A program made the position numbers and the translations under genes. Positions 1 through 64,000 of a stretch of DNA of 64,000 bases are shown piece by piece. The notes under the pieces are model-generated. The model ran no database searches. It worked only from the letters and a program-made list of their open reading frames with translations, and had not been told where the DNA came from. The DNA is from Epilithonimonas caeni DSM 17710 (GTDB lineage Bacteria; Bacteroidota; Bacteroidia; Flavobacteriales; Weeksellaceae): assembly GCF_000426465.1 (NCBI RefSeq), contig NZ_AUFK01000014.1, forward strand, positions 186,001-250,000, given 5' to 3'. Position 1 is the stretch's first letter. Each line of letters begins with the position of its first letter.

Positions 1-1
1 A

Positions 2-823
2 AAGAATGATGTTTGGGGATTTGCTTTTAATCCGACTCACGTTGCCGGCGTCCAGGTCTTTTTCCAGGCTATTTTGAATCAGAATCTTTTGGTCAATGTC
101 TTTCTGGCTCCGAAAGATCTTGTGATCAATGCTATCGATGAATATAAAATAACGAATCTTTCATCAACCCCGACTTTTTACAGATTACTATTACCGTTGA
201 AAAAGTCATTTGATTCGGTGAAGAAAATCACAGTTGGCGGAGAGAAATCCGATAGCCATCTGATCTCAAAAATTAAGAATACCTTTCCAAATGCAAGAAT
301 CAACAATGTTTATGGCTCTACTGAAACCGGACCTTTGTTCTCGTCTCAGGATGACGAATTCTTTGTTCAGGAAAAGCATATCGGTCTTATAAAAGTTGTG
401 GATGACGAATTATACATCCATAAAGATCTTTTTGGAAAAACAACCCAGTTGAATTTGATTGATGACTTTTATCCTACAGGAGATCTGATAGAATGGATCA
501 ATGATGAGCAAAGAAAATTCCGTTTTACGTCAAGAAAAAATGAGTTGATCAACGTTGGTGGCTATAAAGTAAATCCATACGAAGTTGAAGATGAACTCAC
601 ACAGCATTCCAAAATACGGAATGTAAGAGTTTACGGAAAAGCAAATGCAGTTTTAGGAAATATCATCTGTTGTGAGATTGAATTACATCCAGATTCTGAA
701 CTGAAAGAAGAGGATGTAAGATCTTTCTTAAATGAGAAAATTCAAAACTTTAAAATTCCGAGAAAAATAACTTTTGTAGACAAAATAGAATTAACCAGGA
801 CCGGAAAAAAGAAAATAGTATGA
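2..823 (+). CDS. AMP-dependent acyl-CoA/ACP ligase (ANL superfamily), 5' truncated by the window edge
   Basis: The frame is open from base 2, so the N-terminal part lies outside the window. The upstream in-frame text THVAGVQVFFQAILN continues smoothly into the visible protein. ANL hallmarks are present in order: YGSTETGPLF (adenine binding, A5), YPTGDLIEW (A7 Asp), RKNELINVGGYKVNPYEVED (A8 hinge) and RTGKKK near the end with the catalytic lysine (A10). The enzyme should adenylate a carboxylic acid and transfer it to CoA or a carrier protein. It is followed by an SDR and a hexapeptide acyltransferase, suggesting acyl modification of a lipid or glycan. Substrate is unknown; family is secure. 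Confidence 0.85.
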   Translation, partial: KNDVWGFAFNPTHVAGVQVFFQAILNQNLLVNVFLAPKDLVINAIDEYKITNLSSTPTFYRLLLPLKKSFDSVKKITVGGEKSDSHLISKIKNTFPNARINNVYGSTETGPLFSSQDDEFFVQEKHIGLIKVVDDELYIHKDLFGKTTQLNLIDDFYPTGDLIEWINDEQRKFRFTSRKNELINVGGYKVNPYEVEDELTQHSKIRNVRVYGKANAVLGNIICCEIELHPDSELKEEDVRSFLNEKIQNFKIPRKITFVDKIELTRTGKKKIV

Positions 824-904
824 AATTGCTCTAATATGTAAAAACTTTAATTGTAACTAATGAAAGCGATAACATATGACCTTAAAAAAAAATATAATCT
901 ACAT

Positions 905-1627
905 ATGAATGTATTGATCACAGGAGTTTCCAGAGGTGTTGGCTTGGAAATCAGCAGATTATTTCTGGAAAATGGACACACGGTTTACGGAATCAGCAGA
1001 ACAGAATCCGAAGAATTAAAAATTTTGGAGAAACAATACCCCAATAATCTTTTCTTCAAAGCTTTTGATCTGTCGAATCCGGAGGATATCAAACAATCTG
1101 TTTTCAAAGATTTTGTGAGCAACCATATCCCGATTCACGTTCTGATAAACAATGCGGCAGTCGCTTACGATGATATCGTGACCAATCTTCATATCGATGA
1201 TTTGAGAAAAATGTTTGATGTCAATCTCTATTCGCCAATGTTTTTGACAAAATATGTGATTCGGAACATGATCTATAACCGGGTTTCCGGAAGCATTATC
1301 CATATTTCCTCCATCAGTGCCCATACGGGGTACAAAGGACTATCAATGTATGCATCTTCCAAAGGTGCTTTACAATCTTTCTCCAAAAACATTTCCAGAG
1401 AATGGGGCGAGCGTGGTATCCGTTCCAACATCATCGTTCCCGGCTATATGGAAACTGCGATGAATGCAAAACTGACTCAGGAACACAAAAACAGGATCTT
1501 CAAAAGAACAGCTTTGAAAAAAGAAACCGATATGAAATCCGTTGCAGAAACAGTTTTGTTTCTAGCAGGAGAAAAATCTAATTCGATTACCGGGCAAGAG
1601 ATCTTTGTAGATTCTGGAACGTTATAA
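905..1627 (+). CDS. Short-chain dehydrogenase/reductase, FabG-like
   Basis: This is an NAD(P)-dependent oxidoreductase with a Rossmann fold. It shows the TGVSRGVG glycine motif at its N-terminus, LINNAAVA (NNAG motif), the catalytic Ser in HISSISAH, and YASSK (YxxxK). Length of about 240 residues is normal for classical SDRs. An upstream in-frame ATG exists at 860, but I chose 905 because it puts beta-strand 1 at residue 2, as in the family, and the extra 15 residues are low-complexity lysine-rich. It lies 81 nt after the ligase and 11 nt before the acyltransferase. It may reduce a 3-oxoacyl or sugar intermediate in the same pathway; substrate is not readable. Confidence 0.85.
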   Translation: MNVLITGVSRGVGLEISRLFLENGHTVYGISRTESEELKILEKQYPNNLFFKAFDLSNPEDIKQSVFKDFVSNHIPIHVLINNAAVAYDDIVTNLHIDDLRKMFDVNLYSPMFLTKYVIRNMIYNRVSGSIIHISSISAHTGYKGLSMYASSKGALQSFSKNISREWGERGIRSNIIVPGYMETAMNAKLTQEHKNRIFKRTALKKETDMKSVAETVLFLAGEKSNSITGQEIFVDSGTL

Positions 1628-1638
1628 AATTTAAAACT

Positions 1639-2214
1639 ATGATCAATCTAATTTATAAAGCGCTTAACATCATACCAAAAACAATCGTAAAGATTGAAAA
1701 ACTTTATTCTTTCAGCATCCTCAATTCTCATTCCGGGGTCAGGCTTCATTCTGACTTGAAGATTGGTAAGGCAACAGCTTTTGAATTGGATGATAACGCC
1801 AAATTTGAAATTGGAAAAAACGTCATTTGGAGAGATCATAACGCTATCAGGATCAGAAAAGGAGGCACTCTTATTTTTGGAAACAATGTGGATCTCAGTC
1901 ATTATATTTCTATCAATTGCCTTGATAAAATCGCCTTTGGAGACAACACTTGTGTTGCAGAAGGATGCAAGTTCTATGACCACGACCATGCTTTCGACAC
2001 AAAACCGGAATATATCTGGCATAAAGACAAATTCAATACAGCACCGATCATTATTGGCAAAAATGTCAAGATCTACAGTAATGTTACCATTCTCAAAGGT
2101 GTAACAATTGGTGATAATTCTATCATTGGAGCAAACTGCGTCATTTCAAGGAACATTCCTGCCAATTCAATCATCTTCGGAAAACATGAGTTGGTGAGAT
2201 TACCTTTGATGTAA
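1639..2214 (+). CDS. Hexapeptide-repeat acyltransferase (WbbJ/LbetaH type)
   Basis: The 191-residue protein carries imperfect [LIV]-G-x4 hexapeptide turns from about residue 45 onward (KIGKAT, FEIGKNVIW, IAFGDNTCVA, IIIGKNVKIYSNVTILKGVTIGDNSIIGANCVIS), which build a left-handed beta-helix. The YDHDHAFD segment matches the catalytic histidine region of O-acetyltransferases in this fold. Such enzymes move an acetyl or other acyl group from CoA or ACP to a sugar. It follows the SDR by 11 nt, probably in the same operon. There is no signal peptide, so it should be cytoplasmic. Acceptor unknown. Confidence 0.85.
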   Translation: MINLIYKALNIIPKTIVKIEKLYSFSILNSHSGVRLHSDLKIGKATAFELDDNAKFEIGKNVIWRDHNAIRIRKGGTLIFGNNVDLSHYISINCLDKIAFGDNTCVAEGCKFYDHDHAFDTKPEYIWHKDKFNTAPIIIGKNVKIYSNVTILKGVTIGDNSIIGANCVISRNIPANSIIFGKHELVRLPLM

Positions 2215-2223
2215 TTTCCATCT

Positions 2224-2319
2224 TTTATCAGGGCAGCTTGATCCGCCTTCCGTTCCCGCTTTTTTCTTTTTTATCAAAAAAGAAAAAGAGCTCCACTCAA
2301 GTTGGGCTGCGAGAGATTC
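2224..2319 (-). repeat. Dispersed intergenic repeat, copy A
   Basis: Read on the minus strand, this shares both ends with the plus-strand segment at 5368-5487. The shared end blocks are CTCGCAGCCC[AG]ACTTGAG and CGGAAGGCGGAT with GCTGCCC. Between them are complementary T-rich and A-rich tracts (CTTTTTTGAT and AAAAAAG) that can form a hairpin. It is non-coding and sits after the acyltransferase gene. A hairpin-forming repeat family is the likely explanation. Confidence 0.7.
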
Positions 2320-2362
2320 ACCGTTTTTAAAAAATATTATGGAAAAAAAATAAAAACTTTTT

Positions 2363-2390
2363 AAGGTAAAAAAAAATCTGTGGCGTCATA
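2363..2390 (+). promoter_or_regulatory. Candidate ECF-type promoter of the sigma factor gene
   Basis: AAGGTAAA at 2363-2370 and GCGTCATA at 2383-2390 resemble the GGAAC / CGTC elements recognised by many ECF sigma factors, here with a slightly short spacer. The position just before the sigma gene would suit autoregulation. It lies so near the ATG at 2396 that the alternative start at 2420 becomes plausible. Confidence 0.35.
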
Positions 2391-2395
2391 TTCAT

Positions 2396-2971
2396 ATGGA
2401 GTCGCTATCTTTACAGCAAATGGCCGAAAAAAAATCTGCATCGATTACGGAAGTCGTGAAAAATTACGGCTCCCAACTCTTGCGCTTTATCAATTCCAAA
2501 GTTGCAAAGACAGAAGATGCGGAAGACATTTTGCAGGAAGTTTGGTTTCAGACCAGTAGATTGACCAATCTGGACGAGCTGGAGAATGTCGGAGCCTGGT
2601 TATATTCGGTCACCAGAAACAAGATCATCGACAGTTACCGGAAAAAGAAAACTGAATCACTGGAAGATTTTGTCTATCAGGACGAAGATGGCGAGCTGAA
2701 TGTGAAGGATATCCTTTTGGCCGATGATAGCAATAATCCCGAAATAGGTGTTTTCAAAGAAATGTTTTGGAACGAGTTGATGAAAGCTTTGGATGAGTTA
2801 CCGGAAAAGCAAAGGCGTGTCTATATCCAAAATGAGCTCGAAGACAAAACACTGCAGGAAATTGCAGATGAAGAGAGCGAAAACATAAAAACAATAATCA
2901 GTAGAAAATCTTATGCCGTAAAACATTTGCGAAAAAAACTGCAGACACTTTACAACGATTTGAACGATTAA
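2396..2971 (+). CDS. RNA polymerase sigma factor, ECF (sigma-70 family)
   Basis: Region 2 is recognisable at residues 24-80 (KTEDAEDILQEVWFQTSRL, then ENVGAWLYSVTRNKIIDSYRKKK), and region 4 near the C-terminus (LDELPEKQRRVYIQNELEDKTLQEIADEES, then IKTIISRKSYAVKHLRKKL). Length of 191 residues fits ECF sigma factors. It directs RNA polymerase to a stress or envelope regulon, unknown here. The start at 2396 is the longest; ATG at 2420 (MAEKKSA) is a good alternative because a CGTC-type -10 element ends at 2390. No classical zinc-finger anti-sigma factor is adjacent. The next gene encodes a small membrane protein that could take that role (inference). Confidence 0.9.
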   Translation: MESLSLQQMAEKKSASITEVVKNYGSQLLRFINSKVAKTEDAEDILQEVWFQTSRLTNLDELENVGAWLYSVTRNKIIDSYRKKKTESLEDFVYQDEDGELNVKDILLADDSNNPEIGVFKEMFWNELMKALDELPEKQRRVYIQNELEDKTLQEIADEESENIKTIISRKSYAVKHLRKKLQTLYNDLND

Positions 2972-2982
2972 TATTTAAAAAA

Positions 2983-3002
2983 TGAAACGCTTTGGCGTTC
3001 CA
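2983..3002 (+). other. Small hairpin between sigma factor and membrane protein
   Basis: TGAAACGC TTTG GCGTTCCA forms a stem of 7-8 bp with a 4-nt loop just after the sigma factor stop. No T-run follows, so it is more likely a processing or attenuation structure than a terminator. Confidence 0.35.
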
Positions 3003-3032
3003 TCTGACAATTAAAATAATAAGTAGGTACAG

Positions 3033-3470
3033 ATGAAAAAGAATAAAAAGAAATTTTGGCTGATATTCCCTTGCGTGATTGCTGCAATGGGATTGTTCAT
3101 TTGGTTTTTCCAATGGCTTTGGAATACACTATTACCAGATATTTTGGGAGTGAAAGCGATTAATTATTGGCAGGCATTTGGAATATTATTGTTGTCCAAG
3201 ATCTTATTTGGCGGCTTTAACGGGAAGAAATTCGGAAAAAGAAATCATTTCGTAGAAAGAGATGATATGAGAGCGAATTGGAGACACAAGTTTGAATCGA
3301 GATTTTGCGGAACCGAAGAAGAGCGTGAGGAATTCAAAGAGATGTGGAAACAGAAACTGGAATCCAAATTTTTCGGAACAGAAGAGGATAAAGACAAGTT
3401 CAAGGAAATGTGGAAGCAGAAATTTGAATCCAAATTCTGCAGGCCTGAACCTGAAGAAAATAAAATTTGA
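3033..3470 (+). CDS. Small membrane protein with three C-terminal 22-residue repeats
   Basis: I do not recognise a named family. The 145-residue protein has a basic N-terminus, a transmembrane segment at about residues 8-30 (aromatic-rich) and a second hydrophobic stretch at about 44-60. A charged cytoplasmic-type tail follows. The tail contains a 22-residue repeat with Trp at positions 83, 105 and 127: W-x2-K-[FL]-E-S-[RK]-F-x-G-T-E-E-x4-F-K-E-M, with the third copy cut short. It starts 61 nt after the ECF sigma stop, so the two are probably co-transcribed. By position it could sense or restrain the sigma factor, but it has no anti-sigma motif I can see. Confidence 0.75.
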   Translation: MKKNKKKFWLIFPCVIAAMGLFIWFFQWLWNTLLPDILGVKAINYWQAFGILLLSKILFGGFNGKKFGKRNHFVERDDMRANWRHKFESRFCGTEEEREEFKEMWKQKLESKFFGTEEDKDKFKEMWKQKFESKFCRPEPEENKI

Positions 3471-3540
3471 TCAGACATGAAACATCATGATGGAATTATT
3501 ACATGAATCGGCTGTAATTCCTTCTTCCGTTTAAAAATGA

Positions 3541-3571
3541 AAAAGCTTTCTTAGATTTAAGAAAGCTTTTT
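3541..3571. terminator. Bidirectional rho-independent terminator
   Basis: A perfect 13-bp inverted repeat (AAAAGCTTTCTTA / TAAGAAAGCTTTT) with a GATT loop. It ends in T-runs in both directions. It can close the sigma operon on the plus strand and the tRNA cluster on the minus strand. Confidence 0.8.
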
Positions 3572-3574
3572 AAG

Positions 3575-3658
3575 TACCCCAGACGGGACTTGAACCCGTA
3601 CATCCTTGCGGATACAGGATTTTAAGTCCTGCGTGTCTACCAATTCCACCACCAGGGC
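3575..3658 (-). tRNA. tRNA-Leu (anticodon UAA)
   Basis: The minus strand folds as an 84-nt long-variable-arm tRNA. The anticodon stem-loop is CAGGA-CTTAAAA-TCCTG with anticodon TAA, and the T arm is ACGGG-TTCAAGT-CCCGT. The acceptor stem GCCCTGG pairs with CTGGGGT through several G-U pairs. CCA is not encoded. Confidence 0.95.
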
Positions 3659-3671
3659 AAAGTAGAACTTG

Positions 3672-3744
3672 AGCGAAAAACGGGACTCGAACCCGCGACC
3701 CCAACCTTGGCAAGGTTGTGCTCTACCAACTGAGCTATTTTCGC
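3672..3744 (-). tRNA. tRNA-Gly (anticodon GCC)
   Basis: The minus strand gives a 73-nt cloverleaf with acceptor stem GCGAAAA/TTTTCGC. The anticodon arm is CAACC-TTGCCAA-GGTTG with anticodon GCC, and the T loop is GGTTCGAGTCC. CCA is not encoded. It lies 13 nt from the Leu tRNA. Confidence 0.95.
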
Positions 3745-3785
3745 ATAAAAAAAATTCCTAATTTCTTAGAAATTTTTTAATATTG

Positions 3786-3867
3786 TGCGGATGAAGGGAC
3801 TCGAACCCCCACGCCTCACGGCACCAGATCCTAAGTCTGGCGTGGCTACCAATTACACCACATCCGC
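3786..3867 (-). tRNA. tRNA-Leu (anticodon UAG)
   Basis: The minus strand gives an 82-nt type II tRNA with acceptor stem GCGGATG/CATCCGC. The anticodon arm is CCAGA-CTTAGGA-TCTGG with anticodon TAG, followed by an extended variable arm (TGCCGTGAGGCG). It is the first gene of the three-tRNA transcript on the minus strand. Confidence 0.95.
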
Positions 3868-3978
3868 ATTTTCTAAGAACTCCTTTTCTTTTGTTTTGGT
3901 GAGTGCAAATATATAACACTTTTATATTTCCTCCAAAATAAATTCAATCTTTTTTTCAAGTTTTTTGGCTGTATGATT

Positions 3979-4010
3979 TTGAATAACATCAATACTTTTT
4001 ATTACCTTTA
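3979..4010 (+). promoter_or_regulatory. Candidate Bacteroidota promoter for the DUF3127 gene
   Basis: TTG at 3979-3981, 21 nt of spacer, then TACCTTTA at 4003-4010 matches the TTG / TAnnTTTG consensus except at the last base. Transcription would begin about 18 nt before the ATG at 4034. Confidence 0.4.
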
Positions 4011-4033
4011 CAGACTTAAAACATTTTCGAGAT

Positions 4034-4417
4034 ATGGAATTAACAGGAACGATAAAGAAAATTTCTGATTTACAAACTTTTAGCAGCGGATTTCAAAAGA
4101 AAGAACTGGTTCTTTTGACAGAAGAGCAATACCCACAACCTATTAATATTGAATTTTTATCGGAAAAAGTTGACCTTCTCAATACATATAAAGTTGGTGA
4201 TAAGGTGAAAGTCCATATCAATATCAGAGGGAGAGAGTGGACAAGTCCACAGGGTGAAGTAAAATATTTCAATTCTATTACAGCCTGGAGAATGGAGAAA
4301 GACGGTTCTTCTGACTTCAATGAGCCAACTGAAGCAGCCCCAAATCAAGGTCAATCTCCTGCAACTGAAAACAAGAATGTTTTCGCAGAAGATGAAGATG
4401 ACGATTTACCTTTCTAA
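4034..4417 (+). CDS. DUF3127 family protein, OB-fold-like with SSB-type acidic tip
   Basis: The 127-residue protein starts MELTGTIKKISDLQTFSSGF and contains KKELVLLTEEQYPQPINIEF and NIRGREWTSPQGEVKYFNSI, which I recognise as DUF3127, a family found mainly in Bacteroidota. Residues 1-95 look like a single beta-rich OB-like domain. Residues 96-120 form a Glu/Gln/Asn-rich linker. The last residues, DEDDDLPF, closely match the C-terminal tip of bacterial single-strand DNA-binding proteins, which recruits repair and replication proteins. A DNA-associated role is therefore a reasonable inference. It is monocistronic, with its own terminator downstream. Confidence 0.85.
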   Translation: MELTGTIKKISDLQTFSSGFQKKELVLLTEEQYPQPINIEFLSEKVDLLNTYKVGDKVKVHINIRGREWTSPQGEVKYFNSITAWRMEKDGSSDFNEPTEAAPNQGQSPATENKNVFAEDEDDDLPF

Positions 4418-4444
4418 TTTATAGAATTTAATTAAAATAAACTT

Positions 4445-4477
4445 CCCTGTACATTCTCTTGTGCAGGGATTTTTTTA
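4445..4477 (+). terminator. Rho-independent terminator after the DUF3127 gene
   Basis: The stem CCCTGTAC / GTGCAGGG (one G-T pair) has an 8-nt loop and is followed by a T-rich run. It lies 28 nt after the DUF3127 stop codon. Confidence 0.85.
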
Positions 4478-4497
4478 TAAATTCGGGGTCATTATAA

Positions 4498-5307
4498 ATG
4501 ATCATGGAAATCTTTAAAATCATTGAGCCAACGGTTGCGAAAGTCCCTGTTGTCATTAGTGTCCCGCACGCCGGAACCTTTATTCCGGAAGATATAAGAT
4601 CCAAAATGGATCCCGGGATCTCAGATCAACTGGACGATACCGATTGGTTTATCGATAAGCTTTATAGTTTTGCAGGCGAACTTGGAATAACAATCATCGT
4701 TGCTAATTACAGCAGATGGGTTGTCGACCTTAATAGAGATCCGGGAAACCAGCCGCTTTATAATGACGGAAGAGTAATTACAGACGTTGTGACCATCACA
4801 GATTTCAATGGAAATAAGATCTATAACGATGATCATCTTCCAAACGAAGAAGAAGTTTCCAGAAGAGTTGAACTGTATCACAAACCTTACCAGGAAAAAC
4901 TGGCTGAGCTTTTAAATGAAACTAGAAAAGAGTTCGGGAAAGTTTTGTTGTTTGATGCCCATTCGATAAGGAAATCTGTTCCCGGAATCCGTTCTGAGGA
5001 TTTCCCTGACCTGATTCTCGGTGATAATGATGAAACGTCCGCTCATCCGGAATTGGTCAGGACAGCTGTTAATTCTCTCCAAAACAAAGGTTACGGATTT
5101 TCTCACAACTACCCTTTCAAAGGCGGATTCATTACCAGAAATTTTGGAAATCCGAGTGAAAATATCCACGCTTTGCAATTGGAAATGTGCAAGACCAATT
5201 ATATGGATTCTTCGGAAATGATTTATGATAACGGAAATGCAGAACGAATTCAAAAGGTTTTGAATGAAACACTGGTGAGTCTTATTGAAACGATTAACAA
5301 AATATAA
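4498..5307 (+). CDS. hutG: N-formylglutamate amidohydrolase
   Basis: This enzyme hydrolyses N-formyl-L-glutamate to glutamate and formate, the last step of one branch of histidine catabolism. Family motifs are clear: VISVPHAGTFIPEDI (residues about 17-31), DDTDWFIDKLY, SRWVVDLNRDP and LLFDAHSI. The length of 269 residues is normal for the FGase family. Translation may begin at 4498 (MIMEIF) or at the second Met at 4504. No signal peptide is present. The partner enzyme, formimidoylglutamate deiminase, follows 240 nt downstream. Together they run the deiminase/formylglutamate route; the upstream steps hutH, hutU and hutI are not in this window. Confidence 0.9.
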   Translation: MIMEIFKIIEPTVAKVPVVISVPHAGTFIPEDIRSKMDPGISDQLDDTDWFIDKLYSFAGELGITIIVANYSRWVVDLNRDPGNQPLYNDGRVITDVVTITDFNGNKIYNDDHLPNEEEVSRRVELYHKPYQEKLAELLNETRKEFGKVLLFDAHSIRKSVPGIRSEDFPDLILGDNDETSAHPELVRTAVNSLQNKGYGFSHNYPFKGGFITRNFGNPSENIHALQLEMCKTNYMDSSEMIYDNGNAERIQKVLNETLVSLIETINKI

Positions 5308-5367
5308 ATTCTCGCTGATTGAGCAGATTTTGCAGATTCTATGTTTGAAGATTGATTTTGAAACAGA

Positions 5368-5487
5368 GAATCGCTCGCAGCCCGACTTGAGCGAAAATCC
5401 TTTTTTGCTTAAACTAAAGTTCTATTTAAATTGGAAATGTTATGCAAAAAAGATTGGGAGCGGAAGGCGGATTAGCTGCCCAAATAA
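5368..5487 (+). repeat. Dispersed intergenic repeat, copy B
   Basis: This carries the same end blocks as 2224-2319 but in the opposite orientation (CTCGCAGCCCGACTTGAG and GGAGCGGAAGGCGGATTA). The arms CTTTTTTGC and GCAAAAAAG are complementary and about 40 nt apart, so the element can fold. Short open frames through it are spurious. It fills most of the hutG-hutF gap. Confidence 0.7.
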
Positions 5488-5547
5488 ATATAAAAGGCTT
5501 CGAGAGCATCAGCCTGACACAAATCAACTAACAACTGACAACTAAAA

Positions 5548-6912
5548 ATGTACACATTCAAAGGATTATTAACCGAAAACGGATGGTTGGAAAACGTTTT
5601 TGTAAAGCTGGACGAATCCGGAAATATCTCTGAACTGAAAACCGTGGAAACCCCCGAAGGCGAATATGTTGACGGCTATGTTTTACCTGGACTTCAGAAT
5701 GCGCATTCACACGCTTTCCAATATGCGATGTGCGGATTGGCAGAATATTTTGAAGGTTCGGAAGTTCCCGATGATTTCTGGAGCTGGCGCGATGCGATGT
5801 ACAGAATTGCGCTTTCATTATCGCCCGAACAAATGGAAGATGTTGCAGCGATGTTGTATGCAGAAATGCTGAGAAATGGTTACACTTCGGTTGCGGAGTT
5901 CCATTATGTGCATCATGATAAAGAAGGGAAAGCTTATCAAAATCTCTCGGAATTGGGTGAAAGACTGGTAGCCGCGGCGAAAAGAGCAGGAATCAGGATC
6001 ACGTTGATCCCGATGTTTTATCAGAAAGGAAATTTCGGGACAGAGGCTTATGATCTGCAGAGACGTTTTATTTCTAAAACAATTGAAGATTATTATCAAT
6101 TGCTGGAAGCTTCTAAAAAATCGATTCAGTTTTATGACAAAGCGAATCTGGCTGTTGGTTCGCATTCTTTGAGAGCGGTCGCCAAAGAGGATTTGATTGA
6201 ATCTTCGTTGCTTTCAAAAGATTATCCGTTTCATATCCACATTGCAGAACAATCGAAAGAAATCAAAGATTGCATTGACTTCTACGGAAAAAGACCTGCA
6301 GAATGGCTTCTGGAACATTGTGATGTGAATGAAAATTTTAACCTCATCCATTGTACACATCTCGAAGATAATGAAGTTGAAGGTATCGCCAAATCTGGTG
6401 CGAACATCGTTCTTTGTCCATCAACAGAAGGAAATCTGGGTGACGGAAGATTCCGGTTCAAAGACTATCAGAATTTTGGTGGGAACTGGTCCATCGGAAC
6501 AGACAGCCAGATTTGCGTGAATCCTTTGGAAGACCTTCGAATTTTGGATTACGGACAAAGAATCCACACGCACAGGCGTGATACTTTTTTTCAGTCAAAT
6601 TTGGGAGATAGTGGATTCAATGCGTTGAAGACAGCCTGGAAATCCGGACGGAAATCTATGGGATATGAGAATGAGAAGTTCTTCAAAATCGGACAAAGTT
6701 TTGATGCGGTTGTGATTGATGCAAAAACGCCTTTGATTGCTACTTCTTCTCTTAAAAATCTTTGTAACACAATTGTTTATTCATCAGATTCGTCACATCT
6801 TTTGGGAACTTTGGTTGCAGGAAAATGGGTGGTGAAAAATGGGAAGCACCAGAATTACGAAGATGTTCGACGAGGTTTTGTTAAGTCTATTAATGAAATC
6901 AAGATTAGATGA
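5548..6912 (+). CDS. hutF: Formimidoylglutamate deiminase
   Basis: A 454-residue amidohydrolase that converts N-formimidoyl-L-glutamate to N-formyl-L-glutamate plus ammonia, feeding HutG. The TIM-barrel metal site is visible: NAHSHAFQYAM (HxH), HIAEQ with the third ligand His, LIHCTH, and GTDSQ with the final Asp. The segment DDFWSWRDAMYRIALSLSPE and the AEFHYVHHD stretch are typical of HutF. Length is normal, there is no signal peptide, and the start ATG at 5548 gives the standard beta-sandwich N-terminus. Co-occurrence with hutG supports the function. Confidence 0.93.
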   Translation: MYTFKGLLTENGWLENVFVKLDESGNISELKTVETPEGEYVDGYVLPGLQNAHSHAFQYAMCGLAEYFEGSEVPDDFWSWRDAMYRIALSLSPEQMEDVAAMLYAEMLRNGYTSVAEFHYVHHDKEGKAYQNLSELGERLVAAAKRAGIRITLIPMFYQKGNFGTEAYDLQRRFISKTIEDYYQLLEASKKSIQFYDKANLAVGSHSLRAVAKEDLIESSLLSKDYPFHIHIAEQSKEIKDCIDFYGKRPAEWLLEHCDVNENFNLIHCTHLEDNEVEGIAKSGANIVLCPSTEGNLGDGRFRFKDYQNFGGNWSIGTDSQICVNPLEDLRILDYGQRIHTHRRDTFFQSNLGDSGFNALKTAWKSGRKSMGYENEKFFKIGQSFDAVVIDAKTPLIATSSLKNLCNTIVYSSDSSHLLGTLVAGKWVVKNGKHQNYEDVRRGFVKSINEIKIR

Positions 6913-6922
6913 AATTGAAATA

Positions 6923-7024
6923 GGCTTCGAGAACCTCAGCCTGACAACTCTAATACTAAACTGTAACTATTAAAACAATGTCAGGCTTTTGTCATCCTGA
7001 GGCTCTCGAAGGATTCTCGAAGCC
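6923..7024. repeat. Inverted pair of GGCTTCGAGA / TCTCGAAGCC repeats
   Basis: GGCTTCGAGAACCTCAGCC at 6923 and the complementary GGCTCTCGAAGGATTCTCGAAGCC block ending at 7024 bracket about 60 nt, with TGACA/TGTCA steps inside. A single arm of the same family occurs at 5493-5518, and related TTCGACTA/TAGTCGAA arms occur at 41300-41380. The whole hutF-aat gap is made of this element. Confidence 0.75.
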
Positions 7025-7057
7025 ATCAGTAAAAATAAACTATTTGACAATAAAAAA

Positions 7058-7705
7058 ATGATTTGGCTAGACCCTGATAATATTTCTTTTCCCGACCCGG
7101 AACTTTATAACCCGGAAGATGGACTGATAGCAATCGGTGGTGATTTGAAACCTGAACGGCTTTGGTTTGCTTATCAATTGGGATTATTTCCCTGGTATAA
7201 TGAAGGCGAGGAAATTCTTTGGTGGTGTCCGGATCCGAGATTTGTCCTGTTTCCTATTGAACTTAAAATCTCAAAATCAATGAAGAAGATTCTGCGAGAT
7301 GAAATTTTCACATTCACAGAAAATGACTGTTTTGAGGAGGTAATGAGACACTGCAAAATGGCCGAACGAAAAGGACAGGACGGAACCTGGATCAATGAAG
7401 CACTCATCAATTCTTTTGTGAAACTTCATCAATTCGGGAAGGCAAAAAGCTTTGAAGTCTGGCAAAAAGGAGAATTAGTTGGCGGATTTTATGGTGTGCA
7501 GGTCGGGAATATTTTCTGTGGCGAAAGTATGTTCTCCAAAGTTTCCAACGCCTCGAAAGCAGGATTTATACATTTCACAACCAAATACCAAAACGAATGG
7601 GAACTGATCGATTGCCAAATCCATTCCGAACATCTGGAAAGCCTGGGCGCAAAGATGATCCCGAAACAAGTTTATCTTAACATTTTAAAACGACAACAGT
7701 CTTGA
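7058..7705 (+). CDS. aat: Leucyl/phenylalanyl-tRNA--protein transferase
   Basis: The enzyme moves Leu or Phe from aminoacyl-tRNA to N-terminal basic residues, creating bacterial N-degrons for ClpAP. Diagnostic segments are FPDPELYNPEDGLIAIGGDL at the N-terminus, GLFPWYNEGEEILWWCPDPRF, GTWINEA, and the C-terminal GGFYGVQVGNIFCGESMFS. Length of 215 residues is normal. The stop codon overlaps the TTG start of the next gene by 4 nt, so the two are translationally coupled. The start ATG follows a hairpin repeat region. Confidence 0.95.
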   Translation: MIWLDPDNISFPDPELYNPEDGLIAIGGDLKPERLWFAYQLGLFPWYNEGEEILWWCPDPRFVLFPIELKISKSMKKILRDEIFTFTENDCFEEVMRHCKMAERKGQDGTWINEALINSFVKLHQFGKAKSFEVWQKGELVGGFYGVQVGNIFCGESMFSKVSNASKAGFIHFTTKYQNEWELIDCQIHSEHLESLGAKMIPKQVYLNILKRQQS

Positions 7706-8583
7706 ATACTGAAAAACAAAAATGGGTCCTTTTGATAGCATTGTCTGTCATTTGGGGTTCATCATTTATATTGATCAAAAAATCTCTGGAACACTTCAAT
7801 CCTTATGAGGTTGGCGCATTACGCGTTTTGATTTCCGGGATCGTTCTCATGCCTTATGCGATCTCCAAGATCAGGCAATTCCCGAAACAACATTTGAAAT
7901 GGCTGATCATCGCAGCTCTTTCCGGCAACTTTATCCCGATGTTCTTATTTCCTTTGGCAGAAACCGAAATCAGCAGTAGTATTGCTGGAATCATCAATTC
8001 TATGATGCCAATTTTTGTAATTATCGTTGGCTCATTAGTTTGGAAATTTTCAACCACCAGAAAACAAATTATCGGAGTAATGATCAGTTTTGTCGGCGCA
8101 TGTATTCTGGCTCTCGGAAGTGGTGAAAGTGGTGAGGTCAAAATCTATCCAATCCTGTTATTGATCTTGGCAGTGTTATTATATGCAATCAGTACAACGA
8201 CGGTAAAATCAAAACTTCATGAAGTTCCGGCGACAATAATGTCAGCATTCGTATTTTCCTTCGTGTTGTTTCTTCCATCGTTAATCGCTTTGGTATTTTC
8301 AGGATTTTTCCAACATTTTGAAATGAATCAAGACAACCTGACCGGATTAGGATTTGTAGCAATGTTATCTGTTTTTGGGACAGGTTTGGCCATGATGATG
8401 AATTATAAGCTTCTTAGCGTCTCTACTCCACTTTTCGCTTCCACAGTCACTTTACTGATGCCGATTGTTGCGGTAATGTGGGGAATTCTTGATGGCGAGA
8501 CTTTGAAGATGCTTCAGTCTATTGGAGCATTGATCATTCTGGCTGGGTTGATATTTTTGAGGAGCAAGCCTAAGACAGTTTAA
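7702..8583 (+). CDS. EamA/DMT family transporter
   Basis: A 293-residue inner-membrane protein with ten predicted hydrophobic segments in two EamA halves. The first half starts WVLLIALSVIWGSSFILIKKSL, the typical DMT opening, and the second contains LLLILAVLLYAISTTTVKSKL. The start is TTG in the TTGA overlap with aat; no in-frame ATG lies nearby that would keep the first helix. Members export amino acids or other small metabolites; the substrate cannot be read. It converges with the minus-strand gene at 8590 with a 6-nt gap and no clear terminator. Confidence 0.88.
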   Translation: MNTEKQKWVLLIALSVIWGSSFILIKKSLEHFNPYEVGALRVLISGIVLMPYAISKIRQFPKQHLKWLIIAALSGNFIPMFLFPLAETEISSSIAGIINSMMPIFVIIVGSLVWKFSTTRKQIIGVMISFVGACILALGSGESGEVKIYPILLLILAVLLYAISTTTVKSKLHEVPATIMSAFVFSFVLFLPSLIALVFSGFFQHFEMNQDNLTGLGFVAMLSVFGTGLAMMMNYKLLSVSTPLFASTVTLLMPIVAVMWGILDGETLKMLQSIGALIILAGLIFLRSKPKTV

Positions 8584-8589
8584 ATTAAA

Positions 8590-9468
8590 CTATTCTTCAA
8601 TAGAATCCTTTGACAAAATATATTTATTCAGCATATGATCTGTCAATTGATGAAGTTCTGTATTATTATCGGGATTTTTTCCATCTGCAGTAAAAAACTC
8701 CACCTCATTTTGATACTTCGAGTACCAAATCCCTTTTGTTGACCTGATCGTATCAGGTTGGGTAATTCTTTTGAAATTGGCAATCAGCTTTGCATCAATA
8801 GCAATTAGTCCGTTTCTGGTATTATTACAATCTTCCGGAATATACTCTTTACCATTCCAATACATGCATTGCTTTGACAAAGTTTGAAGCAGTCCCAATC
8901 CTTTTCCTATATTCTGTTTTTCAGGAACATTCTCATCAGCTTTATACATTTTACTTCCCACGACGAAGGTTCCGCAAATTATGGCACCCATTATTCCCAG
9001 ATTACTTTGTTTGGTAAGAAACTCAGGAAGTTTAAAAACCGGGGTCGTTGTTATATTCACCACAATCTGGGATAGCTTTTCCACTAAAGATTTTGCTTCG
9101 TCATCAAAAGTGACATTAACATTGGTAATGGATGAATCATCATTGACTTTACTGAAGTTATGTGTACTACAAAAAGTTTTATAATCTTTATAGCCGAGAG
9201 ATTCGCTAAACCAGTCCAAAGTAACGTCATCTATATCATAATCTTTACCCTTTTCTACCAACGAAGTATAGAATCTAACAAACGTCCTTTCGTCCTTTGA
9301 AAAGCCAAATCTTTTTTCAAATTCCAAACTTAGATAAGCCGCAACTGAACTTTTGCTTCCTCTCGGAAGCATTTTTTTTGTCTCATCAAAAACAGTTTTG
9401 ACTAAAATTTTCTTCTTTTCATACATATAATTTATTTGAAGAATTAAATCGTTGTCCAAATTAGACAA
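8590..9468 (-). CDS. Conserved hypothetical protein with one membrane segment
   Basis: I do not recognise a named family. The protein has a soluble N-terminal alpha-helical domain (residues about 14-105; segments KSSVAAYLSLEFEKRFGFSK and DDVTLDWFSESLGYKDYKTF), an Asn/Ser/Asp-rich linker, one hydrophobic segment at about 178-198 and a C-terminal soluble domain. The C-terminal domain contains CMYWNGKEYIPEDCN with two cysteines. The longest frame uses TTG at 9468, but ATG at 9426 (MYEKKKIL) is likelier because a -7-like box at 9456-9463 overlaps the longer start. A TACGGATTTCC operator lies at 9486-9499. It is probably controlled with the operon at 12536. Confidence 0.7.
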   Translation of the reverse strand: MSNLDNDLILQINYMYEKKKILVKTVFDETKKMLPRGSKSSVAAYLSLEFEKRFGFSKDERTFVRFYTSLVEKGKDYDIDDVTLDWFSESLGYKDYKTFCSTHNFSKVNDDSSITNVNVTFDDEAKSLVEKLSQIVVNITTTPVFKLPEFLTKQSNLGIMGAIICGTFVVGSKMYKADENVPEKQNIGKGLGLLQTLSKQCMYWNGKEYIPEDCNNTRNGLIAIDAKLIANFKRITQPDTIRSTKGIWYSKYQNEVEFFTADGKNPDNNTELHQLTDHMLNKYILSKDSIEE

Positions 9469-9499
9469 ATGCTTGTCCTAAAAATTACGGATTTCCATA
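9456..9499 (-). promoter_or_regulatory. Candidate operator plus -7 box for the gene at 8590-9468
   Basis: On the minus strand TATGGAAATCCGTA (9499-9486) is followed after exactly 22 nt by TAATTTGG (9463-9456). The same arrangement and spacing occur at 12466-12509. No TTG -33 element is visible, which fits an activator-dependent promoter. Confidence 0.55.
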
Positions 9500-9649
9500 A
9501 AACATATCATATTCACGTCCTTCTCATGTCCATCGTGTGTCTGGGATTGGACAATCACTTTAACTGAAATTTGTAATCAGAAATCAGTGATAAACAAAAC
9601 ATTACAAAAACAAAGTTACAAAACTGGTTTCAAAAAACAACCTGATAAG

Positions 9650-9697
9650 ACGGAGGAAGATCTCTGGCTTGGGAAGCAGAAATCTCTCTTCCGTTTT
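9650..9697 (+). other. Strong hairpin with T-run in the 346-nt gap; possible short RNA end or attenuator
   Basis: ACGGAGGAAGATCTCTG pairs with CAGAAATCTCTCTTCCGT (one bulge, one mismatch) around a GCTTGGGAAG loop, followed by TTTTT. It looks like a rho-independent terminator, yet no gene lies directly upstream on the plus strand. A short non-coding RNA or a leader attenuator for the small peptide gene are both possible. I see no other coding signal in 9500-9814. Confidence 0.45.
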
Positions 9698-9814
9698 TGA
9701 AGGTTTACTTCCCAAAAATTTAAGAAGCGCTTCTTTTTTCAACAATGTGTAAACATGCTTGTGACCTGTGTCGCAGGGAAGAACACGAATGTCAATTTTT
9801 AAATTTTTAAAATC

Positions 9815-9991
9815 ATGTTACAATTTCTTTTAATATTATTGGGATTAATTTCAAATCCTTCAAGTTCAAATAACAATACGTCCAACTGTGGTAATGACGG
9901 CAGCACAACGCCAACTGTTGCACAACCAAATCCGGGTGATACGGGTGGAGAAGAAGGACATCCAGTGCCTCCAAAAATTATTGGTGGTTGA
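9815..9991 (+). CDS. Small secreted peptide precursor, 58 residues
   Basis: This short gene begins ATG TTA CAA TTT CTT TTA ATA and ends at TGA 9989-9991. The N-terminus MLQFLLILLGLISNPSSS looks like a short signal peptide or membrane anchor. The rest is Ser/Asn/Thr/Pro/Gly-rich with one Cys (NTSNCGNDG) and a C-terminal VPPKIIGG. There is no family match I know. It has its own strong terminator 20 nt downstream and lies directly before the sensor kinase gene. It could be a peptide signal, a small lipid-surface component, or the substrate of the sensor; function is not shown by the sequence. Confidence 0.55.
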   Translation: MLQFLLILLGLISNPSSSNNNTSNCGNDGSTTPTVAQPNPGDTGGEEGHPVPPKIIGG

Positions 9992-10010
9992 TAAACTACT
10001 TAAAATCAGC

Positions 10011-10043
10011 TAGCGAAAGATTATTCTTTCGCTATTTTTTTTT
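10011..10043 (+). terminator. Rho-independent terminator after the small peptide gene
   Basis: A perfect 10-bp stem TAGCGAAAGA / TCTTTCGCTA with a TTAT loop and nine following T residues. It isolates the peptide gene transcript from the kinase gene that starts 25 nt later. Confidence 0.9.
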
Positions 10044-10067
10044 AATTTGGTATAAAAACTGATTGTC

Positions 10068-11726
10068 TTGAAATTTTTATACTTTTTACTCGGATTATCA
10101 TTTCTTATAGGCTGCTCTGAACATTCAATCAAGGAAATTGAAAAGACAACTGACAATGCATTTTATGACAAAGCGTTCGATTTCAGAGAAAAAAACGAAT
10201 TAGACAGTTCATTTCTGTATTTCTTCAGAGCAAAAGATATTTTCCTTCAGAAAAAAGATAGTTTTGGAGTTGGAAAATGTCTTGCAAATCTTGCAATAAT
10301 ACAGGAAACCAAAGGCGATTACTTTGGCAGCCAAGAAAGCGGACTTTCTGCACTGGATTATTTCAATCAAAGAGATAGTATCGAATATAATTATATCTCA
10401 ATAAATTACAACACTCTAAGCATTGTTTCAAGTAGATTAAAAGACTATAAAAAAGCTATCGAATTTTATTTACAGTCCATAAAATTTAGTAATGATTCTA
10501 TAAATAAAAATATTTATAGAAACAATCTCGCAAATTCTTACAGAAAAGAAAAAAAATATAATTCTGCTTCTAAAATATTCCAATCCATTTTAGATAATAA
10601 CACTAAAAAAGATAAGGAATACTCGAGAGCCTTATCAAACTTTGCATATAGCAAATGGCTTCAAAATTCAAATTTCAATCCTATTCCCGAATTTAAACAG
10701 GCTCTCAATATTAGGATTAAAGAGAAGGATCTTTGGGGACAAAATGCCAGCTATGCTCATTTCGCAGATTATTATTCAAGAAAAAAATCTGACTCAGCAT
10801 TGTTTTATGCGAAAAAAATGTTTGATGTTTCCAATAAAATTAAAAGTCCGGACGACCAGATCGAAGCATTGCAGAAGCTCATTGTTCTGGATTCCAAAAA
10901 TTACGCATCACACTTCAGCCGATATCAAGCGTTGAATGACAGTCTTCAAACCGCAAGAAACAAAGCGAAAAATCAGTTTGCCCTGATCCGATATGAAACC
11001 GAAAAGAATAAAGCAGACTTTCTGAAAGCCAAAGCTGAAAGCACTGAAAGACAAAATAAAATCACCGCTCGGAACATTATAGTGATTTCACTAATTGTAT
11101 TATTTATTATTGCCTTTTTCTACTACAAAAAAAGACTTCAACAAGAAAAAATTATTGAAGCTAAAAACACCGAAATTAAATATTCCAAAAAAGTCCACGA
11201 CCGTGTTGCCAACAGAATCTATCAAATTATATCTTTCATAGAAAACACCCTGCATCTGGATAAAAATTCTATTCTTTTTGCATTGGAAAATGTATACGAA
11301 ACGTCACGTGACATTTCATATGAAAATGTGGATGTGAGCGAGAAACAAAATTATCGCGACCAACTTTCGCAAATGCTTGGCTCCTACTCTTCGCCTAAAA
11401 CTGTGCAGGTCATCATTACTGGAAACGATGACGAAATATGGCAAAACACCAACTTGCTTCAGAAAACAGAAGTCTATCTGGTTCTTCAAGAACTGATGAC
11501 GAATATGAAAAAACATAGCCAGGCCAATATCGTTTCGATTAAATTTTCCAGAGAAAACTCAAAGATAAACATCTCATATACAGACAACGGCATCGGAATA
11601 AAACAACTTTCACCAAAAAATGGTCTTCAAAATATGGAAAACCGTATTAATGCTATCAACGGAACAATTATTTTTGACACAGAAACCAATAATCTATTGA
11701 AAATCAATATTTCATTTCCAGTCTAA
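10068..11726 (+). CDS. TPR-containing sensor histidine kinase with lipoprotein signal
   Basis: The product is 552 residues with a TTG start. The signal peptide ends in the lipobox FLIGC (Cys16). Residues about 30-290 are helical TPR-type repeats. A transmembrane helix follows at about 335-352 (IIVISLIVLFIIAFFYY), then a dimerisation/phosphoacceptor region with His near residue 376 (SKKVHDRVANRIYQ). The HATPase_c domain shows the N-box LQELMTNMKKHS, DNGIG and NGLQNMENRI. This is the HisKA_3/NarX-like architecture paired with LuxR-type regulators. The TPR part should face the periplasm and sense a protein or peptide. The response regulator follows 10 nt downstream. Confidence 0.85.
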   Translation: MKFLYFLLGLSFLIGCSEHSIKEIEKTTDNAFYDKAFDFREKNELDSSFLYFFRAKDIFLQKKDSFGVGKCLANLAIIQETKGDYFGSQESGLSALDYFNQRDSIEYNYISINYNTLSIVSSRLKDYKKAIEFYLQSIKFSNDSINKNIYRNNLANSYRKEKKYNSASKIFQSILDNNTKKDKEYSRALSNFAYSKWLQNSNFNPIPEFKQALNIRIKEKDLWGQNASYAHFADYYSRKKSDSALFYAKKMFDVSNKIKSPDDQIEALQKLIVLDSKNYASHFSRYQALNDSLQTARNKAKNQFALIRYETEKNKADFLKAKAESTERQNKITARNIIVISLIVLFIIAFFYYKKRLQQEKIIEAKNTEIKYSKKVHDRVANRIYQIISFIENTLHLDKNSILFALENVYETSRDISYENVDVSEKQNYRDQLSQMLGSYSSPKTVQVIITGNDDEIWQNTNLLQKTEVYLVLQELMTNMKKHSQANIVSIKFSRENSKINISYTDNGIGIKQLSPKNGLQNMENRINAINGTIIFDTETNNLLKINISFPV

Positions 11727-11736
11727 AATAACACTT

Positions 11737-12402
11737 ATGTTTACAAAAATCCTTATCGCTGAAGATTACGAAAGCTCCAATATCTCTGTTCAAAAAACTT
11801 TGGAAGACCTTAAAATTGCGAATCCAAAATATGTCAACTATTGTGATGATGCCCTTAGCAGAATCAAAATGAGTTTGCAGGAAAACAATCCTTTCGAACT
11901 TTTAATAACAGACCTTTCTTTTGACGAAGACCACAGGGAACAGAATCTTAAAAATGGTCAGCAACTTATTTCTGCCGCAAGAGAACTTCATCCGAATCTG
12001 AAAGTGATTGTTTTTTCTGTTGAAAAAAAAGAAGTTATCATTGAGAAGCTCTTCAATGAGCAAAAAATAAACGGTTATGTAAAAAAGGGGCGTGAAGATG
12101 TGAAAGACCTGAAAAAAGCGATAAGAGCAGTTTTTAATGGTGAAAAATACCTTTCGTACGAATTAAAAGGTAAAAGCGAGGAAAGAAATTCCTTCGAATT
12201 TTCCGAATACGACACATTACTGGTTTCTTTGCTGGCTAATGGAACCCTTTTAAAAGACATTCCCAATTATCTGAAAGAAAATCAAATAAAGCCGGTCAGT
12301 ATGAGTGCTGTGGAAAAAAGACTGAAGGAAATCAAAGAATCCTTAAACATCAATAGCAATGAACAACTGATTGCATTCTGCAAAGACTTTGGGATTATAT
12401 AA
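11737..12402 (+). CDS. Response regulator, receiver plus LuxR-like HTH
   Basis: Residues 1-125 are a receiver domain: acidic pair AED at 8-10, phosphoacceptor Asp59 in LLITDLSF, and the conserved lysine in INGYVKKG (about 116). Residues about 155-221 form a helical DNA-binding domain of NarL/LuxR type (SEYDTLLVSLLANGTLLKDI, then SAVEKRLKEIKESLNI). Length of 221 residues is normal for this class. It is the cognate partner of the upstream kinase by operon position. The repeated TACGGATTTCC(G/A)TA sites flanking this gene pair are good candidates for its binding sites, which is inference. Confidence 0.88.
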   Translation: MFTKILIAEDYESSNISVQKTLEDLKIANPKYVNYCDDALSRIKMSLQENNPFELLITDLSFDEDHREQNLKNGQQLISAARELHPNLKVIVFSVEKKEVIIEKLFNEQKINGYVKKGREDVKDLKKAIRAVFNGEKYLSYELKGKSEERNSFEFSEYDTLLVSLLANGTLLKDIPNYLKENQIKPVSMSAVEKRLKEIKESLNINSNEQLIAFCKDFGII

Positions 12403-12427
12403 AATTCAATAATAAACAGATTATTTT

Positions 12428-12466
12428 AAAAACTTTCGAAAATATTTTCGAAAGTTTTTTGTTTTT
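12428..12466 (+). terminator. Rho-independent terminator after the response regulator
   Basis: AAAACTTTCGAAAA and TTTTCGAAAGTTTT form a long stem separated by TAT, followed by a T-rich tail. It ends the kinase-regulator transcript before the next operator. Confidence 0.85.
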
Positions 12467-12509
12467 ACGGATTTCCGTAAAAAAAGAATATCAGGCAGAA
12501 GTAATTTTG
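12466..12509 (+). promoter_or_regulatory. Candidate operator plus -7 box for the operon at 12536
   Basis: TACGGATTTCCGTA (12466-12479) has symmetric TACGG/CCGTA arms. After 22 nt comes TAATTTTG (12502-12509), a perfect TAnnTTTG -7 box. No TTG is found at the -33 position. This duplicates the arrangement at 9499-9456 and suggests activation by the adjacent response regulator. Confidence 0.6.
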
Positions 12510-12535
12510 GATTGTTAAACAAATGAAAAACAACA

Positions 12536-12868
12536 ATGGGAAAATTCATCATCACAAAAAGAAAAGACGGAGAATATCAATTCAATCTCAAGGCCGGTAA
12601 CGGAGAGATCATCCTTACAAGTGAAGGGTACACCACAAAAGCAGGATGCAAAAATGGAATCGAATCCGTAAAAGTCAATTCCCAAATCGACTCCAGATTT
12701 GAGAGAAGAACTTCTACGAATGATAAAGATTACTTTGTTCTGAAAGCCGGAAATGGTGAAATAATCGGTAAAAGCCAATTATATAGCTCCAAACAAGGAA
12801 TGGAAAACGGAATAGCATCCGTAAAAGATAATGCTCCAACCGCAGAAATCATTGACGAAACAAATTAA
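12536..12868 (+). CDS. YegP family protein (DUF1508), two tandem domains
   Basis: The 110-residue protein is two copies of the DUF1508 unit. Copy 1 (residues 2-48) reads FIITKRKDGEYQFNLKAGNGEIILTSEGY then KNGIESVK. Copy 2 (about 60-100) reads YFVLKAGNGEIIGKSQLYSS then ENGIASVK. The fold is a small beta-rich domain of unknown biochemical role, known from E. coli YegP. It opens an operon: the nuclease-like gene begins 9 nt after its stop. A conserved -7 box and a TACGGATTTCCGTA operator precede it, so expression probably depends on the neighbouring two-component system. Confidence 0.9.
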   Translation: MGKFIITKRKDGEYQFNLKAGNGEIILTSEGYTTKAGCKNGIESVKVNSQIDSRFERRTSTNDKDYFVLKAGNGEIIGKSQLYSSKQGMENGIASVKDNAPTAEIIDETN

Positions 12869-12877
12869 CTAATAACC

Positions 12878-13945
12878 ATGGAACTCAAATTAAAACTTGA
12901 ACAACTGCATCAGCGAGTGAATGGCCTTAAAGACCAGATCCAGACGGAAGAAGCTACGAAAACGGCTTTTGTAATGCCTTTTATTCAGATTCTGGGCTAT
13001 GATATTTTCAATCCCACAGAAGTGATTCCGGAATTCATCGCAGATATTGGAACCAAAAAAGGAGAAAAAGTTGATTTTGTTATTAAGAAAGACAATGAAC
13101 CCATTTTCATTATCGAATGTAAAAGCTGGAAAGAAAATGCAGATGCCCACAATTCACAGCTTCATCGGTATTATCATGTTTCCAAAGCGAGGTTCGGAGT
13201 TTTGACCAACGGGATTGTTTACAATTTCTATACTGATCTGGAAAAACCAAACATTATGGACGAGAAGCCTTTCTTCACCATCAATCTTGATGATTTGAAG
13301 GATAGCTCTATCAAAGTTCTTGAAAGTTTTACAAAATCAGGTTATAATCTGGAATCGATCTTAGACTCTGCAGAAGCATTAAAGTATATCAAAGCCGTCA
13401 GAAAGGAATTCGAAAAAGAGATCGAAAATCCATCTGACGAAATGGTGAGATTACTGGTCAACCGATTTTTTGAAAGACCGCTTACGGCCAATAGAATGGT
13501 CTCTTTTAAAGAATATACCAAAAGAGCTTTAAGCATTTCGATCTCGGAATCCATCAGCTCCCGTCTAAAATCTGCTCTGGTCATCAATGATAATATCGAA
13601 ACTGAAAAAACAACGGTCCCGACAAACATTGACCAGAATAATGACACTCCAAAAGTTATAACAACGGACGAAGAATTGGAAGCTTTCCAAATCGTGAAAG
13701 CCATTCTGCGTGAAAAAATCCCTGCAGAAAGAATTGCTTACCGGGACACACAATCTTATTTCGGGATCCTACTGGATGATAACAATAGAAAACCGATCTG
13801 CAGATTCTATTTCGGAGCTACCAGAAACCTTGTTGAACTCTTCCACAATGGAAAAGATGCCGGAGAGAAAATAAATCTTGATTCTCTGGATGATATCTAC
13901 AATTATAGAAACGAACTTCATAAAACCATTGAAAATTATAGTTAA
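12878..13945 (+). CDS. Type I restriction enzyme R N-terminal-like (HsdR_N) nuclease-fold protein, stand-alone
   Basis: Residues about 20-135 match the HsdR N-terminal PD-(D/E)xK fold: EEATKTAFVMPFIQILGYD with the conserved helix Glu, KVDFVIKKD with the catalytic Asp, and IFIIECKSWK with the E-x-K pair. All expected catalytic residues are present. The remaining 200 residues are helical (about 150-230) and end in a compact C-terminal domain (RIAYRDTQSYFGILLDDNNR, then CRFYFGATRN). No helicase motor, methyltransferase or specificity subunit is nearby, so it is not a normal restriction system. It may cut or bind DNA in a stress or defence setting. Confidence 0.82.
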   Translation: MELKLKLEQLHQRVNGLKDQIQTEEATKTAFVMPFIQILGYDIFNPTEVIPEFIADIGTKKGEKVDFVIKKDNEPIFIIECKSWKENADAHNSQLHRYYHVSKARFGVLTNGIVYNFYTDLEKPNIMDEKPFFTINLDDLKDSSIKVLESFTKSGYNLESILDSAEALKYIKAVRKEFEKEIENPSDEMVRLLVNRFFERPLTANRMVSFKEYTKRALSISISESISSRLKSALVINDNIETEKTTVPTNIDQNNDTPKVITTDEELEAFQIVKAILREKIPAERIAYRDTQSYFGILLDDNNRKPICRFYFGATRNLVELFHNGKDAGEKINLDSLDDIYNYRNELHKTIENYS

Positions 13946-14449
13946 ATGAGAAATATTTTGCTTTTAGTTTCAAGTATATTTTTAATGACGTTATCATTAT
14001 TTTCCTTTTCGAAATCTGAAAATAATGGACATAACGGAAGATGCACAGGTTCTGCATACTGCACTGCCTGTTCCAATTGTTCCAGATGCGGACATTGTGG
14101 CGCTGGTGGAACTTGTGGTGTTTGCAGTAATAAAGGACAAAGAAATATTAGTATTACTGATCATTCAGCAGAAAAACCGAACACTTCTAAGTCTTATAAA
14201 GCCAGTAGAAAAAGTGGATTTCAGAAAACTCCAAATGCTGTCATTGACCATTCTGACATTACAATTCTTATCATATCCGAACGTTCCACAAATATTTTTG
14301 AAAAACCATCTTTCCAGTCAAAAGTAGTAGAAAATATTTCCAAAAATGAAAAGTTAATCCAAATCTCAAAATTAGATAACTGGTATAAAATAAAAGTTAA
14401 AAGTAGCGGGAAAATAGGATTTATTTATTACAAGGATGTAAAATCATGA
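13946..14449 (+). CDS. Secreted Cys-rich protein with bacterial SH3 domain
   Basis: Translation starts on the base after the previous stop, so it is tightly coupled. A signal peptide covers about residues 1-24 (NILLLVSSIFLMTLSLFSFS). Residues about 32-62 hold a dense Cys/Gly/His cluster (CTGSAYCTACSNCSRCGHCG, then TCGVC), nine cysteines in 28 residues. The spacing suggests metal binding or a disulfide knot. Residues about 105-166 form an SH3_3-type domain (RSTNIFEKPSFQSKVVENIS, then WYKIKVKSSGKIGFIYYKDV), usually binding cell wall or ligands. Function is unknown. Confidence 0.82.
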   Translation: MRNILLLVSSIFLMTLSLFSFSKSENNGHNGRCTGSAYCTACSNCSRCGHCGAGGTCGVCSNKGQRNISITDHSAEKPNTSKSYKASRKSGFQKTPNAVIDHSDITILIISERSTNIFEKPSFQSKVVENISKNEKLIQISKLDNWYKIKVKSSGKIGFIYYKDVKS

Positions 14450-14626
14450 TCCGGTCTTCAAAAATAATAGCTTTATTTTTCCCTTAGTGTATAGCGTTGG
14501 TAGGCTTATTCAAGCAAATAAAAAATAAAAAAAGAATCCAATAAAACTCTACAAATTGCTTTACATTTTATAAACAAACATGGGCAATTTCGCCATATAG
14601 AGTTACAACCTAAAAATGAAAACATT

Positions 14627-15253
14627 ATGAATTTAAAGAAATTTTTAAACGAAGAACAAGACCCCAAGGCTGTAGAAAAGCTTCTGGAAAGAATCAAAAG
14701 CCTTCTTACTTCTCAGGAGTTTGTAGAATATATTGCTGTCCAGAAAAAGCCAGCTCTCAATCTATCGCCGGACTGCATTGCCCTCACTAACAGAAGAATT
14801 ATTTTCTGCCGACCAAAAACATTTGGCCTTTCAATGGATTTTCAAGATTACAGCTGGATAGATGTTGCTGATTGTCATATCAAAGAAGGGATTATTGGCG
14901 CTACTTTTATGATGAGAACTACAAGAAATTTCACCAATATGATGGATTATCTCCCAAAAGCTCAGGCAAGAAAGCTCTATCAATACGCTCAGGAAATCGA
15001 GGAACAAATGAGAGGTGTAAGAAGAGAAAAAGAGCTTGAGGTCCGAAGAGCTTCAGCAGGAGGTGTCACCGTAAATAATGCGACACCAATTATTACGCAT
15101 CCTCAACAATTTCATCAGCAGCCACCAGCATTGCAGATAGAAAATGAAGATCCATTTGCTCTCTTGCAAAAATTAAAAGGATTAATGGAAAACGGCATCA
15201 TTTCGCCTGAAGAATTCGAAATTAAAAAAAATGAAATCTTATCAAGAGTTTAA
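14627..15253 (+). CDS. PH-like domain protein with C-terminal SHOCT domain
   Basis: Residues about 30-125 resemble the YokE-like bacterial PH domain (SPDCIALTNRRIIFCRPK, SMDFQDYSWIDVADCHIKEG). Residues 125-165 are a charged coiled segment and a Gln/His/Pro linker. The last 35 residues are a SHOCT motif (DPFALLQKLKGLMENGIISPEEFEIKKNEIL), a short module often at the ends of membrane-associated or oligomeric proteins. There is no signal peptide. It begins a second gene run after a 177-nt gap; the next gene follows by 4 nt. Likely a cytoplasmic membrane-linked adaptor (inference). Confidence 0.85.
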   Translation: MNLKKFLNEEQDPKAVEKLLERIKSLLTSQEFVEYIAVQKKPALNLSPDCIALTNRRIIFCRPKTFGLSMDFQDYSWIDVADCHIKEGIIGATFMMRTTRNFTNMMDYLPKAQARKLYQYAQEIEEQMRGVRREKELEVRRASAGGVTVNNATPIITHPQQFHQQPPALQIENEDPFALLQKLKGLMENGIISPEEFEIKKNEILSRV

Positions 15254-15257
15254 TATT

Positions 15258-15473
15258 ATGAAATCAAAATCTACTACCGTATTGCTTGCTTTTTTCCTGG
15301 GAGGAATAGGCGTTCACAGATTCTATTTGGGACAGAACATTCTCGGATTGCTTTATCTTTTGTTCTGCTGGACTTTTATACCTGCATTGATTGCGCTCTT
15401 CGATTTCTTCATTTTCATTTTTATGTCAGAAGATAATTTTAATTATAAATATAATATCCGGACAGGATTTTAA
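15258..15473 (+). CDS. TM2 domain membrane protein
   Basis: The 71-residue protein is a minimal TM2 domain: a KSTTVLLAFFLGGIGVHRFYLG helix with the GxHRFYxG motif, a turn with QNILGLLYLLF, then a second helix ending in a DFF motif. A longer frame from 15231 would overlap the previous gene's end; the ATG at 15258 follows that stop by 4 nt and gives the standard N-terminus. It is an inner-membrane protein of unknown role, here embedded in a multi-gene operon. Confidence 0.88.
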   Translation: MKSKSTTVLLAFFLGGIGVHRFYLGQNILGLLYLLFCWTFIPALIALFDFFIFIFMSEDNFNYKYNIRTGF

Positions 15474-15484
15474 AATCAGAAAAG

Positions 15485-15880
15485 ATGAAACCATTTCTCT
15501 CCCTCTGTGCGATATGTTGTTTCATCGGTATTTTCAAACTTCCCATAGAATATTATACTTTTCTCCGAACGCTTGTTTCTGTTGGTGCTTTAATTATTTT
15601 ATATAATACTTTAAGCTTTAGACAACATTATTTCAGTATAATTTTTCTTATCATCCTTATTCTTTTCAATCCTGTTTTTCCCGTTTATTTATACCGGAAA
15701 AGTTTATGGATCCCGATTGACACAATTACAGGAATACTATTTCTGTTAATTACTTTTCTTGAAAAGCAGGAACAAAAAGAGGAAGACAAAATCATCGAAG
15801 AAACTTCAGAATACCCAACATATCAAAGCTCTCCTTCACGAGATAAAATCATTAATCCTAAAAAACCAAAAGAAGAATAA
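15485..15880 (+). CDS. Small membrane protein, DUF6804-like
   Basis: The 131-residue protein has about four hydrophobic helices in residues 1-92 and an acidic then basic soluble tail. The layout, with a P-x-x-YYTFLR element near the first loop and NPVFPVYLYRKSLWIPID before the last helix, resembles the DUF6804 family of small membrane proteins. I am moderately sure of that assignment. It sits 11 nt after the TM2 gene and 5 nt before the TerB-like gene, so it is part of the same transcript. Confidence 0.75.
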   Translation: MKPFLSLCAICCFIGIFKLPIEYYTFLRTLVSVGALIILYNTLSFRQHYFSIIFLIILILFNPVFPVYLYRKSLWIPIDTITGILFLLITFLEKQEQKEEDKIIEETSEYPTYQSSPSRDKIINPKKPKEE

Positions 15881-15885
15881 AGGTT

Positions 15886-16293
15886 ATGGAGAAGAATCAA
15901 ATAACAGAAAAACTCAAAGCTCATTTTTTAAGGCTTTATCAGATGGCAATCTGCGATGATGATTTCAGTGCTTTAGAATTGAAGATGTTATACAAATGCG
16001 CCGAAGAAAGGGGGATTTCATCTAAAAATCTAGACGATATCCTTTTAAATCCTATCAACATAAAATCATTGGTACCACAAACCATCGAAGAAAAAATCGA
16101 CTATCTCTATGATCTTACCATCATGATCTGGGCAGACGGAATCGTTTCTCCGGATGAATATTCTGCAATGCAAAAATATGTTCTGATGTTCGGTTTCTTA
16201 GAAGAAAATGCAATGGCAATCGTAGATTATATGATTGAAGCTGTAAAAGTCGGAAAACATAAAAATGAGATCATATTTGAATTAAAAAACTGA
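15886..16293 (+). CDS. TerB-like helical domain protein
   Basis: The 135-residue all-helical protein carries the two acidic helix starts typical of TerB-like domains: AICDDDFSALELKMLYKCAE (about 21-40) and WADGIVSPDEYSAMQKYVLM (about 84-104). TerB domains bind metal ions and occur in tellurium/stress-response and membrane-linked systems. It lies between a small membrane protein and a coiled-coil membrane protein, with 5-6 nt gaps. No TerC, TerD or TerZ homolog is in the window, so this is not a standard ter operon. Confidence 0.72.
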   Translation: MEKNQITEKLKAHFLRLYQMAICDDDFSALELKMLYKCAEERGISSKNLDDILLNPINIKSLVPQTIEEKIDYLYDLTIMIWADGIVSPDEYSAMQKYVLMFGFLEENAMAIVDYMIEAVKVGKHKNEIIFELKN

Positions 16294-16299
16294 TGTATT

Positions 16300-17640
16300 A
16301 TGGATACTACAAGTATAAAAAATTTATTTAAATTAAAGTCTGTTGCAATAGAACCTAAGCAAGAGCAACTTCCAAAAGTTGAAATAGATTCTAGCGAAGA
16401 ATCTCCCGAAGAAAGCAGGAAAAGAACCTATCACGAATCCGGATACAGAGATAGTTCCAGAACCAGCGGAAACCACTCTACCCTCTCAATTTGTCTGGAT
16501 GCGGTTTATTCAAAATTCCAGAATGAGGAAAAAGAGATGGTTGAAAAACAGCAAAAACTGAAAGAATCTTACATCAACGAGCAAAAGAACAAAGAAACTG
16601 AGATAAAAGCATTAACAGTTTCACAAGAAACCAAAGAGGAACAGCTAAAAAGCAAAAACTCAGAAGTTGAAATCCACCAAAATCAAATTGAAGCCCTTAA
16701 AGCAGAGATCATTGATCTGCCAAGAAATCCAGAAAAATATAATGTAAAAGCGACCAGAGGCGCATCTGCAAAATTCTGGATTGGTAGCATTCTTCTTTTA
16801 CCGATAAGTCTATATCTATTCACATTTTATGTTTCGACTTCTTATTCTGCTTTTTTTAAAAACTTTGATGCAAAAAGTACGGTTATACAAAGTGTCTTCG
16901 ATGCGCAAGCTTTCAGCAAAGCCTGGAACGAAGGACTGATTGAAGGAGCTTTCGTTACTTTAATTCCATTTGTATTTCTTGGATTGGGATTTCTGATCCA
17001 TATGTTTGGCGAAAACAAATCCAGAGCAAATCACATCAAACTGGGTTTACTCTTCATCGTAACATTTATTTTCGATGCCATTTTAGCCTATGAAATTGAA
17101 GCGAGATTGTACGAATTGAATAAAACCTTCAATTCCCCAGAGTTTGACCTTCAAATTGCATTGACCAAAAATCAATTTTGGGGAATTATCTTCGCAGGGT
17201 TCATTGTTTATATCATATGGGGATTGGTCTTTGACTTTGTAATGAAAGAACACAGAGAAAAAGATAAGATCAGAAGTGAACAGGAGATCAGGCAGAAAAA
17301 TGTTCTCTCTCTTTTAGAAAAAATAAATGTTTTGAAAAAAGATATTGAAGAAATCTTAGCCAGCATCGGAACAACAAAAGAACTGACCATCAAAACAAGA
17401 GGTAGGATCGAAGAACTTCAAAATATTATCGATGGAGTGATCATCCCGACCAAAGACTACAAACTTTATGCTTCTGAATATGTGCAAGGCTGGATCACTT
17501 TTATCGGTGAAAAAATAGCAGTTTCCAAAACGGAAAAACAGACAATGATTGACAGCTGTATTGAAACTTACAATGCAAACCTGGAAAATGTTGGCGCAAA
17601 CTCTGATAATCAAAACCTGGTCTACCTATCATCCTTATAA
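16300..17640 (+). CDS. Four-helix membrane protein with flanking coiled coils
   Basis: I do not recognise a family. Residues 1-65 are polar and disordered-looking. Residues about 68-145 form a long Lys/Glu/Gln coiled coil (EEKEMVEKQQKLKESYINEQ and onward). Four membrane helices follow at about 160-182, 213-236, 248-268 and 292-315. A second coiled coil covers about 320-385, and then a short globular end. The layout suggests an oligomeric inner-membrane scaffold with cytoplasmic coiled-coil arms. The TerB-like gene lies 6 nt upstream and the vWA-like lipoprotein 7 nt downstream. Confidence 0.78.
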   Translation: MDTTSIKNLFKLKSVAIEPKQEQLPKVEIDSSEESPEESRKRTYHESGYRDSSRTSGNHSTLSICLDAVYSKFQNEEKEMVEKQQKLKESYINEQKNKETEIKALTVSQETKEEQLKSKNSEVEIHQNQIEALKAEIIDLPRNPEKYNVKATRGASAKFWIGSILLLPISLYLFTFYVSTSYSAFFKNFDAKSTVIQSVFDAQAFSKAWNEGLIEGAFVTLIPFVFLGLGFLIHMFGENKSRANHIKLGLLFIVTFIFDAILAYEIEARLYELNKTFNSPEFDLQIALTKNQFWGIIFAGFIVYIIWGLVFDFVMKEHREKDKIRSEQEIRQKNVLSLLEKINVLKKDIEEILASIGTTKELTIKTRGRIEELQNIIDGVIIPTKDYKLYASEYVQGWITFIGEKIAVSKTEKQTMIDSCIETYNANLENVGANSDNQNLVYLSSL

Positions 17641-17647
17641 ACGTATT

Positions 17648-18526
17648 ATGAAAAGAATATTTTACCTATTAATGATCATTTCTGTAACTTCTTGTTGTAA
17701 AACAGAAATGCCAGATTGTACGGATTGTAAACCAATTGTTGATTCAAATAATATCAATGTCAGTATTTTGATCGATCTATCGGATAGAATTGCTCCGAAA
17801 ATCAATCCAAACCCGACAATGGAATATTTCCAACGGGATACAGAATATATCAAAGCAATCGAAAAAGGATTTCTAGATCATATCAAATCAAAAAAGATCA
17901 TTACTTACGATGACCAGATGCAGGTTTTCTTCAATCCTGAACCTTCTGATCCGAAAACGAATGAATTTACAAAACAACTTAAAGTGTCCTTTGATAAAAA
18001 TACCCGCAAAGATCACTTTGCTTTTGTTGACAAAAAATATTCTGAGTTACCTTTGAATATCTATCAATCAGCAATTCATGACGGACATTACGTAGGTTCT
18101 GATATTTGGGAGTTCTTTAAAAATAAAGTTAATGATTATTGCATCAGAAACGATAGAAAAAACATCCTTTTCATCTTGACTGATGGATATATGTATCATG
18201 AGAACACAAAATTTGAAGAAGAAAATAAAACTTCTTATCTGACCACCAAATTGATAAAATCAAACAATCTTTCAACTTCCAATTTTAAAGCTATAATCGA
18301 AAAAAGCAAGTTTGGTTTTGTCAAAGCCAACGATAATCTGAGTAATCTGGAAGTTATGGTCCTTGGAATCAATCCGGAAAAGGGCAATCCTTTTGAAGAA
18401 GCAGTAATAAAAGCATACTGGGAAAACTGGTTTAAAGAAATGAAGATTAAAAAATTTCAAATAAAATCGGCGGATCTTCCAAGCAATCTTGAACCCGTGA
18501 TCAAACAATTCATTTTGAATAAATGA
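17648..18526 (+). CDS. Lipoprotein with von Willebrand factor A-like fold
   Basis: A longer open frame starts at 17549 inside the previous gene. I chose ATG 17648 because it gives a textbook lipoprotein signal: KRIFYLLMIISVTSC with Cys16. The mature part holds a vWA-like core: VSILIDLSDRI (MIDAS-like D-x-S), a helical middle, and KNILFILTDGYMY with the later MIDAS Asp. The 292-residue length suits one vWA domain. It would sit on the membrane surface as a metal-dependent adhesion or assembly factor. It is the last gene of the run and ends 11 nt before a terminator. Confidence 0.8.
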   Translation: MKRIFYLLMIISVTSCCKTEMPDCTDCKPIVDSNNINVSILIDLSDRIAPKINPNPTMEYFQRDTEYIKAIEKGFLDHIKSKKIITYDDQMQVFFNPEPSDPKTNEFTKQLKVSFDKNTRKDHFAFVDKKYSELPLNIYQSAIHDGHYVGSDIWEFFKNKVNDYCIRNDRKNILFILTDGYMYHENTKFEEENKTSYLTTKLIKSNNLSTSNFKAIIEKSKFGFVKANDNLSNLEVMVLGINPEKGNPFEEAVIKAYWENWFKEMKIKKFQIKSADLPSNLEPVIKQFILNK

Positions 18527-18536
18527 CCTTAAAACA

Positions 18537-18562
18537 AAAAGCTCAGATTACTCTGAGCTTTT
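18537..18562. terminator. Bidirectional rho-independent terminator
   Basis: AAAAGCTCAGA / TCTGAGCTTTT with a TTAC loop, T-rich in both directions. It separates the vWA operon (plus) from the convergent TPR gene (minus). Confidence 0.88.
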
Positions 18563-18563
18563 A

Positions 18564-19934
18564 TTATTTTTTCTTGGTCTTGATCTTTTTGACCTGTTCT
18601 TTTATGAACGGATATTTCTGCTGCATATCCTTAATAAGAGAAGAATCCAATTCTAAAGCCTTTTCCAAAGCAAGAACTCCTTCGGCATCATTTTTCAGAT
18701 TGAAATAGCTATTGCTCAGTTGATAGTATAACTCTGCTCTCTGATGCATTTGCAATGCTTTTTCAAGAATCGGTATAGCTTCTTCATAATCACCGATCAA
18801 CATCAGAACCTCTGAATAGGCATACCAATTATAAAACCTGTTGGGCTCTGCGTCTATCAATTTTTTCAGACAACCTAGACTTTCCTCATACTCTCCGCAA
18901 GTGATGTAAAGAAAGGCCAATCTTTTCTGGTATTCCAAATTACCTTCATTAAGAGCAACTGCTTCCTGAGCAAAATAGAGTGCCTCTTTTGGGTTTCCCA
19001 TTTCTTCATAGATGTTGGATTGCTCCATCATCGCCAGATAAAATTGGGGATCCTCTCTTAACGACTTTTGGAAAGATGTCAGCGCAGGAACCAACTTTTT
19101 AGCTTCCTTATAACACAATCCGATCTTGTAATAGGTGAATGCTTTTGTATACTCCAGATCCAGCATTTCCTCATAGACAGCAATGGCTTTATCCCACTCA
19201 CTCATCGCCTCGTAACAAGCGGCTTTGTTTGCATAGACACCCACTGCTCCGGAGTTGATCGCTAGAATATAATCGAATCCCCTTATCGCCTCGTCATAAT
19301 TCTTCTTATTGAAGAAAAACTGTCCATACTCATACCATGCGGTCTCGGAGAAAGGGAATCTGTCCAGATATTGATTGATGAAATCCAAGGCTTCCTGAGG
19401 ACGATTGAGCTTGTTGTAACATAGCATTACATTCTCCAAAGAGTAATCATCGTAAGGGTCGTGCTCCAACGCCGAAGTATAATGCTTCAACGCATTGAAA
19501 GGGTCGTCCAGATTGACATATTCATCCGCAATGAAATTGTGAAGGAAATTCTCCTCTTCTTCCAGTTCCAATGCTTTCATGCAATATTCGATGGATTTTT
19601 TAGGATTTCCCAGGTTAGAATAATATTTTGCGCAACAAACCAAAAAGTCCGTTTCCTCCAAAGATGACTGATGTAGCTCATCGATCAGTTCCTTGGCTTT
19701 TGCATAACGCTCCAGTTCTAGAAAAACTTCCAGCTGTTTTGTTTTTACTTCCAGGGAATTCGGATGAATTTTCAAAGCATGGTTTACGGCCATTTCTGCA
19801 TAACTGAAATCCCCCAACTCCAAGTAATAAATAATGATCTCTACATATTCCTCCGTATCGAAATAGAACTCTTCATTATTTTCTATCATGTCCTCGAACT
19901 TTTTTGCAAGTTCGTTTTCAAAAAATTCTTCCAA
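18564..19934 (-). CDS. Tetratricopeptide repeat protein
   Basis: The 456-residue protein is built almost wholly of TPR units, about twelve, each with the [WLF]-x2-[LIY]-[GAS]-x3-x4-Y-x2-A pattern. Examples are AWYEYGQFFFNKKNYDEAI, AFTYYKIGLCYKEAKKLVPA and NWYAYSEVLMLIGDYEEAI. The N-terminus is acidic and cytoplasmic (no signal peptide) and the C-terminus ends in a KKIKTKKK basic tail. It acts as a protein-protein scaffold; partner unknown. It is separately transcribed from the downstream (minus) genes, with 161 nt of non-coding sequence upstream. Confidence 0.88.
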   Translation of the reverse strand: MEEFFENELAKKFEDMIENNEEFYFDTEEYVEIIIYYLELGDFSYAEMAVNHALKIHPNSLEVKTKQLEVFLELERYAKAKELIDELHQSSLEETDFLVCCAKYYSNLGNPKKSIEYCMKALELEEEENFLHNFIADEYVNLDDPFNALKHYTSALEHDPYDDYSLENVMLCYNKLNRPQEALDFINQYLDRFPFSETAWYEYGQFFFNKKNYDEAIRGFDYILAINSGAVGVYANKAACYEAMSEWDKAIAVYEEMLDLEYTKAFTYYKIGLCYKEAKKLVPALTSFQKSLREDPQFYLAMMEQSNIYEEMGNPKEALYFAQEAVALNEGNLEYQKRLAFLYITCGEYEESLGCLKKLIDAEPNRFYNWYAYSEVLMLIGDYEEAIPILEKALQMHQRAELYYQLSNSYFNLKNDAEGVLALEKALELDSSLIKDMQQKYPFIKEQVKKIKTKKK

Positions 19935-20095
19935 TATGTGTGATTTAGATTTGAGATTTAGCTCCGCTCAGTTATGCTTCAGCACAAGTGAGGTCTGTAA
20001 ATCAATTACAATTAGCCGGTCCTTAAATCTTCTTTTATAAAGTTAATCAATTTTATTCTGAAAATAAGTCAACTACATGTCATAACTTATTAACA

Positions 20096-20776
20096 TTAAT
20101 CGTTTTTCTGTTCAGAATATATTGTAGTCAAAAACATACCAAACGATTTTTCTAAGCCGGTAATATCGCCTGATTTTAGGTTCACACCTCCGTAGATACT
20201 ATCATTGCTACGAATTTTGAAATTCGACAAAGAAAAGTACTGAGGCTGTTGCCCTGCTTTTCCTGCCAATTTTACCGTAGATCCCAATAGTTTTCTGGTA
20301 GAAACTGTCAGAACTTCATTATCGACCAGTTTAATTTTCAAATAATGCCTTGGCTGCATTTCCAGGGTCTTATTATCTATGGTGATCTTCTGCTTTTTAT
20401 CTGAAGAGGAAACCAAATAAGCCACATTCTCTTCACTGGAAATATCGTCTGTTCCAGTATAATACAGATTCAGGATATAATAGGCCGGATCAAATTTCTG
20501 GAAAGTTCCATCCACACTTTCAATTGGTTTCAAAGAAAATGTGTTGGCGCCGACTTGTTTAGCTTTCTTATAGATCTCCCCAAATACTTTAACGTCATCA
20601 TTGGAGAAGCCATTCACCAGAATCTCTCCCAGAAATTCCGATTTTGAAGTTTCTGATATTTCATAAAAAAATTTGTCTTTGTTTTCATTGACCTTATCTA
20701 CTTTGTTAAGTGTAATACTCTGAAGATAAAAGAACTGAAAACAAAAAATGCAAATTGAAAATAATAATTTATGCAT
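20096..20776 (-). CDS. Secreted hypothetical protein
   Basis: A signal peptide covers about residues 1-20 (KLLFSICIFCFQFFYLQS). The mature protein of about 205 residues has a mixed alpha/beta pattern. One segment, VFGEIYKKAKQVGANTFSL, is reminiscent of small periplasmic YajQ/DUF-type heavy-metal or lipid-handling folds, but I cannot assign it. It overlaps the 3' end of rfbD by 8 nt, so it is translationally coupled to it. Function unknown; likely periplasmic or outer-membrane associated. Confidence 0.75.
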   Translation of the reverse strand: MHKLLFSICIFCFQFFYLQSITLNKVDKVNENKDKFFYEISETSKSEFLGEILVNGFSNDDVKVFGEIYKKAKQVGANTFSLKPIESVDGTFQKFDPAYYILNLYYTGTDDISSEENVAYLVSSSDKKQKITIDNKTLEMQPRHYLKIKLVDNEVLTVSTRKLLGSTVKLAGKAGQQPQYFSLSNFKIRSNDSIYGGVNLKSGDITGLEKSFGMFLTTIYSEQKND

Positions 20777-21638
20777 GTGTGATCTTTAAAATTTCTACAC
20801 AATCCCTAAGACTATTTTCCCAATATTTAGGCTCTATTTTATAATCCTTCTCTATTTTATCAAGAGACATCGTGCTTCTTTTCGGACGTTTTGCAGGCGT
20901 AGGAAACTCTTCTGTAGTGATTGCTTTTAATACAACGGAAGAACCGGAGAATTCTTTTATCTTATTTGCAAAATCGAACCATGTGGTTTCCGGATAATTT
21001 GAAAAATGGTAAATACCGAAAGTCTTCCTTTCGGAGTCTATGATTTCCATAATAGCTTCCGCAAGATCATTTGCATTGGTTGGTTGTCCGAACTGATCGC
21101 CTACGATTCCCAATTCATCCTTAATCTCGAACAAATGCAACATGGTCTTCACAAAATTCTTATTGAACTCAGAATACAGCCATGATGTTCTGAGAATCAC
21201 GGTTTCCGGATTGTTTTCCAACGCCAGTTCTTCTCCTTTTCTTTTAGACGCACCATAAACCCCGATCGGGGCTGTAAAATCATCTTCCGAATAACTTAAA
21301 TTAGTTTCTCCATCAAAAACATAATCTGTAGAAACATGGATCAAGATCGCATTATTGTCTTTGCAAACGCGCGCCAGATTACCAACACCTTCCGCATTGA
21401 TGGCAAAGGCTTTTTCTATTTCCTTCTCTGCCAGATCTACTGCTGTATAAGCAGAAGCGTTGATGACAAAATCAGGTCGATATTCTGCAAAAACAGTATC
21501 AACTTGCTCATAATCTGTAATATCTAAAACCGATGAGCCGGTGAAATTGAAATCATACTGATCATGATATTTTGGTGCCAATTTCTGCAGACAATGTCCC
21601 AACTGGCCATTACCTCCGATAACAAGTATTCTTTCCAT
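20769..21638 (-). CDS. rfbD: dTDP-4-dehydrorhamnose reductase
   Basis: This SDR-family enzyme reduces dTDP-4-dehydro-L-rhamnose to dTDP-L-rhamnose for surface polysaccharides. The motifs are clear: ILVIGGNGQLG at the N-terminus, INASAYTAVDLAEKE, HVSTDYVFDG, and the active-site YGASKRKGE (YxxxK). The tail AKRPKRSTMSLDKIEKDY is the typical RmlD C-terminal element. Length of 289 residues is standard. The other rfb genes (A, B, C) are not in the window. The gene ends within the start of the secreted protein gene and begins 1 nt after the thioesterase stop. Confidence 0.93.
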   Translation of the reverse strand: MERILVIGGNGQLGHCLQKLAPKYHDQYDFNFTGSSVLDITDYEQVDTVFAEYRPDFVINASAYTAVDLAEKEIEKAFAINAEGVGNLARVCKDNNAILIHVSTDYVFDGETNLSYSEDDFTAPIGVYGASKRKGEELALENNPETVILRTSWLYSEFNKNFVKTMLHLFEIKDELGIVGDQFGQPTNANDLAEAIMEIIDSERKTFGIYHFSNYPETTWFDFANKIKEFSGSSVVLKAITTEEFPTPAKRPKRSTMSLDKIEKDYKIEPKYWENSLRDCVEILKITHA

Positions 21639-21639
21639 A

Positions 21640-22119
21640 TTATTTTGATTTATTCTGAAGCCTTAAATAAGCCACTCTCTCTTTGAATGTTCTGTGACCG
21701 ATCTCGACAAGAAATTGAGAAAACTTTTCCAATGTGGCATCAGGCATTTTTTCCGCTCTTCTGGTCTTCATGTTGAAATAGATGACCGTCAGCCAAAACA
21801 CAGCATGAACGACTCCATTTTCATCCTTCATCAGCAATTCTACAACAGCAGTGATATCATCTACAAAAATAGTTTTGCTCGTAATTTCAACAGTTGAATT
21901 ATATCTTACTTCTTTCAGATAAGCGATCTCATTCTGGATCGTAACCCAGGTACAACCTGTTTCTCTCGTATATTGCTCATAGGTGAATCCATAGTTTTCT
22001 TCCACATGGTCTTCTCTTGCATTGAGCATATATTCCAGATATTTCACATTATTGAGATGCCCTATGGGGTCGCAATCTGCAAAACGGATCTTTACGGTAG
22101 ATGAAAATTCTTTTTCCAT
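21640..22119 (-). CDS. Acyl-CoA thioesterase, 4HBT hotdog family
   Basis: A 159-residue single hotdog domain with the 4HBT signature RFADCDPIGHLNNVKYLEYM near the N-terminus, including the catalytic-type Asp. The family hydrolyses acyl-CoA (4-hydroxybenzoyl-CoA thioesterase or YbgC-like). No signal peptide is present. It is the first gene of the thioesterase-rfbD-secreted protein operon, and the hairpin terminator at 22134-22160 separates it from ompH. The precise acyl substrate is not readable. Confidence 0.9.
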   Translation of the reverse strand: MEKEFSSTVKIRFADCDPIGHLNNVKYLEYMLNAREDHVEENYGFTYEQYTRETGCTWVTIQNEIAYLKEVRYNSTVEITSKTIFVDDITAVVELLMKDENGVVHAVFWLTVIYFNMKTRRAEKMPDATLEKFSQFLVEIGHRTFKERVAYLRLQNKSK

Positions 22120-22133
22120 AGTACAAAAATAAA

Positions 22134-22160
22134 AAAACCGCTCCGAAAAAGAGCGGTTTT
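22134..22160 (-). terminator. Rho-independent terminator downstream of ompH
   Basis: AAAACCGCTC / GAGCGGTTTT with a 7-nt loop, followed by T residues on the minus strand. It closes the outer-membrane assembly operon. Confidence 0.88.
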
Positions 22161-22176
22161 AAAAAGTCTGTATCAA

Positions 22177-22677
22177 TTAAAGACCTAATTCTTTTCTAAC
22201 TGCCGGTGTAGCATCTATCCCTGCTTTGTAAAGTAATGCCGGTGTAGAAGCATCAAAAACATACTCGTAACCTGCTGCTTTGGCAATTTTTGAGATAGCA
22301 TCGTTGATCTTTTTCTCAAGTGGAGCTAAGCCCGCCTCTCTTTTCTCTGCAATATCTTTCTGAGCTGCAGCATAAACCTGCTGAAGATTGTCCTGAAGTT
22401 TTTGAACTTCCTGGCTTCTTTGTTCATTTATAGCCTGAGTTTGCTTTGGAGCTTCTTCCTGATATTTTTTCATTAAGTCCTGAAGAGACTTACCTTGTTT
22501 CTCTAATTCTGCTGTTTTTGCAGTTTGCAAATTCTGCAATTGCTGATCAAGAGCTTTTGCCTCTGGCATAGCAGAGAAAATTGCATTTACATCTACAGAA
22601 GCAATTTTTTGTGCCTTTGCAAATCCTGTTGCAAAAACCATTACAACTGCAACTAATAGTACATTTAATTTGTTCAT
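22177..22677 (-). CDS. OmpH/Skp family periplasmic chaperone (copy 2)
   Basis: The 166-residue protein has a signal peptide (KLNVLLVAVVMVFATGFAKA), then the OmpH start KIASVDVNAIFSAMPEAKAL. A long Gln/Lys/Glu-rich helical arm follows (about 40-120), then the terminal KAAGYEYVFDAS strand. This is the Skp fold, a trimeric periplasmic holdase for outer-membrane proteins. It is the last gene of the bamA block, 41 nt downstream of the other ompH gene. Two different Skp-type genes after bamA is the usual Bacteroidota arrangement. Confidence 0.93.
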   Translation of the reverse strand: MNKLNVLLVAVVMVFATGFAKAQKIASVDVNAIFSAMPEAKALDQQLQNLQTAKTAELEKQGKSLQDLMKKYQEEAPKQTQAINEQRSQEVQKLQDNLQQVYAAAQKDIAEKREAGLAPLEKKINDAISKIAKAAGYEYVFDASTPALLYKAGIDATPAVRKELGL

Positions 22678-22718
22678 TTTAAAAAGTTATGTTTATTTAA
22701 TATTTAATTTTAATTATC

Positions 22719-23345
22719 TTATTTTGAAGCTTCTACGCCTCCTCGTTTCTGCGCTTTGGCTCTCGGAGTTATCTTACCTCCTGTTTTCCCATTGCTATTA
22801 GATGGAGCATTAGTTTTGTTTTCTTCTGCTTTAGGCAACGTTTTTACAAGTAAATTCAACACAGCTTCTGTATAATCGTATTTTTTGTCCAAGAATATTA
22901 CACTGATGTTGTTGCTTTTATCAAGAACTATGCCCAAGTTATTTTTGGTAGATACGGTCTTAATAGCGTTCCATATCTGGTCTTGGTAAGGTTTTGTAAG
23001 ATTGGACCTAAGCTGATTGACCTCCCCGTTTGAGCCAAATCTTGCACCAATTGTATTACGTACGCTAGCCTCCAAATCTACGATTTCTTTTTCTCTAAGT
23101 TTTAACTGATCACCAACAAGTAAAACTTTTTCATTTTCGAAAGCTTCTCTTTTTCTTTCGTACTCTGCCTGTAATTTTTGTAAATCAGACCGCCATTGTT
23201 CAATCTGGGTATTAAGTCTGTTTTCAGCTTCCTTATACTGAGGCAATTTACTTAATACATAATTGGTATCTACTACACCGATCTTCTGTGCGTAGATTTG
23301 TGTAGTGGTAAAAAGAAATGTTACAATTAATGCAATTTTTTTCAT
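22719..23345 (-). CDS. OmpH/Skp family periplasmic chaperone (copy 1)
   Basis: Signal peptide (KKIALIVTFLFTTTQIYA), then KIGVVDTNYVLSKLPQYKEAE, a coiled arm at about 40-115 and a beta element FLDKKYDYTEAVL. It is 208 residues, longer than the partner copy because of a Lys/Gly/Asn-rich C-terminal tail (about 175-208). It lies 22 nt downstream of bamA. Like the partner it should chaperone unfolded outer-membrane proteins between the Sec and BAM machines. Confidence 0.93.
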   Translation of the reverse strand: MKKIALIVTFLFTTTQIYAQKIGVVDTNYVLSKLPQYKEAENRLNTQIEQWRSDLQKLQAEYERKREAFENEKVLLVGDQLKLREKEIVDLEASVRNTIGARFGSNGEVNQLRSNLTKPYQDQIWNAIKTVSTKNNLGIVLDKSNNISVIFLDKKYDYTEAVLNLLVKTLPKAEENKTNAPSNSNGKTGGKITPRAKAQKRGGVEASK

Positions 23346-23367
23346 CTGACAAAAATAATATTTATTT

Positions 23368-25902
23368 TTATAATGGTTGGTTCATCAAGAAGTGCGTTTG
23401 CCATCCTGATGGTTCAGAGCTTCCTAAGGTTTTATCAAATCCGTAAGCAAAATCAAATCCTATCAATCCAAAAGCAGACATAGACACTCTGATGCCTAAT
23501 CCTGCAGCTCTTTTCAATTTAAAAGGGTTATATGTCCCGAAACTATTCCAGGCATTTCCTGCTTCTACGAATGTCAACGCAAATATCTTTGCTGTCTGAT
23601 TCATAGAGACCGGATATCTCAATTCCGCAGCGAATCTGTTATAAATTGTTGCTCCTCCGTAAGGCGTGATATCATAAGTAGATGATGAGCTGAATCCTGT
23701 GGAAGAAGCATTTTCATAACCTCTCAACGGAACCAATTCTCTACCATCAAATCGACCATTGAACAAACCAACACCTCCAACATAATATCTTTCAAATGGT
23801 GGTGGACCTAATTCTTTACTATATCCATTCAGGAATCCCATCTCCCCAGTTGTTCTGAGGACTAGTTTTCCGATTACCTCGTTATAGAAATCTGCCTTCA
23901 ATTTTACTTTGTAGAACTCCATCCATTTATATTTGTCCAAGGTACTCATTGTAGAGTAATCTTTGTTACTGAACCAAGAGTAAGGCGGCGTAAACTTCAA
24001 AGATGCTTCTATATTGGAACCATACGTAGGGAAAACCGGATCCAAACCAGCAGAGTTTCTACTCAAACCGATATTGAAACTGAATGATTTCGTACTACCA
24101 TTATATTCCAGCGCATCTCCAAAATAGAAAGGATAATTACTGAAATTATAACTCTGAAACTGTATCCCCGTATAGAGTGAGAAGTAATCATCCGGCCATT
24201 TCAATAATCTTGTAAGACCGGCAGTAGCAGAGAATATATTCATTGTCTGATCTCCTGTCGAATAGGAATAATTTACTCTGGAATAATTCAACCCAACACT
24301 CAAAGCAGTCGGTCTTGTCCCAAATACCCAAGGCTCTGTAAAAGAAACTCCATAATTGGTAAAATATTGTCCTGCCTGTGCCTGAAGTGACAAAGTTTGT
24401 CCATCACCTTGAGGAACCGGTTTGAAATCCTTGAATTTCAAGAAGTTTTTCAAAGAGAAATTATTGAAAGTCAGACCAAGCGTCCCGATAAATGATCCTC
24501 CACCATAACCAGCTTGCAACTGTACCTGTGAAGATCCCTTCTCTACCAATGTCCAGTGCATATTTACCGTATTATCTTGTGGATTAGGTTTCACATCTGT
24601 TCCGATCTGTTGAGGATCAAAGAATTGCATACCTGCCAATTCGAAATAGGTTCTCTTGATATCCGATTTGGCAAACAAGGTCCCTGGTTTTGTCCTAAGT
24701 GCCCTTAGGATAACGTGATCATGGGTAGTCGTATTTCCTGACCAGGTTACACGGTTCCAGGTTGCTTTTTCTCCTTCATTGATCCTGATCTCCAAATTAA
24801 TAGAATCCCCCTTTACGGATTTTTCAATAGGCGTAACATTAGAGAAAAGGAATCCATTGTTCATATAAATGGACTTAAGATCGGAATCGTCTTCTTTTCC
24901 TCCATCTTCCCCTACTTTCTTGTTGAATCCTACTGCATCATAAATATCACCTGTTTTATATCCTAATATTTTCTGTAAGAACTCAGTAGAAAAGGTTGTA
25001 TTTCCGATGAAGTTAATATCACCGATATAGTATTTTTTACCTTCATTAAGTTTTACCTTGATGTTGTAACCTTTCTTATTTCTGGAAACCGAGTCTGAAA
25101 CAATTGTCGCATCCCTGAATCCCAATGAGTTATAATAATTTATCAGGTTTCTCTTATCTTCATCGTACTTATCCTGAACAAATTTTGAAGGTTTGAAAAT
25201 TCCTTTTATAAATCTCTTCTGTTTGGTGTCTTTGAAACCGTTATTTCTAAGCTTTCTGTCTGAAACCTGCTCGTTGCCATCAAACTCGATCTTGTCGATC
25301 TTTACTTTTTTGCCTTTTGCGACTTCTATTGTCCAATCTACTAGATTAGCATCATTACCATTGGCCTTTTCCTGAATGGTAATTTTTGCATCTGCAAAGC
25401 CTTTCGCAACATATTCCTGCGGGATCTTGTTTTGCAAGCTGGATATAAGGTTATTATTGATCTTGGTTCCTGGTTTCAGGTTATTTTCCTTGATGAGTTT
25501 CTCATTTTTGGATTTCCCGATACCTTTTCCCGTGAATTTGACTTCTCCAAGTTCTTTAAGGTCCTGCAACTGGAATTGTAGAACGACATTTTGCCCATCC
25601 ACATCCTGAATATAAACCTCCACTTTTGAGAAAGACTGTGTTTCCCAAAGCTTTTTGATAGCATTGCTAACTCTCTGCCCGGGAATTTCTAACTTCTCTC
25701 CTTTCACAAGACCTGTAAAACGCAAGATCTGAGCTGGTGTATATCTTTTGACACCGTCTACCACGATATCTTTCAAAACATACTCTCCATTCTGGCCTGC
25801 AACAAGTTCTGTGTTTTCTGCATTGTTACCCTGTGGAACAACCTGCGCATGGAAATATGCTGAAGCTGTCAACAAAATAATGGGTATAATTCTTAATTTC
25901 AT
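23368..25902 (-). CDS. bamA: Outer-membrane assembly factor BamA (Omp85)
   Basis: The 844-residue protein has a signal peptide, then POTRA repeats (residues about 45-420, marked by VKRYTPAQILRFTGLVKGEKL, KKVKIDKIEFDGNEQVSDRKL, KKYYIGDINFIGNTTFSTEFL and WNRVTWSGNTTTHDHVI). The C-terminal Omp85 beta-barrel (about 450-844) follows, including the loop 6 motif in VGLFNGRFDGRELVPLRGY and the final FDFAYGFDK region. It inserts beta-barrel proteins into the outer membrane. It sits between uppS and ompH genes as in other flavobacteria. Length is normal for the phylum. Confidence 0.95.
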   Translation of the reverse strand: MKLRIIPIILLTASAYFHAQVVPQGNNAENTELVAGQNGEYVLKDIVVDGVKRYTPAQILRFTGLVKGEKLEIPGQRVSNAIKKLWETQSFSKVEVYIQDVDGQNVVLQFQLQDLKELGEVKFTGKGIGKSKNEKLIKENNLKPGTKINNNLISSLQNKIPQEYVAKGFADAKITIQEKANGNDANLVDWTIEVAKGKKVKIDKIEFDGNEQVSDRKLRNNGFKDTKQKRFIKGIFKPSKFVQDKYDEDKRNLINYYNSLGFRDATIVSDSVSRNKKGYNIKVKLNEGKKYYIGDINFIGNTTFSTEFLQKILGYKTGDIYDAVGFNKKVGEDGGKEDDSDLKSIYMNNGFLFSNVTPIEKSVKGDSINLEIRINEGEKATWNRVTWSGNTTTHDHVILRALRTKPGTLFAKSDIKRTYFELAGMQFFDPQQIGTDVKPNPQDNTVNMHWTLVEKGSSQVQLQAGYGGGSFIGTLGLTFNNFSLKNFLKFKDFKPVPQGDGQTLSLQAQAGQYFTNYGVSFTEPWVFGTRPTALSVGLNYSRVNYSYSTGDQTMNIFSATAGLTRLLKWPDDYFSLYTGIQFQSYNFSNYPFYFGDALEYNGSTKSFSFNIGLSRNSAGLDPVFPTYGSNIEASLKFTPPYSWFSNKDYSTMSTLDKYKWMEFYKVKLKADFYNEVIGKLVLRTTGEMGFLNGYSKELGPPPFERYYVGGVGLFNGRFDGRELVPLRGYENASSTGFSSSSTYDITPYGGATIYNRFAAELRYPVSMNQTAKIFALTFVEAGNAWNSFGTYNPFKLKRAAGLGIRVSMSAFGLIGFDFAYGFDKTLGSSEPSGWQTHFLMNQPL

Positions 25903-25929
25903 TCTTGAAGTTCTCTTTTCTAAATATTT

Positions 25930-26682
25930 TTATGGAATCAGCTGTTCGCTTGTTTTCCCATATCGTCTTTCTTTATTTTGATAATCTATTACACACTGGA
26001 AGAATGTATCTTTTGTAAAATCCGGCCAAAGTACATCCAAAAACTGCAGTTCCGCATATGCGATCTGCCAAAGCAGAAAGTTACTGATACGGACCTCTCC
26101 GCTTGTTCTTATCATAAGGTCCACCTCGGGGAAGTCTTTGGTGTAAAGATGATTCTGGAAAATCTTTTCATCAATATCCTCTACATCTATTTTCCCTTCT
26201 TTTACATCCTGGCTGATCTCTTTTACGGCTTTCAATATTTCTTTTTGAGAGCCATAATTCAAAGCAAGAATCAAATTGCCGTTTTTATTATGTTTTGTAA
26301 GCTCAATAACATTGACCAGCTGATCTCTTACCAGATCTGGCAGTTGGCTTATATCTCCTACGACATGCATCCTCAGTCCTTTTGTAAAGATCTCCTCGGC
26401 TTCCAACAATAATGTTTCTGACAGAAGGGACATCAAGGTATCTACTTCATCCTTTGGACGGTTCCAATTCTCAGAAGAAAAAGTATAAAGTGTAAGGTAC
26501 GGAATATGGATCTCGTTACATGCATTGATCACATTACGCACGGCATTGATAGCATTTCTATGACCAAATGTCCTTTCTTCTCCTCTGGACTTGGCCCACC
26601 TTCCGTTACCATCCATGATGACGGCAACATGTTTTGGAAGTTTATCCTTATTTATGAGTTTTTTTAAATCCTGCATGATCAT
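25930..26682 (-). CDS. uppS: Undecaprenyl diphosphate synthase
   Basis: A cis-prenyltransferase that makes undecaprenyl diphosphate, the lipid carrier for peptidoglycan and surface polysaccharide. Motifs: VAVIMDGNGRWAKSRGEERT with the catalytic Asp, then FGHRNAINAVRN, LTLYTFSSENWNRP and DLMIRTSGEVRISNFLLWQ. Length of 250 residues is normal. The ATG at 26682 overlaps the TAA of the DUF6089 gene; a start at 26676 (second Met) is equally possible. It supplies the lipid carrier used by the MraY/WecA-like and Wzc/Wza genes further along this strand. Confidence 0.95.
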   Translation of the reverse strand: MIMQDLKKLINKDKLPKHVAVIMDGNGRWAKSRGEERTFGHRNAINAVRNVINACNEIHIPYLTLYTFSSENWNRPKDEVDTLMSLLSETLLLEAEEIFTKGLRMHVVGDISQLPDLVRDQLVNVIELTKHNKNGNLILALNYGSQKEILKAVKEISQDVKEGKIDVEDIDEKIFQNHLYTKDFPEVDLMIRTSGEVRISNFLLWQIAYAELQFLDVLWPDFTKDTFFQCVIDYQNKERRYGKTSEQLIP

Positions 26683-27476
26683 TATTTACAATAACAAGGT
26701 GGTCTTCCAAAAGAATAAGACAAGATAAGAGTTGCGGAATTGATCCAATCTTTTGAGTTTGGATTCCCTATATTTCTTTGGTTTATAAAATCCTGAACCA
26801 CAGCGTTTGTCTGTTCTTTGTCAAGAGCTGTTTTTGCAACGCTGACATCTCCATCCTTCAGCATGCTATAGTCCACTTGGTCGGAGAATGTAGGACGGAA
26901 AGTGAATTCCCCAGATATTGCCCAATTGTAATTGAATTTATACTTTAATCCTACTCCAAATGGCAGACCCATTGTAAATATTTTTTCCTGAGCATAATTT
27001 ACTCTAACATCTGTAGCAGATGCAATCGTAAGTTCCGGTTTGGAAGCATTCATATATAAACCAGAAACCCCAGCAAATATGTAAGGACTGATCATACTAC
27101 GCTGTTCCTCATTCACTGGTAAAAAGTTATATTCAAAAAGTAGGTCGGCAGAGAATACGGAATTGGTTCCCCAAAGCTTCCTCATTCTTCTGTAATTTTC
27201 TTTGGCATACCTGTCATCAAACTGGATATTATTGAATCCTAAATTAAGCCTTACCGTTTGATACGGGTTAAAATTCATCCTATACATTATTCCACCGTAA
27301 AACGGCAGTCCATAATCAGACACAGGAGCCATAGGTTTTTGCAGGATATAGTTTGTCCTTCCTATATCGCCTACAAGGTTGCTCATACCCATCTGCACTC
27401 CAATCTCATGTCTTTGAGCTTTTAAGCCAAGAAAACAAAATAGGGCGATAAGGATATAAGTTGACTCTTTCTTCAT
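26682..27476 (-). CDS. DUF6089 family outer-membrane beta-barrel protein
   Basis: A longer frame starts at 27530, but I chose ATG 27476 because it gives a clean signal peptide (KKESTYILIALFCFLGLKAQ). The mature protein of about 244 residues has alternating beta pattern with aromatic strand ends (RMNFNPYQTVRLNLGFNNIQ, GVGLKYKFNYNWAISGEFTF) and ends in LSYSFGRPPCYCK. This is the DUF6089 porin-like family usually found just before uppS and bamA. It is presumably a small outer-membrane barrel. Its TAA overlaps the uppS start by one base. Confidence 0.9.
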   Translation of the reverse strand: MKKESTYILIALFCFLGLKAQRHEIGVQMGMSNLVGDIGRTNYILQKPMAPVSDYGLPFYGGIMYRMNFNPYQTVRLNLGFNNIQFDDRYAKENYRRMRKLWGTNSVFSADLLFEYNFLPVNEEQRSMISPYIFAGVSGLYMNASKPELTIASATDVRVNYAQEKIFTMGLPFGVGLKYKFNYNWAISGEFTFRPTFSDQVDYSMLKDGDVSVAKTALDKEQTNAVVQDFINQRNIGNPNSKDWINSATLILSYSFGRPPCYCK

Positions 27477-27624
27477 TTTCAATATACTGAAACGTCTATT
27501 ATTCAAAAATTTGGTGCAAATATAAAACATTTTTAGTTTAAGGAACTTCTTAAAGTTTAGTTAAATAAGATCGAAAAAATATAATTTATTGTTATAAAAA
27601 CGAACATATTATCAAAATAGTCTT

Positions 27625-27653
27625 TAAAAAAAATAAAAGCCTTAATAAAGGCT
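27625..27653 (-). terminator. Rho-independent terminator after wzc
   Basis: On the minus strand AGCCTT TATT AAGGCT is followed by a T-rich run (TTTATTTTTTTT). It begins right after the kinase stop codon and ends the long exopolysaccharide operon. Confidence 0.85.
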
Positions 27654-27654
27654 C

Positions 27655-30165
27655 CTATTTTTTACCAAAAAACTTTTTCAGCTTATTTCTAACCCTGATA
27701 ATAGTAGGTTCAGTATAATTTTTATCTTCCTCGAAATATCCATAACCGTAGCCATATCCGTAGCCGTAACCATAGCCGTAGCCGTAACCATAGCCGTAAC
27801 CTTGCTTGACCACAAAATCGTTATAAACAAATCCTAAATTGGAAATTTCTTTGTTAAAATATTTTTCTGTTATCATTTTCAGCATATGCTTTTCCGTATA
27901 TTCATGTCGAACGACATATATTGTGGTATCAGCTTTCTTGATCAACTCAAAAGAGTCGGCAACCAGACCAACCGGTGGAGAATCTATGATAACATATTCA
28001 TACATCTCCTTCAACTTATCTATGAACTGCATGTTGCTATCGCTCATCAATAATTCAGAAGGATTTGGAGGAATCGGCCCTGATGTGATCACATCCAAAC
28101 CAGGGATACTCGTATTATTGATGATTTCTTCAAGTTTTACCTGTCCTGTAAGATAATTGGATATCCCATTCTTATTATTGATCTTGAAATCTCCGAAAAT
28201 CTTGGGTTTCCTAAGGTCCATCCCAAGAAGGACAGCCTTTTTACCACTTAATCCCAATACCGATGCAATATTGATCGACACATAGGTTTTACCTTCGCCG
28301 CTGATAGACGAGGTCACTAAGATGACCTTGCTTTTTTGTTCCTCATCAAACAAAAACCGAAGATTGGCCCTTACGGCTCTAAAGGCCTCTGATATGGACG
28401 ATTTTGGTTCTTCCAGCACAGTCAGGTTATTATCATAATTGTTATGTCCTACAACTCCCAATAATGGAATTTTGGTAACTGTTAACAATTCTTTTATACT
28501 TCTAATTTTATTATCAAGCAATTCCCCAATTGCCAAGAAGATAAGAGGAATCAGCAACAAACCTCCCATGATCTGCATTTGGGTAGCATTAACGTTGGGG
28601 GCGATAGGTCCTTGCCCAAGATTCTTGGCCGGATCTATGATATTGAGATTACTTTGATTCGTTGCCACTCTCATTTGAGATTTTGACTGTTCTGCCAGTA
28701 AAGTATTGTAGGTACTTTCTATCATATCGTAACCTCTCTGTGCATCCAGAAACATTCTTTGCTTTTCCGGTAGGGTAATCAGATCGTGGTCTATCACTCC
28801 GATTTGAGAATTCAGATCAGCAAGTTTATCATAGTAACCTTGGAAATATTTCCGGAGCCCACCTTGCGAAACATTTCTTGCTTCGTTGATCAGTCTATTG
28901 ATTTCCCTCATTGGCTCAGAATTAGGCGTATATATCAGCGCCATCTCTCTCCGTTTAGCATAAAGAGCCTTGAGTTCTGAAATAGAGGCATTAAAACCAC
29001 CATCTTCTATCCCCGCCAAATTTAGATTGATCATTTTCTCTATACTGTTTGCATCTACAGAGTTTCTTATATCAGTAAGAGAATTAAGTTTTGTTACAAG
29101 CTCAGCTTTTTGAGCTTCCAGATTAGTAAGCTTTTCTAATGTTTTCGCATCGATATTTTCCATATCGAAAAGACGATTGTTAATCTTTAAGTTGTTAAGA
29201 ACAGTAGCACTGGAATCAAGCTTCTTTCTGATTTTTATAAGATTATTACTAAGATATTCTACCGTATTTTGATCTACAATATTCTGATCCTGCAATCTCT
29301 TTTTTTTCAGCTCGGTTACAGAATTATTCAGAAAATTGATCGTATTATTCAGATTATATCCTGATTTACTGATGATCATAATAGAAGAAAGCTCTTTATC
29401 AAAATCCACGGTCAAGCTACTCACGATACTGTTAACAGCCTGGTTTACAGGAATAAGATTTATTATTATATTCTGAAGTTCCACATTAGGATTTGGAGTG
29501 GGATTTGGAACCAATCTGAATTTCAGATTAGGAGATTCATACCATTCGTTTATTTTAAGAATAGTGTTCTTTTTTCTAGAATAGGAAGGAACAGTTTCGT
29601 AGGCTTCGGTATTATAGTTATAGAGATAATTGGACAATCCTTCTTCCGGAAGAACGACTTCATAATTATTTTTCCCTTTGGGAATGATGTTTATATTATA
29701 GTTCACCTGCTGAAGATGCCCTTTATCAATCTCCAGAAAAACGGGACTATCTTCTTTATCCAGATAGGTGGTTTTAATTAACCCTTTCGTTGTATAATTT
29801 GTTATAAGGTCTAATTTTTTGACCAAATATTCATTATGGCTTCTGGACAATAGTATCTTTTTCAGATAAACTCCATCTTGATTGCCTCCTTGCCCCCATA
29901 TAAAGTTAATTGATTGGTTTGGCGTAAAATAACTAGCCGTGTTATTTGAAATACTTAAGGACAAGCTAGAGGCATAAATTCTCTGTGCATAATATTTGCT
30001 ATACACAAATGATATGCAGTAACCTATAAATCCCAAGATCACAAACCAATACCAGTTTTTGATGACCCTCTGAACAAAATGGGCGGGATCAAATAAATTA
30101 AATGACCCAATTTTTTCAGCCTCTTGTCCTGCGCCCTGTTTACTGTTATTTTTATCCGGAATCAT
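27655..30165 (-). CDS. Wzc-like polysaccharide co-polymerase / bacterial tyrosine kinase
   Basis: The open frame reaches 30315, but ATG 30165 (MIPDKNNSK) is the sensible start, 2 nt after the wza stop, giving 836 residues. Domains: N-terminal Wzz with TM helix near residue 40, long periplasmic coiled region, second TM near 525-545, then the kinase. The kinase shows Walker A SSISGEGKTY (about 620), A' LLGMDLRKPKIF and Walker B YVIIDSPPVG. The C-terminus has a striking run of about eleven Gly-Tyr dipeptides followed by a basic tail. The Tyr cluster is the autophosphorylation tail that controls polymer length and export. Confidence 0.92.
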   Translation of the reverse strand: MIPDKNNSKQGAGQEAEKIGSFNLFDPAHFVQRVIKNWYWFVILGFIGYCISFVYSKYYAQRIYASSLSLSISNNTASYFTPNQSINFIWGQGGNQDGVYLKKILLSRSHNEYLVKKLDLITNYTTKGLIKTTYLDKEDSPVFLEIDKGHLQQVNYNINIIPKGKNNYEVVLPEEGLSNYLYNYNTEAYETVPSYSRKKNTILKINEWYESPNLKFRLVPNPTPNPNVELQNIIINLIPVNQAVNSIVSSLTVDFDKELSSIMIISKSGYNLNNTINFLNNSVTELKKKRLQDQNIVDQNTVEYLSNNLIKIRKKLDSSATVLNNLKINNRLFDMENIDAKTLEKLTNLEAQKAELVTKLNSLTDIRNSVDANSIEKMINLNLAGIEDGGFNASISELKALYAKRREMALIYTPNSEPMREINRLINEARNVSQGGLRKYFQGYYDKLADLNSQIGVIDHDLITLPEKQRMFLDAQRGYDMIESTYNTLLAEQSKSQMRVATNQSNLNIIDPAKNLGQGPIAPNVNATQMQIMGGLLLIPLIFLAIGELLDNKIRSIKELLTVTKIPLLGVVGHNNYDNNLTVLEEPKSSISEAFRAVRANLRFLFDEEQKSKVILVTSSISGEGKTYVSINIASVLGLSGKKAVLLGMDLRKPKIFGDFKINNKNGISNYLTGQVKLEEIINNTSIPGLDVITSGPIPPNPSELLMSDSNMQFIDKLKEMYEYVIIDSPPVGLVADSFELIKKADTTIYVVRHEYTEKHMLKMITEKYFNKEISNLGFVYNDFVVKQGYGYGYGYGYGYGYGYGYGYGYFEEDKNYTEPTIIRVRNKLKKFFGKK

Positions 30166-30167
30166 TA

Positions 30168-31034
30168 TTATAACTTCGTAAGAATTAGATAAATAGACAT
30201 TACTGTTGTAAGAAGAGATACTCCTGTAGTAACTGCCTGCAAAGGTTCTTTTCCAAATCCATTGATACTCTTGGCATTGGTATTCAGATAGATAATATCT
30301 CCATTTTGCAACCAATAATAAGGTGAATTCATTGCATCTTCTCTAGTAAGATCTAGTTTAGCCACCTTTATTCCTTCAGGATATTTTCTATGGATAGTAA
30401 TATTTTTTCTGTCAACGGTACGATTAAGTCCCCCATTCATTGCAATCGCCTGCATGATACTAAGCTGATTTGTATATGCCACTTTTTCCCCAGTGATATC
30501 TATTGTTTCCATATCTCCAAGGAAATAATACCTCAGACCATCCAGATTGAGTCTAACTTCAGATTTGCCTTGTAGAAAATTCTCATTCACCCGTTCCTGG
30601 ATCTCTCTTGTCATTTCTTCCAAGGTCCTGCCCTCCGCTTTTATATATCCTATTCCAAAGATATTGACATCCCCATTAGAGTCTACTTTTAATCCATTTA
30701 AGTAATATGTTGCGGTACCTCCATGCCCACTTCCTGCCTGGCCTGCACTATTGCCTCCAGAAACGCTGCCGTTTCCAGTAGTACCAGCAGCAGATGCATT
30801 TAAAGAAGAATAAAATTGGGCAGCATCGCCATTAGGTGTAGTAACCACATTCAGCTTCAGGATATCTCCCTTTGTGACCCTATATTCTGGGACATTATAA
30901 GGTACCAGACCCTCCTCATTGATGGTTAAACTTTCACTAGGTTGCAGATATCTAATGTCTTTTTTTGACACACAAGAAGAAAATCCAACCAATATGAACA
31001 ATAAAAATATGTTAAATGAATAACTCTTTCTCAT
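30168..31034 (-). CDS. Polysaccharide export outer-membrane lipoprotein (Wza-like)
   Basis: The signal peptide ends in a lipobox (LVGFSSC). Poly_export and SLBB regions follow: VPEYRVTKGDILKLNV, YYLNGLKVDSNGDVNIFGIG and EVRLNLDGLRYYFLGDM. The middle has a Gly/Ser-rich low-complexity stretch (about 85-110). At 288 residues it is shorter than E. coli Wza but normal for Bacteroidota. A hydrophobic C-terminal segment can form the outer-membrane helix. It pairs with the Wzc-like kinase 2 nt downstream, forming the export channel. Confidence 0.93.
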   Translation of the reverse strand: MRKSYSFNIFLLFILVGFSSCVSKKDIRYLQPSESLTINEEGLVPYNVPEYRVTKGDILKLNVVTTPNGDAAQFYSSLNASAAGTTGNGSVSGGNSAGQAGSGHGGTATYYLNGLKVDSNGDVNIFGIGYIKAEGRTLEEMTREIQERVNENFLQGKSEVRLNLDGLRYYFLGDMETIDITGEKVAYTNQLSIMQAIAMNGGLNRTVDRKNITIHRKYPEGIKVAKLDLTREDAMNSPYYWLQNGDIIYLNTNAKSINGFGKEPLQAVTTGVSLLTTVMSIYLILTKL

Positions 31035-31065
31035 TAATGTTTTTTTTTTACAAAAGTAAATTATT

Positions 31066-32175
31066 TTAATCTTTTTTAAATCTCAATAAAATAATCGGCA
31101 AATAAGCCCCTAAAAAACCCAACACCATCACAACAATCAATAGCTGATTGATTTTCAAGTGTCTCAAAAAGTAAACTACGACAATGATAAAAATGTAGTA
31201 GGTCACAATATATGCTGTTGAGCGACGGTGCGTAAGCCCCAGATTCAATAGTTTGTGATGTATGTGATTTTTGTCCGGGGACAATACAGACTTTTTATGA
31301 TAGATCCTTGTAATAATAACCGTGAGTGTATCGATAATTGGTAAGATCAGAATAGCAACCGCAATTACAGGTGCTGTCTGCAGGTAGTAAAACACATCAT
31401 CATTCTTTGCGATAAAGATCTCTATAAAAGAAATCCCTGTGAAAGCCAACAAAAACCCCAATATCATAGAACCAGTATCCCCCATAAAAATCTTTGTGCT
31501 TCTCTTATTGGAAAGGTTGTAGATCAAAAAACCTAAAGACGCAGCAATGATAATAGCACAAAGGATGACGAGCGGATCATTATGTGGCCCTAATCTGTAA
31601 AAGCTTATACCAAACAATATGCTCGTGGCTATCGTATAGCAGCCAGCAAGACCGTCGATACCATCGATAAGGTTGAATGCATTGATCAGAATAATAAACG
31701 TCATAATACTGAATATTACGCTTAGATAATAATTGACCTCATATATACCGAATACGCCGAACAGACTTCTTATCCTTACATCAGAGCCTATCACAACCAG
31801 CGAGGAGACCAAGATCTGAGCTAGAAGCTTCTTATATGCACGTAAAACCATGATATCATCCATCACTCCCACAAAAAACAGGATTATGAAAGACGCAAAC
31901 AAGAACTTATAGCGATCGAATAATTCGTAGGCAAAAATGGGAGCACAAACACCCAAAGAAAAAAAGATAGCAATACCTCCCAGGTTAGGTATCTTTCTAA
32001 GATGTGAGCTTCTTGCACCCGGCTCGTCCATCAGATTTTTTCTTCTGGATATCTTTATAATTGTAGGTATTGCCGTGTATGTTATCAAAAACGAAAATGC
32101 AAAGCCCAACAAAAGCTTAAAGTAAAAAAAGGAGATTCCGGTGCTTTCTATAAAAGTTTCGAAATTATTATTCAT
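31066..32175 (-). CDS. MraY/WecA-like glycosyl-1-phosphate transferase
   Basis: A 369-residue membrane enzyme with about eleven helices. Catalytic Asp motifs: FVGVMDDIMVLR (DDxx), NAFNLIDGIDGLAG (the NxxNxxDGIDGLA element) and IFMGDTGSMILGF. The C-terminal cytoplasmic loop HHKLLNLGLTHRRS carries the HxH-type site. It transfers a sugar-1-phosphate from a UDP-sugar to undecaprenyl phosphate, starting polysaccharide assembly. Position directly before wza fits that role. Sugar identity (GlcNAc or other) is not determined. Confidence 0.92.
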   Translation of the reverse strand: MNNNFETFIESTGISFFYFKLLLGFAFSFLITYTAIPTIIKISRRKNLMDEPGARSSHLRKIPNLGGIAIFFSLGVCAPIFAYELFDRYKFLFASFIILFFVGVMDDIMVLRAYKKLLAQILVSSLVVIGSDVRIRSLFGVFGIYEVNYYLSVIFSIMTFIILINAFNLIDGIDGLAGCYTIATSILFGISFYRLGPHNDPLVILCAIIIAASLGFLIYNLSNKRSTKIFMGDTGSMILGFLLAFTGISFIEIFIAKNDDVFYYLQTAPVIAVAILILPIIDTLTVIITRIYHKKSVLSPDKNHIHHKLLNLGLTHRRSTAYIVTYYIFIIVVVYFLRHLKINQLLIVVMVLGFLGAYLPIILLRFKKD

Positions 32176-32198
32176 CTAGTGTTTTTGACTTTTACTTA

Positions 32199-33206
32199 TT
32201 ATTTTGTCAATAGCCTGACAATTCTCCTAAGCCTGAAAAGACTAAGGATGTAATAAATTTTTTTTCTCAGGGGCAAAGATAATAGATAATTCTTACCAAA
32301 CCGCTTATATTCCAATATATCTTTAATTTTTAAATCATTGAGTGCTATAAATCTATCCAATTCTTTTGACATTTTATAAAAATCGCCTTCATCTTTTACA
32401 AATGCCTGATAAGCGAGAAAAGTATAAACACCTTCCAGAATTTGAAAACCTTTCAGATCATTTTTTTGATCAGAAAATCTGCTTTGGTCAAATTTCTCGC
32501 CCACAGTTTCCACAGCTCTCAAAATATCCAAACCTTTCGTCGTATGACTTTTGCTGATAGAATCCTGTCTTTCCAGGTATTGATAATGATAATTCGGAAT
32601 GAAGGCCAAAATATTACAATCAAGTAAAAGTTGCGGAATCAGTTCGATATCTTCAAAATGAATTCCTTTTTTGAATCTAATATTTTGAAAAAGTTCTTTC
32701 TTAAATAGTTTATTACATGCAAAATAAGAAATATCAGAGAAAACTGAGAGATTCTCCTCTAAAACTATTTTCTCCGGAAAACCAGGAAGCTGTGTCAATT
32801 TTTGAGTAATATTGCCATTTTCATCAACCTTCTGAAGGTTACAAATTGTCATTTCAGCTTGATGTTTTTCAGCCAGGTCATACATCTCTTCAAACATCGT
32901 TTCAGAAACATAATCATCGCTGTCAACGAAACCGAGATACTGCCCCTTTGCTCTGTCTATCCCAAAATTTCTGGCATCGCTCAAACCTCCATTTTCTTTT
33001 ATGAAACCAAAAATCTTGTTTGGATGATCTTTCTGAAATTTCTCAATGATCTGTTGAGAATTATCTTTGCTTCCGTCATTCACAACAAGGATTTCGATGT
33101 CCTGTAAAGTTTGATTGACCAATGACAACAGGCATTTTTCCAGATATAATTCAACATTATAAACCGGAACAATGATTGAAACTTTGATAGCAGAAACTTG
33201 AGTCAT
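32199..33206 (-). CDS. Family 2 glycosyltransferase
   Basis: GT-A fold enzyme of 335 residues: IKVSIIVPVYNVELYLEKCL at the N-terminus, EILVVNDGSKDNSQ, GGLSDARNFGIDRAKGQY and the DxD motif FVDSDDYVS. The second half (about 225-335) is helical and ends in basic residues, which may tether it to the membrane. It should add a sugar to the lipid-linked repeat unit. Its start follows a 122-nt gap that contains a short dispersed repeat. Confidence 0.93.
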   Translation of the reverse strand: MTQVSAIKVSIIVPVYNVELYLEKCLLSLVNQTLQDIEILVVNDGSKDNSQQIIEKFQKDHPNKIFGFIKENGGLSDARNFGIDRAKGQYLGFVDSDDYVSETMFEEMYDLAEKHQAEMTICNLQKVDENGNITQKLTQLPGFPEKIVLEENLSVFSDISYFACNKLFKKELFQNIRFKKGIHFEDIELIPQLLLDCNILAFIPNYHYQYLERQDSISKSHTTKGLDILRAVETVGEKFDQSRFSDQKNDLKGFQILEGVYTFLAYQAFVKDEGDFYKMSKELDRFIALNDLKIKDILEYKRFGKNYLLSLPLRKKIYYILSLFRLRRIVRLLTK

Positions 33207-33217
33207 TAATGTTATTT

Positions 33218-33310
33218 TTTATCGCAAAGGCGCAAATCAATTTTAATTACAATAAGTAATAAGTCACAAATTTTCATTTCTTCGAATCTGCGCAATCAGC
33301 AAAATCTGTA
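33218..33310. repeat. Dispersed short repeats (CGCAAAGGCG and TCTGCGCAATCAGCAAAATCTG types)
   Basis: TTTTTATCGCAAAGGCGCAA at about 33216 recurs almost exactly at about 34408, and its reverse-type GCCTTTGCGTTAAAAA at 41482. The TCTGCGCAATCAGCAAAATCTG block matches, inverted, CGCTGATTGAGCAGATTTTGCAGA near 5315. These are small intergenic repeat types. Confidence 0.55.
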
Positions 33311-33328
33311 AGAAAATATTTATTTTTT

Positions 33329-34399
33329 TTAATTTCTTGTAAATCTAGGACTCAGGAAACCTCTTTTGGCTTCGTCGAAATCAGAACGCGAACAAGGGAT
33401 GCAATTATCAATATCCTCATCTTCTCCAAAATACCAAAGATTGCTGAAAACCTCTCTTTTAAAAGCATATTGAGAATCATTGATCAAAACATAAAAGGTC
33501 TCGTAAGATTTTTCTTTCGGATGCGATCTCTGAATATTGATCCCTTCTACCAAATACCAGATCATCTGTGCCAAAAGCTGGTGATTGAGCTGAGAATCAG
33601 AATAGATATTGTAATTGAAGATCCCAACAGATTTCAGTCTTTCACTCAATCCTATTTCTTTCATATAAGCACAAATTTCCCTTCTGTTGAGTCCATTCAC
33701 TTGTGGGTTCATAGAAAAAGCTTCGGCAAAACTTTCAACTGCATCGCAATTGATTGTTACCAGATCTGCTTTTCGGAAATAAGGCTCGGTTTTCTCTGTA
33801 GAATTCATCATTTCTGCCAATCGGATAATATCGAACTGAACTTCTTTGATGAGTTTTACAGAATCCATTTCGTTCAGATGCTTCTGATATCCGAGATGAT
33901 GATAATTTTTTATAGAGAAATTTTTGGAACCTAGTATTTTGCTTAGGAAATTGGATTCGTGGATCTCTTCTTCTTGTTTCAACGAAACAACATTGCTGAC
34001 CTGAGTATAATTGATATCTTTCTGATGAAAATTAAGCGCAGAAAAAAGCGAAAAAGCAAAATCATTGCTCCCGCCAACAATCACCGGAATCGCTCCTTTG
34101 TAATGACAAGCGGAGAGAACTTCCTGCAAAATATAATGCGAATCCTGTGGTGTTCTTCCGGAAACCAGATCGCCCAGATCCACTATCGGAATTTCAAAGT
34201 CAAGTTGAGATAATCTGTAAAACTCTCTCCGGATCCCTGTAAAATCCTGACTTTCTGCGTCTCCGTCGGCACCTCTGTAATCTGAAACGAAAAGCAAAAC
34301 AATACTATCTTCTTTGATTTCATTAATGATCTTGTCTCCGATCTGCCATTTCTCGGTTCGGATTTTTTTTGGCGCAATGATAAAGTCTTCGAATTCCAT
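33329..34399 (-). CDS. Arginase/formimidoylglutamase-family protein with altered metal site
   Basis: The 356-residue protein has the ureohydrolase layout but lacks the usual metal ligands. The GGDHS segment reads GGSND, the DAHxD segment reads around SNVVSLKQEEE, and the DxD segment reads TINCDAVES. The first residues and spacing still match (SIVLLFVSDYRGADGDAES). This may be a catalytically inactive or altered homolog. Bacteroidota genomes often carry such arginase-like proteins annotated formimidoylglutamase. It is embedded in the exopolysaccharide operon with no obvious link. It is not likely to duplicate HutF/HutG. Confidence 0.75.
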   Translation of the reverse strand: MEFEDFIIAPKKIRTEKWQIGDKIINEIKEDSIVLLFVSDYRGADGDAESQDFTGIRREFYRLSQLDFEIPIVDLGDLVSGRTPQDSHYILQEVLSACHYKGAIPVIVGGSNDFAFSLFSALNFHQKDINYTQVSNVVSLKQEEEIHESNFLSKILGSKNFSIKNYHHLGYQKHLNEMDSVKLIKEVQFDIIRLAEMMNSTEKTEPYFRKADLVTINCDAVESFAEAFSMNPQVNGLNRREICAYMKEIGLSERLKSVGIFNYNIYSDSQLNHQLLAQMIWYLVEGINIQRSHPKEKSYETFYVLINDSQYAFKREVFSNLWYFGEDEDIDNCIPCSRSDFDEAKRGFLSPRFTRN

Positions 34400-34537
34400 A
34401 ATCTATTTTTTATCGCAAAGGCGGAATTTTTTTTATCTCAGTCGTTTCTAAGTCGCAAAAACCAACTCCCGTTTTTATTAAACTTAGCGACTTTATTTCT
34501 ATAATATTATTAAAATCTTGCGACTTCGCGTTTCAAT

Positions 34538-36106
34538 TTATTTTACAATTTTTACAATAACATCTTTTGGCGTTTCCTTAGAAAATTGAATTAATTGATT
34601 CTTAAGTCTAAGCGTATTTTCTTTCTGTACAGAATAAAAAGAAACCGTAGTTCCGCCGGACATATAATTATTCTGAATCGTAAGCGTCCCGACTTTTGAG
34701 AAGTAATCCGGCATTTTTACCCATTCATCAAAAACCAAAGCAACATCGAACATCTCATTTTTTGCAGTTTCTGCAACATAATTCTGAAGATTCTTATTAT
34801 CCAGAAACTTACCGTGGTCATTCTTTCTAAGTTTTGCCACTTCTATGCTTCCCAAACCGTAAGTATCCAAAAGATGTATGTTATTATAGTAAGTGATCGC
34901 ACCAATATCATTGGCAACAACTCTCGAGTTTCTGTAATACTGATGAAGAAAATCTGCCAACTGGATCTGCTGGTCAAAGATATTTTTGGAAGCAAGCTGC
35001 TGCTTTTCCAACATTGTTCCAAATCTCATATAAAGCGTAATCAGCAGAAGAAAAACGGTTCCGAATTTTAGAATTTTGTTGGTCACATTTTTCTGAAAAA
35101 CCTCATCAACGAAAGGTGTGATCGCAAATAAAATAACGACGACCAGATAAGATTCGTACCGAATCAGCCAACCGAAATTTGCAAATAAAAGATGGACTAC
35201 AAATCCGCAAAATACCATAAACGGAATGGCATTTTTTGAGAGTCGGAGAGTTTCGGGGTTTGGCAGTTTTTGAGTTTTTAAGTTTCTGAAAATCTGAATC
35301 AACAAAATCAAAACCAATATCAGAACTGAAATTCCACGATAGGCATTTCCGGCAACTCTTGTTAAAAATCCTATAATTCCGTCATTAGTATTTCCTTTTA
35401 GAATCAAAGAATTCGGAAGGAAAAATGAATCGTGGTCAATAGAAATCCATCCGTAAACCAAAACCGGAGTGATCGCAAAAAGTCCTAAAGCAATACTTAT
35501 AACATAATCTCTCTTAACAAAGAAAAGGTAAACGCAAATGAAGAAAATGAAAAATAGACTCTCGTATCTGAAACCTACGGCAATAATGGAAAACAAAGCG
35601 AGATTTGAGAAATTTCTCGGTGCTTTATCTTCAAGATATTTTTGGAATCCGAGTAAAACCAAAATCATCGCCAGTGTATGGAAAACGTGCTCCATCCCTG
35701 TCATAATCATCAGATGCAGAGGCATTAATAAAACGACAGATGATAATATGATGATATAGGTTGACTGAGAAAACTGTTTGAGATATCGATGAAAAACTAA
35801 TATCAAACCAATTCCTGCGATACTATTGGCAACCAACGGGATGCACTCCCAATTTCCAAAAATTTTGATTAGAATCGCCAACAAAAATGTAAAAAGTGGA
35901 GAAGATGTTGTGGAGGAAAACTCATATTGCGTAATTCCCCAGGTTTGAAATTCGGCAAAATTTTTAGCCATTGACAAGTGAATGTATGCGTCATCCAAGG
36001 GATAAATATACCTTCCCGCAAATTCCACAACGACCTGAATATTGAAAAAGATCAACGATCCAAGTATCAGAAATAATATTATAAGTGCGATGCTTTTTTT
36101 CATCAT
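34538..36106 (-). CDS. GT-C-like multi-pass membrane glycosyltransferase
   Basis: The 522-residue protein has about ten transmembrane helices and a C-terminal globular region (about 400-522). After the first helix it carries the periplasmic motif YPLDDAYIHLSMAKNFAEF, the acidic element of GT-C enzymes that use polyprenyl-phosphate sugars. The conserved first helix and SSTTSSPLFTFLLA support this reading. It ends 6 nt downstream of the EpsG gene stop. It may modify the exopolysaccharide or a surface lipid on the periplasmic side. Family-level call only. Confidence 0.75.
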   Translation of the reverse strand: MMKKSIALIILFLILGSLIFFNIQVVVEFAGRYIYPLDDAYIHLSMAKNFAEFQTWGITQYEFSSTTSSPLFTFLLAILIKIFGNWECIPLVANSIAGIGLILVFHRYLKQFSQSTYIIILSSVVLLMPLHLMIMTGMEHVFHTLAMILVLLGFQKYLEDKAPRNFSNLALFSIIAVGFRYESLFFIFFICVYLFFVKRDYVISIALGLFAITPVLVYGWISIDHDSFFLPNSLILKGNTNDGIIGFLTRVAGNAYRGISVLILVLILLIQIFRNLKTQKLPNPETLRLSKNAIPFMVFCGFVVHLLFANFGWLIRYESYLVVVILFAITPFVDEVFQKNVTNKILKFGTVFLLLITLYMRFGTMLEKQQLASKNIFDQQIQLADFLHQYYRNSRVVANDIGAITYYNNIHLLDTYGLGSIEVAKLRKNDHGKFLDNKNLQNYVAETAKNEMFDVALVFDEWVKMPDYFSKVGTLTIQNNYMSGGTTVSFYSVQKENTLRLKNQLIQFSKETPKDVIVKIVK

Positions 36107-36112
36107 TCCAAA

Positions 36113-37237
36113 TTAATTGTTCCAAAGGAAATTCCTATAGGTCTCCGGTGTAAAACGGCCTGCATTGCCCTGGTATCTTGCAAATACAAAATAATAGAAT
36201 ACCATGAATAAGACATAAAACAGATGCCAAAAACGCTTAATATTCAGGTCAAGAGAGGCCAGTATATTAGCTACCACCAAAGGTATGAAACCTATATACA
36301 CACCTACTAGCCTGGTAGAAAACACAGGGTTATCCCTAAATATGAAATACAAACAAATGCCCACTATCACAATGTTACGCATATATTCGTAATACAGGAT
36401 CTTCTTACACGCCGCCTTATCATATGCTATTAATAAAAAAGAATTCAAGACCATCGTCCCATCCATAAAACTGGACGCTTTGTCCTCGTAACCAATATAT
36501 CCGTTATAACCATTGGAAACATCTTGCAGGTTAAGACCATCAAGAAAAGAGGAGAATAAGTTATAGACATGAAATGGTGACAGTATAACACTTATTATGA
36601 TCGCATAAAAGATCCTGCCGGAATTGAGCGGAACTGTAACAAGCCAATAAGCTGGTAAAAATATAATGGCAGACTTATGAAAGCCATAGGCAACATATAG
36701 ACATAACAAAAACCACCATACCTTTCTCTCTTTTATGAATTGGTAAGAAAATATACAGACCGTCATACCCAATGCCTGTCTCATATGTCCACTATCCGCA
36801 ATGAAAAAGCCTGGAATAAAGAACAGGAGAACTGTAAAAACCGGAAAAGCAGAATTTTGGTAAAACACCCTCAGTTTCAATCCTATTGTGATCAAAGCGC
36901 TTACAAAAGTAAAGGATTGGAATGGACCTCCAAATGCAAAAACTACTTTATTTAGTAATACATACATCCATTCTATATCTATTGATGATTTACGAAAAAG
37001 CATTCTGTCAAATATCTGCGAGTAATCCACCGCCGGGAAGTATAAAGAATAGAACGACCGATATATTGGATAATCCGCACCTACATTCCCCCTAAAACCA
37101 ATTATAATTACCATCCAGGCACCTATCAGCCAAATTGCAAATGATTTTTTTTCTCCATCCTTGCCATATACCTCTAAAAAACTAAATAATATTAGCAAAA
37201 GGAATAGAATTGTAAATACAGGGTGAAGAAATATCAT
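36113..37237 (-). CDS. EpsG family exopolysaccharide polymerase-like protein
   Basis: A 374-residue integral membrane protein with about ten helices and the EpsG signature region: IIIGFRGNVGADYPIYRSFY near residue 50. Further family elements are DIEWMYVLLNKVVFAFGG and GHMRQALGMTVCIFSYQFI with its Arg-Gln pair. EpsG/Wzy-like proteins polymerise lipid-linked repeat units in the periplasm. Being between the GT-C-like gene and the OafA-like genes in an exopolysaccharide operon supports that role. Confidence 0.85.
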   Translation of the reverse strand: MIFLHPVFTILFLLLILFSFLEVYGKDGEKKSFAIWLIGAWMVIIIGFRGNVGADYPIYRSFYSLYFPAVDYSQIFDRMLFRKSSIDIEWMYVLLNKVVFAFGGPFQSFTFVSALITIGLKLRVFYQNSAFPVFTVLLFFIPGFFIADSGHMRQALGMTVCIFSYQFIKERKVWWFLLCLYVAYGFHKSAIIFLPAYWLVTVPLNSGRIFYAIIISVILSPFHVYNLFSSFLDGLNLQDVSNGYNGYIGYEDKASSFMDGTMVLNSFLLIAYDKAACKKILYYEYMRNIVIVGICLYFIFRDNPVFSTRLVGVYIGFIPLVVANILASLDLNIKRFWHLFYVLFMVFYYFVFARYQGNAGRFTPETYRNFLWNN

Positions 37238-37340
37238 GAATGTTTTTAGTTTAAAATATTTTAGTTTTTACAAAGGTAATTCTTATTTTAAGATATCCGA
37301 ATCAGATCGTGATTTCACTTCTGATTTAATTTACCCATAT

Positions 37341-38390
37341 TCATCTTTTTGATAATTTTCTTACCAGAAATAACCTGACCGGCTCTTCAAAATATCTATA
37401 GACCGTAGAAGCCATTATCAAATTAATAGCGATTAACCCAAGCAATTCCAAGGCAATACTGACATATTCCGGCAGGTTCATCTGTCCCATGTAATTCTGA
37501 ACAGGTTTGAACAAATAGAAAGCAGTAAGTTGCAACATGTAAAATGCAAAAGAAATATTTCCCATGTAAACCAGTTTTTTTGAATTGAAACCCCGGTCAA
37601 AAATAGTATTAAATGACAAAGAATATATGATTCCCGCAAAAGGTATCATACACAAGGCATCCATATGATAATCGATACCGGCAATAAAAAGTAATAGGGC
37701 AAGACTCAAAATAAAAATAACACTTGCGGCTTTTTTTGAGATTTGAAGATCAACCCTTAACAACCCAACTATAACACCCAGAAAGAACTCCGGAACAATT
37801 CTTTCCAAACCATTGTAGGTATAATTATTAAGGTCAAATCCATCTGTTCTGAACCATTTAACAATAAAAAAAACAACTATCGAACTTAGCAGGACCTTCC
37901 CGATCATCTTATTTACTTTAACTACAAAAGCTGAAACAACAAATAGAAAAAGATAGGCAAACCATTCATCCGATAAGCTCCACGAATGGGTATTCCAGCT
38001 AAGCGCATCATTGAGGTTCCATGCATGGACCATCAATAAGTTTGAAATAATGTGATCATTCCTTATGATCAAATCTTTTTGATGAAACAGGTATTTCCCA
38101 ACATATAAAAGAATACCGACCAGAATAAAGGTCAATATCTGAAGTGGGTAGATCTTTGCAAATCTTTTGAGTATAAAGTTATAATAGGTCTTACCTGTTA
38201 TCTTTGTTAAGAAAAATTGATCATAATATGCATAAGTTAAAATAAATCCGCTTAGAATAAAGAAAATGTCTACTCCTAAATATCCCTTCTTCAGTAAAAA
38301 GTTTTCTCCCCCGTCAATATAAACTCCAAAATGATATAAGAACACCCAAAGTGCAGTATAAAATCTTAAACCCGTCAAATTGTTCAGCAT
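37341..38390 (-). CDS. OafA/YrhL-type membrane acyltransferase (copy 1)
   Basis: The 349-residue acyltransferase-3 protein has ten hydrophobic helices. Family features: LTGLRFYTALWVFLYHF with the catalytic His, GVDIFFILSGFILTY with the FxxSGF motif, and LKRFAKIYPL (RxxR-type). It O-acylates a sugar across the inner membrane. The gene at 38527-39597 encodes a close paralog with the same motifs, so the two arose by tandem duplication. They presumably decorate the polymer at different sites. Confidence 0.9.
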   Translation of the reverse strand: MLNNLTGLRFYTALWVFLYHFGVYIDGGENFLLKKGYLGVDIFFILSGFILTYAYYDQFFLTKITGKTYYNFILKRFAKIYPLQILTFILVGILLYVGKYLFHQKDLIIRNDHIISNLLMVHAWNLNDALSWNTHSWSLSDEWFAYLFLFVVSAFVVKVNKMIGKVLLSSIVVFFIVKWFRTDGFDLNNYTYNGLERIVPEFFLGVIVGLLRVDLQISKKAASVIFILSLALLLFIAGIDYHMDALCMIPFAGIIYSLSFNTIFDRGFNSKKLVYMGNISFAFYMLQLTAFYLFKPVQNYMGQMNLPEYVSIALELLGLIAINLIMASTVYRYFEEPVRLFLVRKLSKR

Positions 38391-38526
38391 GTATTAATAT
38401 TTAAATTTAGTACCCTCGCCACCTGTAAAAAATGATACGTTGGAACTATGACCACTATTATCTCTTTTCCAATATAAAAATTACAATCTACAAACGTAGC
38501 AAATATAGAGCTTCCCCATTTCTATA

Positions 38527-39597
38527 TTATTTATCAGATATTTTTTTGACAATAAATTTTCTCATCGGCTCTTCATAATATTTGTAAAAGAATGATGCTA
38601 ATAACAAATTGGCACCTATTAAGGTAACCGTTTTGAAAATAGCCAAAGGATACGAAGGAAGGTCTTTCGCATCCAGCCATTTAAAAGGAATCTTGAATAC
38701 AAAAAATGAAATAAGTTGAAGTATGTAAAAAGCAAAAGAAACATTACCAAGATATATCAAAAGTCTGTTATCAAAAAAGAAATCCAAATATGTCCTATAA
38801 GACAAAGAAAAAATAATACCCGCCAAGGGAATAATACAAAAAGCATCCAGGTTAAGCCCCAGATTTCCATACATCAACAACAGAAACGAAAGAAAACTTA
38901 TGGAAAACACTACAGTGGAGATAATTTTGGATATTTTCAATTTTATTCTAAAATATCCGAGTAACATTCCGAAAATGAACTCGGGGAACAATCTCTCCAA
39001 TCCAAAATTAGTTAGTTTTTCCGGGTTATCAAGACTAAAATCCGTTGTATTACTCCATTTGAACAAGAAAAATGCGATCACTAGTATAATCAGTAGTGAA
39101 AATATTTTTTTGCTCTGTTTAAAAACAAAAGCGAACGGCACGAACAGAAACAGATAAGCAAACCATTCCGAAGATATACTCCAGGAAGGGACATTCCAGC
39201 TATGTTCCGCATTGAAACCCCATGAATGGACCATCAGCAGAATTGAAGGAATAAGTTCCGGGGACAATTTCAGATCTTGATGGAAAACATACTTGCCTAC
39301 ATATAACATTATTGCTACCATTATAAAGCTTATAATGTGCATTGGATATATTTTAGCAAATCTTTTTACCATAAAATTCCAATATTTTCTTAATGTAATT
39401 TCTCCTAGAAAAAAACTATCATAATAAACGTATGTCAGGATAAAGCCACTTAGAATGAAAAAAAAATCTACCCCGATATAACCATGTTGCAAAAAAAGAC
39501 AGTCCAACTCATTAACATAAATTATTGCATGATATAGGAATACCCACAAGGAAGCATAAAAGCGTAAACCTGTCAAATTGAGCAATATTTCTTTCAT
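38527..39597 (-). CDS. OafA/YrhL-type membrane acyltransferase (copy 2)
   Basis: Paralog of the 37341-38390 product, 356 residues, with the same motifs: LLNLTGLRFYASLWVFLYHA, GVDFFFILSGFILTYVYYDS, VKRFAKIYPMHI and SWSISSEWFAYLFLF. Loops and helix ends differ from copy 1, so the pair has diverged. The 136-nt gap between the two holds no coding signal that I can see. Probably another O-acylation step of the exopolysaccharide. Confidence 0.9.
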   Translation of the reverse strand: MKEILLNLTGLRFYASLWVFLYHAIIYVNELDCLFLQHGYIGVDFFFILSGFILTYVYYDSFFLGEITLRKYWNFMVKRFAKIYPMHIISFIMVAIMLYVGKYVFHQDLKLSPELIPSILLMVHSWGFNAEHSWNVPSWSISSEWFAYLFLFVPFAFVFKQSKKIFSLLIILVIAFFLFKWSNTTDFSLDNPEKLTNFGLERLFPEFIFGMLLGYFRIKLKISKIISTVVFSISFLSFLLLMYGNLGLNLDAFCIIPLAGIIFSLSYRTYLDFFFDNRLLIYLGNVSFAFYILQLISFFVFKIPFKWLDAKDLPSYPLAIFKTVTLIGANLLLASFFYKYYEEPMRKFIVKKISDK

Positions 39598-39613
39598 TTT
39601 TTAGATAGCCAGA

Positions 39614-39829
39614 TCATCTTTGGGAGAAAGATAACTTATTATTTGAATTTACATTAGCAAAAAGAGAGAATACCCAGATCACAAAAGTCGATAAGGGAGA
39701 GAACCTAGGTCGTATAGCTTTGTTGGTGCAAGAAGCAGGAATCTTATTATCAGAAGATCCAGGAACAGGTCTTTGCCCACACAGAAATAAGACAAAAAAC
39801 ACTATAACTACAGTGTAAAATTTCATCAT
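39614..39829 (-). CDS. Putative small membrane/secreted protein, 71 residues
   Basis: An open frame between two polysaccharide genes encodes a hydrophobic N-terminus (KFYTVVIVFFVLFLCG, a possible signal or anchor). A Pro/Ser-rich middle follows, then a second hydrophobic stretch at about 46-60. It fills most of a 262-nt gap and fits the direction of the operon. I have no family match. It could also be a chance frame in AT-rich DNA, so I give it low confidence. Confidence 0.35.
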   Translation of the reverse strand: MMKFYTVVIVFFVLFLCGQRPVPGSSDNKIPASCTNKAIRPRFSPLSTFVIWVFSLFANVNSNNKLSFSQR

Positions 39830-39859
39830 TCGTTTGTTTTTTGCAAATTTAGGTAAAAA

Positions 39860-41209
39860 TCACCAATAAAAATTACCGATCATCTGCATCCCGAAAGTCT
39901 GGAAAATACATAGGTAAAAAAGAATTTTGAATTGGTCTGAGCCAATATCCTTCAATAAAATCAAAAAATAAGGAACCAAAAACAGGCAAGCTCTCGCCGT
40001 TTCGCCAGTTCCATAAGCGCCGGTCAAAAACATTGCGGAAATGGCTGTTATGGCTGAAAAAAAGAGGATATTAATATTTCGGTTTTCAAAAACTTCGATC
40101 CCTTGTCGTTTAGAAAACAAAACCGCCAGAAATCCGAAAGACAAGAACAAAAATATCTCGCCGATATCTTCCAGCCTTGTCATCACATAAACAAATGGCT
40201 GATGAAACAGTCTGAAACCATCAGGGTTTTCGGATTGTGATGCCAATAAAAATGTTTCTAATTGATCATATCCCGTCGTTACATAAATAATTGCAAAAGC
40301 CAGAATAAAAACAACAGTACCCATCAGGCTCAGCCAAACAAAATTCCATTTTCCTTTCAATAAAAAATAGAAACTGATACATCCCAAAAATGCAAACAGG
40401 AACAATCCGGAGAAGGTCAGAAGATTGGTCAGGATCAATCCTGAAGAAATCAATAAAAATGAGATCGCATCAATTTTTTTCTGATGGAATATCCTTGCAA
40501 ATCCTAAAAGGAAGATCAAGGTCGAGGTCAGAACCAATGCATCTATCGAAACCAAAAGATAAATATTGACAGAAGGGATGACAGCAAACAAAAGCAACAT
40601 CCATTTCCTTCTTGTTCCCTCGAAGCCGAGACAGACTAAAACCTGATAAAACAAAGGAAACGACAAACATCCAATCGCAAAAAATACAATGGCCAAAGTC
40701 TCTATATTAGAAATATTCAGGATCCAAAAATGGAGAAGGGTTACAAACGGCGGATGCGTTTTGGTGTGCATCTGAAACTGCTCCAGATTCTTCGAAAAAT
40801 CTCTCAGCCAAATCTGTCCGTCGGTAATGTTGATCGCATCCGCATAATATTGTCTTCCTTTAAAATAAAATGGCCGGAGGAAAGCAATATCAAAATCTCC
40901 TTGACTCAGATTCCCTAATAAAACCAAAACAATAGCAATAAAAAAGAGAAGATACACATTCAGTTTTTCGGCATACTTAAAAGCAAAAATACCGGAAACT
41001 AAAAACAGAAAAGCAAAGACAAATCCACTCCACAAAAACTGATTGGGATAGATGACAGAAATAGGGAAAAGAATACCTGTTCCTGTGTAACCGCCATTGT
41101 TCTGATAATAAAAATTAGCACCAGCGATCGCGACCCAAATGAATATCGCAACAAAAAAGACAAGCCAAGGAAAGCTTTTAAGATTGGCCCATTGTAATTT
41201 TTCTCCCAT
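39860..41209 (-). CDS. Multi-pass membrane protein, GT-C-like
   Basis: About eleven transmembrane helices in 449 residues. Residues about 130-155 read QMHTKTHPPFVTLLHFWILN, close to the THPP element of dolichyl-phosphate-mannose-type (GT-C) glycosyltransferases. An extracytoplasmic acidic loop DFDIAFLRPFYFKGRQYYAD precedes it. It may glycosylate a membrane-linked acceptor. No signal peptide beyond the first helix. A family-level reading. Confidence 0.7.
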   Translation of the reverse strand: MGEKLQWANLKSFPWLVFFVAIFIWVAIAGANFYYQNNGGYTGTGILFPISVIYPNQFLWSGFVFAFLFLVSGIFAFKYAEKLNVYLLFFIAIVLVLLGNLSQGDFDIAFLRPFYFKGRQYYADAINITDGQIWLRDFSKNLEQFQMHTKTHPPFVTLLHFWILNISNIETLAIVFFAIGCLSFPLFYQVLVCLGFEGTRRKWMLLLFAVIPSVNIYLLVSIDALVLTSTLIFLLGFARIFHQKKIDAISFLLISSGLILTNLLTFSGLFLFAFLGCISFYFLLKGKWNFVWLSLMGTVVFILAFAIIYVTTGYDQLETFLLASQSENPDGFRLFHQPFVYVMTRLEDIGEIFLFLSFGFLAVLFSKRQGIEVFENRNINILFFSAITAISAMFLTGAYGTGETARACLFLVPYFLILLKDIGSDQFKILFYLCIFQTFGMQMIGNFYW

Positions 41210-41299
41210 TCAAAATGTGTTTTCTTATTTTAATTGTCAAAAATATTAATAAAACTTCAGAATGCTCATTAATTTTTGTGATTATCCAAGTTTTTACAA

Positions 41300-41380
41300 A
41301 AGGCTTCGACTATGCTCAGCCTGACAACTCTTACACCGGATGGTTAACGGAATGCCACACTGAGCGTAGTCGAAGTGTCT
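41300..41380. repeat. Dispersed TTCGACTA/TAGTCGAA-type repeat
   Basis: GGCTTCGACTATGCTCAGCC at 41301 and the complementary-type CACACTGAGCGTAGTCGAAG at 41356 form an inverted pair. The same family has related arms at 5493 and 6923-7024. The 288-nt gap 41210-41497 contains this and one CCTTTGCGTT-type repeat near 41482, and no gene. Confidence 0.65.
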
Positions 41381-41497
41381 GCCATCTATTCGGCTTAAAA
41401 CATAAAAAACACGATAAGTAATTGAATTTTAACGAAGTCAACCTTCCGCCTTAAAAACGCATTCTTTATAAAAACCTTCGTGCCTTTGCGTTAAAAA

Positions 41498-42586
41498 TTA
41501 CTTATTCAAAATCTCAAACACAAAAGTAGTAGAAGTCTCGAATTCCCCACCCTGAGTCGCTCCAAATAAGAACCGGGGCGTTTCCCCATCTTTATCCAGC
41601 AGGTGCATTGGGCGCTCCAATCTGCCAAAACGCTTGAGATGTTTCGGCGGAGCGGGCTCATTGATATAGCTTTTCATATCCAGATAGGCGATCTCCGGTT
41701 TTGTCCACTTAATGCCATCTTTTGTGGTGAGATGCAAACCATACTCATGATTATAGAATCCCATATCCCTTGCTATCATATGGAATTTCCCTTTTTCTTT
41801 CCATACAAAAGCATCTTCCAGCTGAGCATTATCCGGCTGGTTAGAAAAATCGATGACAGGATTCTCAGACACTTTCTCGTAAGGTCCGGTTGGGGAATCC
41901 GCTTTTGCCAGTCCGTATTTTCGGTTACCCCGGACGGAGCCTTTTTGCGTTTCATATTCCTGCGTGTTCCAGGATTTGTAGAACAGCCAATATTTTCCAT
42001 CGTTGCCTTTCACAAAAGCAGGGTTGGTGGTACAATGATCATCCCAGGCACCTTCTTTTCCCGGAAGAAGTAATGGTTTGTCTGGCCGGATCCAATCGCC
42101 ATCGAGGTTTTTCGAGGTTGCCAGACCGATTCTTTTGGTATTGGTTTTCCCATTGGAATTTCCCATAAAGAATAACAGATACTCTTCTCCCACTTTCTTG
42201 ATCAGCGGGTTATGACAAGTGGTTGCATCCCAGAATCCTTCACCTCTCGGAGAAAGCACGACCTGCTTATGCTCGAATGGATGAAACGGCGAATCCGCTT
42301 CTGCACGACATATCTCTGAACCATTGAGCCAGCCACCCATTCCTTTTTCTTTTTTCCAGCGGGAGTAGAACAGATGAACCTTCCCGTCCTCTCCCCAGAT
42401 TGGAGAGCTACACCAGATATAATAACCCTCCAAAGAAAACTGTCGCCCAATGGGTTTCAAATTGAAATAAGGCTTATCAGAAAAAACAAATCCTTTGGTA
42501 AATGACGAACCAAAAAACACAGCAGCCATTCCCAGAGCAGTGGTTTGGAGAAAATCTTTTCGGCTAAAGTCTTTGGATGTACTCAT
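41498..42586 (-). CDS. Secreted glycoside hydrolase, GH43/GH32-like beta-propeller
   Basis: The N-terminus SRKDFLQTTALGMAAVFFGS looks like a Tat-type signal with an Arg-Lys pair. The rest is a five-bladed beta-propeller pattern with repeated active-site-like segments: SPIWGEDGKVHLFYSRW, ATTCHNPLIKKVGEEYLLFF, CTTNPAFVKGNDGKYWLFYK and QLEDAFVWKEKGKFHMIARD. Acidic residues in blades 1-4 fit the GH43/GH32 catalytic scheme. It is 362 residues, secreted. It may trim a surface or environmental glycan and could belong to the polysaccharide locus, from which 288 nt separate it. Confidence 0.75.
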   Translation of the reverse strand: MSTSKDFSRKDFLQTTALGMAAVFFGSSFTKGFVFSDKPYFNLKPIGRQFSLEGYYIWCSSPIWGEDGKVHLFYSRWKKEKGMGGWLNGSEICRAEADSPFHPFEHKQVVLSPRGEGFWDATTCHNPLIKKVGEEYLLFFMGNSNGKTNTKRIGLATSKNLDGDWIRPDKPLLLPGKEGAWDDHCTTNPAFVKGNDGKYWLFYKSWNTQEYETQKGSVRGNRKYGLAKADSPTGPYEKVSENPVIDFSNQPDNAQLEDAFVWKEKGKFHMIARDMGFYNHEYGLHLTTKDGIKWTKPEIAYLDMKSYINEPAPPKHLKRFGRLERPMHLLDKDGETPRFLFGATQGGEFETSTTFVFEILNK

Positions 42587-42654
42587 TTTGTATGATTTTC
42601 AGCTAAGTTATAGGAATTGAGTTGAGGAAGTGTCCTGCGGTTTGAGGGTATTAA

Positions 42655-42762
42655 TAGCGTCGGGCTTTAGCCCGATGTCCCAAAAATCCCAATGGCTTTA
42701 GCCCAAATTTAGGCTAAAGCCCACTTTTCTATTTTCCGAATGAATGGGCTAAAGCCCATTCC
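42655..42762. repeat. Cluster of GGGCTTTAGCCC-type palindromic repeats
   Basis: Hairpins occur at 42658-42676 (GGGCTTTAGCCC), 42692-42723 (GGCTTTAGCCC with GGGCTTTAGCC partner) and 42743-42760 (GGGCTAAAGCCC). The arms are perfect or nearly so and can pair between units. These are intergenic palindromes without coding sense, located between the hydrolase gene and the gene at 42862. Confidence 0.75.
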
Positions 42763-42861
42763 TATTGATATTGTTTTCATGCAATAATTTCAACCAAAAA
42801 ATACCATCATGTATAAAATATGATTATTTTTAATCCGTTTAACAAATTAAATTCACAAACG

Positions 42862-43338
42862 ATGAGTACAAAAAATCAAATCAGTGTAGAGATCCCAGAA
42901 ACAGTGATCTCAGATGTCAACAAAAAATTACAGGAGTGCCGGTCACTTCTTGCGCCTTATCTGCAGGGATTGACTCCAGAGCAAAGGGAAAGTATTTTCA
43001 AAATGGGAGACAAAACAGTAGCTACTGTGCAAAAAGTGGAAGATTACACAGAAACGAATCCTGAATTTGCACCAAGCTATATGGATCAGCCGGAGTTTCA
43101 CAAAGATGTGGCTGTGGTCAACGGCCTTTCTCCACTTCGCAATCTGGCGAATCAATTGGTATCAGATCTCAGTGACACTATTATGCTAGCAGGAAATGAA
43201 GCCCTTCTCTCTGCTCTCCTATATTACGGGTCTGTAAAAGAAGCATCCAGCAAAGGCGTTGCAACGGCAAAACCAATATATGAAGACCTCAGCAAGAGGT
43301 TTACGAGAAAAGGCAACAGACCATCGCCTAAAGCGTAA
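42862..43338 (+). CDS. Conserved hypothetical cytoplasmic protein
   Basis: Start chosen at ATG 42862 rather than the longer 42820, because the extra 14 residues are low-complexity and the family-like core begins MSTKNQISVEIPETVISDVN. The 158-residue protein is mostly helical with two conserved-looking regions: NKKLQECRSLLAPYLQGL and GLSPLRNLANQLVSDLSDTI. The C-terminus is basic (RFTRKGNRPSPKA). No signal peptide or catalytic motif. I do not recognise a named family; it stands alone. Confidence 0.75.
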   Translation: MSTKNQISVEIPETVISDVNKKLQECRSLLAPYLQGLTPEQRESIFKMGDKTVATVQKVEDYTETNPEFAPSYMDQPEFHKDVAVVNGLSPLRNLANQLVSDLSDTIMLAGNEALLSALLYYGSVKEASSKGVATAKPIYEDLSKRFTRKGNRPSPKA

Positions 43339-43359
43339 TCATTCCAAGCTTCACGTTTC

Positions 43360-43404
43360 AAAACGACCCTTTTAGGCTCAAAAACCAGCCAAAAAGGGTC
43401 GTTT
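43360..43404. other. Large inverted repeat, AAACGACCCTTTT / AAAAGGGTCGTTT
   Basis: Arms of 13 nt are separated by 17 nt. It could be a terminator-like hairpin for the 42862 gene, but there is no T-run afterwards. The right arm overlaps the first unit of the 21-nt repeat array. Confidence 0.5.
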
Positions 43405-43550
43405 GTCCTGCAAAAAGGTGGATTCTCAACCAAAAAGGCTTACCAATGAACCTAAAAGGATAATAAACGATGCAAAAAGGGTGGTTTTTGATGCTAATTG
43501 GTTGGATGATGATGGTGAAAGGGTGGTTGGTGAAGGTTTTTGGGTGTTTT
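43389..43550 (+). repeat. Degenerate 21-nt tandem repeat array, about seven units
   Basis: Units begin at 43389 and continue about every 21 nt (for example CCAAAAAGGGTCG, GCAAAAAGGTGG, CCAAAAAGGCTT, CCTAAAAGGATA, GCAAAAAGGGTGG). Later units drift to GCTAATTGG and GGTGAAAGG. A coding frame with heptads such as PKRLTNE, PKRIIND and AKRVVFD can be read, but no start or family makes it convincing as a protein. Confidence 0.6.
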
Positions 43551-43660
43551 TTTGGATGGATAAACTTAAAAAAAGTTTTAGGTAAATTGCGTTTAGCGTC
43601 TTATACTTTTAGGATAAGCGCAACTGGATATATTTTGTATTGGCGCAATGCGTATATTTG

Positions 43661-43674
43661 GATGTTAGTGGCAA
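43661..43674 (+). repeat. GATGTTAGTGGCAA cassette-end motif
   Basis: GATGTTAGTGGCAA is the inverse of the CTGCCACTAACA motif at 44677 and the CCGCCACTAACA motif at 47659. Together these bracket the low-GC genes. Its position just before the SUKH pair suggests a boundary of an inserted segment. Confidence 0.5.
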
Positions 43675-43698
43675 TTTTAAAATAACACACTACCAAAA

Positions 43699-44229
43699 AT
43701 GAAAATCATTCCAATAGAAGAAATAAGAACGATGCTTTTAGTTGAGAATTCTATTAAACATAATTTTCCTAAAACTGTCAATTATAAATTTGACACGCTC
43801 TATTCAGAAATTGTAACTCAAATCAAAACAATTGAAATTTCATCTGAGTGCATTTTATTCAACAGCGTTGAAGCTCATAATACGACAAAAGAATTTTCAG
43901 ACAAAATCTATTGGACAGAAAACATAACTTCTGCTGAAATAGAAAATTTTTGGTTCTTCGGTCAAAACGGACAAGGAGATTTTTGGCTATTTGACAAGAA
44001 TAATAGAATCCTATTTTACGACCATAACCAGGAAGAATTAAACCCAATAAATTTTATAAACCTTGGCATTAATTTTCAACAATGGTTGCAATTTTCGTTT
44101 TTAAACAAACAACTTGATGAAATTTATGATACAATTGGGGAACTAGACAACCAAACAAAAATTGAGTTTAAAAAACAACTTCACTCAATAGACGAAAATT
44201 TATTAGAAAATTATCCCTTTGAAATATAA
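43699..44229 (+). CDS. SUKH (SMI1/KNR4)-like protein, first of a pair
   Basis: The 176-residue cytoplasmic protein is very AT-rich and has the alpha/beta layout of SUKH proteins (FFGQNGQGDFWLFDKNN, then RILFYDHNQEELNPINFINLGINFQQWLQF). These are usually immunity proteins to secreted nuclease toxins. Its stop is followed 4 nt later by the second SUKH gene. No toxin lies next to it, so it may be an orphan immunity gene. Base composition differs from the neighbours, suggesting recent arrival. Confidence 0.75.
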   Translation: MKIIPIEEIRTMLLVENSIKHNFPKTVNYKFDTLYSEIVTQIKTIEISSECILFNSVEAHNTTKEFSDKIYWTENITSAEIENFWFFGQNGQGDFWLFDKNNRILFYDHNQEELNPINFINLGINFQQWLQFSFLNKQLDEIYDTIGELDNQTKIEFKKQLHSIDENLLENYPFEI

Positions 44230-44233
44230 GCAA

Positions 44234-44671
44234 ATGACAAGTGAGTTTAAAAATGCAATAGATAAATATTTTTCATCAGAAGAAACCAAAATTTTTCTGA
44301 AAGAGAGAAACGAAGAAAAAGATATTCAACAAACAGAAAAAGAGTTAAACATAACGTTTGACAATTCTTATAAGTATTTACTTTTAAATTATGGAGATGC
44401 TTATGTAGGAATTGGTTTGCTTCCTTGCACAAAAAGAGGTTCAAAAAAAGCAGAACAAACCATTCTTGAAATTACAAAATCATTTAGAAGTACTTATTTA
44501 GAATTTCAGGTTTGTAATGAAATCCAATCAAGCTATGTAATTTCTATTGACGGTTCAGGAGACCCAATATTTATTACACAAAATGGAAATGTAAAAATAT
44601 ATTATCACGACAACAACGAAATTGAAAAACTTGCTGAAAATTTTGAAGAATTAATATTAAATAACATATAA
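44234..44671 (+). CDS. SUKH (SMI1/KNR4) family protein, second of a pair
   Basis: The longer frame starts at 44219, but ATG 44234 (MTSEFKNAID) follows the previous stop by 4 nt. The 145-residue protein shows SMI1/KNR4 features: the helix IQQTEKELNITFDNSYKYLL, LLNYGDAYVGIGLL, and the SUKH end CNEIQSSYVISIDGSGDPIF then NVKIYYHDNNE. It is typical of immunity proteins with a broad family role in toxin neutralisation. It is part of the same low-GC segment as the upstream gene. Confidence 0.85.
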   Translation: MTSEFKNAIDKYFSSEETKIFLKERNEEKDIQQTEKELNITFDNSYKYLLLNYGDAYVGIGLLPCTKRGSKKAEQTILEITKSFRSTYLEFQVCNEIQSSYVISIDGSGDPIFITQNGNVKIYYHDNNEIEKLAENFEELILNNI

Positions 44672-44676
44672 AAAAA

Positions 44677-44814
44677 CTGCCACTAACAAGGGTTTTGCAA
44701 TAGTGGGGCGAAACTACAAAGTTCAACGGTAATTCTTCGGTTCAACTTTTGTGCAAAATTGAAGATTTGTGCTTCGATTGCCCCACCATCGCAAAGCCCC
44801 GAAACGTTAGCAGA
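44677..44814. repeat. Long imperfect inverted repeat ending in GCCACTAACA / CGTTAGCAG
   Basis: The left arm CTGCCACTAACAAGGGTTTT and following GCAATAGTGGGGCG pair with the right arm ending CGCCCC-type GCCCCACCATCGCAAAGC and CCCGAAACGTTAGCAG. The arms fold back over about 135 nt. The same end motifs recur at 43661 and 47659, so it looks like a mobile or recombinogenic boundary element, comparable in form to integron attC sites but without the consensus core. Confidence 0.55.
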
Positions 44815-44820
44815 CATTTT

Positions 44821-45312
44821 ATGAAAAACCGTAAACGAACATTCAAAATATTTATTTCCATAGTGTTTTTATGGGTTTGTGGACATTTGATTTATATAAC
44901 TATTGACGGTTTGACAGACAAAAAAATGAATGCAGACATTGCTGTCGTTTTAGGCAATAAGGTAAATGAAGATGGGACACTTTCAGAAAGACTTGAAAAA
45001 CGTATGGAATGTGGACTTAATCTTTACAATTCTGGACGAGTAAAAAAAATATTGGTTAGTGGTGGACTTGGAAAAGAAGGATTTTACGAAGGAGACAAAA
45101 TGAAAGAATATTTGATTAAACACAATGTGCCTGATAGTGTAATAATCGTTGACAATTTGGGCAGTAATACCCTTGCAACGGTAACAAACACCCCCCGCTG
45201 GTGCGAGCGTCACGCTCGTACTTGCAATAGGCACAAGCAAGATGCCTGCGCCAGCACTAAAAAAGAAGACCAAAACCTCATGCCAGTAAAGAATCCAATT
45301 TTATGCAAATAA
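44821..45312 (+). pseudogene. YdcF/SanA-like (DUF218) membrane protein, truncated by a repeat insertion
   Basis: Start ATG 44821 gives a signal/anchor (FKIFISIVFLWVCGHLIYIT) and DUF218 motifs: ADIAVVLGNKVNEDGT, RVKKILVSGGLGKEGFYEGD and DSVIIVDNLGSNTLATV. Up to about residue 124 the protein looks normal. Then the frame runs into a GAGCGTCACGCTC repeat and continues as unrelated residues to 45312, where the C-terminal third of the domain is missing. A full family member is about 200 residues. A repeat insertion has probably destroyed the gene. Confidence 0.75.
45193..45256 (+). repeat. REP-like palindromic element, copy A
   Basis: CCCCGCTGGTGCGAGCGTCA with CGAGCGT/ACGCTCG arms, then AGGCACAAGCAAGATG, and GCGCCAGC closing the outer arm to GCTGG. 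A second copy lies at 47693-47752. It is inserted inside the YdcF-like gene. Confidence 0.75.
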
Positions 45313-46136
45313 AAGTTTATTCTCCTTCAAACCCTATCCTGAAAAAATACATAGAGTGTATTTATATTCTCACCCATACATCGGAAGAAAAACCTACCAA
45401 ATATATTACCTTTCCATCTATTTTTACCATTGTATCGATCAGTGAAAAATCAAAATCGATTAGTAAAGGAAATAAATTAATCATCCAGCAATACGATGAC
45501 AATGATGTTGAAACCAATTTGGTATCTGATTTCAATAAGCCTGTGTATGTACAGTACGAAGGGAAAATAAACGAAATCACGATTTATTTTAAACCCTTAG
45601 CCATTAATGCATTTTTGGAGAATGACTTAAACCATTACAACAGTTCAAACTTTTCTGAATTTTCACCTTTTGAAGATTATAAAAAAGCGATGATGGAAAT
45701 TCTTTCTTTGCAAAATGATGTCGAAAAAGTTCAAGGTATTGAAAGTTATTGGTTATCCAAATTAATAGGATTTGAACATAACTTTCTTGAAACCGTTTTA
45801 TCTGAAATGATGGATGAGGAAAATGACGCATTGACCATTACAGAACTGTGCGAAAAGAATGTTATCTCACGCACCACATTGAACAAGCACTTTAACAGAC
45901 ATATCTGCAAAACACCATCTCAATTCAAAAAGATACTGAAATTTAGAAATGCGGTTAATAAATACGTATCAGATAATACCAAAAACAACTTAACGGATAT
46001 CGCATACGGTGTTGATTATTTTGACCAGTCTCACATGACAAGAGAATTCAAATCAGTGACCGGGTTTTCTCCAAAGGTTTTCTTTAACAAAACGACTGCA
46101 CTGGAAAAAAAACAAATTCATTGGCTGTTTTTATAG
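45303..46136 (+). CDS. AraC family transcriptional regulator
   Basis: The last 100 residues form two helix-turn-helix units: DALTITELCEKNVISRTTLN and FRNAVNKYVSDNTKNNLTDI, then AYGVDYFDQSHMTREFKSVTGFSPKVFF. The N-terminal 160 residues are a domain of unknown ligand (VYSPSNPILKKYIECIYILT). Length of 277 residues is normal. The AraC gene begins inside the truncated YdcF frame's tail and precedes a serine hydrolase by 74 nt, which it may regulate. Both lie in the low-GC insert region. Confidence 0.9.
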   Translation: MQIKVYSPSNPILKKYIECIYILTHTSEEKPTKYITFPSIFTIVSISEKSKSISKGNKLIIQQYDDNDVETNLVSDFNKPVYVQYEGKINEITIYFKPLAINAFLENDLNHYNSSNFSEFSPFEDYKKAMMEILSLQNDVEKVQGIESYWLSKLIGFEHNFLETVLSEMMDEENDALTITELCEKNVISRTTLNKHFNRHICKTPSQFKKILKFRNAVNKYVSDNTKNNLTDIAYGVDYFDQSHMTREFKSVTGFSPKVFFNKTTALEKKQIHWLFL

Positions 46137-46210
46137 ATGGGTTTACACTTGTACAATTTTTCGTTTTATGATTAAATTACTTTTGTCCTTTAATCATAAA
46201 ATGACCGAAT

Positions 46211-47659
46211 ATGACAACCCGTCAAGTCTATTTATTTATAGCGATCTTTCTGATTGCTTTTTTCCAACCAATCAAAGTACAATCCCAAAACCTGGAAAAC
46301 ATCGTTAATCCCATTAAGTCTCATCTAAAAAAACTTGAAAAAGAAAATAACTTAAGCGGAGTTGTTCTTATTGCAAAAAATGGTAAACCAATCTATAGAG
46401 AAGCATTCGGTTTCGCCAATTTGCCGGACCGTATAAAAAATAAACCGGACACGAAGTTCAACTTAGCTTCTATCAACAAGATGTTCACAGCAACGGCTAT
46501 TATGCAATTGGTAGAATCTGGAAAAATTTCGCTTCAGGATAAAGTAGGTCAATATCTTTTGGATTATCCTAATAAAACGGTTGCCGACTCAGTGACCATC
46601 CATCATTTATTGACGCACACTTCAGGAATGCAAAGTTTTTGGGAAGAATACGACAAACTTGCGAAAGTGAACTTCAAAGCAGTTTCTGATTATCTTCCGT
46701 TGTTTGCTAATAAAAAACTTGTATTTGCTCCGGGTAGCGACTTCTTGTACAGCAATTCCGGATATATGGTTTTAGGATTAATCATTGAAAAGGTGTCGGG
46801 TCAGAATTATTTTGATTACGTAAAGGAACACATCTACAAACCTGCAAAAATGATGAATACCGATGCTTACGAATTGGCTAATGCTATTCCAAATTTGGCG
46901 ACTGGCTATACAATGTCATTGGAAGAACCGGGACAATGGAAAAACAACATTTTCTCAAACGTAGCCAAAGGAACTCCTGCTGGTGGTGGTTATTCTACAG
47001 TTGATGATTTGTTGAATTTTGCCAATGCTTTACAAAACAATATTTTATTGAGCAAAGAAAGCACAGCTCTTTCTACATCAGGCAAAGTGAAGTATAGAGA
47101 AAGAAAATATGGCTATGGATCTGAAGAAAACTACATAAACGGACATCGCATTATTGGACATACCGGTGGACACGATGGCATCGCTTGTGAACTGATGATC
47201 TATCCGGATTTGGGCTACACAGTCGTTATTCTAACCAATGGAGAAGTCGAGAATTATTGGGAAGCGAGTAATCTGATTAAAAAACAATTAGTCGATTCAG
47301 CACCATCAATTGACAATTTCTTTTACACTAAAGATATCATCATGACTGTTTGCAACAAGGGTTATGAAGCTGGCATTAAGGAAATAGAAAGTAATTCAAA
47401 GACACATACATTAAGAGAAAACCTTATCGAGCGATATGGTTATAAGGCATTGTTCGAAAAAAAGAATGAACAAGCAATAGATTTATTTAAGTTAATTATT
47501 CGCTTTTTTCCAAACTCAACTTATAGCTATTATTATTTGAGTGAAGCTTATCGATTTTCTGGTCAAAAGAAACAAGCGATTGAATATCTAAAGTTATATA
47601 CTGAAAAAGAACCGGAAGATACTGATGCTCAATTAAAATTAAAATTGCTGATGAAATAA
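46211..47659 (+). CDS. Serine hydrolase, class C beta-lactamase-like, with C-terminal TPR
   Basis: A signal peptide at about residues 1-25 (YLFIAIFLIAFFQPIKVQS) is followed by a beta-lactamase/esterase domain. Catalytic motifs: SxxK as NLASINKMF, YxN as YSNSGYMVLG, and HTGGHDG. The last about 90 residues form TPR-type helices (YYYLSEAYRFSGQKKQAIEY). It is 482 residues, periplasmic or surface. Such proteins are usually D-aminopeptidases or esterases, not true beta-lactamases. It lies in the low-GC insert, ending beside a GCCACTAACA motif. Confidence 0.88.
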   Translation: MTTRQVYLFIAIFLIAFFQPIKVQSQNLENIVNPIKSHLKKLEKENNLSGVVLIAKNGKPIYREAFGFANLPDRIKNKPDTKFNLASINKMFTATAIMQLVESGKISLQDKVGQYLLDYPNKTVADSVTIHHLLTHTSGMQSFWEEYDKLAKVNFKAVSDYLPLFANKKLVFAPGSDFLYSNSGYMVLGLIIEKVSGQNYFDYVKEHIYKPAKMMNTDAYELANAIPNLATGYTMSLEEPGQWKNNIFSNVAKGTPAGGGYSTVDDLLNFANALQNNILLSKESTALSTSGKVKYRERKYGYGSEENYINGHRIIGHTGGHDGIACELMIYPDLGYTVVILTNGEVENYWEASNLIKKQLVDSAPSIDNFFYTKDIIMTVCNKGYEAGIKEIESNSKTHTLRENLIERYGYKALFEKKNEQAIDLFKLIIRFFPNSTYSYYYLSEAYRFSGQKKQAIEYLKLYTEKEPEDTDAQLKLKLLMK

Positions 47660-47752
47660 CCGCCACTAACAACAAATAAGCACAAAATGCTTGCCCCGCT
47701 GGTGCGAGCGTCACGCTCGTATCTCTATAGGCACAAGCAAGATGTTTGCTCC
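47660..47752 (+). repeat. GCCACTAACA end motif and REP-like element copy B
   Basis: CCGCCACTAACA occurs right after the hydrolase stop. CCCCGCTGGTGCGAGCGTCA follows at 47695, with AGGCACAAGCAAGATG, matching the element at 45193-45256. This marks the right side of the cassette-like stretch; the remaining bases to 47818 show no gene. Confidence 0.7.
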
Positions 47753-47818
47753 ATCGTGAGGAAAATCCGATGTTGAGGATTTGCAAATCCGCGCTATCCA
47801 ATTTGACAACAAACAAAA

Positions 47819-47844
47819 AAAGCACAGACCAAAATCTGTGCTTT
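47819..47844. terminator. Terminator after topA / hydrolase region
   Basis: AAAGCACAGA / TCTGTGCTTT with a CCAAAA loop. It can stop transcripts from the convergent topA (minus) and the plus-strand insert region. Confidence 0.8.
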
Positions 47845-47863
47845 CTATTTTATAAAAGTCTAA

Positions 47864-50422
47864 TTACTTCTTCTTTGTCGGCGCTTTTTTCGTCGCAGGC
47901 TTTTTAGCAGTAGTTGCTTTCTTAGCGGCTGGTTTCTTTTTCTCAGCAAAGGCTTTCGGGTCTTGCGCTGTGATCCATTTTTTTACCTCATCCAGAGAAA
48001 CGTCTTTCAGGTCTTCTACCTCGTATTTGGAGTCATCTTTCTTTTTTGGGATCTTGTAGATGTTCTTGCCGTGTTTTACGATAGGTCCCCATCTTGCATT
48101 CTCGATAGAGATCTTTTCTGCTTCCCATTGCTGGATGTACCGGTTGGCTTCTTTTTCCAGTTTCGCATCGATCAATTCGTTGATATCGCTTTGAGAAAGA
48201 TTATCGAAATTATATTTCTTGGGAACATTCACGAAGATACTTTTGTACTTGATAAAAGGTCCAAATCTTCCCGTTCCTTTGGTTACAGGTTCGCCTTTAT
48301 AATTTGCAATTGGTGCATCTGCCACTTTCTTTTCATTGATGATCTCTTCTGCACGGTTTTGGTCAACAGACAATGGATCTTCGCCCTTTGGAATACTGAT
48401 GTAGGTCTCTCCCCATTTTACATAAGGACCAAATCTTCCAACACCGACCGAAACCGGCTGCCCATCAACTTCTTTAAGATCAAAAGGAAGCTTGAACAAC
48501 TCCAAAGCTTCTTCCAGGGTAATGGTCGCAATATTCTGATTCGCCATCAAAGATGCAAACGTTGGTTTTTCCTCATCGTCCTGTTCCCCGATCTGTATCA
48601 TCGGCCCGAATCTTCCGATCCTGGCGTGAACATTCTTTCCTGTTTTCGGGTCTACGCCCAGGATTCTTTCGCCATTGGCACGATCGGCGTTTTCCTCAAC
48701 ATCTTCGATCCTTGGATGGAATTTGGAGTAGAAATCCGTCATCATTTCTTTCCACTTCTGGTCGCCATTTGCAATCTCATCAAATCCCTCCTCTACTCTT
48801 GCCGTGAATCCATAATCAAGAATCTCGGCAAAATTATTGATCAGGAAGTCATTCACAACTTCACCGATATCCGTCGGAACGAATTTATTTTTATCCCCAC
48901 CAAATTTCTCCTCGAGAACTTCTTTTTTGACGCCGGTTTTGCCCAAAGTCATTTTTACGATTTCTCTTGTTTGTGGTTCTATTTCTCTTTTGTCAACATA
49001 TTCACGATTTTGGATCGTCTGGATCGTTGGTGCGTAGGTCGATGGACGACCAATTCCCAGTTCTTCCAGTTTCTTGACCAAGCCGGCTTCGGTAAATCTT
49101 GCAGACGGTCTCGTAAATTTTTCTGTAGCTGTAATTTTTTTATAGTCAAGAGCTTCGCCAACAGTTACTTTTGGTAATAATTTTTCGTTGTTTTCTTCAT
49201 CGTCATCCTCAGTTTTAACAATTCCATAAGCTTTTAGGAAACCATCGAAAACAATCACTTCACCCTGAGCTTCGAAATTTTGCGGCAATTTTGCATTCCC
49301 GATTTCGATGACCGTTTTTTCAATTTTAGCATTTTCCATCTGCGAAGCCAAAGTTCTTCTGTAGATCAATTGATATAATTTGTTCAACTGAACATCACCA
49401 ATAGATTTAACAGAAAAATCCGTTGGACGGATGGCTTCGTGCGCTTCCTGAGCAGAAGATGATTTGGTAGTATAATTTCTCGGCTTGGAATAATTCTCGC
49501 CATATTCTGAGATGATCTGTGCCTTTGCTCCATTGATGGCTTCCTGGGAAAGATTCACGGAATCCGTTCTCATATAGGTGATGAATCCTTCCTCGTAAAG
49601 TCTTTGCGCCAAACGCATCGTAGTCGTCACGCCATAACCCAATCTGGAAGAAGCTTCCTGCTGCAAGGTTGATGTTGTGAACGGAGCAGAAGCCGTGCGA
49701 GTTCCGGGTTTGGTCTCAACATTCAGAACTTTGAAGTCTGTTGTTTTTGCCAAATTAAGGAAGCTTTCTGCATCAGATTCTTTATCGAAATCTTTTTTCA
49801 GTTTTGCCAAGATCTCCTGTTGAGCATTATTAAGGAAAATACCTTCTAATTTGAAACTTGGCTTCGGAACAAACTCGCGAATTTCTTTTTCTCTTTCCAC
49901 AACCAATCTCACTGCAACAGATTGGACACGCCCTGCAGAAAGGCCTGTTTTCACTTTTTTCCAAAGAACCGGTGACATCTCAAAACCAACGATCCTGTCC
50001 AAAACCCGTCTTGCCTGTTGAGCGTTGACAAGATTCTGGTCAATATCTCTAGGATTCTCGATAGCTTTCAGGATTGCATTCTTTGTGATCTCATGGAAGA
50101 CGATCCTTCTTCTGTTTTCAGGTTTCAGTTTCAGTTCGTCTGCCAAGTGCCAAGCGATAGCCTCTCCCTCGCGGTCCTCATCGGAAGCCAGCCAAACCGT
50201 TTCTGCTTTTTTAACAGCAGCTTTCAGTTCTGTCACCAGTTTCTTCTTATCTGCAGAAACTTCATAGTCAGGCGTGAAACTCGACAAGTCGATTCCCATC
50301 CCTTTTTTAGGCAGATCACGGATGTGTCCGAAGCTGGACTTGACCTCAAAATCCGATCCTAAATATTTCTGAATTGTTTTTGCTTTTGCCGGAGACTCGA
50401 CGATCACTAAATTTTTTGGCAT
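47864..50422 (-). CDS. topA: DNA topoisomerase I
   Basis: A frame from 50440 exists, but MPKNLVIVESPAKAKTIQKY begins at ATG 50422, the family start. Toprim: LVIVESPAKAK and WLASDEDREGEAIAWHLADE. The active-site Tyr is in EGFITYMRTDSVN. The C-terminal part holds four GRFGP-type repeats (GRFGPMIQIGE, GRFGPYVKWGE, GRFGPFIKYKS, ARWGPIVKHGK) and a Lys/Ala-rich tail, as in other flavobacteria. Type IA enzyme that relaxes negatively supercoiled DNA. Length of 852 residues is normal. Confidence 0.95.
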   Translation of the reverse strand: MPKNLVIVESPAKAKTIQKYLGSDFEVKSSFGHIRDLPKKGMGIDLSSFTPDYEVSADKKKLVTELKAAVKKAETVWLASDEDREGEAIAWHLADELKLKPENRRRIVFHEITKNAILKAIENPRDIDQNLVNAQQARRVLDRIVGFEMSPVLWKKVKTGLSAGRVQSVAVRLVVEREKEIREFVPKPSFKLEGIFLNNAQQEILAKLKKDFDKESDAESFLNLAKTTDFKVLNVETKPGTRTASAPFTTSTLQQEASSRLGYGVTTTMRLAQRLYEEGFITYMRTDSVNLSQEAINGAKAQIISEYGENYSKPRNYTTKSSSAQEAHEAIRPTDFSVKSIGDVQLNKLYQLIYRRTLASQMENAKIEKTVIEIGNAKLPQNFEAQGEVIVFDGFLKAYGIVKTEDDDEENNEKLLPKVTVGEALDYKKITATEKFTRPSARFTEAGLVKKLEELGIGRPSTYAPTIQTIQNREYVDKREIEPQTREIVKMTLGKTGVKKEVLEEKFGGDKNKFVPTDIGEVVNDFLINNFAEILDYGFTARVEEGFDEIANGDQKWKEMMTDFYSKFHPRIEDVEENADRANGERILGVDPKTGKNVHARIGRFGPMIQIGEQDDEEKPTFASLMANQNIATITLEEALELFKLPFDLKEVDGQPVSVGVGRFGPYVKWGETYISIPKGEDPLSVDQNRAEEIINEKKVADAPIANYKGEPVTKGTGRFGPFIKYKSIFVNVPKKYNFDNLSQSDINELIDAKLEKEANRYIQQWEAEKISIENARWGPIVKHGKNIYKIPKKKDDSKYEVEDLKDVSLDEVKKWITAQDPKAFAEKKKPAAKKATTAKKPATKKAPTKKK

Positions 50423-50525
50423 CCTGAAAAATTTTTGCAAAAGTAGGAGTTTTTTATTTTATATAGCGTATTTGTAATGATTCAAAAAAACTATTGGTCC
50501 AAAAGAACTATGTTTCTAACTCAAA

Positions 50526-50551
50526 AAGCCTGCATCAATTGATGCAGGCTT
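50526..50551. terminator. Perfect palindromic hairpin downstream of the FG-GAP gene
   Basis: AAGCCTGCATCAA / TTGATGCAGGCTT, a 26-nt perfect palindrome in the gap between two same-strand genes. It would terminate the T9SS-secreted protein's transcript before topA. Confidence 0.75.
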
Positions 50552-50574
50552 GAGCCCTAATTATGAAGTAAGGT

Positions 50575-52593
50575 CTATTTTTTTATAATTTTCTGAGAAT
50601 AAGCATTTCCTGCTTTATCGTTTGCAACAAGCAAATATGTTCCTGAGCTTAATTGTTTGATCGATATTGAATTTTCAATAATTTCTTTCTGTAAGACAAT
50701 TTTCCCATTCATATCATACAATTTGGCCTCAATAGGTACAAATCCTTTCTTAGCTTTGAAGTTAACCATATCACTGCTTGGATTGGGATAAACGGTAAAT
50801 GATCCTTTACCATCCTGAACATCGGAAACACTTAATGTAGAACCTTCTACGATATTTAATGTTGTATTGGGCGTTACATTTTCGACAGTATCAACTTTTC
50901 CGGATGGCCATTTTACAACAACCTTGGCAATGGCAGATGCCTGGCCAATCCCGAAATGGGTATTAAGCGTACTCATGTTACCGAAACCAGTTCCACTTTG
51001 CACATCACGGATTTGTTTTCCCCATGTTCCGTAGATCTCCACTCGTGCCCCGATTCCGTTTCTGTTGCTTTCAACTCCTTTTAAGGTAACTTTCAGCCAT
51101 TTGTTGCTATTTCCGTTATTGATCAAGATATTCGTTCCACTTTGGATATCTAAAAACCCATCGTTATTAAGATCTCCGACCGGTCTGCGGTAGATATTCA
51201 GATTGTAAGGATTGCCGTTGGGGGTGAACTTGAAGTTACCATCTCCAAACATAATGGTATTTCCTGCGCCTAATATGTCTAGGAAACCGTCATTGTCAAA
51301 GTCATATGTTACATATTCCCTGCTAGAGTCTATAATGTTTTCATATCCGGAACCTGCGGTAACGTCTGTAAATGTTCCATCGCCATTATTTTTCATGATC
51401 TTATTAAGTCCATCGGTATCAGAATTGATCCCGATCATGGTGTCCATCAGTCCATCATTATTAAAATCTCCCCAGGCTGCTGACCAACTCTGGGAGGGCT
51501 CGGCCAGATTAGCCGTGTTAGCTACATTGGTAAAAGTCCCGTTTCCGTTATTTCTGTGCAGCTCATCAATATTTCCTCCAACTCCTGAACCGCCTTCTCC
51601 ACATTTTGCGATGAAAAGGTCGAGGTCTCCGTCATTGTCATAATCTGTCCAAGTTGAAGCATAGTTCCCGCCTGAAGGGAAATCGCCTAAGCCACCACGA
51701 TTGTGATTCATATTGGTGCCATCATTCAGATAATATCTGTTAGGGCCATTGTCATCACACACAAAAGCATCCAGTTTTCCATCATTATTGATATCTACAA
51801 AATTGGTACGCTGCGTCAGGTAGTTTTGGGTTTTTCTTTCAATCGTGTATCCTGTTCCTGTGGCATTTGCTTTCACAAAAGTAACGCCAGTTGATGAACC
51901 GTAGATCAGATCATTGAAACCATTGTTATCGTAATCTCCTGCAGCAATACTCCATTCAGGCTCTACTATGGTACTTGGAATCGTGTAAGTAACATCGGTA
52001 AATCCTCCGTCCGGTTTTTGATGAGAAATGACAATTTTTGTTTTATTGACCACAGAGACAATATCATCCAGATAATCTCCATTCATATCTACGATGCAAT
52101 TGTTGTATGCCGAAGAAGCACCACTTGCGACTTGGGAAGTGAACGAAAGCCTGTCCGGTACGGCTACAGATTCTGATAATTTGAATTGAAACCCAGAGCT
52201 GCTCCATTTATTATCAAAGACGATATAATATGTAGTGTTGGCAGAACCTCTGAAATTTACCTGCGCAGAATATCCTGAATAATCATCATTGCTAGCTAAA
52301 CAAGCCAATGCTGTACAACTTCCGGAATACACCATTATCCTCGTATCATTTGTCTGTCCTGCAATTACAGTGGACACCGTGACATTCATTTCTTGGGTCG
52401 GGGTGTATTTGTACCATGCTCCGGCTGTTCCAATACCATACTCCAACCCACATGCAGAAGGAGCTGCCATTCCATTAATTCCAGTAACCGTATAGGTTCC
52501 TACCGCAGTAAGATTCACAGCGTTGTTACAGGATGTTTGAGCCATTCCAAAAGAGATAGAACACATCAAAGTAAGTAGTAATAGTTTCTTCAT
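50575..52593 (-). CDS. Secreted FG-GAP/VCBS repeat protein with ASPIC/UnbV domain and T9SS sorting tail
   Basis: Signal peptide (KKLLLLTLMCSISFGMAQ). A beta-sandwich-like N-terminal domain (about 25-145) is followed by FG-GAP repeats with Asp-rich calcium loops: DMNGDYLDD, DYDNNGFND, DINNDGKLD, DYDNDGDLD, DFNNDGLMD, DFDNDGFLD, DLNNDGFLD. An ASPIC/UnbV-like region (KVTLKGVESNRNGIGARVEI) follows. The last 80 residues are a type IX sorting domain (FTVYPNPSSDMVNF, then LSSGTYLLVANDKAGNAYSQ). It is exported through the T9SS to the surface. The cytochrome-like gene is 19 nt upstream. Confidence 0.9.
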   Translation of the reverse strand: MKKLLLLTLMCSISFGMAQTSCNNAVNLTAVGTYTVTGINGMAAPSACGLEYGIGTAGAWYKYTPTQEMNVTVSTVIAGQTNDTRIMVYSGSCTALACLASNDDYSGYSAQVNFRGSANTTYYIVFDNKWSSSGFQFKLSESVAVPDRLSFTSQVASGASSAYNNCIVDMNGDYLDDIVSVVNKTKIVISHQKPDGGFTDVTYTIPSTIVEPEWSIAAGDYDNNGFNDLIYGSSTGVTFVKANATGTGYTIERKTQNYLTQRTNFVDINNDGKLDAFVCDDNGPNRYYLNDGTNMNHNRGGLGDFPSGGNYASTWTDYDNDGDLDLFIAKCGEGGSGVGGNIDELHRNNGNGTFTNVANTANLAEPSQSWSAAWGDFNNDGLMDTMIGINSDTDGLNKIMKNNGDGTFTDVTAGSGYENIIDSSREYVTYDFDNDGFLDILGAGNTIMFGDGNFKFTPNGNPYNLNIYRRPVGDLNNDGFLDIQSGTNILINNGNSNKWLKVTLKGVESNRNGIGARVEIYGTWGKQIRDVQSGTGFGNMSTLNTHFGIGQASAIAKVVVKWPSGKVDTVENVTPNTTLNIVEGSTLSVSDVQDGKGSFTVYPNPSSDMVNFKAKKGFVPIEAKLYDMNGKIVLQKEIIENSISIKQLSSGTYLLVANDKAGNAYSQKIIKK

Positions 52594-52612
52594 ATCTGTT
52601 ATAAGTTTTTTA

Positions 52613-53710
52613 TTAATTACAAGTTTGCGTTAATGAATTGATCCATTCCTGAACCAACAGTAAACCTTCGTCATGTACAACTGTTCTTCCCAACAATGGC
52701 ATCATGTTACTTCCATCCGTAGATTGAAGTCTGTAGTGCATCACCGATTTGTTATAATTTCCAGGAGCAACAATTTTTGAGATTGTTGAACTCACAGGCT
52801 CGGCTGCTGTAACACATACACCAAGGTTTGTCAAGTTTGTGGTCTGATTAAAATTCAGCCTTAAGGCACGATAATCGCAACGTGCATTTTCTTGATGGCA
52901 ATGGGAACAATTTGCATCCAGATAGGAACGCAAACGGATATCTACAGGTTTACTTGCATCATGATAATCTACCGTAGAGTTAATTGTGGAGGGATAGCTT
53001 GCCAAATAACCTTCATCTACCAGTTTTTGAAGCTGGTTTTTAATATTATTGGTAGAATAACCATATATATTATTCAAATTCTGAGGTTTCGTACCAATCG
53101 GGATCGCTTTACCATCTAATCTGTGACATGCAAAACATTCGGTTTCCGATGGTATCCTATAATTTGTTGTAATACTTTCGCCATTTGGTTTTTTGAAAGT
53201 GATTTCCTGAGAACTCCCGCTTTCAAAATCTTCCCCGGTTAAAAGAGTGGCTTCTGTTTGCGCATCGTTCCAAATATATTCCGCAAAGATCCATCCTGTG
53301 GATTTTCTTATCATCAATCTTGTTTCGATGATTTTCGTTGTATTATTGGGTTGTAAAGTATTGTAATAAAAATTCTTTATCAAAGTTGTTCCAACCGGAA
53401 AATCAAGTATTTTACCATCTTCTATGTACTTGGCCTTTGTACCTTCGGGCATCCAAATAAATCTTTTCTTCAGAGCATAATCCGTAAACAGGGAACTTGC
53501 CGGCTCATAAGGGATCACTTTGGCTACTGGTGTCAAATTTTTCAAATCTCCACTGAAAAATGAATAGGTCGACAATTTGGAATACGGAACTGCATTGATA
53601 TCAAAATTGACAGCAGGTCCCGAAATCGAAGGCTCTATCACTGCACCGTCATCTTTACAGGAAATCGAGAAAAAAAGAGATAAAATAAGTAGAAAATAAA
53701 TTTTTTTCAT
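52613..53710 (-). CDS. Diheme c-type cytochrome lipoprotein (SO2930-like)
   Basis: Lipoprotein signal (IYFLLILSLFFSISC, Cys19). Two heme motifs: ECFACHRLDG (CxxCH) and NCSHCHQENARC (CxxCH). A Met or His distal ligand may be in the second half. The 365-residue length and the pattern VTPVAKVIPYEPASSLFTDY resemble SO2930-type proteins. It probably works at the surface or periplasm in electron transfer. It is followed 19 nt later by the T9SS-secreted FG-GAP protein, a pairing that suggests a shared surface process (inference). Confidence 0.88.
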   Translation of the reverse strand: MKKIYFLLILSLFFSISCKDDGAVIEPSISGPAVNFDINAVPYSKLSTYSFFSGDLKNLTPVAKVIPYEPASSLFTDYALKKRFIWMPEGTKAKYIEDGKILDFPVGTTLIKNFYYNTLQPNNTTKIIETRLMIRKSTGWIFAEYIWNDAQTEATLLTGEDFESGSSQEITFKKPNGESITTNYRIPSETECFACHRLDGKAIPIGTKPQNLNNIYGYSTNNIKNQLQKLVDEGYLASYPSTINSTVDYHDASKPVDIRLRSYLDANCSHCHQENARCDYRALRLNFNQTTNLTNLGVCVTAAEPVSSTISKIVAPGNYNKSVMHYRLQSTDGSNMMPLLGRTVVHDEGLLLVQEWINSLTQTCN

Positions 53711-53778
53711 TAATTTTTAGTTTTTTGACTACTAATATAAATAATTAATCTTATTTCGCAAGCTTTTCCAAGTCAAAA

Positions 53779-53804
53779 ATCATTAAATTTGCAAACTTAA
53801 TGAT
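53779..53804 (+). promoter_or_regulatory. Inverted repeat overlapping a -7 box upstream of the dialkylresorcinol operon
   Basis: ATCATTAA and TTAATGAT (8-nt arms, 10-nt spacer) flank and overlap TAAATTTG (53784-53791), a perfect TAnnTTTG -7 box. It lies 98-123 nt before the MMPL gene. The dyad could be a repressor site for the pigment operon. The rest of the 191-nt gap holds nothing else clear. Confidence 0.5.
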
Positions 53805-53901
53805 CATTCCATCAAAAAATGGTGCATTGAGTTGATTTTAGAAAAAACAAAAACCTTAACGCCATCATATCTGTAATCATATTGCAGTATCATAATCAGA
53901 A

Positions 53902-56900
53902 ATGCATCGCTTTTTCATCCACTTATATTATTTTATTTATAAAAACCGACTGATTTCCATCGCAACAGCTTTGGGAATTCTTTTCATTTGCGGATTTTTT
54001 GCTTCCAGAATTAATTTCGAGGAAGACATTAACCAGATCATTCCGAAAAACGACAAATCTGATCTGACCGCTAAAGTTCTGAAGCAACTCAATTTTTCAG
54101 ATAAAATCATCGTCATCATCGAGAACAAATCGAAAGACGACAATTTCCAGCTTTCGGAAACTGCCGATACTTTCCTAAACAAGATCGAACCTTTAAAAAA
54201 ATACATCGGTTCGGTCCAGGGGAAAGTAAATGATAACGAAATTTCGGAAACGTTTGATTTTGTCAATCAGAATCTTCCTTTGTTTCTGGATGAGAACGAT
54301 TACAAAGAAATCGAAAGAAAACTCAATAAAGACAGCATTGCAAAACAGGTTGAAAGCAATTATGTTTCGCTGGTTTCCCCGACAAGTCTTGTAACGAAAG
54401 AATTCATTAAAAAAGACCCTCTCGGGATCACTTTTCTTGGAATCAAAAAACTGAATGCTTTGAATATCAGCAAAGATTTCAAGCTGGAAGACAATTACAT
54501 CGTTACCAAAAACGGAAGGGACCTCTTGCTTTTCATCGAACCGAAAAACAAAAGCAACGACACCAAAAGCAATGAAGTTTTCGTCAATCAGCTGAACGAA
54601 ATAAAAGATGATCTCAACACACAATTCAAAGGAAAAACGGAGATCAGCTATTTTGGTTCACCTGCAATCGCAGTTGCGAATGCGCAACAAATCAAGAAAG
54701 ACATCCAGAATACGGTCATTATTTCGATGACGGTTTTGTTGGTATTACTGATGTATTATTTCAGGAATTTCTTTACGCCACTGATCGTTTTTTTACCGAC
54801 CGTTTTCGCTGTTTTCATTTCGCTGATGGTTTTATATTTCATTAAAGATAAAATATCGGCAATTTCGCTCAGCGTCGGAGCCATTCTCATTGGAATCACG
54901 ATTGATTATGCGCTCCATATTTTGACACATTATAAGCACAACAACAATATTGAAGAGCTTTACAAAGAAATCACACAACCGATTATTCTGAGTAGCGCAA
55001 CAACCGCCGTTTCATTTTTATGTTTGGTATTTGTACGTTCGGAGGCGTTGAAAGATCTCGGACTTTTTGCTGCGATCACGGTTTTCCTTTCCTCATTTAC
55101 CGCTTTGATCATTGTACCGCAATTATATCATCCGAAAGAAAAAACGGATAATGTAAATGCAAATTTCATCGATAAGATCGGAAATTATCCTTACGAAAAG
55201 AACAAACCTTTGATCATCGGATGTTCTTTGATGATCATTGCCTGTCTTTTTGGATTCCGTCATGTTGGTTTTAATGAAGATATTGGTGATCTGAATTACA
55301 TTCCGAAAGATTTGAAGATCAGCGAAGCCAAGCTTGAGAAATTATCGGACATTACTTCAAAATCGATTTACACGATTTCTTACGGAAATTCTGAAAGTGA
55401 AGCTTTGGCGAGAAATTCTCAGTTGAGCCAGTTTTTGGAAAAAGAAAAAAAAGAAGGGAAGATCCTGAGCTATAATTCGCTTGGAAATGTCGTTTTATCG
55501 AAAGAAGACCAGCAAAAAAAGGTTGAAAAATGGAATAACTTCTGGAATCAAAACAAAAAAAACCAGACAATTTCTGCATTAGTTCAAAACGGGAACAAGT
55601 TCGGGTTCAACGCTTCTGCTTTTGACCAGTTCAATGAAAATTTAAATAAATCCTACTCTTCCTTAAGCTTAAAAGACTACGAAAAAATAAAGGCCCTCCA
55701 GATATCAGAATTCCTAAGTAACGACAATGGTTTTTATACGGTTTCGAATGTGGTGAAAGTTGACGAAAGGAAACGAGATGCTTTCATCAAAGATGTTGAA
55801 AAAAACCATGAAGCTTTGGCAATCGACCGCCAACAGATGAACGAGAACTTTTTGGGCTTGCTGAAAAATGATTTCAACACCTTAATTAATTATTCTCTTT
55901 TAGCGATAATTTTAACCATCATCGTTTTCTTCAGAAATTTTGAATTATCTGTCCTTACAATGTTCCCGATCATTTTAACAGGAGTTGTGACTGCCGGAAT
56001 TCTCTATTTTCTTGGTCTGGAATTGAATATTTTCAGCACCGTTGTCTGTACTTTGGTCTTCGGGGTCGGAGACGATTTCAGCATTTTCCTGACGAAGGCG
56101 ATGCAAAAAGAACATACGACTGGAAAAAATGAACTTCCGACATACCGAATTTCGATTATCCTAGCCGTTTTCACAACGATTCTGTCAATTGGTTCTTTGA
56201 TTTTTGCGAAACATCCTGCTTTGCATTCTTTGGCGCTGGTTGCTTTGATCGGAATGTTCTCCGTGATTGTCATTACCTCAACTTTATATCCGTTCTGGTT
56301 TAGGTTTTTAATTATCAACCGACAGAAAAAGGGATTATCGCCGGTCACCTTTAGGTTATTTTTAAATTCTGTCCTATCATTTTTATATTACGGTTTAGGC
56401 GGGTCGATTTTTTCAGCGATTGGAAGTATCTTCGTGAAACGTTCGAAAGGAAGAACTTTAGACCTCATCAAATTAATTTTAGCAAAATTTCTGACATCCG
56501 TTTTATATTCAAATCCGTTTGTCAAGAAAAAAGTGATCAGAAATCCTAATGAGGATTTCAGCAAACCCGCGATCATCATTGCCAATCACACTTCCTTTCT
56601 TGACACATTGGCAATTGCAATGGCAACACATAAGATCGTCTATCTTGTCAATGATTGGGTCTGGAACTCTCCGGTTTTTGGAAAATTAGTTAAAGCTCTT
56701 GGGTTTTTCCCGGTTTCTCAGGGTATCGAAAACGGCAAAGAAAAACTGAAAGAAAAAATAGACCAAGGCTACTCTCTTGTGGTCTTTCCGGAAGCGGAAA
56801 GGTCCTACACCAACAACATAAAACGATTCCACAAAGGTGCATTTTACTTGGCAGAAGAATACGACCTGGATATTCTTCCGATCTATATCCACGGAAATTC

Positions 56901-57555
56901 CGAAGTTTTACCGAAAGGCGACTTTATCATATATGATGGAAGCATAACTGTTAAAGTAGGTACCAGAATCCTGAAAGATGACCAAAGTTTCGGGAAAAAT
57001 TACTCCGAAAGAACGAAGAAGATCAACGCCTGTTTCCGAGAGGAATTTGCCAAACTGAGAAGTGAGATCGAGGATGAAAATTATTTTAAAAAAAAATTAT
57101 TCTTAAGTTTTTTATATAAAGAAAATGAAGTTGTGAAACCTGTAAAAGAAGATTTCACCAAAAACAAATCGGTTTATTTCGAATTGGACAAGCATCTTCC
57201 GACTGAAGCCAACATCCTGCACATTGCAGATGACTTTGGTCAAAAAGACGTCTTAATGACGCTTCAACAAGCCGGAAGAAAAATATTCAGTTTGATAAAA
57301 AACAAAGAAAAAAGAGAAGTGGCCGAACAAAATTATCTTGTCAAAAGAAGGAAGATACATTACATCAATAACATTTCCGAGATCTCGAAAAACATTGATA
57401 TTCTATTGGTATCTGACAAAAATTTTGACTTCAATGAAATTGAGATTTTACCAAAGAAAATCATTTTACTGAATATTGATAATTCCCATTTTCAAAATTC
57501 GGATTTCAATTTAATATTCAGATCGGACTCAATTAACATCTTCTGCCACGAATAA
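53902..57555 (+). CDS. MMPL-type exporter fused to a PlsC-like acyltransferase (pigment cluster)
   Basis: The 1217-residue protein starts with a TM helix, then two MMPL/RND halves: periplasmic domain about 35-270 with TM cluster about 275-420, second periplasmic domain about 460-650 with TM cluster about 660-800 (FGVGDDFSIFLTKAMQKEHT). From about 880 comes a PlsC-type domain with HxxxxD motif NHTSFLD near residue 895 and VVFPEAERSYTNN. The last about 120 residues are a Rossmann-like domain. This fusion is typical of flexirubin/dialkylresorcinol clusters; it should acylate and move the lipid. Start choice: ATG 53902 gives the first TM helix. Confidence 0.9.
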   Translation: MHRFFIHLYYFIYKNRLISIATALGILFICGFFASRINFEEDINQIIPKNDKSDLTAKVLKQLNFSDKIIVIIENKSKDDNFQLSETADTFLNKIEPLKKYIGSVQGKVNDNEISETFDFVNQNLPLFLDENDYKEIERKLNKDSIAKQVESNYVSLVSPTSLVTKEFIKKDPLGITFLGIKKLNALNISKDFKLEDNYIVTKNGRDLLLFIEPKNKSNDTKSNEVFVNQLNEIKDDLNTQFKGKTEISYFGSPAIAVANAQQIKKDIQNTVIISMTVLLVLLMYYFRNFFTPLIVFLPTVFAVFISLMVLYFIKDKISAISLSVGAILIGITIDYALHILTHYKHNNNIEELYKEITQPIILSSATTAVSFLCLVFVRSEALKDLGLFAAITVFLSSFTALIIVPQLYHPKEKTDNVNANFIDKIGNYPYEKNKPLIIGCSLMIIACLFGFRHVGFNEDIGDLNYIPKDLKISEAKLEKLSDITSKSIYTISYGNSESEALARNSQLSQFLEKEKKEGKILSYNSLGNVVLSKEDQQKKVEKWNNFWNQNKKNQTISALVQNGNKFGFNASAFDQFNENLNKSYSSLSLKDYEKIKALQISEFLSNDNGFYTVSNVVKVDERKRDAFIKDVEKNHEALAIDRQQMNENFLGLLKNDFNTLINYSLLAIILTIIVFFRNFELSVLTMFPIILTGVVTAGILYFLGLELNIFSTVVCTLVFGVGDDFSIFLTKAMQKEHTTGKNELPTYRISIILAVFTTILSIGSLIFAKHPALHSLALVALIGMFSVIVITSTLYPFWFRFLIINRQKKGLSPVTFRLFLNSVLSFLYYGLGGSIFSAIGSIFVKRSKGRTLDLIKLILAKFLTSVLYSNPFVKKKVIRNPNEDFSKPAIIIANHTSFLDTLAIAMATHKIVYLVNDWVWNSPVFGKLVKALGFFPVSQGIENGKEKLKEKIDQGYSLVVFPEAERSYTNNIKRFHKGAFYLAEEYDLDILPIYIHGNSEVLPKGDFIIYDGSITVKVGTRILKDDQSFGKNYSERTKKINACFREEFAKLRSEIEDENYFKKKLFLSFLYKENEVVKPVKEDFTKNKSVYFELDKHLPTEANILHIADDFGQKDVLMTLQQAGRKIFSLIKNKEKREVAEQNYLVKRRKIHYINNISEISKNIDILLVSDKNFDFNEIEILPKKIILLNIDNSHFQNSDFNLIFRSDSINIFCHE

Positions 57556-57597
57556 TAAATATGAAAAGTATATTTTTGTATCAAATATTACTTACTA

Positions 57598-58512
57598 ATG
57601 CCAAAAAAAATACTGGTCATTTATTATTCGCAAACGGGTCAATTAGAAGATATCGTAAAGAATATCGCAAGACCATTTGAAAATAAAAAAGACGAATATC
57701 AGGTCACATATTACAGCATCAAATTAAAAAAAGACTTTCCTTTTCCTTGGCCAGGCGATGTCTTTTTCAATACATTTCCAGAATCCTATCTGCAAATCCC
57801 AAGTGAGATACTCCCTCCACCGGAAAACGTTATGAACCAACAATTTGACCTTATCCTTTTTGGATATCAGGTTTGGTATTTGACACCTTCGATTCCGATT
57901 ATTTCATTTCTGAAAAGCGGTTATGCAGAAAATATTTTGAAAGATACTCCTGTTGTTACCATTTCCGGAACCAGAAATATGTGGATGCTTTCTCAGGAAA
58001 AACTGAAAGTCTACCTGCGTGACCTCAGCGCTCAATTAGTTGGAAACATAGCGTTGGTTGACAGGCACGACAACTACACCAGCGTGCTTACTATTCTACG
58101 TTGGCTAACGACCGGACAGAAAGAAAAATCCGGAATTTTACCAGCAGCCGGAATTTCTGATGAAGAAATTGCCGGTTCTGTAAAGTATGGTAAGATTATT
58201 GAAGAGCATTTCCGCAATAATAATTTAAAGAATCTCCAGCCCGATCTGGTAAAAAACGGAGCGGTAGAGATAAGGCCTTTTCTGGTAAGAGTAGAAAAAG
58301 TCGGGAACAAAATCTTCACCGTCTGGTCCAATCTTATCATCAAGAAAAAAGAAAAGCGTCCATTGCTGATAAAATTCTTTAAGGTATATTTGATGGCAGC
58401 GATCTGGATCATCTCTCCAATCGTTCTAGTTTTCCATATACTACTAGCGCCGTTATTGTGGTTTAAAAGAAAAAAACAAAGAGAATATTTACAAGGAATT
58501 AATTTAAAATAG
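57598..58512 (+). CDS. darA: Dialkylresorcinol condensing enzyme
   Basis: The 304-residue protein opens with a flavodoxin-like KILVIYYSQTGQLEDIVKNI. It includes FPFPWPGDVFFNTFPESYL and LILFGYQVWYLTPSIPII, which match DarA of dialkylresorcinol pathways. DarA works with DarB to condense two fatty-acid-derived precursors into the resorcinol ring. The C-terminal part has a hydrophobic segment (AAIWIISPIVLVFHILLAPL, about 262-285), so it is membrane-linked. It sits 42 nt after the MMPL fusion and 3 nt before darB. Confidence 0.9.
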   Translation: MPKKILVIYYSQTGQLEDIVKNIARPFENKKDEYQVTYYSIKLKKDFPFPWPGDVFFNTFPESYLQIPSEILPPPENVMNQQFDLILFGYQVWYLTPSIPIISFLKSGYAENILKDTPVVTISGTRNMWMLSQEKLKVYLRDLSAQLVGNIALVDRHDNYTSVLTILRWLTTGQKEKSGILPAAGISDEEIAGSVKYGKIIEEHFRNNNLKNLQPDLVKNGAVEIRPFLVRVEKVGNKIFTVWSNLIIKKKEKRPLLIKFFKVYLMAAIWIISPIVLVFHILLAPLLWFKRKKQREYLQGINLK

Positions 58513-58515
58513 AAA

Positions 58516-59655
58516 ATGAGCAACGTTTATATCACCAAATCTTCTACATACCTGCCAAACGAGCCGATAGCCAATGACGATATGGAAACCTATCTTGGTT
58601 TGGTAAACAATACACCGTCCAAAGCAAGAGCTCTGATTTTGAGAAATAATCAGATCAAAACCAGATATTACGCCCTTGACAAAAATGGAAACCCAACTCA
58701 TACCAACGCCCAGATCACAGCCAATGCGATCAATGGTCTTTTCGATGAGAATTTCAAAAAAGAAGATATGGAACTACTATCTTGCGGAACAACTTCTGCA
58801 GACCAGATTCAGCCATCTCACGCATCTATGGTCCATGGTGAACTGGGTATGAACAAATCTGTGGAGATCAACACATCAATGGGACTTTGTAACTCCGGGA
58901 TGAACGCACTGAACTACGGTTTCTTATCTGTAAAAGCTGGTGTGAAAAACAATGCTGTTTGTGTAGGTTCCGAGAGATTTTCTTCCTGGATGACAGCGGA
59001 CAAATTCGACCACGAAGCAGAAAATCTGAAACTATTGGAAGAAAGACCAATTGTAGCCTTCAAAAGAGAATTTTTAAGATGGATGCTTTCTGATGGTGCC
59101 GGTGCATTTTTGTTGGAAAATAAGCCGAGAGAAAACCAGACTTCTTTGAAAATCGAATGGATCGATTTCTATTCTTACGCTCACGAGATCGAAGCCTGTA
59201 TGTATTCCGGATGTGAAAAACAGGAAGACGGAAGTCTGAGATCCTGGGCAGATTATCCTTCTGACGAGTGGTTGAAGCAATCGATCTTTGCTTTGAAACA
59301 AGACACAAAGATCCTGGACCAATACATCCTTGTAAAAGGCGCACAGAGTTTGAGAGCATCTTTTGACAAACACGAACTGGACCCGGAATCTGTAGACCAT
59401 GTGCTGGCACACATTTCTTCCGGTTATTTCAAAGATGGATTGAAAGAAGAATTTGCAAAAGTTGGCTTAGATTTTCCTTGGGAAAAATGGTTCTATAATC
59501 TTTCCGAAGTTGGGAACATCGGTGCTGGATCCATCTTCATTGCTGTGGAACAATTGATGAATTCCGGAAAACTTAAAAAAGGAGAAAGAATTCTTCTTTG
59601 TGTTCCGGAAAGTGGAAGATTCGCTTATTCTTGTGCATTATTGACTGTTTGTTAA
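58516..59655 (+). CDS. darB: 3-oxoacyl-ACP synthase III family ketosynthase, DarB-like
   Basis: A KAS III-type thiolase-fold enzyme of 379 residues. The catalytic Cys is in MGLCNSGMNALNYG. The histidine segment reads VLAHISSGYF where FabH has HQAN. The asparagine is in LSEVGNIGAGS. DarB joins 3-oxoacyl precursors with DarA to make dialkylresorcinols, the second half of flexirubin-type pigments. It is directly after darA (3 nt) and overlaps the next gene's ATG by one base. GTTSADQIQPSHASMVHGEL is a further characteristic run. Confidence 0.92.
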   Translation: MSNVYITKSSTYLPNEPIANDDMETYLGLVNNTPSKARALILRNNQIKTRYYALDKNGNPTHTNAQITANAINGLFDENFKKEDMELLSCGTTSADQIQPSHASMVHGELGMNKSVEINTSMGLCNSGMNALNYGFLSVKAGVKNNAVCVGSERFSSWMTADKFDHEAENLKLLEERPIVAFKREFLRWMLSDGAGAFLLENKPRENQTSLKIEWIDFYSYAHEIEACMYSGCEKQEDGSLRSWADYPSDEWLKQSIFALKQDTKILDQYILVKGAQSLRASFDKHELDPESVDHVLAHISSGYFKDGLKEEFAKVGLDFPWEKWFYNLSEVGNIGAGSIFIAVEQLMNSGKLKKGERILLCVPESGRFAYSCALLTVC

Positions 59656-60086
59656 TGGAAAACTTGTTACCAAATTCTGACAAAAACTTCATAGAAAGTC
59701 TGATTCCTCAAAAGTTCCCTTTTGTAATGGTAAGCGGACTTCTGGAATATTCGGAAAATCATTTGATTTCCGAATTTGTCATTAAGGAAGATCAAATTTT
59801 TGTTAATGAAAATACATTTCAGGCTTCTGGTTTGATTGAACATCAGGCTCAGAGCGTGGCTTTGCATACGGGTTATAAATATTTTCTTTTAGGCAAAGAA
59901 TCTCCGACAGGTTACATAGGCGCTATCAAATCTTTTGAAACAGAAAGTTTACCTCAAGTCGGAGACGTATTGAGATCGGAAGCGACTATTATTAATGAAA
60001 TGATGGGCGTAACACTGGTAGAGATCATTACTAAAATCAATGATAAAGTGATTGCAAAATCGCAGATGAAAACCGTAGTGAAATAA
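59655..60086 (+). CDS. FabZ-like hotdog protein lacking the usual catalytic His
   Basis: Start at ATG 59655 overlaps the darB stop (TAATG); the earlier frame start 59598 lies inside darB and is rejected. The 143-residue single hotdog resembles FabZ: LIPQKFPFVMVSGLLEYSEN where FabZ has PHRxPF, so the catalytic His is replaced by Gln. The Glu helix is kept in ASGLIEHQAQSVAL. It is next to a second FabZ-like gene that keeps PHRxP. The two may form a heterodimer with one active half, an inference from other dehydratase pairs. Confidence 0.82.
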   Translation: MENLLPNSDKNFIESLIPQKFPFVMVSGLLEYSENHLISEFVIKEDQIFVNENTFQASGLIEHQAQSVALHTGYKYFLLGKESPTGYIGAIKSFETESLPQVGDVLRSEATIINEMMGVTLVEIITKINDKVIAKSQMKTVVK

Positions 60087-60092
60087 TTTTAA

Positions 60093-60536
60093 ATGGAACT
60101 GAAGGACGAAAGTTTGATCAACATCCACAATTTTTTGCCTCATCGCGAACCAATGCTGATGACGGATTATATTTTGGAATTGACGGAAGATAAAGTCATC
60201 ACATCATTTAAAATTACCCAAGACAATATTTTTGTTTCAGACAACACATTTATTGAGGCCGGATTAATAGAAAACCTGGCGCAGACATGCTCATCAATCC
60301 TCGGACAAAGTTTTTTCCAGAATCCGGATGTTGAAACAAAAGTGATCGGTTTCATTACGAATATCAAAAAAATAGAGATTTTCGCGTTGCCGAAAGTTGA
60401 TGATATCATCATCTCAAAGGCTTCTTTGATCTCTCAGTTTGAAAACATCTGCAACATTTTTTGCGAAACTTTTCTTGATGATAAAATATTAATCAGAGCC
60501 GAAATCAATTTGTTTATTCAAGAAGTAAAACAATAA
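60093..60536 (+). CDS. 3-hydroxyacyl-ACP dehydratase, FabZ-like
   Basis: The 147-residue hotdog carries the catalytic motif FLPHREPMLMTD with His and the helix FIEAGLIENLAQTCSSILGQ with Glu. It should dehydrate 3-hydroxyacyl intermediates in aryl-polyene synthesis. It begins 6 nt after the His-less paralog stop and ends 2 nt before the next gene. Length matches FabZ. Likely works on ACP-bound polyene intermediates rather than in general fatty acid synthesis. Confidence 0.87.
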   Translation: MELKDESLINIHNFLPHREPMLMTDYILELTEDKVITSFKITQDNIFVSDNTFIEAGLIENLAQTCSSILGQSFFQNPDVETKVIGFITNIKKIEIFALPKVDDIIISKASLISQFENICNIFCETFLDDKILIRAEINLFIQEVKQ

Positions 60537-60538
60537 CG

Positions 60539-60943
60539 ATGAAAAAGCAAGACATTCCACAGGACGAAAGCAGTATGCAATCGGCAAATATGACCGAAAT
60601 GTTATATGTGACGGATGAAAATAACAATTATACCACCGCTCAAAGCATTGGTTGGGAAGCCAAAAAAGCAGCCCTTGACGAATCGATGGCACTGATCAAT
60701 GAGCGTATCGAAGAAGCTAAACAGAATGTTGCAAATGGAATCGTAAGTCCCATCATCTATTTTATGGAACTCAATAAAATGGATCTGCAGGTTCTTGCAG
60801 CCTATGTGGATAAATGGCAATGGACCGTGAAAAGACACGCAAAACCAAAAAATTTCAAAAAACTCAGCGATTCTACCCTGAAAAAATATGCAGATGCATT
60901 TGGGATTTCGGTAGACGAATTAAAAAACTTCGACGGTAAATAA
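60539..60943 (+). CDS. Small helical protein of the pigment cluster, possible HTH end
   Basis: No named family is recognised. The N-terminal 40 residues are polar. The middle (about 35-95) is a helical run AKKAALDESMALINERIEEA and NVANGIVSPIIYFMELNKMD. The end reads QVLAAYVDKWQWTVKRHAKP then FKKLSDSTLKKYADAFGISV, the look of an Xre-type HTH. Such a protein could regulate the cluster, or be a structural partner. It lies 2 nt after the dehydratase and 2 nt before the BtrH-like gene, and belongs to the operon. No signal peptide. Confidence 0.75.
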   Translation: MKKQDIPQDESSMQSANMTEMLYVTDENNNYTTAQSIGWEAKKAALDESMALINERIEEAKQNVANGIVSPIIYFMELNKMDLQVLAAYVDKWQWTVKRHAKPKNFKKLSDSTLKKYADAFGISVDELKNFDGK

Positions 60944-60945
60944 CA

Positions 60946-61941
60946 ATGAAGATCAACTTTGAACACCACCAAACCGCTCACTGCGAAAACGGTGTTGCCT
61001 CCAACTTACTTTTAAATAAAGGGTTAAAACTTAGCGAACCCATGATTTTCGGAATTGGTTCCGGATTGTTTTTCGTGTATTTACCTTTCCTGAAAGTGAA
61101 TTTTGCGCCGGGATTCAGCTATCGTCCGATGCCGGGAGCGATTTTCAGCAAAGCCGCAAAAAGACTGGGCATTAAAATCAAAAGACAGAAATTCTCCAAT
61201 CCCAAAGATGCACAAACCGCTTTAGAGAAAAATTTAGAACAGAATATCCCGACAGGATTGCAGGTTGGAGTTTTCAACCTGACTTATTTTCCTGAAGAAT
61301 ATAAATTTCATTTCAACGCACACAACCTTGTGGTTTATGGCAAAGAAAACGGCAGATTTTTAATCAGCGACCCTGTAATGGATTTCGCAACTTCCCTTTC
61401 CGAAGCCGAACTGGAAAAAGTTCGTTACGCAAAAGGGGCACTTCCACCGAAAGGTCATATGTATTTTCCGACTCACATTCCGGAAACGGTAAACCTTGAA
61501 GAAGCCATCAAAAAAGGAATAAAAGACACCTGCAAAAATATGCTGGCTCCCGTTCCGATTATTGGTGTAAAAGCGATGCGTTGGGTGGCAAAAAGCATCC
61601 CGAAATGGGCAGAGAAAAAAGGAACGAAAGTAACCAATCATTATCTTGGCCAGCTCATCAGAATGCAGGAGGAAATCGGAACCGGCGGTGGCGGATTCAG
61701 GTTTATTTATGGTGCTTTTTTACAGGAAGCTGCTGTCATTCTTAAAAATGATGAGCTGAAAGAACTTTCAAAGGAAATCACAACAATCGGCGACCTTTGG
61801 AGAGATTTCGCGGTGGATATTGCGAGAGTTTACAAGAATAGAAATTCGAAAAGTGATATTTATAATCAGCTTTCAAAATCGATGCTTCATATTGCTGATT
61901 TGGAAGAAGCTTTTTATAAGAAACTGAGAAAAGCGATTTAG
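60946..61941 (+). CDS. BtrH N-terminal domain family protein
   Basis: The 331-residue protein opens with FEHHQTAHCENGVASNLLLN, the conserved His/Cys start of the BtrH_N (C39-like) fold, which in butirosin synthesis transfers an acyl chain. Further matches: GIGSGLFFVYLPFLKVNFAP and FHFNAHNLVVYGKENGRFLISDP with the second His. The C-terminal half is helical (about 190-331). It probably moves an acyl chain between ACP and the resorcinol or a head group. It follows the helical protein by 2 nt and precedes the ABC ATPase by 1 nt. Confidence 0.87.
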   Translation: MKINFEHHQTAHCENGVASNLLLNKGLKLSEPMIFGIGSGLFFVYLPFLKVNFAPGFSYRPMPGAIFSKAAKRLGIKIKRQKFSNPKDAQTALEKNLEQNIPTGLQVGVFNLTYFPEEYKFHFNAHNLVVYGKENGRFLISDPVMDFATSLSEAELEKVRYAKGALPPKGHMYFPTHIPETVNLEEAIKKGIKDTCKNMLAPVPIIGVKAMRWVAKSIPKWAEKKGTKVTNHYLGQLIRMQEEIGTGGGGFRFIYGAFLQEAAVILKNDELKELSKEITTIGDLWRDFAVDIARVYKNRNSKSDIYNQLSKSMLHIADLEEAFYKKLRKAI

Positions 61942-61942
61942 T

Positions 61943-62695
61943 TTGGAGAATATTATAGAAATAAAAAATCTTTACAAGAAATATCAAAATGCAGAAGAAT
62001 TTTCTGTCAATGATATTTCTTTAAATATATCTAAAAACGAGATCTACGGAATTCTCGGTCCCAACGGAGCCGGAAAAACTACGTTGATTTCTATGCTTTC
62101 CGGTTTGATCAAACCAACTTCAGGAAGTTTTACCATCAACGGACTTTCTCCTCAGAAAAACAGCACAAAACTGAAACAGATTATTGGCGTTGTTCCACAG
62201 GAATATGCGCTTTATCCGACTTTGACCGCTAAAGAAAACCTGATGTTTTTTGGAAGCTTGTATGGTTTAAGTCACAAAAAATTAAGAGATACCATCGATG
62301 AATCTTTAGAATTGATGGGCTTATCAAAATTTGCAGATAAAAAAGTCGACCAGTTTTCAGGAGGAATGAAACGCCGTTGCAACCTGATTGCAGGAACGCT
62401 TCACAATCCGAAAGTTCTGTTTCTGGACGAACCGACAGTTGGTGTTGATGTACAATCCAAAAAAGCGATTATTGATTATCTTTTAGATTTAAATAAAAAA
62501 GGAACGTGCATTATTTACACTTCGCACCACTTATCGGAAGCGGAAGAATTTTGTACTCAAATCGCGATTATCGACCACGGAAAAATTCACGCAACCGGAA
62601 CACCTGAAGAACTGGTGCAAAGAGTTGCCAATGCAGAAAACCTGGAAGACGTTTTCATATCATTAACCGGAAAAGAACTGAGAGATGTTGTATAA
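61943..62695 (+). CDS. ABC transporter ATP-binding protein (pigment operon)
   Basis: The start is TTG 61943, 1 nt after the previous stop. Motifs in order: Walker A GPNGAGKTTL, Q-loop VVPQEYALYP, signature FSGGMKRRC, Walker B VLFLDEPTVGVD and switch His in YTSHHLSEAE. It powers export of the pigment or its precursor with the ABC-2 permease that overlaps its end by 11 nt. Length of 250 residues is typical. Confidence 0.95.
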   Translation: MENIIEIKNLYKKYQNAEEFSVNDISLNISKNEIYGILGPNGAGKTTLISMLSGLIKPTSGSFTINGLSPQKNSTKLKQIIGVVPQEYALYPTLTAKENLMFFGSLYGLSHKKLRDTIDESLELMGLSKFADKKVDQFSGGMKRRCNLIAGTLHNPKVLFLDEPTVGVDVQSKKAIIDYLLDLNKKGTCIIYTSHHLSEAEEFCTQIAIIDHGKIHATGTPEELVQRVANAENLEDVFISLTGKELRDVV

Positions 62696-63944
62696 ACTGT
62701 GGAGAAGTTTTTTTAAGGAAATCCTTTTACTTAAGCGCGATATCGGAGGAATTGTCATTATATTTCTAATGCCTTTGCTGCTGATCATAACCATTACATT
62801 GATTCAGGATTCGACGTTTAAAAATCTGGAAGGCTCAAAAATTCCGATTATTTTCATCGACAACGACCATTCTGAAATTTCAAAAAAAATAGAATCCGAA
62901 CTGAAAGCCAGCAAAAGTTTCCAGCTTTTGCCCAATTATAACGAAAATTCGGCTAAAGAAGCTGTGTTTTCCGGTGATTATCAGATGGCGATTGTGATTC
63001 CTCAGAATCTGACGAAAGATATCAATTCAAATATCGATTCAAAAGTTCAGACGATTGTAAGTTCTTTTGGTTTGGAAACGGATTCGACAGCAACAAAACC
63101 CGTAGCCTCAAAAGCCAAGGATATTCATTTATATTTTGACCCTGCAACCAATGCCGGATTCAAAAATTCGGTAATGAATGCCATCAACAAAATGGTTTTT
63201 GAGATCGAGAATAAAAAAATCTACAAAGCGTTTCAAGACCAACTGGGAACAACGGAAGATTTGGATAACAAGAGTTTGATCACTTTTAAAGAAATCGTTC
63301 CGAAATCTGCTTTTGAAGTCAAACCCAACTCGGTTCAGCACAATGTTCCGGCTTGGGCGTTGTTTGCGATTTTCTTCATTGTCGTGCCTTTGTCGATTAA
63401 TTTAGTTAAAGAAAAAAGTCAGGGAACGAGCGTGAGAGTTCGTGTAAGTCCGACGCCGTATTATATTCATATTTTAGGAAAAACATTTACGTATCTGATT
63501 ATCTGCGTCATCCAGTTTTTACTGATGGTAGCCGTTGGAGTCTGCCTTTTTCCGTATATGGATTTACCACAATTTGACGTGACCGGAAAAATGTTCAATC
63601 TCCTCATCGTCACTTTGTTTGCAGGTTTAGCAGCCATTGGCTTCGGGATTTTACTGGGAACCGTTGCCGATACTCAGGAACAGTCTGCCCCGTTTGGTGC
63701 AACTTCCGTAGTTGTTTTGGCAGCGATCGGAGGAATCTGGGTTCCGGTATTTTTAATGCCTGAATTTATGCAGTCTATAGCAAAGTTCTCTCCTATGAAT
63801 TGGGGGTTGAATGCCTACTACGACATCATATTACGAAACAGCGGAATCGGTGGAATTGCTAAAGAACTGATTTTCTTATTTTTGTTCTATCTTGCAATGG
63901 TTGGAATATCATTAATTTACGAAAGAAAACAGAATGCAGTCTAA
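62685..63944 (+). CDS. ABC-2 type transporter permease (pigment operon)
   Basis: The 419-residue membrane protein has an N-terminal TM helix (GIVIIFLMPLLLIITITLI), a large periplasmic domain (about 45-220), then five helices in the ABC-2 pattern (LFAIFFIVVPLSINLVKEKS, IICVIQFLLMVAVGVCLFPY and so on). It overlaps the ATPase gene by 11 nt and the next gene by 11 nt, typical of coupled operon genes. It should export or flip the dialkylresorcinol/flexirubin or its precursor. Confidence 0.93.
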   Translation: MLYKLWRSFFKEILLLKRDIGGIVIIFLMPLLLIITITLIQDSTFKNLEGSKIPIIFIDNDHSEISKKIESELKASKSFQLLPNYNENSAKEAVFSGDYQMAIVIPQNLTKDINSNIDSKVQTIVSSFGLETDSTATKPVASKAKDIHLYFDPATNAGFKNSVMNAINKMVFEIENKKIYKAFQDQLGTTEDLDNKSLITFKEIVPKSAFEVKPNSVQHNVPAWALFAIFFIVVPLSINLVKEKSQGTSVRVRVSPTPYYIHILGKTFTYLIICVIQFLLMVAVGVCLFPYMDLPQFDVTGKMFNLLIVTLFAGLAAIGFGILLGTVADTQEQSAPFGATSVVVLAAIGGIWVPVFLMPEFMQSIAKFSPMNWGLNAYYDIILRNSGIGGIAKELIFLFLFYLAMVGISLIYERKQNAV

Positions 63945-64000
63945 GGAAAATTTAACTTGTACAGAAGAAGTTCGTGTAAGGTTCAACGAAACAGACCCTT
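63934..64000 (+). CDS. Acyl-CoA thioesterase (4HBT), 3' truncated by the window edge
   Basis: ATG 63934 lies inside the end of the permease gene (11-nt overlap). The first 22 residues, MQSKENLTCTEEVRVRFNET plus DP, match the beginning of hotdog thioesterases, where the RFxExD-P loop carries the catalytic Asp. The rest is outside the window. Thioesterases next to aryl-polyene/DAR genes release acyl products from carriers; that role is inferred. Confidence 0.7.
   Translation, partial: MQSKENLTCTEEVRVRFNETDP

What the first reader, a model, noticed from the sequence alone, without database searches (positions are those of the whole stretch)
8590..18526. Possible undescribed system: peptide, lipoprotein sensor kinase, LuxR-type regulator and two effector operons
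The locus combines a 58-residue secreted peptide gene with its own terminator, a TPR sensor kinase whose sensor part should be periplasmic, and a response regulator. Around it are a membrane protein gene (8590) and two operons coding for YegP-like, HsdR-N nuclease-fold, Cys-rich SH3, PH/SHOCT, TM2, small membrane, TerB-like, coiled-coil membrane and vWA-lipoprotein products. TerB, vWA and nuclease-fold parts are known components of Ter-type stress systems, but the TerC/TerD core is absent. A peptide-gated envelope stress or defence system is one hypothesis.
Basis: partly seen in the sequence, partly recalled or inferred. Interest (0 to 1): 0.75.

Follow-up and report, generated by a model that had tools for sequence, protein, structure and literature searches.

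The report
Peptide-linked switch for bacterial defence genes
A conserved set of parts in Bacteroidota bacteria (a folded RNA, a small probably exported peptide, a sensor and a gene switch) appears to turn on a neighbouring membrane gene cluster and, in this genus, several anti-virus systems elsewhere in the genome; this is inferred from sequence and untested at the bench.

Summary
The locus is real and is a conserved unit. Searching with the coiled-coil membrane protein (16300-17640) alone gave 80 named loci; upstream of it 74 hold the TPR histidine kinase and 74 the regulator, 71 the 8590-type protein, 70 a small peptide gene, 68 a pseudoknotted RNA (several contigs are cut).

The likely operator, TTACGGnnnnCCGTAA, stands exactly 21 nt before a Bacteroidota -7 box: perfect at 12465-12509 (cargo operon), degenerate before 8590. 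The composite promoter occurs 0-15 times per genome in 30 family genomes (reversed control 0 in all). In this genus, 10 of 24 first genes at perfect sites match PADLOC (CBASS, Gabija, Hachiman, PARIS, SIR2-HerA, bSEFIR) against 2 of 20 flanking controls; in other genera 0 of 10.

Best reading: a peptide-coupled two-component switch with agr-like sensor swapping, controlling an immune and envelope regulon. Peptide binding, operator binding and defence output are inferred; a paralogous regulator may share the operators. The Ter-system idea is not supported.

The parts
8590..9468 (-). Single-TM protein (by eye): variable N-terminal helical domain, conserved C-terminal CMYWNGKEYIPEDC..FFTADG domain; divergent from the peptide, behind its own degenerate operator
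   Evidence: no Pfam; 19-row alignment; one copy in each of the 13 of 15 genomes with a match; 71 of 80
9456..9500 (-). Degenerate operator-promoter reading into 8590 (TTATGGAAATCCGTAA-N21-TAATTTGG, 2 mismatches)
   Evidence: (G000:C4:195456-195500)
9516..9543 (.). Three 11-bp-phased GTCC/GTCC/GTCT repeats; possible binding site of an unknown factor
   Evidence: read from the alignment, not tested statistically
9635..9741 (+). Structured RNA: long stem-loop whose loop (UUGGGAAG) pairs with CUUCCCAA (pseudoknot), then GAAGCGCUUC hairpin and U-run
   Evidence: no relevant Rfam match
9815..9991 (+). 58-aa peptide: hydrophobic N-terminus, Ser/Asn/Thr linker, PGDTGGEEGHPVPPKIIGG tail
10011..10034 (+). 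Intrinsic terminator of the peptide transcript
10068..11726 (+). Lipoprotein-type TPR sensor histidine kinase (sensor 26-310, TM about 335-353, kinase 371-552)
11737..12402 (+). Response regulator with C-terminal HTH-like region (by eye)
12428..12459 (+). Terminator behind the regulator
12465..12509 (+). Perfect operator-promoter TTACGGATTTCCGTAA-N21-TAATTTTG of the cargo operon
12536..12868 (+). YegP-like DUF1508 protein (variable cargo)
   Evidence: E 9.7e-45
12878..13945 (+). HSDR_N nuclease-fold protein (variable cargo)
   Evidence: E 7.2e-15
13946..14449 (+). Cys-rich SH3 protein (cargo)
   Evidence: SH3_3 8e-6, just below cut-off
14627..15253 (+). bPH_3/SHOCT protein (cargo)
15231..15473 (+). 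TM2 membrane protein (cargo)
15485..15880 (+). DUF6804 membrane protein
15886..16293 (+). TerB-like protein, conserved effector core
   Evidence: below cut-off; 74 of 80
16300..17640 (+). Coiled-coil membrane protein with about four TM helices (by eye), conserved effector core; anchor of the surveys
17648..18526 (+). Lipoprotein with vWA-like DLSDR/ILTDGY motifs, conserved effector core
   Evidence: 80 of 80; no VWA family match

Best explanation
A self-contained signalling cassette. Shown by sequence: the 8590 membrane protein, a pseudoknotted RNA, a small peptide, a TPR histidine kinase and a response regulator are inherited together across Weeksellaceae, Flavobacteriaceae and Pedobacter, and a specific promoter (TTACGGnnnnCCGTAA-N21-TAnnTTTG) stands before the cargo operon, before 8590 (degenerate copy) and before scattered operons in the genome. 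Inferred: the peptide is exported and read by the periplasmic TPR domain; the kinase phosphorylates the regulator; the regulator binds the palindrome at the -33 position and switches on the TerB/coiled-coil/lipoprotein membrane complex together with unlinked operons, which in this genus include anti-phage systems. The RNA probably controls peptide expression. It works like a peptide pheromone or danger-signal two-component system wired to immunity.
For: Linkage: 11 of 11 and 74 of 80 loci found with the effector protein alone. Peptide in 11 of 11 new loci and 70 of 80; no comparable ORF among those listed before the paralogous group-B kinases. RNA: 31 of 31 module intergenics vs 1 of 930 shuffles, and 0 of 21 other kinases (2 of 23 raw, both true modules); compensatory pairs. 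Operator: perfect at 12465; palindrome in 10 of 10 same-genus loci with the operon; TAnnTTTG at exactly 21 nt for 36 of 70 distinct palindromes, 8 at all other spacings 0-60; composite with up to 1 mismatch in 27 of 30 genomes, reversed control 0 in all 30, and in 19 of 20 further genomes, control 0 in all 20. Genomes with the regulator have more sites than paralogue-only genomes (mean 7.9, n=18, vs 2.6, n=5; p 0.003, also per Mb). Defence genes behind perfect sites: 10 of 24 vs 2 of 20. Sensor/kinase swapping with kinase-regulator r 0.91 and peptide-sensor partial r 0.56, Mantel p 0.001; natural chimera window vs L031.
Against: No experiment. A paralogous regulator (group B, in all 23 same-genus genomes, one copy with an in-frame stop) has a near-identical operator behind it, so site ownership is ambiguous. 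PADLOC on ten first genes at perfect sites in other genera: 0 of 10, so the immune link is seen only in this genus. In the window's own genome the CBASS operon lies 0.4 kb and more beyond a one-mismatch site, and 3 of its 10 sites have only a lone small lipoprotein behind them. Peptide similarity also tracks the kinase (partial r 0.50). The peptide N-terminus lacks the usual positive residues, so export is uncertain. 7 of 17 same-genus modules lack the effector operon. 17 of 80 named loci have no perfect palindrome upstream of the effector gene. The site sample was not random.
Confidence: 0.5

Rival explanations
1. The operators elsewhere belong mainly to the paralogous regulator B or to both; the window's module only controls itself and its membrane effector operon, as a local envelope-stress or competition system.
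For: Group B is in all 23 same-genus genomes searched and its loci carry the operator right behind the regulator, with centre TTTC/GAAA. Ten first genes at perfect sites in other genera have no PADLOC match. The effector proteins look like membrane or lipoproteins.
Against: Genomes with regulator A have about three times more sites than B-only genomes. The centre of the palindrome does not decide it: 7 of 10 defence sites have an all-A/T centre as at 12465, but so do 16 of the other 24 perfect sites.
Confidence: 0.27
2. The peptide is not a signal but a small effector or toxin-like product whose expression is held by the RNA leader, and the kinase senses envelope damage; the peptide is merely one output.
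For: Structured leader plus its own terminator; no positive residues in the N-terminus; strong hydrophobic stretch.
Against: No operator-promoter with up to 3 mismatches faces the peptide on its strand; peptide similarity tracks the sensor beyond the kinase; hydrophilic low-complexity tail unlike small membrane toxins as I recall them.
Confidence: 0.18
3. The genes are neighbours only because this is a defence-island hotspot; there is no functional unit.
For: Cargo between regulator and effector core varies.
Against: Same order at different chromosomal sites and across families; shared operator; syntenic RNA.
Confidence: 0.03
4. A Ter-type stress system variant.
For: TerB-like protein, vWA-like motifs.
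Against: TerB below cut-off, no VWA family match, no TerC/TerD among the 16 proteins scanned.
Confidence: 0.02

Closest known systems
Gac/Rsm defence pathway of Pseudomonas (PMC11888443; abstract, outline and discussion read)
   Same: One two-component pathway coordinating a variable, genome-wide set of defences, including anti-phage ones; that paper speculates that pathways in other phyla await discovery
   Different: Gac/Rsm acts through a post-transcriptional Rsm branch (recalled), is triggered by cell lysate, and is in Proteobacteria; here direct operators, a linked peptide and a TPR sensor in Bacteroidota
Peptide pheromone two-component systems (agr, ComD/ComE; recalled)
   Same: Peptide gene next to a histidine kinase and regulator; sensor half diversifies and recombines while kinase and regulator stay matched
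   Different: Gram-negative, TPR sensor with lipobox, extra pseudoknot RNA and single-TM protein; a processing enzyme was not looked for; peptide-receptor binding not shown
RRNPP TPR-peptide regulators (recalled)
   Same: TPR domain as a possible short-peptide receptor
   Different: RRNPP are cytoplasmic; here the TPR domain is predicted periplasmic and fused to a kinase
Local defence repressors such as BrxR/CapW (recalled)
   Same: Transcription control of defence genes
   Different: Those are encoded inside one defence system; here one operator class serves many unlinked operons

Membership tests
Two-component system | HATPase domain and phospho-acceptor histidine in the kinase; receiver with acceptor Asp in the regulator | tested here: met
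   HATPase_c E 1.1e-4 and Response_reg 1.4e-5 (significant, but both slightly under Pfam's curated cut-off); constant pairing; H, N/G boxes and Asp read by eye
LuxR/NarL (GerE) regulators | Match to the GerE/LuxR HTH family | tested here: not met
   no GerE hit; best NCBIfam MctR 2.2e-6, far below its cut-off
Peptide pheromone system | Peptide gene constantly linked to the sensor kinase | tested here: met
   (70 of 80; 69 of 74 loci with at least 7 kb upstream)
Peptide pheromone system | Peptide and sensor vary together (pherotypes) | tested here: inconclusive
   partial r peptide-sensor 0.56 (p 0.001), but peptide-kinase 0.50 too
Peptide pheromone system | Peptide is exported and activates the kinase | not testable with these tools
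   needs peptide detection and a response assay
Defence regulon controller | Operator in front of several unlinked defence operons | tested here: met
   10 of 24 first genes at perfect sites; controls 2 of 20; but 0 of 10 in other genera, and ownership by this regulator untested
Ter stress system | TerB with TerC/TerD core | tested here: not met
   TerB below cut-off, no TerC/TerD among the 16 proteins scanned
Known Rfam RNA family | Score at gathering cut-off | tested here: not met
   only tRNAs; three sub-threshold matches, none at the element
vWA proteins | VWA family match | tested here: not met
   none; motifs only

The most novel reading that the evidence does not exclude
A pherotype-diversified, peptide-signalled immune control system of Bacteroidota: cells release a strain-typed peptide whose production is set by a new pseudoknot RNA, neighbours read it with an extracytoplasmic TPR receptor kinase, and one regulator class then arms a membrane effector complex and a variable arsenal of phage-defence systems (CBASS, Gabija, Hachiman, PARIS, SIR2-HerA) through a common operator.
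Probability: 0.33. Interest if true: 0.93.

Novelty: new variant of a known kind. Interest (0 to 1): 0.8.

Why it matters
How bacteria switch their many phage-defence systems on and off together is largely open; the one worked-out example that I found and read here is Pseudomonas Gac/Rsm (PMC11888443). This locus offers a concrete operator, regulator, sensor, peptide and RNA that make the question directly testable in another phylum, plus a sequence pattern that can locate regulon members, and so candidate new defence genes, in related genomes.

Tried and rejected
AlphaFold models of the coiled-coil membrane protein (mean pLDDT 63.7) and of the 8590 protein (56.7) were poor; a PDB fold search with the latter gave no match at E<=0.001, and I did not search with the former. 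PADLOC on ten of the window's proteins gave only weak hits for the nuclease-fold and TerB-like proteins (PDC-S54 0.002, Cas4 0.003, PDC-S48 2e-4, DrmC 0.003), so the effector operon is not a listed defence system. The Ter-type reading was rejected (above). The idea that the 8590 N-terminal domain is shared with other proteins: not found, one match in each of 13 of 15 genomes. Rfam, gathering and permissive: nothing relevant. Literature searches for the module, its operator or a peptide-TPR kinase in Bacteroidota found no description (search listings only, except PMC11888443, of which I read abstract, outline and discussion). Type III toxin-antitoxin was considered because of a pseudoknot RNA before a small gene; no toxin candidate, not pursued. 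Relatives of the coiled-coil protein in distant classes (L099-L102) show it with the lipoprotein but without a detected kinase; L100 is a short contig.

Corrections and selection notes. The first survey of the 80 named loci used fixed positions and miscounted loci with cut contigs; one search is the recount that I report. In L376 the kinase lies downstream, in L309 and L363 the contig stretch starts inside the kinase, and L323, L365, L379, L382 have under 2.5 kb upstream; L377 is a true exception. The peptide count rests on a heuristic (ATG ORF of 40-110 aa, hydrophobic start, P/G/D-rich end) and the RNA count on the motif-plus-fold scan. The 34 perfect sites come from loci that I chose to fetch: sites outside own-module and group-B loci in 11 genomes, plus some sites in G000, G018, G019, G006, G001 and G004. 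Of the 34, 24 had a first (or, where that is tiny, second) gene of about 150 aa or more and were scanned: 14, picked first after a look by eye, and the other 10; the remaining 10 had only smaller genes or none. The 20 controls come from 29 nearest upstream genes; left out were two that are regulon members themselves (L156, L157), two near-duplicates (L151, L260) and five others (L192, L258, L259, L264, L266). The 10 genes come from 10 of the 23 loci with a perfect site; of the 13 not scanned, 7 are the modules' own operons, 6 have small genes, none, or (L303) a gene like one scanned. PADLOC searches also covered one-mismatch sites not counted in the 24. In the own genome with up to 3 mismatches the composite gives 21 matches against 9 for the reversed control, so only the sites with few mismatches are trusted.
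Full report
What is there. The ORFs in the finding are real. Pfam gives TPR and HATPase_c for the kinase, a receiver for the regulator, DUF1508, HSDR_N, SH3_3, bPH_3 plus SHOCT, TM2 and DUF6804 for the cargo, and a sub-threshold TerB. Labels that did not hold: LuxR-type (no GerE hit) and vWA (no VWA family or PDB match).

The module is a unit. The orthologous kinase (56-75 % identical) is in 18 of 23 same-genus genomes including the window's own; a paralogue, group B, is at about 40 %. Around the 18 group-A kinases, 17 have a peptide ORF directly upstream and the 8590-type protein diverging from it; the exception is G006, which keeps only the C-terminal part of the 8590 type nearby and has its regulator copy elsewhere. 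No comparable peptide ORF is among those listed before the group-B kinases. The module sits at more than one chromosomal site in these genomes and keeps its order. The DUF6804-TerB-coiled-coil-lipoprotein operon follows it in 10 of the 18 loci; a search of the 23 genomes finds the coiled-coil gene nowhere else, apart from a broken fragment in G008. One genome without it, G001, is incomplete.

Unbiased test. Searching with the coiled-coil protein alone hit 20 of 395 genomes of the phylum. All 11 newly fetched loci from the family, the order and one other family of the class (L088-L098) carry kinase, regulator and 8590-like protein beside it, and all 11 have a peptide ORF in the same slot; four distant-class hits (L099-L102) do not show the kinase. 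A second, named collection gave 197 relatives, of which the best 80 were kept. Upstream of the coiled-coil gene: kinase 74, regulator 74, TerB 74, 8590-like 71, peptide 70, pseudoknot RNA 68, perfect palindrome 63 of 80 (61 between regulator and coiled-coil gene); downstream: lipoprotein 80 of 80. Among the 74 loci with at least 7 kb upstream: 73, 73, 69, 71, 69, 67, 62 and 74. One full-length locus (L377, Leeuwenhoekiella) lacks the kinase; in L376 it lies downstream. Genera include Chryseobacterium, Elizabethkingia, Pedobacter, Tenacibaculum, Cellulophaga and Winogradskyella.

The peptide. Same-genus copies share a MLNLLLILLGLISNP start and TGGE.GHP.PPK-like tails; pN/pS is 0.29 with pN<pS in 55 of 55 pairs among the 11 sequences that the script caught. 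In Flavobacteriaceae-type loci the slot holds peptides with lipoprotein-like signals, ending in forms such as ATEGPGDD..PPKK. Position and composition are conserved, sequence is not. Export is inferred: the N-terminus is hydrophobic but lacks positive charges.

The RNA. Upstream of the peptide, 9635-9741, is a long stem-loop whose apical loop pairs with a downstream strand, then a short palindromic hairpin that ends in a U-run in this genus. A covariance model finds exactly one copy in 17 of 59 relatives, all of them group-A genomes, and strong matches in three genomes of a neighbouring genus. A motif-plus-fold scan finds the pseudoknot in 31 of 31 module intergenics against 1 of 930 dinucleotide shuffles; upstream of 23 other kinases it finds 2, both true modules (L063, L064); 14 of 31 reverse strands also score, as a near-palindrome would; 9 of 330 background windows score, and I did not separate those that hold the element itself. 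Across families the loop changes with its partner (GGGAAG/CUUCCC, GAGAAG/CUUCUC, GGAAAG/CUUUCC). Counted on alignments, 3 of 9 pseudoknot pairs (24 sequences) and 4 of 34 pairs (17 sequences) have a change on both sides, each in one sequence; no shuffle of 500 reaches either count, and slid structures give 0-2 and 0-3. The number of further pair types on the 24-sequence alignment is no higher than in shuffles (476 of 500 reach it). Frequent G-U pairs favour the peptide strand. Rfam has nothing similar. Whether it is a leader, a riboswitch-like element or a separate small RNA is open.

The operator. All 10 same-genus loci with the operon have a perfect TTACGGnnnnCCGTAA between regulator and first cargo gene; in the window it starts at 12465, and a degenerate one faces 8590. 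Of 70 distinct perfect palindromes in fetched loci, 36 have the Bacteroidota -7 box TAnnTTTG (consensus recalled) exactly 21 nt on, against 8 at all other spacings from 0 to 60. So the palindrome lies where the -33 element would be, as for an activator. With up to one mismatch the composite occurs 0-15 times per genome, in 27 of 30 family genomes and 19 of 20 further genomes, with no reversed-pattern match in any of the 50. Genomes with regulator A (18) average 7.9 sites, paralogue-only genomes (5) 2.6, p 0.003, also per Mb; four genomes with neither regulator have 0, 0, 0 and 2. The G010 regulator is only 44 % identical and that genome has 2 sites.

What stands behind the sites. At 34 perfect sites in fetched loci, 24 first genes were scanned with PADLOC at E<=1e-5 and 10 matched: CBASS cyclase with HORMA and TRIP13 (L153), bSEFIR with a DpdF-like helicase (L156), a dynamin-like LeoA (L161), PDC-S19 (L170), Hachiman HamA/HamB (L172), a SIR2/ThsA-like protein with a methyltransferase (L176), Gabija GajA/GajB (L178), an AriA/OLD-like ATPase (L183), PARIS AriA/AriB (L256), SIR2 with HerA (L262). 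Nearest large genes on the other side of the sites matched in 2 of 20, one weakly; Fisher p 0.02, or 0.005 if the weak one is not counted. Other site-linked genes are DUF6119/TIGR04141 proteins and many small lipoproteins. In the window's own genome the ten sites with up to one mismatch precede the cargo operon, a gene pair with a protein kinase, three lone small lipoproteins, one small membrane protein, a set of large unassigned proteins, an SbcC/D-like pair (by eye) followed by an AAA_13 ATPase, a DUF3606 gene and, 0.4 kb or more away, a CBASS operon. Against this, ten first genes at perfect sites in other genera gave no PADLOC match, so the immune link is shown only for this genus.

Modular exchange. 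Window and L031 are near-identical in the flanks, peptide (100 %) and sensor (98 %), then drop to 43 % in the kinase and 44 % in the regulator. Over 86 kinases, pairs run from sensor 98/kinase 43 to sensor 25/kinase 98; kinase and regulator similarity correlate at 0.91, sensor and kinase only at 0.54, and peptide with sensor at 0.71 (75 peptides; partial 0.56 given the kinase, Mantel p 0.001; but partial peptide-kinase given the sensor is also 0.50). This is the pattern of recombining specificity modules known from agr-type systems (recalled), and is suggestive, not proof, that the peptide is the ligand.

Mechanism and status. Shown: conserved unit, coding peptide, structured RNA, promoter class, presence of defence genes behind it in this genus. 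Inferred: export, binding, phosphotransfer, operator ownership, activation, and the effector complex at the membrane. The main rival is that the paralogous regulator owns part or all of the unlinked sites; the centre of the palindrome does not separate the two (7 of 10 defence sites and 16 of 24 other perfect sites have an all-A/T centre).

Literature. Nine searches for the module, operator or a Bacteroidota peptide-TPR kinase system found no description in the held library. The nearest concept is PMC11888443 (abstract, outline and discussion read), which shows Gac/Rsm coordinating phage and antibacterial defence in Pseudomonas and speculates that other phyla have pathways awaiting discovery.

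Noticed in passing
G000:C3:294485-296893 (L050): Paralogous group-B kinase-regulator pair in a conserved chromosomal context, without peptide or RNA; its relatives carry an operator variant with centre TTTC/GAAA right behind the regulator.
   Followed up: partly
L031 against window 8590-18526: Natural chimera: breakpoint between sensor and transmembrane part of the kinase gene, and again around the effector operon, with yegP-hsdRN nearly unchanged.
   Followed up: partly
L148 (G000:C7:283000-291000): CBASS-like operon with GGDEF-like (by eye), CD-NTase and 2TM effector genes downstream of two operators and a DUF3606 gene; a like small gene behind an operator recurs in L156 and L196.
   Followed up: partly
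L037:5558-5924: Two tandem, different peptide genes in one module.
   Followed up: no
window 9516-9543 and equivalents: Three 11-bp-phased repeats in the 8590-peptide intergenic of many loci, with lineage-specific wording; possible site of a second regulator.
   Followed up: no
window 44818-44835: Operator-like palindrome with two mismatches elsewhere in the window.
   Followed up: no
L154, L175, L158: DUF6119 proteins of unknown function (L154, L175) and a multi-gene set without family matches (L158) directly behind perfect operators; candidate new defence genes.
   Followed up: partly
L377; L099-L102: Coiled-coil/lipoprotein effector genes without a detectable kinase-regulator neighbour.
   Followed up: no
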